From contig OMZT01000071.1 in assembly GCA_900315615.1 (NCBI GenBank), forward strand, positions 1 to 36,937: 36,937 bases of DNA, written 5' to 3'. This document shows, piece after piece, positions 1 through 36,937 of this stretch. The position numbers were made by a program, and so were the translations under genes. Source of the DNA: an uncultured Veillonellaceae bacterium (lineage in GTDB: Bacteria > Bacillota > Negativicutes > Selenomonadales > Selenomonadaceae). Under the pieces are notes generated by a model. The model had not been told where the DNA came from. It was given only the letters and a program-made list of their open reading frames with translations, and made no database searches. Numbering within the stretch: the stretch's first letter is position 1; every line of letters starts with the position of its first letter.

Positions 1-10
1 AGGAAGCCGC

Positions 11-232
11 ATGACGAAAAGACGTAATACAACGCAGGACGAGCGCAAAGAAATCGTCCAATACTGCTTGGCACACGAAATGAACTACGGAGAGGCCGCA
101 AAGCATTACCAGGTCTCCTATAGTCAAGTCTACCAGTGGGTGAAGAAGTACAAGGAGATGGGCGATGCCGGGCTAGAAGTCCGGCGGGGACACACAATCA
201 CAAACGCTTGCAACGCAAACTTGATGTTATGA
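11..232 (+). pseudogene. IS3-family transposase OrfA, truncated
   Basis: Residues 1-61 look like the N-terminal helix-turn-helix of an IS3-group OrfA: a basic start (MTKRRNTTQDERKEIV), then GEAAKHYQVSYSQVYQWVKKY, then the GLEVRRGH block that normally precedes a leucine-zipper region. After RRGH (codon at 191-193) the frame runs into orfB-derived DNA read out of frame and stops at 232. The leucine zipper and the frameshift region are gone, so it cannot make a working transposase. AGGAAG at 1-6 provides a plausible ribosome binding site. Confidence 0.7.
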
Positions 233-270
233 CACCATGGGCTTACCACGAAGCGCATATTGCCGCATAA
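190..270 (+). pseudogene. IS3-family transposase OrfB, C-terminal remnant
   Basis: In the frame ending with TAA at 268-270 the sequence reads ..NHKRLQRKLDVMTPWAY.., followed by HEAHIAA and stop. This is the usual ending of IS3 OrfB integrases (YNxxRxxxxL..MTPxxY). The DDE catalytic region is absent because of the deletion that joins it to orfA around 190. The piece has no start of its own and is a fossil marking the junction. Confidence 0.65.
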
Positions 271-274
271 AAAT

Positions 275-319
275 ACCTGCTCTCGAACTAGGAGCAGGTG
301 AAAATTTCATTATTTTTTT
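275..319 (+). terminator. Intrinsic terminator at the end of the IS remnant
   Basis: ACCTGCTC (275-282) pairs with GAGCAGGT (292-299) around a 9-nt loop, and is followed by a T-rich run ending at 319. It lies between the orfB stop and the IS end, as in many IS3 elements, and would stop plus-strand transcription. Confidence 0.75.
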
Positions 320-392
320 GCGTGTCCTATTGACGGGGTGCACACCATAGACTCAAGCAGCCCATCATATGGGGGATTTCTCTATGACGCCT

Positions 393-773
393 TTAATCTA
401 TTGAGACAATGACATCGATCTCCACCAATGCACCCTTCGGCAGGTTACCAACTTCTACGCATACACGAGCCGGGGCATCTTTCTTGAAATACTCTGCATA
501 TACCTCGTTCATCGCTCCAAAATCTTTTATATCATCAAGTGACACCGACGTCTTCACAACATCGTCAAGTGAGCCACCTGCGGCCTCAACTATAGCCTTC
601 AGGTTGTCCAGCACACGTGCCGTCTGCTCCTTGATACCACCCGCAACAATCTCACCCGTCTCCGGTACAAGTGGGATCTGTCCCGATACGAACAGGAGTC
701 CCCCCACCTTCACAGCCTGTGAATATGGGCCAATCGCAGCTGGTGCCTTCTTAGTAGAGATAATTTCCTTCAT
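393..773 (-). CDS. ridA: RidA family enamine/imine deaminase
   Basis: A 126-residue protein of the RidA/YjgF family, which hydrolyses reactive 2-aminoacrylate and related imines formed by PLP enzymes. It has the family N-terminus ([16 protein letters not shown]), the [13 protein letters not shown] segment, and the substrate-binding arginine with the conserved end ([21 protein letters not shown]). ATG at 773 was chosen because AAGGAGG lies just upstream; a longer frame to 821 would bury that site. It is the last gene of the ABC-F/UbiB/AroH/RidA run, 69 bp after aroH. The cytosolic role follows from the family. No clear terminator is visible after the stop. Confidence 0.93.
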
Positions 774-805
774 TGCAAAATCCTCCTTCGAGTATATATC
801 ACATA

Positions 806-838
806 AGCAAAATGCCCGCATATCGGTACGGGCATCAT
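806..838 (-). terminator. Hairpin between aroH and ridA, weak terminator
   Basis: ATGCCCG (812-818) pairs with CGGGCAT (829-835); on the minus strand it is followed by TTTTGCTT. The U-run is short, so it may only reduce read-through from aroH into ridA. Confidence 0.4.
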
Positions 839-842
839 AAGA

Positions 843-1205
843 TCACGCGCGTGCAAGATCAGGCCGAAGCGGTATTGCACCACCCATATAGATGTGATGT
901 ATATCTTCCTGACTGAGCTCAGAATTAACGAGCACCAACGCCCTTATACACATAGGCAGCGAGCCATCTACATCCATTTCTACTGTATCGAAAAGAGGGA
1001 CATGATCGAATCCATCTATCTGCCTTGCACCTGCCGCAGGAAATGCCGCCGTCAAATCAGGCGTAGCACTGAATATCACAGCTACGATATCCGACTTATC
1101 GATGTGATTCGTACGCAATATACCCATTGTCATAAGCTTGACTGCATCATATATCTTATCCTTAGAGTTCTCCTCTACGGTGATAGCTCCTCTTATTCCC
1201 CTCAT
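843..1205 (-). CDS. aroH: Chorismate mutase, AroH type
   Basis: A 120-residue monofunctional chorismate mutase converting chorismate to prephenate for phenylalanine and tyrosine synthesis. It aligns by eye with Bacillus subtilis AroH: MRGIRGAITVE at the start, SATPDLTAAFPA in the middle, EMDVDGSLPMCIRAL, and a C-terminal PLRPDL. Arg5, Glu76, Arg88 and Tyr106 correspond to the family's Arg7, Glu78, Arg90 and Tyr108. The position of the B. subtilis Cys75 is Asp73 here. ATG at 1205 follows GGAGGT with a 7-nt gap. It starts 25 bp after the UbiB-like gene and is probably co-transcribed with it. Confidence 0.93.
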   Translation of the reverse strand: MRGIRGAITVEENSKDKIYDAVKLMTMGILRTNHIDKSDIVAVIFSATPDLTAAFPAAGARQIDGFDHVPLFDTVEMDVDGSLPMCIRALVLVNSELSQEDIHHIYMGGAIPLRPDLARA

Positions 1206-1230
1206 AATTATACCTCCAAAGCTCATCAGC

Positions 1231-2850
1231 TCATTTATGAGTAATTATACTATAAAGCAATTTAATACTCAATATTATTGCAGCCAGATACCCAAAAAAA
1301 CCTAAGAGCGGGATTTCCATTATCTGAGGCGTCATATTCGTCGTGCATATCGTGCTAGAGCCCAGTAATAATGCCGCGCATATTATGGCTATTATCAGCT
1401 TATTTATCATTCTGTCAATGCGGCGGAGCGGTTCTTCAGAGCCTGTCAAATCCAGATTAACCTTTGTCTGTCCACTCATAGTCATCTTCAATATATCTGA
1501 GATCTGCTCTGGAAGCTGCATAGACTTCCTGATAAGGACATATCCTTCCCTTTTTGCCTTACCTAATTCATCTTTCCAGTTGAAATTCTTTTTATACGAT
1601 ATCTGAAGGCTCCTAGCAAATATATCCACAAAGCTGACTTTTGGACAGCACATACGCATAAGGCCCTCTATAGTTATGACGCCCCTGCAGAACATGCTGA
1701 TACCAGGAGCAATTGCGATATGATGCACCCTAAGTATATTCATGATCTGACGCGTGAGTATACCCATGCGAAGCTGTGCGAAATCCATACTGCTATACTG
1801 GGCAATCAGTGCGTCCAAATCCTGATAAAGCTGAGTATGATTAACCCTTCCCTGTGGTATTCCCAAAGAAAGAACGGCATTCTTCATCTCAAATGTATCC
1901 TTATTTGAAAGGGCAAATATGGCTTTTCGTATCGCGAGCCTGTCTTTGTTGGAAAGCCTCCCCATCATACCGAGATCAAGCCAGACGATGACCCCATTAC
2001 GAACCCATATATTGCCTGGATGAGGATCTGCATGGAAATATCCATCATCTACTATCTGCTTTACGTAGTTTTCACCGAGCCGTCTGCCCATCAATTCCAT
2101 GTTATAGCCATGTGCCTTGAATCCATCGAAATCATCAAAGCGTATCCCATCAATATATTCCATCACGAGAATATGCTGTGTCGACATACCTCGGTATACT
2201 TTAGGACACGTAACATATGGCACATCCGCATTCAAACGGCCGAATTCATCTATATGATCGGCCTCCATCAGAAAATCCATTTCCTGCTTCGCGACATCCC
2301 ACATCTCATCGAGCACCATTCCAAGGTCGACGACGTCCTGTGATCTGTTAAGCACCTTCAATATTCGTGCCGCACGCTTCAGTAAGATGATATCCTTGCT
2401 CATGACCTCATGAATACCAGGGCGCTGTACTTTTACGACAACCTTGTCGCCGTTGAGCAAGGTCGCACGATGTACTTGTGCGATTGATGCAGATCCCAAT
2501 GCCTCCTCATCTATTGAACGAAACATCTTATTCCATCGGCATTGATATTCATGCTCTATAACATCCTTTATCACCGAAAAAGACAATGGTTTCGCATCAT
2601 TCTGTAGCTTAGCAAATTCATCACAGTATTCCTGTGGAAGAAAGTCAGGGCGCATACTCATGATCTGCCCCAGCTTAACGAATGTAGGTCCCAAATCCTC
2701 CAACACCAGTCTTATCTTGACTGGTGTTATACCGTGTACTATATCTCGTTTTCTAAGTACAGCAAGCATGGATTTCAGTCGTTGTGTCGAACTCGCATCT
2801 ATATTCTCTTTTGCCACGTCCACACCAAGGAACTTCTCGAACATGGCCAT
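1231..2850 (-). CDS. UbiB/ABC1/ADCK family atypical kinase
   Basis: A 539-residue ABC1-family protein kinase-like ATPase. Visible marks are the KxGQ motif (KLGQ, residues 59-62), the alanine-rich nucleotide loop GSASIAQVH (119-127), the lysine in VVVKVQRPG (137-145), HADPHPGN (273-280) and the metal-binding LDLGMMG (291-297). Two hydrophobic segments near residues 486-505 and 512-535 should anchor the C-terminus in the membrane, as in UbiB. In proteobacteria the family supports ubiquinone synthesis; the target here (menaquinone or other lipid) is unknown. GTAGGAGGTAAC precedes two in-frame ATGs, at 2850 and 2844; the second has the better spacing. It lies 29 bp after the ABC-F gene. Confidence 0.9.
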   Translation of the reverse strand: MAMFEKFLGVDVAKENIDASSTQRLKSMLAVLRKRDIVHGITPVKIRLVLEDLGPTFVKLGQIMSMRPDFLPQEYCDEFAKLQNDAKPLSFSVIKDVIEHEYQCRWNKMFRSIDEEALGSASIAQVHRATLLNGDKVVVKVQRPGIHEVMSKDIILLKRAARILKVLNRSQDVVDLGMVLDEMWDVAKQEMDFLMEADHIDEFGRLNADVPYVTCPKVYRGMSTQHILVMEYIDGIRFDDFDGFKAHGYNMELMGRRLGENYVKQIVDDGYFHADPHPGNIWVRNGVIVWLDLGMMGRLSNKDRLAIRKAIFALSNKDTFEMKNAVLSLGIPQGRVNHTQLYQDLDALIAQYSSMDFAQLRMGILTRQIMNILRVHHIAIAPGISMFCRGVITIEGLMRMCCPKVSFVDIFARSLQISYKKNFNWKDELGKAKREGYVLIRKSMQLPEQISDILKMTMSGQTKVNLDLTGSEEPLRRIDRMINKLIIAIICAALLLGSSTICTTNMTPQIMEIPLLGFFGYLAAIILSIKLLYSIITHK

Positions 2851-2879
2851 GTTACCTCCTACATATCAACTGTGACATA

Positions 2880-4505
2880 TTACATTGATTTACCGACTTT
2901 TTCCTTGATCTGCTGCTGGACGGAAGCATTATCGAGGAATTCATCATACGTCGTAACACGATCTACTATACCATCAGGAGTAAGTGCAATGATACGATTT
3001 GCAATCGTCTGAATGAACTCATGATCATGTGATGAAAACAATACAGTCCCCTTAAATGCAATAAGTCCATCATTCAAAGCCGTAATCGACTCCAGATCCA
3101 AATGGTTCGTAGGATCATCGAAGATAAGCACATTTGCTCCAGAAAGCATCATGCGTGACAGCATACAGCGTACCTTTTCTCCACCTGAAAGGACATCCGC
3201 TTTTTTTTGCGTCTCCTCTCCAGAAAAAAGCATCCTTCCGAGAAAACCTCTCACGAATGTTTCATCTGGATCCTTTGAGAACTGTCTCAACCATGCTACG
3301 AGGTTCAACTTCACACCATCAAAGTATTTTGAATTATCCTTAGGCAAATACGCTTGTGTTGTCGTGACACCCCACTTGAACGTTCCCTCATCTGGTTCCA
3401 TCTCACCGGTAAGAATCTGAAAAAGCACCGTCATTGCCGTCATATCCTGAGAAACGAATGCAACCTTATCACCTTTTTTCAATGTAAAGCTGACATTCTT
3501 CAGAAGTGGGATGCCATCTATAGTCTTAGAAATACCGGACACCTGAAGCAGCTGATCCCCAGCCTCTCTATCAGGTGTAAATGCAATATATGGGTATCGC
3601 CTTGATGAAGGCTTGATATCATCCAACGTTATTTTTTCCAACAATTTCTTTCTAGATGTTGCCTGCTTGGACTTAGCTGCATTTGCGCTGAATCGCTGTA
3701 TAAACGTCTTCAGTTCTTTTATCTTTTCTTCCTTTTTCTTATTAGCATCCTTAGCCATCTGCATGGCAAGCTGACTAGAGCGTAGCCAAAAGTCATAATT
3801 CCCTGCATAAAGCTTGATCGTACCATAATCCACATCGCATATATATGTGCATACATTGTTCAAAAAATGCCTATCATGCGAAACGACAATAACCGTATTA
3901 GGGAAATCCCCCAAGAAGTTCTCCAGCCAGTTGATAGAAATCACATCCAGATGGTTCGTCGGCTCATCAAGGAGCAATATATCAGGGCTACCGAATAGAG
4001 CCTGCGCCAGAAGTACGCGTACCTTTTCCTCAGGTGCCAGCTCAGCCATCTGCTTATGGTGAAGCTCCGTAGCTATCCCGAGGCCATTCAGGAGGCTTTC
4101 GGCTTCCGGCTCCGCATTCCATCCATCAAGCTCTGCGAATTCTGCTTCCAGCTCGGACGCACGCATTCCCTCTTCCTCTGTCATCTCCGGCTTGGTATAT
4201 AATGCCTCTTTTTCATCCATAATTTCAACGAGACGCTTGTGTCCCATCATGACCGTCTTTAGAACCTCATAGTCATCGTATGCGTAATGATCCTGCTGCA
4301 ACACAGCGATCCTGTCACCAGGAGTCACATCCACAGACCCAGATGTCGGCTCAATAGCACCTGAGAGGAGCTTCAGCAGTGTGGATTTGCCCGCTCCATT
4401 CGCGCCTATGATTCCATAGCAATTACCAGGAGTAAATTTTAAATTGACGTCCTTAAAAAGTGTGCGTTTCCCGAACTGCAATGAAAGCCCGCTTGTACTT
4501 ATCAT
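2880..4505 (-). CDS. ABC-F family ATPase, YkpA/YbiT type
   Basis: A 541-residue soluble protein with two ABC ATPase domains and no membrane segments, the layout of ABC-F ribosome-associated factors. NBD1 is complete: GANGAGKST (34-42), the LAPEEKVRVLLAQALF signature region and ILLLDEPTNHLD. NBD2 keeps the signature (LSGGEKVRC) but its Walker A is degenerate (FVSQDMTAMTVLF), as in Bacillus YkpA, and its Walker B reads FDDPTNHLD with Asp for the catalytic Glu. ATG at 4505 follows GAGAGGT. Family knowledge suggests action at the ribosomal E site; whether it is housekeeping or resistance-related cannot be told. First gene of the operon running to ridA. Confidence 0.92.
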   Translation of the reverse strand: MISTSGLSLQFGKRTLFKDVNLKFTPGNCYGIIGANGAGKSTLLKLLSGAIEPTSGSVDVTPGDRIAVLQQDHYAYDDYEVLKTVMMGHKRLVEIMDEKEALYTKPEMTEEEGMRASELEAEFAELDGWNAEPEAESLLNGLGIATELHHKQMAELAPEEKVRVLLAQALFGSPDILLLDEPTNHLDVISINWLENFLGDFPNTVIVVSHDRHFLNNVCTYICDVDYGTIKLYAGNYDFWLRSSQLAMQMAKDANKKKEEKIKELKTFIQRFSANAAKSKQATSRKKLLEKITLDDIKPSSRRYPYIAFTPDREAGDQLLQVSGISKTIDGIPLLKNVSFTLKKGDKVAFVSQDMTAMTVLFQILTGEMEPDEGTFKWGVTTTQAYLPKDNSKYFDGVKLNLVAWLRQFSKDPDETFVRGFLGRMLFSGEETQKKADVLSGGEKVRCMLSRMMLSGANVLIFDDPTNHLDLESITALNDGLIAFKGTVLFSSHDHEFIQTIANRIIALTPDGIVDRVTTYDEFLDNASVQQQIKEKVGKSM

Positions 4506-4571
4506 ATCTATACCTCTCACATCTGAATCTTATTCCGACGACAAAAATATAAAGTCTTGCGTTATCTTAAC

Positions 4572-4601
4572 ATTATATCATATCACAGGTATCTATTGCA
4601 A
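4572..4601 (-). promoter_or_regulatory. Sigma-A promoter for the ABC-F operon
   Basis: On the minus strand TTGCAA (4596-4601) and TATAAT (4572-4577) are separated by 18 nt. Transcription would start near 4565, giving a leader of about 60 nt before the ABC-F start at 4505. Confidence 0.65.
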
Positions 4602-4609
4602 AAATCATT

Positions 4610-4641
4610 CTAAAGAAAAAGCAGGCAGTATCACTGCCTGC
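4610..4641 (-). terminator. Intrinsic terminator after the glucosaminidase gene
   Basis: GCAGGCAGT (4621-4629) pairs with ACTGCCTGC (4633-4641), and the minus strand continues with TTTTTCTTTA. The stem includes the stop codon of the gene. Confidence 0.85.
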
Positions 4642-5431
4642 AGATTGCATTCCACATCGAGAGTATGCTCTGTCCATATGTCGTTCCAGGCACGGCCCAT
4701 CGGCCATTCAAATCTTCCCATCTGGTAAGTGTCATACTACCATAACGTTGCCTGACAAGGTCGAACCTAGGATCAACCACCGGTTCTACTGGCCTGCGTG
4801 TCGACGCATATGCCAAAAGATGTTGTATATGTGCACGCACACCTAACTCAGCAGAAGGAAAATATGCACCTTTTACCGTTGCCGAAGTGGTACCAAGCCC
4901 ACAATAATTGTTTTGATCAGGCGTCACAGTGCCACCATAGCGGAAGAAGCCCGTCTCCTTCAGTGCCTGGGCAAAAGCTACATCGGGCCGTATACCCTCG
5001 CGGCTTCCCTCCTCATAGTAATAGGACACAAGCTCACGTGGGGAAACGCTGATATCCGGATTAGGGTTTACGCTGAGAAGGTACCTCACACATTGCTCCT
5101 CAGTAGCCGCGGGTTCGCCAAATATCGAATCCGTATCATAATTGACACGAACAGACTGCTTGGGCTCAGGTGGAGGCTCAGGAACAGGGGTTGGATGAAG
5201 TATGGCATTTATCCTATCTGACAGAGAGCTACCTTCACGTACTGACCCATCTACATCTGGCCTCAGCCGCATTTCCTTAGTACTACTTTCATCAATCGAC
5301 TGACGTATACCGACCTTGGTCGTATCAGCACTAGCATGATGACGTGCAGCAGCAGATTGCACCATAAATGGTGTCGAAGTCAGCAATATACCAGATACTA
5401 AAGCCACAAGCACCTTATTCCGTGTTCTCAA
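4631..5431 (-). CDS. Exported glucosaminidase-domain protein
   Basis: A 266-residue secreted protein, probably an N-acetylglucosaminidase of the GH73 type acting on peptidoglycan. It starts with a basic segment and hydrophobic core (KVLVALVSGILLTSTPFM) followed by QSAAA, a good Sec signal with cleavage after about residue 30. A proline-rich linker (TPVPEPPPEPK) leads to a C-terminal domain (about 125-265) with FAQALKETGFF, whose Glu fits the GH73 catalytic acid, then NNYCGLG and a late W..LNGRWAVPG. The start is TTG at 5431, preceded by a GGGGG site; longer frames overlap the permease gene. It lies 32 bp after the permease. Confidence 0.8.
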   Translation of the reverse strand: MRTRNKVLVALVSGILLTSTPFMVQSAAARHHASADTTKVGIRQSIDESSTKEMRLRPDVDGSVREGSSLSDRINAILHPTPVPEPPPEPKQSVRVNYDTDSIFGEPAATEEQCVRYLLSVNPNPDISVSPRELVSYYYEEGSREGIRPDVAFAQALKETGFFRYGGTVTPDQNNYCGLGTTSATVKGAYFPSAELGVRAHIQHLLAYASTRRPVEPVVDPRFDLVRQRYGSMTLTRWEDLNGRWAVPGTTYGQSILSMWNAICRQ

Positions 5432-5463
5432 CGTGAAGCCCCCTATATCATAAGTGTTCGAAT

Positions 5464-6756
5464 TCAAAAGAAAACAAACTGTGCGAAGAAAATCAATGCC
5501 AGGCAATATACAAGAAGGTTTACATCTCTGAATTTGCCGGTACCTACCTTCAGAAGAACATATGCTATAAATCCAGCTCCCAGTCCAGTCGTAACGCTGT
5601 AAGAAAGCGGCATAGCGAGCATAGCAACAAATGCTGGGAAACTCTCCACCATATTATTCCAGTCAAGTGAACGTATGTCTGATATCATCAGGAAGCCTAC
5701 TATAATAAGAGCTGGCGCCGCCATCGCCGTCAGTGCTGACAGTGACTTGACAACCGGCAAGCAGAACAGCATCAACAGGAAAAGGAGTGCTGTTACAAGC
5801 GTGCTGACACCGGTACGTCCACCAGCAGCCACACCTGTAGCTGATTCCGCAAAAGCCGTAAGTGGCGGTGTTCCGAGCAGCGCACCCAGCACACTGCCAC
5901 CTGCCGTTGAAAGCATAGCCCCATCATACCCAGGAACTACACCATCTTCCTTAACGAGTCCAGCCTGTGTACTAATACCTAATATTGCAGACATCGCATT
6001 AAAAACCGTAATGAATATAAGCAAGAAGCTCACAACAAGAATCGTATTAATATTACCAAAGCTCATCTGAGCGAAAGTCTTATCAAGGCCATCTGGAACT
6101 GCAAATGGAGCTGCCGGAAGTTCCAAGAATCCCATCACATAAGCAACAACGCCAATCGTAAGCATACCAAAGAAGATTGCGCTCTGCTTTCCATTAGCCA
6201 TAAGAATACATGTGACTATGAGTCCAAGTATGCTAAGAAACGTCATAGGATCATTGAATATGTTCCCAAGCGCTACGACCGTGGTAGGATTACCTATGAG
6301 GACATGTCCATTCTCCATACCAATAATCGCTATGAATAGTCCAAGTCCAGCGGTTATTCCATGTTTCAAGCTGTCAGGTATGGCGTACATCAGTGCTGAA
6401 AGAAGCTTAGTACAACATAGTACTGCGAAAATCACAGATGCGATAAAAGATGCACCCAACGCCTCCTGCCAAGGAACGCCCTGCGAGATGACCACTGTAT
6501 ATACGAAGTAAGCCGTGGTTCCAAGCCCTGGTGCAGCCGCTATAGGAAGGTTCGCACCCAAGCCCATACCAATCATGCCAGCCAGTGACGCAAGTATCGT
6601 CGCAATAAACGCACCGCCAAAATCCATTCCCGCCTGACTAAGCATCGTCGGATTAACGATGATGATGTACATCACTGCGAGGAAGGTCGTACATCCAGCC
6701 ATTACCTCAGTACGTACACATGTCCCTCGCTCTGCCAGCTTAAACCTGTCCAACAT
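5464..6756 (-). CDS. NCS2 family purine permease (AzgA/PbuG-like)
   Basis: A 430-residue polytopic membrane protein of the nucleobase:cation symporter-2 family, AzgA branch, which imports hypoxanthine, guanine or adenine with protons. Family marks include AGCTTFLAVMYIIIVNP near the start, the GLGTTAYFVYTVV region, the GITAGLGLFIAIIGM stretch and TPPLTAFAESATGVAAGGRTG near residue 300, a conserved substrate-site block. Length matches AzgA/PbuG relatives (430-440). ATG at 6756 follows GGGGG at about 10 nt. The exact purine cannot be read from sequence. I saw no purine riboswitch in its leader. Confidence 0.88.
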   Translation of the reverse strand: MLDRFKLAERGTCVRTEVMAGCTTFLAVMYIIIVNPTMLSQAGMDFGGAFIATILASLAGMIGMGLGANLPIAAAPGLGTTAYFVYTVVISQGVPWQEALGASFIASVIFAVLCCTKLLSALMYAIPDSLKHGITAGLGLFIAIIGMENGHVLIGNPTTVVALGNIFNDPMTFLSILGLIVTCILMANGKQSAIFFGMLTIGVVAYVMGFLELPAAPFAVPDGLDKTFAQMSFGNINTILVVSFLLIFITVFNAMSAILGISTQAGLVKEDGVVPGYDGAMLSTAGGSVLGALLGTPPLTAFAESATGVAAGGRTGVSTLVTALLFLLMLFCLPVVKSLSALTAMAAPALIIVGFLMISDIRSLDWNNMVESFPAFVAMLAMPLSYSVTTGLGAGFIAYVLLKVGTGKFRDVNLLVYCLALIFFAQFVFF

Positions 6757-6790
6757 TGTATGAAAACCCCCAAACTTGAAATTTTGCTAT

Positions 6791-6819
6791 ATTCTATCAC
6801 ATCCTTAATATTTCTCCAA
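6791..6819 (-). promoter_or_regulatory. Promoter for the purine permease
   Basis: On the minus strand TTGGAG (6814-6819), a 17-nt spacer and TAGAAT (6791-6796), with TG one base before the -10 (extended -10). The start would be near 6784, about 28 nt upstream of the permease ATG, which leaves no room for a riboswitch downstream of it. The rest of 6757-6913 is AT-rich with nothing else recognised. Confidence 0.55.
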
Positions 6820-6913
6820 AGACAAGCGTCCTCTTATGCCTAGATATTATTTAATTCTTCTTATATAAATATAATCCTGTCGCTTTAATCATATATTAAT
6901 CTTAAATCATACA

Positions 6914-8248
6914 TTATTTTGTACTGTCATTGACGATATGAGCAGTCAGGAAAATCATTATCTCGGAATCACTCTTGCTTCGTTTTATGCTCTTGAAAAA
7001 ATTGCCAAGGATTGGCAGATCTCCAAGGAATGGCACCTTACTCAGTGCTCGTGATTCGTCACTGCCTATAAGCCCACCAATAACCATTGTTTCTCCATCA
7101 CGCAGCCGTACTACTGTATCAGCCTCCCTTTTCTGAAAACGATACGCTTTCATCGTATCGACATACAGCGGCGAACTGACTTCCGTATGCACACGAGCAG
7201 TGATCTGTCCATTATCATTTACTATCGGCGTATACCGAAGTATAATGCCTGCCGGTTTATATTCATATGATGTAGTTTGCGTACTATCAGTGATGCTCGT
7301 CCGCGGCACTGGTACCTCTCCACCTATGTTGATTGAAGCTTCATGCCCCTGAATCGTCATGATATTCGGCCTTGCAAGCATCCTTGCTTTTCCCCCAGTA
7401 ATCAATGCGGAGATCTTTGCTGCATAATAGAACTCGAATGGATATCCTTCAGGTCCCCTGCCAAATTGTATAACGCCTGGAGTCCCGTTTTCGCCATTAT
7501 GCCTGTCTATGCTCCGCCTGGGGATATCCTCCCATACATAGCTCCACGAACCATCTGCATTCTGGACCTTCTTGCGAACAGAATCATACTCTTCATCCAC
7601 ATCCGGATACTGTGGAAGCTTCGACCATTCCCAGTCTACCCCTAGCTCCTTCGCTGCAGACTTATCAATCGCAACGACCTTCGCCTCTAAAGACACTTGC
7701 TTAGAAGGCACATCGAGCCTTTTTATCACCCTGCCAGCTTCAGCAGCTTCCGCATCAGTTCCATAGAAAAGTACAGAATTAGATTCTTTATCAGCAAAGA
7801 ACCGCACATCCTCCTTACGCTGCTTGGCTTGTGATTTCTTGCCATTTTCCTCAATAGGCTTTGATGTATCGCTATGACACGCAATCATTGCATCACAAAT
7901 GCTCCCAGCTGATGCATAGCTCAGCGGAAAAACATGCATAGAACGCGCTCCTTCAGATGTACTCCCTCTCAATACCAGCACGTCACCGTGTTTTTCAACA
8001 AGCAAGCCCCCTGCATCTGCAATCAGCCTGAATGCCTCATCAGAATCAACATCAGTTATAGATACAGATATATTTCCCTTCACAGATCCGTCCATGACTA
8101 TGCTTTGTCCGCAGCTTTTAGCTAGAGAAGACAATACACTGCGTACAGGTGCATCCTGAACCGTAATGCTCACCGGTATAGCCTCACATATACATGGCAT
8201 AAAACACATCAGCAGGCAGCAAATCAAGCTTAACATAAAAGAACGCAT
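6914..8248 (-). CDS. Secretin (PilQ/GspD family outer-membrane channel)
   Basis: A 444-residue exported protein with the order expected for a secretin: signal peptide (RSFMLSLICCLLMCFMPCICEA), STN-like domain (about 26-92), a NolW/N-type domain (about 101-180) and the secretin barrel (about 190-440) including LARPNIMTIQGHEASINIGGE-type sequence, RLRDGETMVIGGL and the family signature VPFLGDLPILGNFF (405-418). Secretins form outer-membrane rings for type IV pili or type II secretion, so the host should be diderm. It is shorter than typical PilQ (600-700). ATG at 8248 follows AGGAG. The start lies 32 bp past the PilP-like gene's end, and no pilM/N/O or ATPase gene is adjacent. Confidence 0.88.
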   Translation of the reverse strand: MRSFMLSLICCLLMCFMPCICEAIPVSITVQDAPVRSVLSSLAKSCGQSIVMDGSVKGNISVSITDVDSDEAFRLIADAGGLLVEKHGDVLVLRGSTSEGARSMHVFPLSYASAGSICDAMIACHSDTSKPIEENGKKSQAKQRKEDVRFFADKESNSVLFYGTDAEAAEAGRVIKRLDVPSKQVSLEAKVVAIDKSAAKELGVDWEWSKLPQYPDVDEEYDSVRKKVQNADGSWSYVWEDIPRRSIDRHNGENGTPGVIQFGRGPEGYPFEFYYAAKISALITGGKARMLARPNIMTIQGHEASINIGGEVPVPRTSITDSTQTTSYEYKPAGIILRYTPIVNDNGQITARVHTEVSSPLYVDTMKAYRFQKREADTVVRLRDGETMVIGGLIGSDESRALSKVPFLGDLPILGNFFKSIKRSKSDSEIMIFLTAHIVNDSTK

Positions 8249-8280
8249 TTTCAAACTCCTGATAAGATAGTCCTGGATAT

Positions 8281-8895
8281 TTATCCATGGATATGAATTT
8301 CCCTGCATACACCCGAAACCTCAACGACAGCCGTTCCATCATGTACATCCCTTAGGTAAAGTCCATCATTCTCTTCTCCTACAGCAATCGGCAAATCCTT
8401 ACCATGCCATCGAAAAAGGCAAACGGTAGATGAGCCTTCCATAACGCCTAAAAGTAATGGTATGTCTGACTTTGTCTGCGCACTCGTTGACTTTTGTACG
8501 GGAGCAGCCCCGCGTGGTCGATCTTTAGAAGGCGCTGGAGCATATAGCGTCGCCCCATCGCCATTTGGAGGAGGATCCGCTGCTGGTATATTACCCTCTC
8601 CCCCTCTGGCAGATTGGTTACGCGTCTCATGAGCAGGCGTAAAAGGATTCCTTATATTAGCCGGATCAGCCGAAAGCCCTGCTATTTCCATCCTTTCTCC
8701 GCGCCGGTCATCAGGTTGCGCTGTCTCCTGCTGATCGATAACAGGTGGTACCTCTGGCTCTGTTGGAGTCGTACCAAAATAAAATATCGATCCGGTAAAA
8801 GCACATATAGGAACGAGTGCTATTACCTTCTGACGCCGTGATAAATCGCTCCACTCTGTATTCTTAAGGAAATCAATCAGCATTTGTATATCCAT
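8281..8895 (-). CDS. PilP/GspC-like inner-membrane partner of the secretin
   Basis: A 204-residue protein with a short cytosolic start, one membrane helix (about 23-41), a long proline/alanine-rich periplasmic linker and a small C-terminal domain (about 146-202). IRNPFTPAHE (81-90) resembles the RDPFxP motif that begins PilP-like regions, and LLLGVMEGSSTVCLFRWHGK..AVGE resembles the homology-region domain of PilP/GspC proteins that bind the secretin's N domains. Assignment rests on this weak resemblance and on its place directly before the secretin. The ATG at 8895 was preferred to the one at 8904 because GGGAG overlaps the latter. Confidence 0.6.
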   Translation of the reverse strand: MDIQMLIDFLKNTEWSDLSRRQKVIALVPICAFTGSIFYFGTTPTEPEVPPVIDQQETAQPDDRRGERMEIAGLSADPANIRNPFTPAHETRNQSARGGEGNIPAADPPPNGDGATLYAPAPSKDRPRGAAPVQKSTSAQTKSDIPLLLGVMEGSSTVCLFRWHGKDLPIAVGEENDGLYLRDVHDGTAVVEVSGVCREIHIHG

Positions 8896-9060
8896 CAAAC
8901 GCATCTCCCATGTGAATGTTACACATAAAACAGCAGAAATATCCGATTACAACTGAAATATAATTTTATTCTGTATATTTATATCTTATTCCTTATTTTT
9001 ACAGTTTGCAACACTTTTAATCTATTTTTTATCTTTCATAAAAAATACCGAATGAAAAAA

Positions 9061-9069
9061 TGTTATAAT
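9061..9069 (+). promoter_or_regulatory. Extended -10 promoter for the VTT protein gene
   Basis: TGTTATAAT (9061-9069) is an extended -10; no good -35 is seen at 16-18 nt. The leader to the ATG at 9167 is about 90 nt. The rest of the divergent intergenic region 8896-9166 is very AT-rich and shows no gene. Confidence 0.5.
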
Positions 9070-9166
9070 GAGTTTCTAGACATTCTGCAATATACTAAGA
9101 TGCTGGAATATCATATTTATCCAATACATACTCCATGTCTGCAATTTGTTGTGGGAGGACAACTAA

Positions 9167-9895
9167 ATGCAAAAAAAATCAATGGGAACCGTAAAAATGG
9201 TCTCTGCAGTTCTTATCATTCTGTTGCTAGCAATAATTCACATAGCTAATCCGGATTTTTTCCCAGAGCTATGGCGTGTCCTCAAAAGCGGGGATCTGAT
9301 AGCAACTGCTGAATATATTGAGTCATTTGGCTCATGGGCAGTCTTCTTCAGCTTCTGGCTAGTATTATTCGTCAATATGCTAGGATTCCCACCTGCTATC
9401 ATCTTCTCTACGGCTAATACTCTTATATTCGGCATTGTACCAGGTATCATATTATCTGTAGTAGCAGAGACCGTAGGAGTCGTACTCTCCTTCCTGATAC
9501 TGCGTTTCTTTCTGCGTGACTCTGCGAAGAAAATCATCAGCAAACATTCCAGCTTAAAGAAAATAGATTCCTTCAGCGGGCGCAGTGGATTCATGGTTAT
9601 GCTCATCGCACGTACGGTTCCGTATTTCCCTTCTATAATGCTAAATGCGTTGGGAGCCATAAGCGCCATAAGCCTCTTTGACTACACATTGGCCTCTTTC
9701 GTAGGGAAGTTCCCATCTACAGCTATAGAAGCCATCATTGGGCATGATGCTGTTCTTCATAATGGCGACTACACACGCATTATTATCGTATGTATCATAG
9801 CTGTCATCCTCATAATCAGTGCCTGGATATTTGAACATCATATGGCAAAAAAAGCAGACGCATACAATAGAAGCACTGATACGACATCAGATTGA
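9167..9895 (+). CDS. TVP38/TMEM64 (VTT/DedA superfamily) membrane protein
   Basis: A 242-residue polytopic membrane protein. An N-terminal helix (about 11-28) is followed by a VTT/SNARE-associated domain: GSWAVFFSFWLVLFVNMLGFPPAIIFSTANTLIFG, the re-entrant-type GIILSVVAETVGVVLSFLILRFF segment, and ARTVPYFPSIMLNALGAIS near residue 145. A late helix (about 205-222) ends the protein. VTT proteins are linked to lipid scrambling and undecaprenyl-phosphate or phospholipid traffic; the substrate here is unknown. ATG at 9167 has GGAGG seven bases upstream. It is followed closely by a small unknown gene. Confidence 0.85.
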   Translation: MQKKSMGTVKMVSAVLIILLLAIIHIANPDFFPELWRVLKSGDLIATAEYIESFGSWAVFFSFWLVLFVNMLGFPPAIIFSTANTLIFGIVPGIILSVVAETVGVVLSFLILRFFLRDSAKKIISKHSSLKKIDSFSGRSGFMVMLIARTVPYFPSIMLNALGAISAISLFDYTLASFVGKFPSTAIEAIIGHDAVLHNGDYTRIIIVCIIAVILIISAWIFEHHMAKKADAYNRSTDTTSD

Positions 9896-9933
9896 ACGAT
9901 TCACTAATGATATTACGAAAGGTGTGCACGAGA

Positions 9934-10194
9934 TTGGTCTTACATGGCGCTGTGATCATAGAACAAGGAGTAACATTCGCTATCTTCTCGGTACGCGAAA
10001 GCGTTACGACATATACTGTACGCGCAACTCAGTTCCGCCGCGCTGTTGCTCCATATTTCCCGAATATGCCGATCATATTGATGAGTCAGGATAGATACGG
10101 CAAGCCACACTATAACGGGCGTAAGGATATCGTGGAGTTCCTGAAGACAATACGTGTCGATCAGATTCCATGGAAGAAATACCATATTTATTGA
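9934..10194 (+). CDS. Small protein of unknown function
   Basis: An approximately 86-residue soluble protein starting 38 bp after the VTT gene on the same strand. It carries the stretches GAVIIEQGVTFAIFSV, PYFPNMPIILMSQDRYGKP, YNGRKDIVEFL and IPWKKYHIY. Codon use resembles the neighbours and the sequence looks like a folded domain, so I take it as real; I do not recognise the family. The start is uncertain: TTG at 9934 has AAAGGTG about 9 nt upstream, while an in-frame ATG at 9907 and a TTG at 9892 lack a clear site. Its TGA overlaps the -35 of the next promoter. Confidence 0.55.
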   Translation: MVLHGAVIIEQGVTFAIFSVRESVTTYTVRATQFRRAVAPYFPNMPIILMSQDRYGKPHYNGRKDIVEFLKTIRVDQIPWKKYHIY

Positions 10195-10226
10195 CATAAG
10201 TGGCAGTATTTTGTATACAAAATACT
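10191..10226 (+). promoter_or_regulatory. Promoter with a GTATAC-centred palindromic operator
   Basis: TTGACA (10191-10196), a 17-nt spacer and TATACA (10214-10219) form a promoter. Its -10 lies inside a perfect 22-bp palindrome (10205-10226) whose core is TTTGTATACAAA and whose left arm is AGTATTTTG. The core fits the xGTxxACx pattern of FadR/GntR-type regulators, so a bound repressor would block this promoter. The hairpin has no T-run after it, so it is not a terminator. It would drive the downstream ncRNA unit. Confidence 0.55.
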
Positions 10227-10258
10227 GAAAAAACTTTAAAAAAATTTGTTTCAGAATC

Positions 10259-10287
10259 TTGCAAAGCGCATGAAGATATGCTATACT
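10259..10287 (+). promoter_or_regulatory. Second promoter for the ncRNA unit
   Basis: TTGCAA (10259-10264), an exact 17-nt spacer and TATACT (10282-10287). The start is predicted near 10294. No reading frame with a ribosome binding site follows within the next 600 nt. Confidence 0.65.
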
Positions 10288-10293
10288 ATAAGC

Positions 10294-10905
10294 GTAAAGA
10301 GGAGATAGATATACAAACCAGTGGAGTCCTGATGGGAAGCAGCTGGGATGGATGTCAGCCGAGAGGCTCTCTTCAAACGCTACAGAAAGGATGTGGGGGT
10401 TATTGAAGATTAGTTTTGATATCCTTCGCTCCAACAGATCTGACTAGCAAGTGCACAGTTGAAGAAAGAGATTCGGCACGCAAGTGGGATTCCGTAGAAG
10501 GGATGGTTCCGTTTGTAAGCTGGATACATGAAAAGTGATGTCGCACAACGTCAGAGATGGAGAGTTGGATTCGAAGTATCATTTGGATCAGAATCCTGTG
10601 ATTGCAATCCTACGTAACACAAAGACAGATACTCAAGATGAGGGTCCGGACATAGGCGTGAAAGTGCCGGCAAGGTTTCAATTCTCAAGCTTCGACGGGA
10701 GATTGGGATGGGCGCCTGGAACGACCGAACGTTGTTGGTTATGATGTGATATCATGACAGTTCAGCTGGACAGTTTATTGCATAGAGCCTTTCTCGAGTG
10801 GGCACTGTGCCAACAACAAAATATAGGTATTAGGTTTTGGACTTAGTTAAGAACGAATGAACCGCCAGGCATGTGTATAGTGTCTGGCGGTTCGCTTTGT
10901 CTTTA
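10294..10905 (+). ncRNA. Large structured non-coding RNA candidate (about 610 nt)
   Basis: The stretch runs from a good promoter to a strong terminator and has no credible gene: open frames are short and lack ribosome binding sites. It is purine-rich in unpaired parts and has many possible helices: AAACC (10315-10319) with GGTTT (10833-10837) joining the ends; AGCC-GAGA-GGCT (10357-10368), a GNRA-type hairpin; AAGGAT (10387-10392) with ATCCTT (10421-10426); GATGT (10537-10541) with ACGTC (10548-10552); GTTGTTGG (10731-10738) with CCAACAAC (10810-10817), enclosing ATGAT/ATCAT (10741-10754). A self-complementary GGCGCC lies at 10711-10716. Size and make-up recall the OLE, ROOL and GOLLD classes, but I cannot assign it to one. 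It is not a recognisable RNase P RNA, tmRNA, 6S or group II intron. Confidence 0.65.
10859..10905 (+). terminator. Intrinsic terminator of the ncRNA unit
   Basis: GAACCGCCAG (10859-10868) pairs perfectly with CTGGCGGTTC (10884-10893), 10 bp, followed by GCTTTGTCTTT. The minus strand has no T-run after this hairpin, so it acts on the plus strand. Confidence 0.85.
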
Positions 10906-10956
10906 TAAAGTTTTTACTCTACCAACAAATAATCATATTCATACTATATGGGAGGA

Positions 10957-11622
10957 TCAATGATCCTCATAGGGACGCACACGCAGCGTAAGCCCTCTTG
11001 ACTCACATATCGCACGGCACTTTTCTATCTCGTCTTCTCCCTCGACATGATCGACGATCGTGAGCACAACATTTGGTACATATTTCTTCATATTCTGTGC
11101 GAAGCTGAGCATCGCTTCATATGACTTAATGCCGAAACGACTGCGAGTAAGCTCCAAATAACGTTCAGCATTTGATGCATTCAGGCTGATGGATACAGTG
11201 TCAAGTATATCCCCATCAAAATCAGGAGATGTATCGCGTCCATATGAAAGGTCTGAAAGCCCATTTGTATTTAGACGTGTCGCAACATCTGGATGCATGG
11301 TCTTTACATACCTAAGTAAATCCGTCAATACATCAAGACGTTCTGTCGGTTCACCAAACCCACAGAAAACAACCTCTTTTATATACTCCCATGGTGCGCC
11401 GTCAAGCGCCGCCTTCACCTCTGCAGAGGATGGCTCCTTCCTCAGCCAAAGGGTTACAGAATCGTCCATCTTCTTCATGTTTCTCAGACAGAACGTACAT
11501 GAACACGTACACCTGTTGGTGATATTCACATATAGATTTCTCTTTCCGAGCTTTGGATGCCTTCTGATATGTTCTTCTGGTGTGATATATTCTCCGCCTT
11601 TATCAACCATGTAAACGATCAT
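10957..11622 (-). CDS. Radical SAM protein, TatD-associated type
   Basis: A 221-residue radical SAM protein. The cluster motif CxxxCxxC is C38, C42, C45 within NITNRCTCSCTFCLRN; FCGFGEPTERLD is the GGE-like SAM-binding element and TRLNTNGL and VSISLNAS are the next conserved strands. NLYVNITNRC and the LWLRKEPS block after the cluster match the small radical SAM family that often sits next to TatD nucleases, though no tatD gene is here. Substrate unknown. ATG at 11622 follows AAGGGGGA. It begins 11 bp after the kinase gene and is the last gene of the nhaC operon. A short palindrome covers its stop; no terminator is evident. Confidence 0.82.
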   Translation of the reverse strand: MIVYMVDKGGEYITPEEHIRRHPKLGKRNLYVNITNRCTCSCTFCLRNMKKMDDSVTLWLRKEPSSAEVKAALDGAPWEYIKEVVFCGFGEPTERLDVLTDLLRYVKTMHPDVATRLNTNGLSDLSYGRDTSPDFDGDILDTVSISLNASNAERYLELTRSRFGIKSYEAMLSFAQNMKKYVPNVVLTIVDHVEGEDEIEKCRAICESRGLTLRVRPYEDH

Positions 11623-11633
11623 ACATATCCCCC

Positions 11634-12461
11634 TTATCTCAGGTCACAGAGATATTCCTCGAAAGCAAGCCCATAGTTCCATGGTAAGCCAAGGCCTTCA
11701 GTATACTCGAGTGCCTTGCTTATGAAATCAGTTGCTTTCTTTACTGCATCATAAAGAGGAATATCTTTAACCATGCACGCCGATACAATCGCTGCAAATG
11801 CGTCTCCTGTACCAGAACGATCTCCACCTATCTTGTCAACCGTAAGTACACGCGCCTTTTTGCCCCGTTCGTAAACGTAGTTACGTATATGATCGCCATT
11901 ACTCAGTCCAGTAATAACCACCTGAGATGGACCTTGCTTTGACAAATCTGCAGCCATAGCATCTAACGCAACATCAGATATGACTCCGCCATCAGGATAA
12001 GGTATCCCCAAGAGTTCACATGCTTCCGTTAGATTTGGTGTGACCAGGTCAGCTTCACTCAGAAGCTTTCTCATCTCATGGCACATTTCTTCTGTGTAAG
12101 ACGAATACAACTTACCATAGTCCCCCATCACGGGATCTATCATAACCATCGTATGATCTTTCTTGAAACGATGAATGAAATCCAGAACGATGCCGATCTG
12201 CTCAGCTGAGCCGAGGAATCCAGTGGATATACCGTCAAATTCTAATCCATTTTCTTGCCAGTTATCTATATATTGACGCATCCTGCCGGTATAATCATCA
12301 AGGTAATGTGATGGAAATCCAGTATGAACAGATAAAATCGCCGTAGGAAGTGGACATGCCTGTACCTTCAATGCCGATATAAGCGGCAATTCAACCGCAA
12401 TAGAGCAACGTCCAAAACCTGTCAAATCATTTACTAGTGCTATCCTCTTCTGTCTGTGCAA
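11634..12461 (-). CDS. pdxY: Pyridoxamine/pyridoxal kinase
   Basis: A 275-residue ribokinase-fold kinase of the PdxY/PdxK branch, phosphorylating pyridoxal or pyridoxamine in B6 salvage. Seen: IALVNDLTGFGRCSIAVELP at the N-terminus, a VHTGFP substrate-loop motif, MVMIDPVMGDYGKLYSSY, LVTPNLTEACELLGIPY, and the ATP-site/anion-hole GTGDAFA whose Asp is the catalytic base. The start is TTG at 12461, with AAGGAGT about 8 nt upstream; that site overlaps the nhaC stop, so translation is probably coupled. The exact preference between pyridoxal and pyridoxamine cannot be told, and the gene symbol is by family. Confidence 0.85.
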   Translation of the reverse strand: MHRQKRIALVNDLTGFGRCSIAVELPLISALKVQACPLPTAILSVHTGFPSHYLDDYTGRMRQYIDNWQENGLEFDGISTGFLGSAEQIGIVLDFIHRFKKDHTMVMIDPVMGDYGKLYSSYTEEMCHEMRKLLSEADLVTPNLTEACELLGIPYPDGGVISDVALDAMAADLSKQGPSQVVITGLSNGDHIRNYVYERGKKARVLTVDKIGGDRSGTGDAFAAIVSACMVKDIPLYDAVKKATDFISKALEYTEGLGLPWNYGLAFEEYLCDLR

Positions 12462-12467
12462 AAACAG

Positions 12468-13976
12468 TCACTCCTTATTGGGAGAGATAACCGGTATCCT
12501 GGCACATATAACAGCCATGCATATGAGCATACATACCAAGGCAGCAAGAAGCCCAAAATATCCATTCGTGGTAATGCCGTCGACAATATATCCAACGAAG
12601 CTGCAGGATGCAACGACCAGCACATATGGTATTTGGGTGCTAACGTGATCTATATGATGACATTGTGCTCCTGCTGATGCCAAAATAGTCGTATCCGATA
12701 TAGGTGATGCATGGTCTCCGCATACAGCTCCCGAAAGGATCGCCGCTACGCAGACGACAAGGAGCGCGCCTGCAGAGTCACCGACAATCGCTATAGCAAT
12801 AGGTATCAGTATACCAAACGTTCCCCAGGATGTGCCAGTCGCAAATGCAAGCCCAGCACCAACGAGGAAAAATATTGCTGGCAAGAACATCATGATACCG
12901 CCATTTGCACTGACGATCTGCCCGACATAGCCGCCAAGATTAAGATACTTGTCGCTCTCAATGCCAGAAAGCGTCCATGCAAGGCAGAGTATGAATATAG
13001 CTGGTACCATTGCTTTGAATCCCTGTATGAAACTTCCACAGAATTCTTCAAACGTGATAACTTTTCGTGGAAGATACAGGCATGCCGTAAACACAAAAGC
13101 TATAAAAGAACCAAGCACAAGGGATTTTGCTGAGTCGCAATCAGCAAATGCTTTTGCTATGGTCTTACCCTCATTGATACCGCCCGTATAAAGCATACCA
13201 TATACGCATGCGACAATAAGAACGATGAGCGGAAGCAGCAAGTCGCATATCTTTCCATTGCCGCTCACTGTGTCATCCTGTACATCGCGATATTCCGGTG
13301 GAATACGTATATCATCGTTGCTGGCGTGTACTGCCTTTCCCATTTCGGAAAAGTCGCGTTCAGACCAAATGATGAACAACATGAACAAAATCGTCATAAT
13401 GGCATATAGATTCACCGGTATCGTCTGTAAGAAAAGAGCGAACCCGTCTATGCTGCTGTTCTCAGGCAATGATGATCCAACTGCTGCTGCCCAGCTTGAT
13501 ACTGGCGCCAATATGCAGACAGGCGCTGCAGTCGAGTCGATGACATACGCCAATTTCTCACGTGCGATATTGAATTTATCTGTCACTGGACGCATAACCG
13601 TGCCAACAGTCAAGCAGTTGAAATAATCATCTATGAATATGACTATTCCGAGGAGCGATGTGACGAGCAGTGCGCTCCTTCTGCCTTTTATGATTTTTGC
13701 CGCCCAGGCACCATATGCTCTCGTAGCTCCTGACCTGGTAATCGCAGCGACAAGAATACCTAAGATCACGAGAAAAACTAAAATATTTACATTAGAACCC
13801 ACTTTCTCTTCCATCACTCCGAAGAGCGTCAAGATTGATCCTATAGGTTCAAATCCGCTGAACAGTAATGCACCGACGCATATGCCGACAAGCAGCGACA
13901 TGTAGACTTCCTTCGTCCATAAAGCAAGGATGATCGTTATGACCGGAGGAAGGATAGACCAGGCTGTTTGTGCCAT
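12468..13976 (-). CDS. NhaC family Na+/H+ antiporter-like transporter
   Basis: A 502-residue membrane protein with about 11-12 hydrophobic segments, of the NhaC/ion-transporter superfamily. Characteristic pieces are ILPPVITIILALWTKEVYMSLLVGI at the start, GIVIFIDDYFNCLTVGTVMRP with charged membrane residues, LAYVIDSTAAPVCILAPVSSWAA, and FATGTSWGTFGILIPI, AVCGDHASPISDTTILASAGA near the end. Family members swap Na+ for H+ or exchange organic acids or amino acids; the substrate is not determinable here. ATG at 13976 is preceded by AAGCGGGT; an upstream TTG at 14003 lacks a site. First gene of an operon with pdxY and the radical SAM gene. Confidence 0.85.
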   Translation of the reverse strand: MAQTAWSILPPVITIILALWTKEVYMSLLVGICVGALLFSGFEPIGSILTLFGVMEEKVGSNVNILVFLVILGILVAAITRSGATRAYGAWAAKIIKGRRSALLVTSLLGIVIFIDDYFNCLTVGTVMRPVTDKFNIAREKLAYVIDSTAAPVCILAPVSSWAAAVGSSLPENSSIDGFALFLQTIPVNLYAIMTILFMLFIIWSERDFSEMGKAVHASNDDIRIPPEYRDVQDDTVSGNGKICDLLLPLIVLIVACVYGMLYTGGINEGKTIAKAFADCDSAKSLVLGSFIAFVFTACLYLPRKVITFEEFCGSFIQGFKAMVPAIFILCLAWTLSGIESDKYLNLGGYVGQIVSANGGIMMFLPAIFFLVGAGLAFATGTSWGTFGILIPIAIAIVGDSAGALLVVCVAAILSGAVCGDHASPISDTTILASAGAQCHHIDHVSTQIPYVLVVASCSFVGYIVDGITTNGYFGLLAALVCMLICMAVICARIPVISPNKE

Positions 13977-14029
13977 AGAAATACCCGCTTTCCTTATTAT
14001 CAATAGATTATTACATACGACTGCGTTTA

Positions 14030-14058
14030 ATTATATATCAAGAACCTTATTTTCGCAA
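14030..14058 (-). promoter_or_regulatory. Promoter for the nhaC operon
   Basis: On the minus strand TTGCGA (14053-14058), a 17-nt spacer and TATAAT (14030-14035). The predicted start is near 14023, about 47 nt before the nhaC ATG. Confidence 0.65.
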
Positions 14059-14114
14059 TCTTATTCTATGATTTTTATAGCATATTTTTTATATCATATA
14101 TGTATACAAGATAT

Positions 14115-14143
14115 CATAATAAAAACCACCACAAAGGGTGGTT
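14115..14143 (-). terminator. Intrinsic terminator after serA
   Basis: AACCACC (14124-14130) pairs with GGTGGTT (14137-14143); the minus strand runs on into TTTTTATTAT. It lies 16 bp past the serA stop. Confidence 0.8.
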
Positions 14144-14158
14144 CTTATACAGCACTGA

Positions 14159-15748
14159 TTACTTGTTAAGTACAGAGAAATCGACACGCTTTGCATCGAC
14201 GATTCCATCCAATGCGACGACCTTACGCATTACATTCTTAGATGCAGGACTATCGAGTGTCAGAACCATGAGGTTTGTCCCCTCCCTGGATGTCTTACCG
14301 ACTTCCATGCTGGAAATATTGATCCCCTCCTGACCTAGAAGCGTTCCCACAGTACCGATGATACCTGGACGGTTTTCATGCGGGCATACCATGAGCTCTG
14401 CATGCGGATCTACGTCAACTCGGAAATCATTGATATCGACGATACGACCCTGTTCGCCGAACAGGGCACCCTTTATGATGATGCTGTCCTTATCCGTGTT
14501 CACGCGAACAGAAATAAGGCTGTCAAAGCCTGCAGGCTTTTTCGCATTCTTCGTTTCCTTTACATCTATATTGCGCTCATCCGCAAGCCCTGGAGCATTG
14601 ACATAGTTTACATTCGTCTCCAAGACAGGGCTCAGTATACCTTTAAGCACCGCCATCGTGACCATACGCGTATCTGCTTCAGTAATCTTGCCATCATACT
14701 CCGCCTCAACCTGACGTACAGCACCATCTGAAAGATCCTGTGCCATGACGCCGAGCCTTTCGGCGAGACTCAAATACGGGCGTATCATACTCATAGCCTT
14801 CGCAGATACAGGCGGCATGTTGACAGCTGTCGAGACCGGTTGCCCAGACAGAGCAGCTTTTATGCCATGCGCAACATCAAGTGATACACCAATCTGAGCC
14901 TCAACAGTAGATGCCCCCAGATGCGGCGTCAGGACAACATGATCCAGGCCGCGCAAAGGATTGTCCGTAGGAGGTTCCTTCGTGTACACATCAATTGCAG
15001 CTCCTGCAACCTTACCGCTCTTTACCGCGTCCGCAAGATCCTGCTCATTGATGATTCCGCCACGAGCGCAGTTTATGAGACGTACGCCATCCTTCATCTT
15101 AGCGATATTATCCTTATTGATCATATCACGCGTCTCATCATTTATCGGCATATGTACCGTGATAAAATCAGACTTCTCTATCAGTTCATCGAGCGAAACG
15201 ACCTTTACATCTAATGCCTTAGCACGTTCTTCATTGAGGTACGGATCGTAGCCAATCACATCCATATCGAATGCCATGGCACGCTTCGCTACTCCGCTAC
15301 CGATACGTCCCATGCCAATGATTCCCAATGTCTTACCGCGAAGCTCGACGCCCGTATACTTCTTACGGTTCCACTCACCCTTCTGCGTCGTTTCATTTGC
15401 AATAGGTATATTGCGACTCATAGATAGCATCATCGCCATCGTGTGCTCTGTTGCTGCTATGGTATTGCCACCAGGGGAATTTATGACGATAATGCCTTTT
15501 GCCGTTGCAGCAGGTATATCTATATTGTCAACTCCAACGCCAGCGCGACCGATTATCTTCAGATTCTCCGCCCTATCAATAACTTCTTTCGTGATTTTAG
15601 AAGCAGAGCGTACAATAATCGCGTCATACTGTGGTATGATTTCAAGCAATTCCTCGGCTGGAAGCTTGTCCTTCACATCAACTTCAAAATCTTTCTGAAG
15701 GAGCTCTATACCCTTTTTTGCTATACCGTCTGCTGCCAATATTTTCAT
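14159..15748 (-). CDS. serA: D-3-phosphoglycerate dehydrogenase
   Basis: A 529-residue enzyme oxidising 3-phosphoglycerate with NAD+, the first step of serine synthesis. It has the long form: catalytic/NAD domain with TLGIIGMGRIGSGVAKRAMA, the substrate arginine region INCARGGIINE and the catalytic His in LTPHLGASTVEAQ; an intervening ASB domain (about 315-445); and a C-terminal ACT domain beginning LMVCPHENRPGIIGTVGTLL that in relatives binds serine. ATG at 15748 follows GAAAGGAAG at 8 nt. It is divergent from serC, which makes the next pathway enzyme, so the two may share control in the 298-bp gap. Confidence 0.96.
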   Translation of the reverse strand: MKILAADGIAKKGIELLQKDFEVDVKDKLPAEELLEIIPQYDAIIVRSASKITKEVIDRAENLKIIGRAGVGVDNIDIPAATAKGIIVINSPGGNTIAATEHTMAMMLSMSRNIPIANETTQKGEWNRKKYTGVELRGKTLGIIGMGRIGSGVAKRAMAFDMDVIGYDPYLNEERAKALDVKVVSLDELIEKSDFITVHMPINDETRDMINKDNIAKMKDGVRLINCARGGIINEQDLADAVKSGKVAGAAIDVYTKEPPTDNPLRGLDHVVLTPHLGASTVEAQIGVSLDVAHGIKAALSGQPVSTAVNMPPVSAKAMSMIRPYLSLAERLGVMAQDLSDGAVRQVEAEYDGKITEADTRMVTMAVLKGILSPVLETNVNYVNAPGLADERNIDVKETKNAKKPAGFDSLISVRVNTDKDSIIIKGALFGEQGRIVDINDFRVDVDPHAELMVCPHENRPGIIGTVGTLLGQEGINISSMEVGKTSREGTNLMVLTLDSPASKNVMRKVVALDGIVDAKRVDFSVLNK

Positions 15749-15795
15749 TAATGATTCTTCCTTTCAAATAAACATCGTGGCCTTACTACACTTAT

Positions 15796-15866
15796 CCTGA
15801 ATACAAGCTCATTTCTGCACCATTCAGGCATAGCAATCAATAAGATATAAGCCACCTGATTGTCAA
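15796..15866 (-). promoter_or_regulatory. Candidate serA promoter and leader hairpin
   Basis: On the minus strand TTGACA (15861-15866) has a perfect -35, but the -10 17-18 nt on (TTATTG/TATTGA, about 15837-15843) is poor. Downstream the leader carries CCTGAAT and ATTCAGG arms (15822-15828 and 15796-15802) that could fold. A weak promoter needing an activator would fit, but this is inference. Confidence 0.4.
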
Positions 15867-15944
15867 GTTTACATACGAATATTATATTGAATGCGCAAAA
15901 GAACGTCAAGTGTGTACGTCAAAAAAACATTTTTATCTTTTCAC

Positions 15945-15973
15945 TTGACCGCAAATTCTATAAGCGGTAAAAT
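15945..15973 (+). promoter_or_regulatory. Promoter for serC
   Basis: TTGACC (15945-15950), a 17-nt spacer and TAAAAT (15968-15973). The predicted start near 15980 gives a leader of about 67 nt ending in GAGGAGGT. Confidence 0.75.
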
Positions 15974-16046
15974 ATTCACATGCTATAAACCATCGTATGG
16001 CTGTTATATCTTATTAATGTACAGCCATAAAGAGGAGGTCATTTCT

Positions 16047-17138
16047 TTGGAAGCAAACCGTATATACAACTTCAATCCAGGTCCGGCCATGATGCCACTT
16101 CCTGTGTTGAAAGAAGCCCAGACAGAGTTCCTGAACTTTCATAATACTGGAATGTCTATAATTGAAATCAGTCATCGTTCACCTGCATACGAAGAGGTAC
16201 ATAATAAAGCAAAGTCCGATATTCTAGAGCTTATGGGGCTCGGCGATGATTACGAAGTGCTGTTCATACAGGGTGGTGCAAGCCTGCAGTTCACCATGCT
16301 TGCACAGAACTTTGCTACTAAGGAACATCCGGGAAGCTATGTTCTCTCTGGCAGCTTTGCTTCAAAAGCGTACAAAGAGGCTGAAATACTCGGTATCGGC
16401 AAGGTAGCTGCATCAAGCAAAGAAGATGACTTCAGGCATGTGCCGACTCAGGACGAGATCAAGCTGGATCCCTCATCTGCGTATCTGCACGTTTGCTACA
16501 ACAATACGATATACGGCACTGAATACCACTACGTACCTGAGACAGGCAATGTGCCACTTATAGCTGACATGTCTTCGGATATGCTCTCACGCCCTGTCGA
16601 CTTCAGCAAGTTCAGCTTCATATATGCCGGCGTACAAAAGAACCTCGGCCCTGCAGGCGTCACGCTCGTAGTCGCAAAGAAGTCATTCATTGAGCACAGC
16701 CCTGAAAGCCTTCCGACGATGCTGCGCTATGATACCTTCTTAAAGAAGAATTCACTCTATAACACGCCTCCGGCTTTCTGCATATACATGGTTGGCAAGG
16801 TCGCCGCATGGATAAAGGAACAGGGCGGGCTTACAGAAATGGCTGCCCGCAACAAGAAGAAGGCTGCTCTCCTGTATGAAGCCATCGACAGCAGCAACGG
16901 TTTCTATAAAGGACATGCAGAAAAGAACAGCCGTTCCTTCATGAATGTCACATTCAGACTTCCGAATGAAGAACTCGAAAAGAAGTTCGTCGCAGAAGCA
17001 GCTGAGAATGGACTGGGCGGAGTAAAGGGACATCGTTCTGTCGGCGGTATGCGTGCATCCATATATAACGCTATGCCGTATGAGGGTGTTGAAAAGCTCG
17101 CTGACTTTATGGCAAAGTTCAGAAAATCAAACATCTAG
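16047..17138 (+). CDS. serC: Phosphoserine aminotransferase
   Basis: A 363-residue PLP aminotransferase converting 3-phosphohydroxypyruvate plus glutamate to phosphoserine. It opens with RIYNFNPGPAMMPLPVLKEAQ, the family hallmark, and has SIIEISHRSPAYEEVH, GGASLQFTMLAQNF, the PLP-lysine region FIYAGVQKNLGPAGVTLV and the C-terminal GLGGVKGHRSVGGMRASIYNAMP. Length equals E. coli SerC (about 362). The start is TTG at 16047 with GAGGAGGT seven bases before; the frame stays open up to 15891, but that part overlaps the promoter. It is monocistronic with a strong terminator. Confidence 0.96.
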   Translation: MEANRIYNFNPGPAMMPLPVLKEAQTEFLNFHNTGMSIIEISHRSPAYEEVHNKAKSDILELMGLGDDYEVLFIQGGASLQFTMLAQNFATKEHPGSYVLSGSFASKAYKEAEILGIGKVAASSKEDDFRHVPTQDEIKLDPSSAYLHVCYNNTIYGTEYHYVPETGNVPLIADMSSDMLSRPVDFSKFSFIYAGVQKNLGPAGVTLVVAKKSFIEHSPESLPTMLRYDTFLKKNSLYNTPPAFCIYMVGKVAAWIKEQGGLTEMAARNKKKAALLYEAIDSSNGFYKGHAEKNSRSFMNVTFRLPNEELEKKFVAEAAENGLGGVKGHRSVGGMRASIYNAMPYEGVEKLADFMAKFRKSNI

Positions 17139-17146
17139 TCTCACTT

Positions 17147-17188
17147 AAAAAGGGCGATCATATCTTAATGATATGATCGCCCTTTTTT
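17147..17188. terminator. Bidirectional terminator between serC and DUF4127 gene
   Basis: GGGCGATCATATC (17152-17164) pairs perfectly with GATATGATCGCCC (17170-17182), 13 bp with a 5-nt loop, flanked by a T-run on the right and an A-run on the left. It serves both converging genes. Confidence 0.92.
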
Positions 17189-18791
17189 ATTTTCCGGTCG
17201 TTATTCGTGCTTCGAACATGCGGTTCCAAGGAAAAGTAACTTTTATATTCGTAAGTTCATTCATGGGCGGAAGGTTCTCCAATGCGAAGTCATTGATCAT
17301 CCTGTCAGCTCTCGCCTCTATACCTACCGTCTTATCATCGAGGCTGGCATATGCTCCAGATCCCCGAAGCCATCCGAGTTGCCTCCCAATGATTGTGCGC
17401 ACATTGGACTGATATGCCCAATCATCGAGATATCTCCTGAGCAGGAGCTGATCACGTGCATCATCAGTCATCCTGTTAGCAAGTATTCCCTCGCCCAACA
17501 CGAATCCTGTACTATTAGTGGCTGTATTCCAGCCGGCATATGCGCGGAGCTTGAATAGCAGGTTCCTCTGCTTCAGCTGCTCCATGAGTGCATTATCTGC
17601 ACCATTAGCGAATGCGACATCTGCTATACCTACCGGATAACCTGCTGCCACATATTCTGATACGATATCAGCAAAATATCCAGTGCCATCACGCGGTGTA
17701 CCATCATTATCACGGTTATTGGCTTCGCCGGTAACGCCATTCGGATTCGTATTAACCGCCAAAACGAATTCCGCCTTTTCCGGAGCATCTACGAGCATAC
17801 CACCGGCTGCAACAACGGCAGCACGAATAGAATCTCCGAGCCTCTCATCCGAATATGAAGGCACCGTATTCGGTCCGCGTCCCCAGTTGTAGCGAACGAA
17901 CACAAACGGCATTTTCCTTTCCACATCATTTACAGCGCGTGCCAAAAGCAACAGTCCGATTTCATCGATTCCAGCCATAGATTGAAATTTCGTCTGAGGC
18001 AAGCCCTTACCGTAGGTGAGCAGTTCACGACTTTCCTTATGAGTCTGCGAGTATGGTGCATTATCGTCACGTCCAAGTATGAAATAATTGAACGTACCTT
18101 TTCTCACCTGATCTATCAAGGTCTTATTCGCCTTGAAATTCTTTGACCTACGGCTCATCCAGTCATCAATTGCATCCTTCGGGATCAACTGCTGCAAGAA
18201 AGCGAATTCCTTCTGTTCACGTTTTGTGAGCTTGTCGGTTTCCTTCTTATCAGATAATGCTGTGTAGCGGAATATGTCGCTGCCATACTTTTGATAATAA
18301 TCCGGCTCCTCAGATCCAGACGCCTCTGCCGATCGTGGCGTACGCATAATTGAGCTGAAAACATAGAGTCTCAGCTTCGGATGTGCTCTACGCAGCGCCT
18401 CGAACTTTGCTGCGCGTGATAGAACTTTCTCCTCTGCTACCTGATGTTTCCTAGACCCGACCAAGCTTCCATATAGCATGGAATCCGATGATATAACTGC
18501 CGCGTCAACATTCGCGATATTATCATCGACCCACTTCCAAAGCAGATCTGCATGCCCGAGATCGTCCCTGCCGCCCAGTATTTTATCCGGCGGGACCATA
18601 ACATCATATCCAAGCTTCTCAACGACCTCAGCCGTCTGCTCATCAGATATGGGTCTGTTATCGTGAGGCACAAAAAGTATCCGACCTTTATTGGCAGGCT
18701 GTACGTCCTTCGCACTTTTAGCTGAGACCTGAGGCACCAGAATCACAGCCACGGAAAGCACTGCTACCAAGAATGTGAATATCTTCTTCAA
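17187..18791 (-). CDS. Exported DUF4127 family protein
   Basis: A 534-residue protein with a clear Sec signal (KKIFTFLVAVLSVAVILVPQVSA). The mature part has the DUF4127 marks: ILFVPHDNRPISDEQT at its start, LGYDVMVPP, the SSDSMLYGSLVGSR segment, YVFSSIMRTPRSAEASG, YFILGRDDNAPYSQTHKES and a late LRAYAGWNTATNSTGF. The family is uncharacterised; conserved Asp/Asn/Arg clusters suggest an enzyme, but I name no reaction. The start is TTG at 18791, preceded by GGAAGGAAG. It is the last of three co-directional genes, 22 bp after the previous one, and may act at the cell envelope. Confidence 0.85.
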   Translation of the reverse strand: MKKIFTFLVAVLSVAVILVPQVSAKSAKDVQPANKGRILFVPHDNRPISDEQTAEVVEKLGYDVMVPPDKILGGRDDLGHADLLWKWVDDNIANVDAAVISSDSMLYGSLVGSRKHQVAEEKVLSRAAKFEALRRAHPKLRLYVFSSIMRTPRSAEASGSEEPDYYQKYGSDIFRYTALSDKKETDKLTKREQKEFAFLQQLIPKDAIDDWMSRRSKNFKANKTLIDQVRKGTFNYFILGRDDNAPYSQTHKESRELLTYGKGLPQTKFQSMAGIDEIGLLLLARAVNDVERKMPFVFVRYNWGRGPNTVPSYSDERLGDSIRAAVVAAGGMLVDAPEKAEFVLAVNTNPNGVTGEANNRDNDGTPRDGTGYFADIVSEYVAAGYPVGIADVAFANGADNALMEQLKQRNLLFKLRAYAGWNTATNSTGFVLGEGILANRMTDDARDQLLLRRYLDDWAYQSNVRTIIGRQLGWLRGSGAYASLDDKTVGIEARADRMINDFALENLPPMNELTNIKVTFPWNRMFEARITTGK

Positions 18792-18813
18792 AAAATCTTC
18801 CTTCCAAAAACCA

Positions 18814-19464
18814 TCAGAGAATCATACCTATCAATGCCGCGCGCACATCAGATGGTATATCAAGACGTGTTTCAAAATCCAGATATCCATCATGCGGCGT
18901 CACGCTCTTTATTCGTACCATGTCTATCAATCTATGTCCCATGAACGATCTTTGTCCAGCTTCGGATTCCTCGAGCAGTTTTCTGAAGTCGCATGTCACA
19001 GTATTATGATGGATATTGACCGGTATATCTTCAGATATCTCGAATTTACCGAACATACGCTGTGCCATAGACAATGATATACGTGAGAATACCCAGGAAG
19101 CAAGACCATGATCTTCGAGTTCTCGTTCGCGCACGTGATATTCTATGACAGATTCATCAGTATTATGCACACATCGTTCGATTTCACCGGACAGTTCTAT
19201 TCTCCCAGCTCTTACCGTATCAGCATGTATTTCCAATCTCCCGTTTTCCTTTGATGTGATCGTAAGAGACTTTATCCGCTCATTGCCCTCAACATTGTGG
19301 CTTAGCGCTTCATTGATAGTCTCATCCGGAACGGCAAGATGTCCGCGTAAAAGCTCCGCGATCGATTCTCTGCTCCATGTTTCCCTTAATATATCTGCTG
19401 CCGTAGACGTCATGCTTACGGTCTCAACGGCAACGTCAACGGGTGGCAAAGCTACAGGCATCAT
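18814..19464 (-). CDS. LmeA/DUF2993-like protein, uncertain
   Basis: A 216-residue protein without signal peptide or membrane helix. Alternating polar and hydrophobic strands (RIKSLTITSKENGRLEIHADTV, GRIELSGEIERC, SRISLSMAQRMFG, YLDFETRLDIP) resemble lipid-binding DUF2993/LmeA or SRPBCC-free beta-rich folds, but the similarity is weak and I would not state a function. Its ATG (19464) overlaps the stop of the DUF2225 gene by ATGA, a clear sign of coupled translation. Two adjacent ATGs occur (19464 and 19461). It sits between DUF2225 and the exported DUF4127 gene. Confidence 0.55.
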   Translation of the reverse strand: MMPVALPPVDVAVETVSMTSTAADILRETWSRESIAELLRGHLAVPDETINEALSHNVEGNERIKSLTITSKENGRLEIHADTVRAGRIELSGEIERCVHNTDESVIEYHVRERELEDHGLASWVFSRISLSMAQRMFGKFEISEDIPVNIHHNTVTCDFRKLLEESEAGQRSFMGHRLIDMVRIKSVTPHDGYLDFETRLDIPSDVRAALIGMIL

Positions 19465-20165
19465 TGATCTGTTCCCTTCTCTTCCTGCTCCTTCGAAGCG
19501 CGGATATCCTGCCAGAGATCTCTTGCCCTATCATATGTCTGGCGGTCGTTCACCCTCAGATCATTATCGCTCATTATGCGGCTGAGGTACTGTGTCGCAT
19601 GTTCCAAATCACCGAGACGGTAATATATAGCACCAATGATATACATGACTGTATTATCCGTCATCCCGCCTATTGGATAACGCTCCTCAGCCAGTGACTC
19701 ATCGTATAGCTTCACTGCCTCCTGCATGAAGGCGGTTTCCTTCTCCTTCTCGCCCGACTCACGGAAAAGCCATGCTAGTCCGAGATTAAGTCCTGCACGA
19801 TGTGCCTTAGATGAACCTATGTACTCTGCGTAGAATATAGCAAGCTTAAATGCGGCTACAGCATCTGCATGGCTGCGCTCTTCATGAAACTCGAATCCCA
19901 CATGCCTACTTGAAAGGAACTCACTCAGCTTTGCTTTATTCCTCTCAGGCATATACCCCAAAAAGTGACTTTCGTCCTCAGCATAACCACAATGCTCGCA
20001 TACCCATATACGATAGTAATAAGGGTTGAACTCCTGATAATGTACACAGAAATCCTCATCTGTATGATCGACTATAATACGGGATTTCGTCTTGACGATC
20101 CGCGTAGTCTCCCCGCACACTGGGCACTTCTTTTCGACAACAAAAGTGTATTTATCATTCCCCAT
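19461..20165 (-). CDS. DUF2225 family zinc-ribbon/TPR-like protein
   Basis: A 234-residue soluble protein with an N-terminal metal-site region (CPVC at 14-17, CEHC at 56-59) typical of DUF2225, and a helical C-terminal half with TPR-like repeats (HADAVAAFKLAIFYAEYIG, AHRAGLNLGLAWLFRESGEKEKE, MYIIGAIYYRLGDLEHATQYLSR). The role of the family is unknown; the layout suggests a scaffold or sensor. Three in-frame ATGs occur near the start; 20165 has AAAGGA at a reasonable distance, while the ATG at 20177 abuts it. It is the first gene of the DUF2225, DUF2993-like, DUF4127 operon. Confidence 0.8.
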   Translation of the reverse strand: MGNDKYTFVVEKKCPVCGETTRIVKTKSRIIVDHTDEDFCVHYQEFNPYYYRIWVCEHCGYAEDESHFLGYMPERNKAKLSEFLSSRHVGFEFHEERSHADAVAAFKLAIFYAEYIGSSKAHRAGLNLGLAWLFRESGEKEKETAFMQEAVKLYDESLAEERYPIGGMTDNTVMYIIGAIYYRLGDLEHATQYLSRIMSDNDLRVNDRQTYDRARDLWQDIRASKEQEEKGTDQ

Positions 20166-20196
20166 ACTTTTCATCATCCTTTGTTAATCTGACCAA

Positions 20197-20238
20197 GCTT
20201 CCGTATGGAAGCATAACACAAAAGAATTAAAATGTGAA
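20197..20238 (-). promoter_or_regulatory. Promoter with overlapping palindrome for the DUF2225 operon
   Basis: On the minus strand TTCACA (20233-20238), 17 nt, TATGCT (20210-20215) with an extended TG. GCTTCC-N4-GGAAGC (20197-20212) overlaps the end of the -10 and covers the predicted start, so it could be an operator or a 5' stabilising hairpin. Confidence 0.5.
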
Positions 20239-20270
20239 GTGAAAAAGGGTGCTATCTAACCCGCACCCTT
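20238..20270 (-). terminator. Intrinsic terminator after the GH13-GH77 gene
   Basis: AAGGGTGC (20245-20252) pairs with GCACCCTT (20263-20270); the minus strand continues TTTTTCACTT. It ends the glycogen cluster and touches the -35 of the DUF2225 promoter. Confidence 0.8.
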
Positions 20271-20288
20271 CATGACTATATTCTCATC

Positions 20289-23200
20289 TCACTCTCTGTC
20301 ATATTTCTTGCACAATGATTTAAGCCATTCAGCAATATCATCTGTCATCAGGTCTTCCTTGAGGCACCATTTCCAATTGATACCTACTGTGGCAGGGGTA
20401 TTCATACGACTTTGCGCATCCAGCCCCAAAACATCCTGCATAGGTATAACAGCAAGTCTGGAATTCATGCTGTATGCATACGAGATGAGTTTTTTTGTCA
20501 CATCACGCGGATCATGCATATCAGCATGCAGCATTGCCGCTATCCCCGCTGCGGTCGCATCATCTATGTCCTGAGTAAACCAGCCGACCGTCGTATTGTT
20601 ATCATGTGTCCCAGTATAGACGATACTATTCTCCGGAGTCGCCGCACCGACACGTTTCATCTCATTGAAGTGCAGCATGAAATGCAGTACCTTCATGCCT
20701 GGGAAACCGCATTCATCCTTCAGCTTTTCAACTTCGTCAGTTATTATGCCCAGGTCCTCAGCGACTATCGGCAGTTTACCAACTGTCGCCTGAATCTCAT
20801 CAAAGAATTTCTTACCTGGGCCTTTTACCCATCGACCGTTGATTGCCGTCTTGGCCTTACCATCTATCTCCCAATAGGATTCAAATCCGCGGAAATGGTC
20901 AACACGTACGATATCTACAAGCTCATACAGCTTAGTAAAACGCTGTTTCCACCACATGTACCCGTCTTTCTTCATTACATCCCAGTTGTATTGAGGATTG
21001 CCCCAAAGCTGCCCGGTAGCACTGAAATAATCTGGCGGAACCCCCGAAACGGTCTTTGCTGTACCATCGGGATTCAGCATGAAAGATTCCTGATGTGCCC
21101 ATACGTCCGCGCTGTCCTGTGCGATAAATATCGGCATGTCCCCCATGAGCTTCACATCATTCTTATTCGCATACTCATGCAGCTCTTCCCACTGAGTGAA
21201 GAATACGAACTGCTCGAATTTGATGAAGCCGATATCCTCACTATTCTGCTCCCTAGCGCGTTCCAATACCTTCTTGTCGCGATCCCGCACTTTTTCTGGC
21301 CACTCCATCCAGCACTTGCCCTTATTATCGGCTTTCAGTGACTCAAACAAGGCGAAATCATCCAGCCAGTAGGACTCTATATCGCAAAAATTCCTGAATT
21401 CGTTGGATGTATCCATGCCCTTCTGCACAAAGTTCTGATAAGCTTTCTTTAGAGCCTTTTCCTTGAAATTCCATGCACGCTCAAAGTCTACGAATGAGCT
21501 GTGCGCTATAAACGTCACACGTACATCCTTATCATGAAGCAGTCCGTTTTCGACAAGCTTATCAAGTGATATCAGCATGGGATTACCAGCAAATGCTGAT
21601 GAAGACTGATACGGTGAATACGTAAACATCACGGGGCCAAGTGGAAGCATCTGCCATACATGCTGGTCTGCGCGCTTCAGGAAGTCAACGAATTTAAATG
21701 CTGTTTTTCCTATATCCCCTATGCCATATTTAGATGGAAGAGATGTAGGATGAAGCAGGATACCAGCTTCTCTGCGGAATCTATGCTTTGGCTTTTCAAG
21801 CTGCCATATCTGACAGCCTAGTGGTGGCAATTGCAGCCTTACTTTGCCATGTTCCACTTTCAGTTTCTCATCTGTTTTGAACGGATTCATGAATTCACCA
21901 TCCGCAAAATCAGATACGACCACCTCTCCAGTGCGCTCGGATTTCTCACTGCGGTTAATGGCTATGATGAATGCTTCATCCATCCCAGCCTCTCCGAATA
22001 CATCCTCCCCACCGCGTATGATCCTGGCATAGGAGAGGACATCTCCATCGCCGACTATCGGCAAGATCTCGCCTGTCTGCAATGCTGGATGCTCATTGCG
22101 GAGCCGGATAAGCTTTTCGTACCAATTCCTTATATAGGTATCGCCATGTTCCCAGTTATATGGAGCACGGTTGGATGGATCCTTGAAGCCCTGCATGCCT
22201 ATCTCATCGCCATAATATACACATGGGACACCAGGATATGTCATCTGCCACATCACAGCCATGCGCAGGCGCGCCACGCCGAGATTATAATGATCATCAT
22301 CGAGGCGATATTTCGACTGCTGTATTGCCGGCATCCCATCATAGTACGGTGCCTCTCCCAAAAGCGTCAGTATCCTCTGTACATCATGGCTGCCAAGCAG
22401 GTTCATCATGGCATAGAAGTTCTGCTTTGGATAATTCTCACGCAAGCTCTCGAGACGACGCATTGCCATCCTGCCATCGCAGCCGCCAAGCAAGAAATCC
22501 AATACGATCTGTCGGAAAGGATAATTCATAGCGGAATCTATTTCATGTCCACACAGGTATTCGCGCGATGTACCATAGCTGACTTTATTCGATGCATCCT
22601 CCCATACTTCGCCGATGAGAACAGCGTCCGGATCTGTCTTTTTCATCTCCTTAAAGAAGGCCTGAGAAAACTGACCTGGGAGCTCATCTATGACATCAAG
22701 TCGCCATCCGCTGATACCAGCCTTCATCCAATGATGCAATACACTGTCCTTGTTCCGTATGATGAAATCCATATACGAAGGTGTCGTCTCCTTGACATCT
22801 GGCAATGTGGAGAAGTTCCACCAGCTTTCATACTCATCCGGATAATTACGGAAATTATACCATCCATAGTATGGTGAGTCCTGTGAATTATATGCACCAA
22901 CAGAATCATACTCGCCATTTCGATTGAAGTAAACGCTGTTGCTTCCAGTATGGCTAAATACACCATCGATGATGATACGTATACCCATGCTGCGCGCTTC
23001 ATCACAAAGCTTTTTGAAGCCTTCCTCGTCTCCAAGTATCGGATCGATCTTCATATAATCACCGGTATCATAATGGTGATTACTCTCGGATTCAAACACA
23101 GGATTAAGGTATATAACAGATATCCCCAGATTCTTGAGATATCCAAGCTTGCTCCGTATTCCCTCCAGGTTGCCGCCAAAGAAATCATATGCAACGATTT

Positions 23201-23744
23201 CCTTTGTATCTACATCCTTATAGTAGAAAGGCATGTCATTCCAATCAGCATGTATTACTGCACCATGCTTTTTTACAAGCTTATCGCCCTTACGGCAGAA
23301 ACGATCCGGGAATATCTGATACATTACGGAATGCTTGAACCAATCTGGCGTTTTAGCACCTTTATCATACACCGTGATTTGGAACGATGATGGTACGTTG
23401 TCGCAGAGTATCCCCATACCACCAAGGTTATCAGTACTATTGCCATAAAACTGCGTTCCAGAAGGAGAAGATATGATAAAATAATACCAGACCAGACATC
23501 CACGTTCCGGCAGCTGTACATCCGCAAAATAATATCTCTCTGGTGCATCAATAGGCTCATTCGCATGCATGTTCACCAGTTTCTCGCCATCATGCTGCGA
23601 CCACGTCCTGAGCAGTATGCTCAGCGTCTCGCGTGTCTTTACTTGAATGCCTATCCTTATAATGCTTCCCGCCTCTGCTGCGCCTACAGGGCTGCGGTAG
23701 TATATCTGCCGTGAGTCATGCTCTATTTCGCCAGGTTTCGGCAT
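20289..23744 (-). CDS. GH13 alpha-glucan hydrolase fused to GH77 4-alpha-glucanotransferase
   Basis: An 1151-residue fusion of two glycogen-degrading enzymes. Residues about 1-130 form a beta-rich N-domain like those of cyclomaltodextrinases/neopullulanases. The GH13 domain (about 135-645) starts WFKHSVMYQIFPDRF and has nucleophile D350 (GWRLDV), acid/base E379 (IGEVWED) and D454 (GSHD). The GH77 (MalQ-type) domain starts near 657 (REAGILLHPTSLPSKYGIGD) with D949 (RVDHFRG), E996 (VAEDLG) and D1048 (GTHDNN). Both sites look intact. It should cut alpha-1,6 or 1,4 links and transfer the released chains. No signal peptide, so cytosolic. ATG at 23744 follows GGAGG. Last gene of the glg cluster, after a hairpin. 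Confidence 0.9.
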   Translation of the reverse strand: MPKPGEIEHDSRQIYYRSPVGAAEAGSIIRIGIQVKTRETLSILLRTWSQHDGEKLVNMHANEPIDAPERYYFADVQLPERGCLVWYYFIISSPSGTQFYGNSTDNLGGMGILCDNVPSSFQITVYDKGAKTPDWFKHSVMYQIFPDRFCRKGDKLVKKHGAVIHADWNDMPFYYKDVDTKEIVAYDFFGGNLEGIRSKLGYLKNLGISVIYLNPVFESESNHHYDTGDYMKIDPILGDEEGFKKLCDEARSMGIRIIIDGVFSHTGSNSVYFNRNGEYDSVGAYNSQDSPYYGWYNFRNYPDEYESWWNFSTLPDVKETTPSYMDFIIRNKDSVLHHWMKAGISGWRLDVIDELPGQFSQAFFKEMKKTDPDAVLIGEVWEDASNKVSYGTSREYLCGHEIDSAMNYPFRQIVLDFLLGGCDGRMAMRRLESLRENYPKQNFYAMMNLLGSHDVQRILTLLGEAPYYDGMPAIQQSKYRLDDDHYNLGVARLRMAVMWQMTYPGVPCVYYGDEIGMQGFKDPSNRAPYNWEHGDTYIRNWYEKLIRLRNEHPALQTGEILPIVGDGDVLSYARIIRGGEDVFGEAGMDEAFIIAINRSEKSERTGEVVVSDFADGEFMNPFKTDEKLKVEHGKVRLQLPPLGCQIWQLEKPKHRFRREAGILLHPTSLPSKYGIGDIGKTAFKFVDFLKRADQHVWQMLPLGPVMFTYSPYQSSSAFAGNPMLISLDKLVENGLLHDKDVRVTFIAHSSFVDFERAWNFKEKALKKAYQNFVQKGMDTSNEFRNFCDIESYWLDDFALFESLKADNKGKCWMEWPEKVRDRDKKVLERAREQNSEDIGFIKFEQFVFFTQWEELHEYANKNDVKLMGDMPIFIAQDSADVWAHQESFMLNPDGTAKTVSGVPPDYFSATGQLWGNPQYNWDVMKKDGYMWWKQRFTKLYELVDIVRVDHFRGFESYWEIDGKAKTAINGRWVKGPGKKFFDEIQATVGKLPIVAEDLGIITDEVEKLKDECGFPGMKVLHFMLHFNEMKRVGAATPENSIVYTGTHDNNTTVGWFTQDIDDATAAGIAAMLHADMHDPRDVTKKLISYAYSMNSRLAVIPMQDVLGLDAQSRMNTPATVGINWKWCLKEDLMTDDIAEWLKSLCKKYDRE

Positions 23745-23759
23745 AAAGCATCAGCCTCC

Positions 23760-23790
23760 TTCAAGATAAAAGCCCGGCTTTGCCGGGCTT
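23760..23790 (-). terminator. Terminator-like hairpin between glgA and the GH13-GH77 gene
   Basis: AAGCCCGGC (23770-23778) pairs with GCCGGGCTT (23782-23790), 9 bp with a 3-nt loop; the minus strand then reads TTTTATCTTG. It lies 35 bp past the glgA stop and close to the next ribosome binding site, so it probably lets part of the transcripts through. Confidence 0.75.
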
Positions 23791-23824
23791 TATAAACATC
23801 AAGAACAAACGTTTTACGTCCAGA

Positions 23825-25273
23825 TCAATCCTTCTTTGCCAGAAGTTTTTCATACAGGGCTATATATTCCTTCGCCGAGTTCTTCCAGCTGTAATCTGAC
23901 TTCATCGCATTCCTTACGATTTCCTTCCATATAGTGATATCCTTACGGATAGAGATGGCTTTTTTTATCGTAAACAGCAGTTCATGAGCATTGTAGTTGT
24001 GGAATAAGAAGCCATTTCCCTTTCCCGTATACTTATCGAAAGGTATCACCGTATCCTTCAGTCCGCCAGTCTCACGAACAATCGGTACAGATCCATATCT
24101 TAGCGCGATAAGCTGTCCTATACCGCAAGGTTCATAGTTGGACGGCATGATGAATATGCTGCTGCCAGCGTATATCTTCTGTGCAAGTTCATTAGAAAAG
24201 CGTATATTTGCTGAAACCTTCCCTGGGAATCGGTACTCCAGTCCCTTGAACCAATCCTCATACACCTTGTCTCCGGTGCCTAGCATGACGAACTGCACAT
24301 CCTCATGCTCCAATAACTCATCCATGATGCGCACGATGAGATCCATTCCCTTCGGCGCTACGAGCCTCGATACAAGCGCAATGACAGGCGTTGTCCGACT
24401 CACTGGCAGGTGAAGTTCCTTCTGAAGTGCCGTTTTGTTATCAATCTTATACTCAGGCGCATCAGCATCGTATGTCTTGAATATATTCTTATCCGTGCTC
24501 GGATTGTATACATCATAGTCTATTCCGTTGATTATGCCAAACAACGCGCCTTCATCCTGACGCTTACGCAGCAATCCATCCAATCTTTCCCCAAAGTACT
24601 CATACTGTACTTCCTGCGCATACGTCTTGCTTACCGTCGACACGTAGTCTGAATAAATGATAGCACCCTTCATGAAGTTTACTGCATCATAGAATTCAAG
24701 ATCTCCGTTTGTAAAGTATTTCCAATCCAACCCAAGGACATCATCCATAATATTCTTCGGGAACACGCCCTGATATTTTAGATTATGTATGGTAAAGATG
24801 GTACGTATCTTATCATAGCGCTCATCACCCATATGCTCGAGCTTCAGCAATACATTCACTAGTGCCGCATGCCAGTCATTGGAATGTATGATATCCGGCC
24901 AAAAATCCATTTCCGGCAAAAGGTCAAGCACAGCTCTGCAGAAGAAGGAAAATCTTTCCGCATCATCACCGTATCCATATAAGCCTTCACGATGGAAGTA
25001 ATCTTCATTATCAACGAAATAGTATGTGACACCACCAGATTCAATTGAATCCAATCCCACATATTTCTTTCGCCATGCCACATTGAGCTCACCGTCGTAG
25101 ATATGTTTCATCTTATTGCGATAGGCTTCAGGTATATTACTATACTTAGGCATGATTACACGTATATCTACGCCCTTCTTTTTCAGGGCCTGCGGCAACG
25201 AGCCAGCTACATCTGCCAGTCCACCAGTCTTCACGAATGGAACAGCCTCTGACGCTACATACAGTATCTTCAT
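23825..25273 (-). CDS. glgA: Glycogen synthase (ADP-glucose type)
   Basis: A 482-residue GT5 enzyme adding glucose from ADP-glucose to alpha-1,4-glucan chains. It begins MKILYVASEAVPFVKTGGLADVAG, containing the KTGGL ADP-glucose motif, followed by HSNDWHAAL, TIHNLKYQG and, in the C-terminal Rossmann domain, VSRLVAPKGMDL and PSNYEPCGIGQLIALRYGSVPIV with the catalytic-region Glu. Length matches bacterial GlgA (about 477). ATG at 25273 follows GGAAGGAT; a frame opening at 25324 adds 17 residues without the conserved start. It lies 58 bp after glgB in the glg operon. Confidence 0.96.
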   Translation of the reverse strand: MKILYVASEAVPFVKTGGLADVAGSLPQALKKKGVDIRVIMPKYSNIPEAYRNKMKHIYDGELNVAWRKKYVGLDSIESGGVTYYFVDNEDYFHREGLYGYGDDAERFSFFCRAVLDLLPEMDFWPDIIHSNDWHAALVNVLLKLEHMGDERYDKIRTIFTIHNLKYQGVFPKNIMDDVLGLDWKYFTNGDLEFYDAVNFMKGAIIYSDYVSTVSKTYAQEVQYEYFGERLDGLLRKRQDEGALFGIINGIDYDVYNPSTDKNIFKTYDADAPEYKIDNKTALQKELHLPVSRTTPVIALVSRLVAPKGMDLIVRIMDELLEHEDVQFVMLGTGDKVYEDWFKGLEYRFPGKVSANIRFSNELAQKIYAGSSIFIMPSNYEPCGIGQLIALRYGSVPIVRETGGLKDTVIPFDKYTGKGNGFLFHNYNAHELLFTIKKAISIRKDITIWKEIVRNAMKSDYSWKNSAKEYIALYEKLLAKKD

Positions 25274-25331
25274 ACTAGCACATCCTTCCACGATGGAATC
25301 ACATTCCGTATATAATCGATACATAAATTTA

Positions 25332-27524
25332 CTATTTGATAGCCGTGCTTCTGTCTGTTTTCCTATGCGTTGCCCGCTTCGCAGGGCTTTTTCGCTTACT
25401 AACGGACTTCTTTCTTGCTCCAGCAGCTTTAACGGCTCTTTTCTTACCAGCAGTTTCTTTATTAACGTTTCCTGCAGCTGTATTTTCCTGGGATACTGTT
25501 ATTGGTTTTCCAGTCACAGCAATCCCTTTCTTAGCTTCCAACTTTTTATCAGCAGCACCAGTATCACGCAATTGGGCATCATTCTCGATACCATTACTAG
25601 ATTCATTCATGTCAGGTATCCCCAAGCCATCCTGAAGCCTCAGATATATCGTTGCAAGAGGTGGCAATGTCAGGTTGATAGACTGACTACGGTCATGCAT
25701 CGGGATATTCTCAGACACTATAGAACCTTCATTTCGTATGCCAGATCCTCCGAATTCCTCCAAGTCACTGTTGAATACTTCTAGATATATCCCCTTCTTT
25801 GGTACCCCAATACGATAACCATGCCTTGCCTCAGGCGTGAAATTGCATACAGCTATGATGAAATTTTTGCTGTCCTCTGCCTTACGGACAAATGTTACAA
25901 CACTGTTATCATTATCATCTGGCGCTATCCATTCAAAGCCATTCCAGTCGAAGTCGACCTGCCAAAATGGTTTATTTTCGCAATAGAACTTATTAAGCGC
26001 CGCAGAATAAGCAAGCATCTTCTTGTGCATCGGATATTCATTGACGAGATGCCAGTCCAGACCATCATCGAAATTCCATTCGATGAATTGACCGAACTCA
26101 TCGCCCATAAATAATAATTTCTTACCGGGATGAGCCATCCAATATCCATAGAATCCGCGAAGGCCAGCAAATTTCTGCCAGTAATCGCCAGGAAGCTTAC
26201 TGATCATCGAGCATTTACCATGTACGACCTCATCATGAGAAAGAGGCAATACGAAATTCTCACTGAAAGCATACATGAACGAAAAGGTGACTTTATCATG
26301 GTTCCATTTCCTATATATGGGATCGAGGCTGATATAATCGAGCATGTCATTCATCCAGCCCATATTCCATTTATAGTTGAAACCCATGCCGCCCATATCC
26401 ACAGGTCTTGAAATCAGCGGCCATGCTGTAGACTCCTCAGCAATCATCAATGCGTCCGGATGATATCTGAATACCGTCGTATTCAGCTTCTTGAGGAAAT
26501 CTATAGCCTCCAGATTGCCGATATCACCATATTTATTGGGAGTCCATTCGCCGTCCTTCCTGCCATAGTTCAGGTAAAGCATATTAGCAACGGCGTCGAT
26601 TCTCAGACCATCTATATGGAACTCCTCGAGCCAGAACATCGCATTAGATATCAGGAAGCTCTGTACCTCTGTGCGTCCGTAATCGAAATTAGTTGTGCCC
26701 CATTCCCAATTCTCTGAGCGCTGTTCATTATCAGATTCGTACAGATTTTGCCCATCAAAGCGTCTTAATCCCTGCTCATCTTTGCAGAAATGTCCAGGCA
26801 CCCAGTCCATAATCACCGCTATACCATTCTCATGTGCCTTTTCAACGAAGTCCCTGAATTCGTCCGGCGTACCATAACGGCTGGTAACGGCATAATACCC
26901 GGTAGCCTGATATCCCCATGACCCATCATATGGATGCTCACACATAGGCATAAGCTCTATATGCGTATAATGCATTTTCTTCACATATGGTATCAGCTGC
27001 TCTCCGAGCTCTTTATATGAAAGATATCCTCCGTTATCATCCCTACGCCATGATCCGGCATGCACCTCATATATAAGCATTGGATGGCTGTAGGAAGGCT
27101 CTTTCTTTTTCCTATCACTCCAGTCCTGATCATGCCACTCATAACGACCAAGATCATATATGCGCGACGCCGTAGCAGGCTTTTTTTCCGCATAAAATCC
27201 ATACGGATCTGCCTTCATGATATACGAGCCGCCATCTTGAGGTTCTATAGCGTACTTATATATTGCACCATCCTCAATATCAGGAACGAACCGCACCCAG
27301 ATTTCGCCATCACCTATTTTTTCCATTGGGTCACGCTTCGCATCCCAATCATTGAAGTCTCCAACCACACTAATAGATACAGCATGAGGAGCCCACACCG
27401 CGAATCTTACCCCTCTGATACCATCTTGCTCAATGAAATGCGCACCGAGCATCTCATATGCATGAAAATTAGTTCCCTGATGATATAGATACAGATCAAA
27501 CTCGCTCATATCCGATATTGTCAT
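25332..27524 (-). CDS. glgB: 1,4-alpha-glucan branching enzyme with basic C-terminal tail
   Basis: A 730-residue GH13 branching enzyme that forms alpha-1,6 branches in glycogen. Order: N-terminal CBM48-like domain (about 15-115, FAVWAPHAVSISVVGDFNDWD), GH13 barrel with nucleophile D310 (GLRIDAVANM), acid/base E363 (MIAEEST) and D431 (LSHDEVVHG), and the all-beta C-terminal domain ending near 632 (LPPLATIYLRLQ). Residues about 640-730 are an extra tail, disordered in appearance and rich in Lys, Arg and Ala in its last 40 residues (KKRAVKAAGARKKSVSKRK). Usual enzymes of this type stop near 630-640. ATG at 27524 follows AAGGGGGA at 8 nt; 27 bp after glgP. Confidence 0.95.
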   Translation of the reverse strand: MTISDMSEFDLYLYHQGTNFHAYEMLGAHFIEQDGIRGVRFAVWAPHAVSISVVGDFNDWDAKRDPMEKIGDGEIWVRFVPDIEDGAIYKYAIEPQDGGSYIMKADPYGFYAEKKPATASRIYDLGRYEWHDQDWSDRKKKEPSYSHPMLIYEVHAGSWRRDDNGGYLSYKELGEQLIPYVKKMHYTHIELMPMCEHPYDGSWGYQATGYYAVTSRYGTPDEFRDFVEKAHENGIAVIMDWVPGHFCKDEQGLRRFDGQNLYESDNEQRSENWEWGTTNFDYGRTEVQSFLISNAMFWLEEFHIDGLRIDAVANMLYLNYGRKDGEWTPNKYGDIGNLEAIDFLKKLNTTVFRYHPDALMIAEESTAWPLISRPVDMGGMGFNYKWNMGWMNDMLDYISLDPIYRKWNHDKVTFSFMYAFSENFVLPLSHDEVVHGKCSMISKLPGDYWQKFAGLRGFYGYWMAHPGKKLLFMGDEFGQFIEWNFDDGLDWHLVNEYPMHKKMLAYSAALNKFYCENKPFWQVDFDWNGFEWIAPDDNDNSVVTFVRKAEDSKNFIIAVCNFTPEARHGYRIGVPKKGIYLEVFNSDLEEFGGSGIRNEGSIVSENIPMHDRSQSINLTLPPLATIYLRLQDGLGIPDMNESSNGIENDAQLRDTGAADKKLEAKKGIAVTGKPITVSQENTAAGNVNKETAGKKRAVKAAGARKKSVSKRKSPAKRATHRKTDRSTAIK

Positions 27525-27551
27525 GTGTGGATTCCCCCTTCATGTCCTTTT

Positions 27552-29999
27552 TCAAGAGATAACGATTGGCTTCAAATCCCAAATATCTCTTGCATATTCA
27601 CTGATTGTGCGATCAGATGAGAACTTACCTGAATTAGCAATATTTATTGCGGATGCACTGAGCCAACGATACGGATCCTTATATATCTTGTATACCTGGA
27701 CACGTGCCCTATCATATGCACCAAAATCCTTCAGTATGAAGAATTCATCATTGCTCTGAAGCAGATAATCGTACAGCGAACGGAAATCACCATATGTGCC
27801 ATCTACAAGCTTATCCATAACGAGCTTAGAATCCTTATCTCTCTGATACTGATCCCATGCCGAATAAGCACCGGTAGCATAATATGCTAGCACCTCTGCC
27901 GCTGTAAGACCGAATATCACACAGTTTTCCTGACCGACAGCATCACATATCTCGACGTTTGCACCGTCAAGCGTACCGAGCGTGATAGCACCATTCATCA
28001 TGAACTTCATACATCCAGTACCAGAAGCTTCTTTGCTGGCTGTGGAGATCTGCTCACTGACATCGGCAGCTGGATACGTCATCTCGCCAATAGAAACACC
28101 GAAGTTCTCAATGAATACGACACGCATGTATTTGTTCACATCTGGGTCATTATTGACCTTATCCGCAACAGCATTGATGAGTCGTATCGTCTCTTTCGCA
28201 ATGAAATATCCAGGAGCTGCCTTACCTCCAAAGAAGTACGTCGTAGGCGTCATATGATACATAGAATCTGTCTTTATGTGATCATACTGCCACATGATGT
28301 GCATAATGTTCATAAGCTGGCGCTTATACGAATGTATGCGCTTCACCTGTATGTCGAACATGCTCTTTGGATCGACCTTTATACCCTGTTTACGCTCTAT
28401 GAAGTTCGCCAGTGCTTCTTTCCTTATCTGCTTGACTTTCCTCAGGTTGTCCAGGAATGGACGATCATCTACGAAATTATTCAGCAGGATCAGATTCTCT
28501 GGTTTCCTATGCCATTTACCACCGATCGTATCATCAATCAGTTTGGCAAGCTCCGGATTTGAGCCAATAAGCCAGCGGCGATGCGTGATACCATTCGTCT
28601 TATTATTGAATTTACCAGGATAATATTCATTGAAATATTTCATCGTGGTCGTCTTCAATATATTGGAATGAATCTTAGCAACACCATTTACGCTATGAGA
28701 TCCGACGACGGCCAATCTAGCCATATGTACATTGCCATCCTGTATGATTGACAGTTCACGAACCATCTGCTCATTTTCAGGGTAACGTTCCCTAACATTG
28801 ATGAGATGACGCCTATTAATCTCATCTATTATCATATATATACGTGGGAGAAGCGGTTTAAGCATATCTACAGGCCATGTCTCAAGGGCTTCAGGCAGGA
28901 TCGTATGATTCGTATATCCCACTACGCTCCTAGTGATATCCGCGGCTTCCTCCCATTCAAATCCTTCAACATCCACGAGTATACGCATCAACTCAGCGAC
29001 GACAAGTGCAGGATGTGTATCATTTATGTGAATAGCGATCTTGTTGCCAAGGTCATGCAGATCCATGCCAGCGCGCTTATAATGCCTAATAATGCTCTGC
29101 GTTCCAGCTGATACGAAGAAGTATTCCTGGATCAAGCGCGTCCTGCGACCTTCCCATGTACTATCATTCGGATACAGCCAGTCTGTAATATGGCTCACCA
29201 CGTCACGATACTTCATGTGCTCATGTATCTGCTCTTGCGTCATCGTTGCAAACTCGGAAAAATCCTCATCCACTTCCGCATTCCAGAGGCGCAGGGTATT
29301 CACCGTGTTGTTATGATATCCAACGATTGGGACATCATATGGCACGCCCATGATAGTCGTATACCCCTCGCGGACCAGTTCGAGATCTCCCGAGCCATCG
29401 TCCTTCTCACGCATATACGCATTTCCTCCGAAGCGAACCTCAACCGCCTTATCTGGTTTCCTGTACTCCCAGATAAAGCCATTCTTCAACCAGTTATCAG
29501 GGATTTCTGCCTGATGTCCATCAACAATCTTCTGTTCAAACAAGCCATATTTATAACGGATACTACAGCCATGTCCTGGAAGTCCAAGCGAAGCCATGGA
29601 GTCTATAAAGCAGGCTGCCAGTCTACCAAGGCCGCCATTACCAAGGCCTGCATCCGGTTCTTCCTCTTCCTCTAGCTTCAGATCAATGCCAAGCTCAGAG
29701 AGGGCATCACTGAATACATCCCTAAGACCGAGATTTACGAGATTGGAATCCAAGAGACGCCCGAGCAGGAATTCAACAGAGAAATAATACACCTGCTTTA
29801 CCTGACGCTCCATATAGGCCTTATTCGTTTTTATCCAATTCTTCGTAATGAATTCTTTCAGAGTAGCAGCAATCGTCTGGTATATCTCCTGCTTCGTAAG
29901 TTCATCAAGGTCGCGTCCCCACATGATATGTGCCGTAGATACGAACTTATCCTTTATGCTGTTCTTTAAGATTTCACGTTTTTTATTTTCTTTAGCCAA
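27552..29999 (-). CDS. glgP: Glycogen/alpha-glucan phosphorylase
   Basis: An 815-residue GT35 enzyme releasing glucose-1-phosphate from chain ends with phosphate. Seen: VKQVYYFSVEFLLGRLL, EPDAGLGNGGLGRLAACF, IAIHINDTHPALVVAELMR, FNNKTNGITHRRWL, DIQVKRIHSYKRQLMN and the PLP-lysine motif EASGTGCMKFMMNGAITLGTLDGAN (usually GTGNMKF). The start is uncertain: TTG at 29999 has AAAGGG 8 nt upstream and gives MAKENKKRE..; a frame opening at 30041 overlaps a hairpin. Third gene of the glg operon, separated from glgD by that hairpin and followed closely by glgB. Confidence 0.95.
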   Translation of the reverse strand: MAKENKKREILKNSIKDKFVSTAHIMWGRDLDELTKQEIYQTIAATLKEFITKNWIKTNKAYMERQVKQVYYFSVEFLLGRLLDSNLVNLGLRDVFSDALSELGIDLKLEEEEEPDAGLGNGGLGRLAACFIDSMASLGLPGHGCSIRYKYGLFEQKIVDGHQAEIPDNWLKNGFIWEYRKPDKAVEVRFGGNAYMREKDDGSGDLELVREGYTTIMGVPYDVPIVGYHNNTVNTLRLWNAEVDEDFSEFATMTQEQIHEHMKYRDVVSHITDWLYPNDSTWEGRRTRLIQEYFFVSAGTQSIIRHYKRAGMDLHDLGNKIAIHINDTHPALVVAELMRILVDVEGFEWEEAADITRSVVGYTNHTILPEALETWPVDMLKPLLPRIYMIIDEINRRHLINVRERYPENEQMVRELSIIQDGNVHMARLAVVGSHSVNGVAKIHSNILKTTTMKYFNEYYPGKFNNKTNGITHRRWLIGSNPELAKLIDDTIGGKWHRKPENLILLNNFVDDRPFLDNLRKVKQIRKEALANFIERKQGIKVDPKSMFDIQVKRIHSYKRQLMNIMHIMWQYDHIKTDSMYHMTPTTYFFGGKAAPGYFIAKETIRLINAVADKVNNDPDVNKYMRVVFIENFGVSIGEMTYPAADVSEQISTASKEASGTGCMKFMMNGAITLGTLDGANVEICDAVGQENCVIFGLTAAEVLAYYATGAYSAWDQYQRDKDSKLVMDKLVDGTYGDFRSLYDYLLQSNDEFFILKDFGAYDRARVQVYKIYKDPYRWLSASAINIANSGKFSSDRTISEYARDIWDLKPIVIS

Positions 30000-30012
30000 C
30001 AAAACCACCCTT

Positions 30013-30060
30013 TCAAAAAACCGCCGCCGGTGCCATATCATGACACCATCACGACGGTTT
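30013..30060 (-). terminator. Terminator-like hairpin between glgD and glgP
   Basis: On the minus strand AAACCG (30055-30060) pairs with CGGTTT (30018-30023), an inner GGTG pairs with CACC, and a run of six or more Ts follows. It starts right after the glgD stop and ends next to the glgP ribosome binding site, suggesting partial termination or an end that protects glgCD mRNA. Confidence 0.65.
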
Positions 30061-30065
30061 CATCA

Positions 30066-31175
30066 TCATATAACTACATTCTTAGAGATAATCAAAGGAT
30101 AATTTGGCGCACCCTTAAGCCATTTATCTGGAGTAATAGTAACATTCTTATCGCATATGACATTCTCTACGATTGAATTGTCCTCGATGTCACACTTCTG
30201 CATGATGATGCTATTCTTTATTTTTACGCCTTCTCCCACGTTCACACCGCGGAACAAGATGCTATTTTCGACTTCGCCACGCACAAGACAACCATTGGCT
30301 ATCAAGGAATTCTTGACCTTTGCAGTATCTTTATACTGTACAGGCACCCCATCCTTTATCTTCGTATATATAGCATTCTTTGATAAGAACAGTTCTTCCC
30401 ATATCTCTGGGCGAAGCGCATCCATGCTCGCTTTGTAGTAGCTCGGAACCGAATTTATCTGTGCTGCGTAGCCTTCATGCCTATATCCATATATGGTGTA
30501 TTCGCCCATGCGCCGAACTATACCATCGAGCAGGAAGTCACTGCCACCATGTTCAAAGGCGACCCTAACCATGTCGACGAACGTGCTCTTCTCCGTAAGC
30601 ATAATCCCGAGGCTCACTTTCGAATCCTCATAGGTGACAGGCTTCATCGCAATATCCTCTACGAGCCCATTCTCCGCCGTCTCCAAGACGATACTATCAC
30701 CGTCCATTTCTTCTGCCGCGATCGTATATACTGCAGTGATATCGGCATTCGTATTTTGATGGAATCGAAGCATCTTATCAAAATCTATATTGTATATGAA
30801 GTTTCCCGTAGTAATAAGCACATACTTCTGCTTACTATGCTCAAAGAAATCCAGGTTATGATAAAAGCTTCTAAGATCCCCTTCATGAGCACCAGACGGA
30901 TCTTCTACAGCTGGCAGATAGAACAACCCATTATGCCTTAAAGCAAGATCCCAATCCTTTCCAGAGCGCAGATGATCAAGAATCGATCTCGGCTTATTGG
31001 GGAGCAACACACCTACATGGTTAATACCAGAATTCACCATACTTGATACCGCGAAATCTATGAGCCTGTAACGGCCCGCAAACGGCACCGATGCCACGGA
31101 ACGATTCTTACTCAGCTCCTGTACGGCATTCTCCTGATACTGCAGGTTAATAATTCCCATAACACTACTGTTCAT
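30066..31175 (-). CDS. glgD: GlgD, ADP-glucose pyrophosphorylase-like subunit
   Basis: A 369-residue GlgC paralogue. It has the nucleotidyltransferase fold (VPFAGRYRLIDFAVSSMVNSGI, VLLPNKPRSILDHLRSGKDWDL) and a left-handed beta-helix C-terminus (KVKNSLIANGCLVRGEVENSILFRGVNVGEG), but lacks the GGxGxRL phosphate loop at the N-terminus, reading MGIINLQYQENAVQELSKNR instead. In Firmicutes GlgD pairs with GlgC and raises its activity, so this is probably a regulatory subunit. ATG at 31175 has GGAGT seven bases upstream; two ATGs upstream overlap that site. It follows glgC by 29 bp. Confidence 0.93.
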   Translation of the reverse strand: MNSSVMGIINLQYQENAVQELSKNRSVASVPFAGRYRLIDFAVSSMVNSGINHVGVLLPNKPRSILDHLRSGKDWDLALRHNGLFYLPAVEDPSGAHEGDLRSFYHNLDFFEHSKQKYVLITTGNFIYNIDFDKMLRFHQNTNADITAVYTIAAEEMDGDSIVLETAENGLVEDIAMKPVTYEDSKVSLGIMLTEKSTFVDMVRVAFEHGGSDFLLDGIVRRMGEYTIYGYRHEGYAAQINSVPSYYKASMDALRPEIWEELFLSKNAIYTKIKDGVPVQYKDTAKVKNSLIANGCLVRGEVENSILFRGVNVGEGVKIKNSIIMQKCDIEDNSIVENVICDKNVTITPDKWLKGAPNYPLIISKNVVI

Positions 31176-31204
31176 TATCATCACTCCGTTCTGCAGAATA
31201 CCGC

Positions 31205-32365
31205 TTAACCGACCTGTTTGTCACTGGCTACAGCTGCTGTCACATTCTCGCCTTCCGGAACAACCGTAATAGCTCCTTCACTGCCAACGACCTTGGCATT
31301 ATCATCTATCTCGCAGTTCTGAGCGACAATCGCATGATCTATAACCGCATTCTCTCCGATATGTGTAAAAGGCATCACAACAGAGTCACGTACAACTGCA
31401 CCCTTGCCAATCTTTACTCCCTGGAAGATGACCGAATGCTCTACATTGCCAAGGATCATCGATCCTTCGCTGATCATAGAACGCTTAATCTCCGCATCAG
31501 GACCCACATAATGCGGCGGAAGCGATGGATTAGACGAATATACGGCCCAATCAGGATCATCGAGCATGAACGGTGGCTCTTCCTGAAGCAGATCCATATT
31601 AGCCTGCCACAGGCTCTCGATGGTACCCACATCTTTCCAGTAGCCATCAAAAGCATAAGAATATAGCCGAGCCTTGTCTTCCAGCATCTTAGGTATGATA
31701 TTCTTACCGAAATCATGGCTTGACATCTCATCTTTAGCGTCTTCCTCAAGATATCTCTTAAGGAAATCCGCATTGAAAATATAAATACCCATAGAAGCGA
31801 GGTTGCTCTTAGGCTTAGCCGGCTTCTCCTCGAACTCATTTATACGGCCATCCGGGTCAGTATTCATGATGCCAAACCTTGGTGCTTCTTCCCAAGGAAC
31901 CTCTATTACCCCGATAGTTGCTTCCGCATGATTCCTCTTGTGATCCTCGAGCATCCATGAATAATCCATCGTATAGATATGATCGCCCGACAGAACCAAT
32001 ACATAGTCAGGATCCATCAAATCGATGAAGTTCAAATTCTGGTATATAGCATCAGCCGTGCCACGATACCAATCTGCTCCCTTCTCCCTCGCATATGGAG
32101 GCAGTATAAATACTCCACCATCCTTCTTATCAAGATCCCATGCAGAGCCCGTCCCCAAATAATTATGCAGCTCCAAAGGTCTGTACTGTGTCAGCACCCC
32201 GACCTTATCTATTCCCGAGTTCGCACAGTTGCTGAGTGGAAAATCTATTATGCGATATTTCCCTCCGAATGGTACTGCCGGCTTCGCTATCTTCTTTGTA
32301 AGAGCACCTAGACGGCTGCCCTGACCGCCAGCAAGTATCATTGCTAAGAATTCTGTCTTGGCCAT
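31205..32365 (-). CDS. glgC: Glucose-1-phosphate adenylyltransferase
   Basis: A 386-residue enzyme making ADP-glucose from ATP and glucose-1-phosphate, the committed step of glycogen synthesis. It has the catalytic loop [63 protein letters not shown], the substrate motif [11 protein letters not shown] and [16 protein letters not shown], then a beta-helix C-terminus. Length matches Bacillus GlgC (380). ATG at 32365 follows AGGGGGGA at 7 nt. It leads the glg operon, with the cluster's probable promoter and operator just upstream. Confidence 0.97.
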
Positions 32366-32477
32366 GATTAAATCCCCCCTGGAGTAAATTAACCACCAGT
32401 GTTATCTTCCTATGCAGCATTCATCACTGCAAATTCAAGTCATCACGATATACAAATAGTCTTCTATATACTTGAAT

Positions 32478-32525
32478 ATTCTATCAAAAGATTATTTCTC
32501 CTGCACGAATCAGTTGATGATTCGT
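32478..32525 (-). promoter_or_regulatory. Candidate glg operon promoter with an inverted-repeat operator
   Basis: On the minus strand an extended -10 (TG-A-TAGAAT, -10 at 32478-32483) lies 21 nt downstream of a perfect inverted repeat, ACGAATCA-N5-TGATTCGT (32505-32525), which covers the -35 area where no consensus hexamer is seen. An activator or repressor site is likely. The leader to glgC would be about 105 nt. Other parts of 32366-32705 show only the terminator below and AT-rich DNA. Confidence 0.5.
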
Positions 32526-32537
32526 AAAACTTTTGTA

Positions 32538-32574
32538 AAAATAAAAAAGCAGGACTAGAAACCTATAGCCCTGC
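32538..32574 (-). terminator. Intrinsic terminator of the amidase operon
   Basis: GCAGG (32549-32553) pairs with CCTGC (32570-32574), extended by CTAG/CTATAG with mismatches; the minus strand continues TTTTTTATTTTT. It lies about 130 bp after the small membrane protein gene. Confidence 0.7.
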
Positions 32575-32705
32575 ATATATAAATCACCTGAAAAAGCAAC
32601 GATATATCTTGTGGCCTGGATTCATTCACTGTACATTAATATTTAACATGTATACAATTCTATAAAAAAGATGAAAAACCTTTTGCCACATACATATATT
32701 TATGT

Positions 32706-33017
32706 TTAAATGAAAAACAATACGAAAGCCCCAACAGAAAGCATTAGTCCCAATCCTTTCATCATTCCAGCAAGCGGCTTTCCATAATCGCCACAGTAAG
32801 CCGCAGCGAAATATCTCAGCTCGTAAATAGAAAATCCCAACGTAAGGAAAACGACTGGAAGATCGGATTCATATATACCATAGCACATAACAAGGACAGC
32901 CAGAACTACGGAGCGCAGCTCACCCTTGGACGGCTTATGAATCTCATATTCAGGCTCTGCATCTAGAGGCTCATGCATTGGCGACGGTAAGTCACCATGC
33001 TTGCCTATATAACGCAT
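32706..33017 (-). CDS. Small membrane protein of unknown function
   Basis: A 103-residue protein with a polar N-terminus (about 1-37, several Pro/Glu) and hydrophobic segments at about 40-71 (VVLAVLVMCYGIYESDLPVVFLTLGF) and 86-103 (MMKGLGLMLSVGAFVLFFI), so two to three membrane helices. I do not recognise a family. ATG at 33017 has GAGGGGA seven bases before it. The gene starts 1 bp after the amidase stop, so the pair is co-translated and it may help the amidase or its export. Codon use matches the neighbours. Confidence 0.6.
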   Translation of the reverse strand: MRYIGKHGDLPSPMHEPLDAEPEYEIHKPSKGELRSVVLAVLVMCYGIYESDLPVVFLTLGFSIYELRYFAAAYCGDYGKPLAGMMKGLGLMLSVGAFVLFFI

Positions 33018-33018
33018 A

Positions 33019-33594
33019 TCATAATCCCCTCTCAAGAATATATGCCGTATTCCTGCGCAGTGATGGAATCATTTCATACATATTCTCACCCGGGCAAGCA
33101 GTATTATTAAAGTCCCTATGTCCGACGATCGTAGACTCAGATGGGCGAATCCTGTACAGCTGGCACAACGCTGCCGTAAGCCTTGCTGCACTGTCAAGCT
33201 GTGCCTCATTGGGACGCGCAAATTCAAAATTTCCTACGATATTTATTCCTATTGTGTTGCTATTATGACCAAGGCAATGAGCGCCGACTGTATCTCGCGG
33301 CCGTCCTCTTTCTATCATACCATTTTTCCTTATGAGATAATGATACCCTATACCCGACCATCCATTTGCCAAATGCCATTCATGTACCTCAGCTGCCGAT
33401 ACATCCCTATCTGTATTTCCAATATGGTGTATGACGATTGCATCTGTAGCTAGGCGGTTCTCCAAGGAACGAAAGCTCAGATTTGTCTCTCTTACCTGTA
33501 CACCGTATGCCGATGCACGGACGTTAAGCGAAGGAATAAGACATATACCAGCCGCAAGCACGAATGTATTACACAAAAATTCTCTTCTCGTCAT
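33019..33594 (-). CDS. Tat-exported N-acetylmuramoyl-L-alanine amidase (Amidase_2/PGRP)
   Basis: A 191-residue zinc amidase that cleaves the lactyl-peptide bond of peptidoglycan. The N-terminus TRREFLCNTFVLAAG has a twin-arginine motif and hydrophobic core, ending near ASA (26-29). The catalytic domain (about 48-190) has zinc ligands H56 (VIHHIG), H159 (GHRDFN) and C167 (ACPGE), with the Tyr of GYHYLI (84). It resembles T7 lysozyme and PGRP folds. ATG at 33594 is 9 nt after GGGTGG. A possible 18-codon leader frame ends over its start. Membership of the envelope-remodelling set is inferred. Confidence 0.88.
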   Translation of the reverse strand: MTRREFLCNTFVLAAGICLIPSLNVRASAYGVQVRETNLSFRSLENRLATDAIVIHHIGNTDRDVSAAEVHEWHLANGWSGIGYHYLIRKNGMIERGRPRDTVGAHCLGHNSNTIGINIVGNFEFARPNEAQLDSAARLTAALCQLYRIRPSESTIVGHRDFNNTACPGENMYEMIPSLRRNTAYILERGL

Positions 33595-33647
33595 GAAGTA
33601 ATGCCACCCATTCGGAAGGTACCCTTCGTCATCAAATAAAATATCAT
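33591..33647 (-). CDS. Possible 18-residue leader peptide upstream of the amidase
   Basis: MIFYLMTKGTFRMGGITS starts at an ATG (33645-33647) preceded by GGCGGGGG, and its TGA overlaps the amidase ATG. It could couple translation to the amidase. Equally it may be chance, since nothing in its sequence indicates a function. Confidence 0.25.
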   Translation of the reverse strand: MIFYLMTKGTFRMGGITS

Positions 33648-33659
33648 GAAACCCCCGCC

Positions 33660-34260
33660 TTCTTGATACACTCGTATACTATTATAGCAGTGAATGGCAA
33701 CACGTGCAAAGATTATATGTATACAAGGAACAATCCTATCTAGCAATGTGTTTTCAGGAGCCCTTGCTATAGAATTTTTGCGTTTCAGCTGGTAGCGGGA
33801 TGACACAGAATAACAGAAATTTGTGGGGCCTTTACTCACCGCTTTTTTGCTGTATCTCCTCTTAGCGGACGTGAAAAGAGCCCATTTGACAGAGTTTCTG
33901 AAGGCAGGGCAAATGATTTTACCCCTCGGGTGATTCTTTCTTCGCGTATGTGACTCGGCTGGAGGATACTGACGCACCTTTTTGCACACGAAAACGCCCC
34001 GCAGAAGTGGTGACCTTTGGGGCGTTTGAAAGGAGGCTTTTGCAGTTACACCTATACCTACACCCGCCGCATCCAGTGTGGACAATAAAATAAGACCAGT
34101 CCCCGAACAGATACGAAGATAGGACGGATGCATCCCGGCCGTGAAGCCGTGGAAAACGGGTTTTGTTGGCTTTATGATACACGCGCGGCCGAGTTGTAGT
34201 GCGCACTCGGTTGCAGCTCCTGCTCTCTCCGAGGCCGCCCTGGCTGTAGCACCATACTTT
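33660..34260. other. About 600 bp without a recognised gene; junction to the mobile region
   Basis: No reading frame here is convincing. GC content rises from about 33.9 kb on. A 9-bp inverted repeat, AAACGCCCC (33992-34000) and GGGGCGTTT (34019-34027), forms a strong hairpin without a clear T-run. AAAGGAGG follows it at 34029-34036, with only a 17-codon frame after it. The stretch separates host-like genes on the left from prophage-like ones on the right and may hold the element's end or attachment site, or a decayed gene. Confidence 0.4.
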
Positions 34261-34298
34261 TGCAACAAAATATTGTGTCGCCTATCTGGTAATATTTA

Positions 34299-34337
34299 TT
34301 GACAAATTGGAAACTGTATATTATGATAACAATTGTT
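34299..34337 (+). promoter_or_regulatory. Promoter and operator of the XRE repressor gene
   Basis: TTGACA (34299-34304), 17 nt, TATGAT (34322-34327). The palindrome AACAATTGTT (34328-34337) follows the -10 directly, over the predicted start, as expected for self-repression. Confidence 0.7.
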
Positions 34338-34366
34338 CTTTAGGAGTTTTTTGAGGGGGTACTACT

Positions 34367-34681
34367 ATGAGCACACAAATGGGGGAACGCATAGCCAAGC
34401 TGCTGCGCGATAAAAACCTACCGCAGCAGGAACTGGCCAGGCGCATTGGCGTCACCAAGGCGACAGTTTCACGTTATCTGTCCGGGGAGCGCGAGCCCAA
34501 GCCGGAAACACTGGCCAATATTGCCACGGCCTTGCACACGACCTCAGACTATCTGCTGGGTATAGAAAAGGAAGGTGAATACAGCCACATCCACATCAAA
34601 CGGATTATCGCGCGCAACGCCGACCAGATGACGGCCGCAGAAAAGCGCGAACTGATTGCAGCCCTGTTAGGAGATGAATAA
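34367..34681 (+). CDS. XRE family transcriptional regulator (phage/ICE-type repressor)
   Basis: A 104-residue DNA-binding protein. Residues about 5-62 form an HTH_3 domain: RIAKLLRDKNLPQQELARRIGVTKATVSRYLSGEREPKPETLANIATAL, with the recognition helix around TKATVSRYL, then DYLLGI as in Cro/CI-like repressors. A short helical C-terminus (ITAAEKRELIAALL type) could mediate dimerisation. ATG at 34367 follows GAGGGGGT. It is followed 2 bp on by an ImmA/IrrE protease; such pairs control mobile elements, where the protease removes the repressor after damage (known for ICEBs1). Higher GC than the genes to the left. Confidence 0.9.
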   Translation: MSTQMGERIAKLLRDKNLPQQELARRIGVTKATVSRYLSGEREPKPETLANIATALHTTSDYLLGIEKEGEYSHIHIKRIIARNADQMTAAEKRELIAALLGDE

Positions 34682-34683
34682 CT

Positions 34684-35235
34684 TTGTCTATCCGACTGAC
34701 CAGTCGCCGGTGCGAGGAAATCAAACGGATTGTCGTCCGCATGTACCGGCGCTACCACATCTACAGTATCCCGATTAACGGCTTTGAACTTGCTGCCAAA
34801 ATGTGCATTAAAGTCATGCCCTATTCCGCTTTCCCCGCGTCAAAAAGAAAGCTTATGCTTAAACAGAGCAAAGACGGCTTTTCCGTCCTGTTTGACACGG
34901 GGAAATGGCACATTTACTACAACGATGATATGCCCTTCGGCCGCATAAACAACACCATTATGCACGAGATAGGGCATATCACCCTCGACCATACAGAAGA
35001 CAGTGAACTGGCCGAAAAAGAGGTCAACTTCTTTGCCAAGTACGCACTGGTGCCGCCGGTGCTGCTGGAACGCCTCAGCGACCAGTCTGTTGAAAATATT
35101 GCTACTGTGTTCGGCGTCAGCCTAGAGGCAGCCTATAACGCCAAACGCTATTACTGGAAATGGCTGCACTTTGGAGGTGAGGCCTATACGCCATATGAGT
35201 CGGAAACAATGAAACTGTTTAAAACCGTCGGCTAA
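34684..35235 (+). CDS. ImmA/IrrE family metalloprotease
   Basis: A 183-residue putative zinc protease with the HExxH motif (HEIGH, 94-98, in NNTIMHEIGHITLDH) and a downstream acidic EKEVNFFAKYAL stretch that supplies the third ligand in the family. The C-terminal part (QSVENIATVFGVSLEAAYNAKRYY) resembles a small helical binding domain. In ICEBs1 and related elements ImmA cleaves the neighbouring XRE repressor, here the preceding gene, 2 bp away. The start is TTG at 34684, with AGGAG 10 nt upstream within the previous gene. The target is inferred from context. Confidence 0.85.
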   Translation: MSIRLTSRRCEEIKRIVVRMYRRYHIYSIPINGFELAAKMCIKVMPYSAFPASKRKLMLKQSKDGFSVLFDTGKWHIYYNDDMPFGRINNTIMHEIGHITLDHTEDSELAEKEVNFFAKYALVPPVLLERLSDQSVENIATVFGVSLEAAYNAKRYYWKWLHFGGEAYTPYESETMKLFKTVG

Positions 35236-35382
35236 CGGTGGGGCGCATGGTACGAACGCTACAAATCCCGTGCCATATCGAACGAGAGCGCAAATCATGT
35301 ACTATAACACAATGTGGATGTCAATCCTTTTTAAACAAGTCAGGGGGTTCTTCCCAACCTGTCCTTAAAGGAGGTATACACT

Positions 35383-36006
35383 ATGACTTCGTATGAAATC
35401 CGCAATAACCCGCTATTTTTACGCAACGCTTACTTCTCGGACAACGTCTGGGATATTCCATGTATTGAAAAACAGGATCTCAGCCTGCAGCACGTGAGCC
35501 TGATAGCCTACTCCGCGACCAAGGCGCGCGACAGTGCTGAAAATTACCAAAAAGGGGTGCACTTCTTTCTCGACGACTACCGATTCCGCCGCGTGTACAC
35601 ACACCCTGCGGAATCGCTGGGCAGAATCGCGAAATATGCCTTTGCACTGACGCCAGACTCGTCCACCTATACCAACATGCCACGCTGGCGCATAATGGAA
35701 AGCGTGGCTCACAGCCGCTGGTGCGGGGCCTACTGGCAGAGTGAAGGCCTGTTGGTCGTCCCGACCGTCAGCTGGGCGAACCCCAACACATACGACCTGC
35801 GTTTTGCCGGCTTGCCGCGCGGTGGCGTGGTGGCCGTCAGCACGCTGGGTTGCAAAGCGGCCAAAGGCTCTTTCCTCGCGGGCTATCAGGAAATGTTGCG
35901 CCGCCTGCAGCCACGCGCCATTATCTGCTTTGGCAGACCCTTTGCGGAAATGGGTGGGCAGCTGCTCGTAGTCGATTACATCTCACCGCGCAAGGGGGTG
36001 GCCTGA
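35383..36006 (+). CDS. DUF4417 family protein
   Basis: A 207-residue protein matching the DUF4417 family by eye: VHFFLDDYRFRRVYTHPAESL (about 59-79), FALTPDSSTYTNMPRW, HSRWCGAYWQSEGLLVVPTVSW (about 112-133), RGGVVAVSTLGCKA and a Gly-rich end with LRRLQPRAIICFGRPF. Conserved blocks such as DDYRF and GAYWQ suggest an enzyme or nucleotide binder, but no function is known to me. The family is frequent in phages and integrative elements. ATG at 35383 follows AAAGGAGG. A 147-bp gap with no clear promoter separates it from immA. Confidence 0.8.
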   Translation: MTSYEIRNNPLFLRNAYFSDNVWDIPCIEKQDLSLQHVSLIAYSATKARDSAENYQKGVHFFLDDYRFRRVYTHPAESLGRIAKYAFALTPDSSTYTNMPRWRIMESVAHSRWCGAYWQSEGLLVVPTVSWANPNTYDLRFAGLPRGGVVAVSTLGCKAAKGSFLAGYQEMLRRLQPRAIICFGRPFAEMGGQLLVVDYISPRKGVA

Positions 36007-36007
36007 C

Positions 36008-36427
36008 ATGGGCGGACGTGGCAGCAGCTCCGGAATGAGCGTAAAAGGCCTGCCATACGGCACAGAGTTCAAATCCCTTCTGACCTATGGCAACATCAAA
36101 TTTGTGGTCTATAAAGGCGGTGAAACCAAATCGCCGATGGAAACCATGACCAAGCGGCGTGTGTACGTCACCCTCGACCAGCAGGGCGAACCAGCATACA
36201 TCACCTACCACGACGCAAGCAACAAGCGCACAAAACAAATTGACCTGCAGCACGAGCACCAGCACATGCAGCCGCATACACACCACGGCTACTACCACAA
36301 CGAAAACGACACCAAGAAGGGCGCAGCACGCCCTACAGCCAAGGAAAAGAAGCTTGTACAGCTCGTCAACAAAATATGGAAGGAGCGAAAAAAACGTGTT
36401 TGGACCAGATGGCAAGCCCGTCACTAA
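36008..36427 (+). CDS. Phage-type MGGRGSSSG protein with a His-rich segment
   Basis: A 139-residue protein starting MGGRGSSSGM, a start seen on small phage/ICE proteins that often follow DUF4417 or head genes. A beta-rich part (YGTEFKSLLTYGNIKFVVYK, METMTKRRVYVTLDQQG) precedes QIDLQHEHQHMQPHTHHGYY, which has seven His within about 16 residues (82-97) and may bind metal. The C-terminus is basic and helical (AKEKKLVQLVNKIWKERKKRV). It begins 1 bp after the DUF4417 stop (ATG at 36008) and overlaps the next gene. No function is known to me. Confidence 0.65.
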   Translation: MGGRGSSSGMSVKGLPYGTEFKSLLTYGNIKFVVYKGGETKSPMETMTKRRVYVTLDQQGEPAYITYHDASNKRTKQIDLQHEHQHMQPHTHHGYYHNENDTKKGAARPTAKEKKLVQLVNKIWKERKKRVWTRWQARH

Positions 36428-36692
36428 AATGACCTGGCAGGAATTTACGGCATGGCAGAGCTGGGACGAATTCCCCGAAAGAGCCACCGACCCACCGCTG
36501 ACACAGGACTGTGTGTTCTGGCTGCGCGGCAGGCAGTACATCATTACCGGCGTTGGCGGCGGCAAAGCTATCCTGACCTACCCGGAGTGGGAAACCGTGG
36601 CTGCCAGCAAAAACCTGCTGCAGCTGCTCACGGAGCCCGTATGGCAGGGCAAATCCTTCAAAGACCTACTAACTGAAATCCTTTTCACATAA
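36396..36692 (+). CDS. Small mobile-element protein of unknown function
   Basis: A 98-residue acidic protein starting at GTG (36396), with GGAAGGAG about 10 nt upstream inside the previous gene, which it overlaps by 32 bp. It contains MTWQEFTAWQSWDEFPERA, CVFWLRGRQYIITGVGGGKAILTYPEW and KSFKDLLTEILFT. The Trp-rich start and a central beta-hairpin suggest a small folded domain. I do not recognise the family. The same frame is open further upstream to 36159, but that part is antisense-like shadow of the preceding gene. Confidence 0.6.
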   Translation: MFGPDGKPVTKMTWQEFTAWQSWDEFPERATDPPLTQDCVFWLRGRQYIITGVGGGKAILTYPEWETVAASKNLLQLLTEPVWQGKSFKDLLTEILFT

Positions 36693-36937
36693 AACATAAC
36701 CTCTGCAAGCTGCTACCAACAGATACCCGATGTTCTTCAGTGCAGATAGGGTAGAAAAACGAGGACGAGTCCAGCACCACAAGAAAGAAGGCACAAACCA
36801 TGCCGCCACCCAGGCCGAAAGCCCGTTACTCACTGCACACAAAAAAGGCAAAATAAAACGGCCTCACGAACCCTTAAATCAACACACCCAGCCCACGGGT
36901 CATCACGGCCGGGCGGGGTGCGACCTGCTTAGTTTAT
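36693..36937. other. Window end, no confident gene
   Basis: The last 245 bp have no recognised gene. One plus-strand frame opens at ATG 36730 and runs off the window, rich in His, Lys and Gln, but has no ribosome binding site. The final 40 bp are GC-rich with short inverted repeats (GCCC..GGGC). The mobile element presumably continues to the right. Confidence 0.4.

Follow-up and report, generated by a model that had tools for sequence, protein, structure and literature searches.

A candidate new class of large structured RNA in the Selenomonadaceae, with self-complementary loops and a conserved 3′ minigene

The stretch of DNA analyzed here, referred to throughout as the window, is a contig of 36,937 nucleotides (nts) from an uncultured bacterium of the family Selenomonadaceae. 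Between a VTT gene and a convergent gene for a TatD-associated radical SAM protein lies a transcription unit whose RNA is about 610 nts long (Table 1). The promoter given in the preliminary description, TTGCAA-N17-TATACT, is present as described. Taken by itself the motif is not above chance, as a scan of the window returned two matches versus 3.9 expected; it is accepted as real because the homologues share it, a promoter of the TTGCAAT-N17-TATAAT type occurring at the equivalent place in nearly all of them, in the first 24 loci and then in the divergent copies. An intrinsic terminator follows ~340 to 690 nts downstream of the promoter in the homologues, whose RNAs measure 339–693 nts. In the window copy, the terminator sits where it was first placed, but its stem comprises 14–15 pairs rather than 10. 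The RNA as a whole folds better than its shuffles (z = −5.1; 0 of 20 shuffles), and this, together with covariation among homologues in both helix P1 and the core domain, upholds the original proposal of a large structured RNA. No credible long open reading frame (ORF) across the RNA was found in the ORF listing of the window. The earlier view of the transcript as devoid of any credible frame is correct to that extent, but it overlooked a short ORF at the 3′ end, which the homologues conserve as a five-codon minigene. An mRNA for a small protein was considered and rejected: there is no long ORF, insertions and deletions in the homologue alignment are not multiples of three, and base-pair changes are compensatory.

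Table 1. Features of the RNA locus (window coordinates)
Feature	Position	Strand	Remarks
Promoter	10259–10287	+	−35 TTGCAA 10259–10264, 17-nt spacer, −10 TATACT 10282–10287
RNA	10294–10905	+	5′ end placed at about 10294 from the promoter; 3′ end within the terminator tail
Helix P1, 5′ strand	10299–10304	+	GAGGAG, pairs with 10369–10374
Conserved hairpin stacked on P1	10357–10368	+	AGCC-GAGA-GGCT
Helix P1, 3′ strand	10369–10374	+	CTCTTC
Conserved block GAAAGGATGTG...TTATTGAAGA	10385–10409	+	Near-invariant columns in alignment A1
Core domain	10436–10561	+	Closing helices 10440–10444/10550–10554 and 10451–10454/10543–10546 around an internal loop
Hairpin A	10759–10772	+	Loop CAGCTG 10763–10768, self-complementary
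Hairpin B	10787–10803	+	Loop CTCGAG 10793–10798, self-complementary
Shine–Dalgarno-like stretch AGGTATTAGG	10825–10834	+	Aligned with GAAGGA/GAGG of homologues
Mini-ORF	10837–10860	+	TTG GAC TTA GTT AAG AAC GAA TGA; seven codons in the window copy
Intrinsic terminator	10858–10894	+	Stem of 14–15 pairs; mini-ORF stop codon at its base
TatD-associated radical SAM protein gene	10957–11622	−	Convergent neighbor, outside the RNA; found in the equivalent place in many homologous loci

Several features of the upstream region deserve mention in their own right. Within the promoter spacer, after TTGCAAT, many homologues often carry a CTGA at a fixed place (e.g., positions 1484–1512 of locus L010), which suggests a factor-binding site or a special promoter element. 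In the window, a perfect 24-bp palindrome, CAGTATTTTGTATACAAAATACTG (10204–10227), is situated ~30 bp upstream of the −35 box and could be an operator; it was not seen upstream of those homologues that were inspected. The interval separating the RNA from the VTT gene also contains a 100-amino acid ORF with a TTG start (9892–10194), which has no Pfam or NCBIfam match and is possibly not a genuine gene.

Homologues show that the RNA is one of a family. BLASTN located homologues in 24 of the 189 genomes of the window's family, and a DNA pattern search in named genomes returned Selenomonas, Mitsuokella, and Megamonas, all of them Selenomonadaceae. A covariance model (R1) built on the 190 positions at the 5′ end of the RNA matched 56 of the 189 genomes, two of them marginally (E 0.004–0.009), spread over 16 of 30 genera. 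The copy number by R1 is one per genome, with the exception of a single lower-quality metagenome-assembled genome (MAG) that has two. A second model, R2, built on the core domain, agreed with R1 in matching 51 genomes of the family, and matches the window copy with 59 bits (E = 7e-12). Outside the Selenomonadaceae, R1 had no match in 380 genomes of the class; two weak R2 matches in this set (genomes G034 and G250) were rejected as homologues, both reading as coding DNA, and R2 added nothing new in 398 genomes of the phylum. Among the genomes searched, the family as defined by these models is confined to the Selenomonadaceae, rumen and gut bacteria included.

The downstream neighbor of the RNA is usually the convergent radical SAM gene, and the upstream genes differ between loci. 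In some genera both flanks differ, featuring YqeB-like protein and rpsB, flagellin, or DhaL-like and FtsW-like proteins (neighbors beyond the window were named by inspection). Since the flanking genes vary between genera, the RNA behaves as an independent gene, and action in trans is favored. A constant co-directional downstream gene, as would mark a cis-regulatory leader or riboswitch, was not found in the homologous loci. BLASTN and pattern scans of phage and plasmid collections gave chance 16-mers only and no convincing structural match, and a phage or plasmid origin was rejected because these collections yielded no true homologue. In genera without a model match, a synteny search beside the radical SAM gene indicated that most have no RNA there. 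Several loci merit separate record. L137 (genome G012, ~1783–2150) holds a short degenerate candidate with a promoter, a GTAAAAAGAGGAGG start, a TCGCGA hairpin, GAGG, and a terminator, without the core domain; it is possibly a decayed or minimal relative. L116 (G007) contains a candidate copy, A+T-rich and strongly diverged, in which a CTTAAG loop persists; its mini-ORF resembles that of the window in starting with TTG, running to seven codons, and ending in TGA. L140 (G027; 2401 bases), from a genome outside the family, bears CRISPR-like direct repeats (GTTTCAGTCCCCTTACGGGGATTTTGGTA) beside its radical SAM gene.

The 5′ portion of the RNA is organized by helix P1, which joins the 5′ end (GAGGAGA) to a TCTCTTC located just 3′ of a conserved GCC-GAAACA-GGC hairpin. 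With the 5′ end so engaged, the end-to-end pairing of the preliminary description is unsupported. P1 is present in nearly all homologues, and its two strands change in step between lineages, as in the compensatory variants GGAAGGG/CCCTTCC, AAGAGAAAAG/CTTTTCTCTT, AAGAACC/GGTTCTT, and GAGGAG/CTCCTC. The arm that P1 encloses can vary in size: in the 679-nt copy of a Mitsuokella MAG (L038, 2677–3355) it is ~100 nts larger with P1 kept, and L111 carries a different large insertion located after P1. The conserved GACAAATGAATA block contains an upstream AUG, which was considered and rejected because its frame is not constant among homologues. An 8-bp long-range helix noted earlier (10731–10738 with 10810–10817) does exist as sequence, but its 5′ strand falls within an insertion of the window copy and is unconserved.

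The core domain, of ~130 nts, extends from CTGACTAGCAAGTGC to GCACAACGTCAG and comprises 29 modelled pairs. In an alignment made from sequence only, 21 of these 29 pairs exhibit double changes, amounting to 90 doubly changed cells versus 29 ± 4.6 after shuffling and 18–34 with the partners slid. In a model-guided alignment of 52 copies, which is biased towards the structure, 24 of the 29 pairs show compensatory change, 91.9% of cells are paired, and 184 cells are doubly changed versus 48 ± 6 (shuffled) and 28–43 (slid). Against a tree-based null, 8 of the 29 reach E < 0.05 in the model alignment when structural pairs only are tested, and a single pair passes correction (E = 0.01) when all pairs are. 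The same all-pairs analysis of the unrefined sequence-only alignment, which is underpowered, is nearly flat, with a best E of 0.92. Loci L106–L108, left out of R2 training, nonetheless match R2 at E = 2e-10 or better. By this comparative evidence the closing helices are established and the remaining pairs strongly supported. In the window copy itself, the closing helices are perfect, whereas the inner arm is a poor fit to the consensus alignment and its fold departs from it in detail.

At its 3′ end, the RNA bears the hallmarks of a minigene. In nearly every homologue, GAAGGA, GAGG, or a similar stretch precedes an ATG and four further codons, with the stop codon positioned at the foot of the terminator stem. 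Counting the ATG as the first, exactly five codons are found in 47 of 55 copies, one of which (L096) has an additional upstream in-frame ATG that would extend it to eight. The other eight copies have ATG with six codons (three copies), TTG with seven (two, including the window), ATG with two (one), or no minigene (two); the regular minigene is missing in L105, L107 (two codons), and L115 (none). Stops are TAA in 42 cases, TAG in 6, and TGA in 5. Of 28 distinct lineages, 21 have the in-frame stop at +15, three have it at +18, and one at +24, over a 3% background of out-of-frame stop triplets (nominal P ~1e-26, relatedness not being fully corrected for). Because the stop contexts include TAACGACCC, TAGCCGG, and TAACCGG, the stop is not simply a product of the terminator A-tract. 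All 50 copies examined are predicted to pair with the anti-Shine–Dalgarno sequence at energies between −4.6 and −7.2 kcal/mol, the median being −6.0 versus a background median of −2.7.

The encoded peptides are unrelated to one another: MVINK, MNIHK, MVSTV, MANQK, MSITS/MSITT, and MLLTQ. As the peptides are unconserved, the conserved property is that a ribosome would start and stop within 18 nts, beside a stable hairpin. One might suppose that the pentapeptide is itself the product, a signal or an inhibitor, and the rest of the RNA its regulatory 5′ leader; this would account for a genuine Shine–Dalgarno sequence and ORF and for the conserved length of five codons, yet the variation in peptide sequence makes it a very improbable reading. 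The position of the stop codon raises a different proposal, being the geometry expected of a translation-coupled terminator, in which ribosomes on the mini-ORF would block the terminator, cause read-through, and make the RNA a cis-acting leader. The downstream genes, however, are mostly the convergent radical SAM gene and otherwise variable, a promoter-like sequence intervenes between terminator and gene where rpsB follows, and a leader of 600 nts would be unusual; we judge this mechanism improbable. Somewhat less so, though still unlikely in our estimation, is that the Shine–Dalgarno sequence and AUG are a remnant or a ribosome-protection device, docking not being the function and the stop merely preventing non-stop stalling. 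A terminal ribosome could indeed shield the 3′ end, and both the unconserved peptides and the copies with two codons only or none (L107 and L115) would be at home in such a scheme. It sits poorly, however, with the retention of Shine–Dalgarno sequence, AUG, and stop in many lineages at nearly fixed length, and five codons are unnecessary for protection alone. The reading preferred here is that the minigene is likely used by ribosomes in earnest, and that what matters is probably the act of translation, initiation plus termination, and not the peptide. A ribosome at the mini-AUG would cover roughly the distance to the terminator stem, a design that would fit ribosome docking.

Upstream of the minigene, most copies carry two hairpins, A and B, whose loops are self-complementary. 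The loop of hairpin A is CAGCTG in most long forms and elsewhere TAGCTA, TCGCGA, TCTAGA, or CGATCG, five palindromes in all; that of hairpin B is CTCGAG in most and elsewhere CTTAAG or TCGCGA, three in all. Among 23 distinct long forms, perfect palindromes are found in 20 at loop A and 21 at loop B, where shuffling the second half of the hexamer among sequences predicts 5.6 and 6.6, respectively (the hexamers were assigned by hand, and relatedness is not fully corrected for). Within Selenomonas alone, loop A switches between CAGCTG and TAGCTA, which constitutes a double change. The stem of hairpin A is weak in the window copy. Dimer contacts had been suggested earlier through a self-complementary GGCGCC (10711–10716), which has no conserved counterpart; the idea is better placed on loops A and B. 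As these two loops are not complementary to each other, the straightforward interpretation is that each kisses its counterpart on another molecule of the same RNA, which would likely form homodimers or higher homo-oligomers via palindromic kissing loops. Two distinct two-fold contacts per chain would permit rings, chains, or cages. The A/B domain is absent from seven reduced copies (L106–L108 and L112–L115) of ~340–380 nts, which retain the core and, in most cases, the minigene. Their loss of the palindromic hairpins indicates that oligomerization is not essential to the core function, and suggests that core and minigene form the indispensable unit upon which oligomerization is an elaboration.

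Few bacterial RNA classes exceed 400 nts, and most of these are without known function. The preliminary description proposed two alternatives, divergent membership of a rare class or a class of its own; the first is unsupported. Rfam gave no match in the window at the gathering threshold, and a search relaxed to E = 10 turned up nothing of relevance there. In 24 homologous loci no family matched over the RNA at E up to 1, and matches fell on unrelated stretches (a tRNA elsewhere in L115 and below-threshold matches elsewhere in L006). The OLE model specifically had no match in the window (E up to 10) or the homologues (E up to 1), nor did the ROOL, GOLLD, HEARO, or raiA models in the window or the 24 loci. 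ROOL and GOLLD are encoded by phages or prophages, frequently close to tRNA islands. The Selenomonadaceae RNA, in contrast, is chromosomal, with housekeeping neighbors, no tRNA in the window by ARAGORN, and no homologue in the phage and plasmid collections searched. A role as replacement tmRNA, RNase P, or 6S RNA was rejected, since the canonical genes for all three were found elsewhere in the same genome; in addition, no tRNA-like domain or tmRNA was detected in the window by ARAGORN or the Rfam model, and the RNase P and 6S models had no match over the RNA. Like tmRNA, the RNA is structured and has a very short reading frame of its own, but this frame opens with AUG behind a Shine–Dalgarno sequence and occupies the 3′ end, just ahead of the terminator.

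Resemblance to known large RNAs lies in size and predicted self-association. OLE is ~600 nts long, occurs mostly in anaerobic or extremophilic Bacillota, and homodimerizes via RNA–RNA contacts that include a kissing loop, while the large, ornate ROOL and GOLLD RNAs form homo-oligomers through kissing loops (PMC12286853). Ribosomal protein bS21 is a reported component of the OLE complex (PMC12054373), and GOLLD reportedly binds ribosomes in pull-downs (PMC12286853). In the axe-txe operon, a minigene comprising a very short ORF with a Shine–Dalgarno sequence loads ribosomes (PMC8708949). Such translated minigenes reside in mRNAs and act in cis, whereas that of the Selenomonadaceae is the 3′ element of a large structured RNA. 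These likenesses in size and self-association are what a divergent member of OLE, ROOL, GOLLD, HEARO, raiA, tmRNA, RNase P, or 6S would offer in its favor (PMC12286853); given the absence of any family match over the RNA and the separate location of the last three in the genome, we regard that option as highly improbable. From OLE, the RNA differs further in its minigene and host range. OLE is not known to carry a minigene, no translated minigene is known to us as a constant 3′ part of a large structured RNA, and no described class known to us combines a conserved fold, self-matching loops, and a terminal five-codon minigene. No description of the RNA was found in the literature searched, in which subscription journals were covered only in part; genome-wide searches report other motifs of the Negativicutes (gltD and ldh2 among them).

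By comparison of its homologues, then, the RNA has its own promoter and terminator, helix P1, a covarying core, and a 3′ Shine–Dalgarno–AUG–stop unit, with palindromic-loop hairpins in most copies. We consider it reasonably probable, with due reserve, that it is a trans-acting large RNA of a new class, one that uses its 3′ minigene to dock ribosomes and usually self-assembles. It would likely behave as OLE, ROOL, and GOLLD do in joining with its own kind, and its minigene would likely be retained for the initiation and termination it imposes on ribosomes. Should both hold, then as a working hypothesis each chain would dock one ribosome at its 3′ end, and the structured domains would do their work attached to the translation machinery, perhaps serving as a multivalent decoy for ribosomes or initiation factors or sensing the capacity for initiation or termination. 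It is the minigene, and no other part of the RNA, that points to the ribosome. More tentatively, and with clear doubt on our part, one may envisage a homo-oligomeric RNA scaffold (a ring, chain, or cage) with a five-codon minigene on each chain, gathering several initiating or terminating ribosomes into an RNA-only ribosome-docking particle.

Self-association of large RNAs is already known; the novelty lies in the RNA class and in the combination of its parts. Limited to one cultured bacterial family, the class would add to the few bacterial RNA classes above 400 nts. Its palindromicity, maintained through compensatory change, furnishes a clean prediction of self-assembly, its nearly fixed-length 3′ minigene is a direct pointer to the ribosome, and its naturally reduced forms offer a built-in dissection of function.
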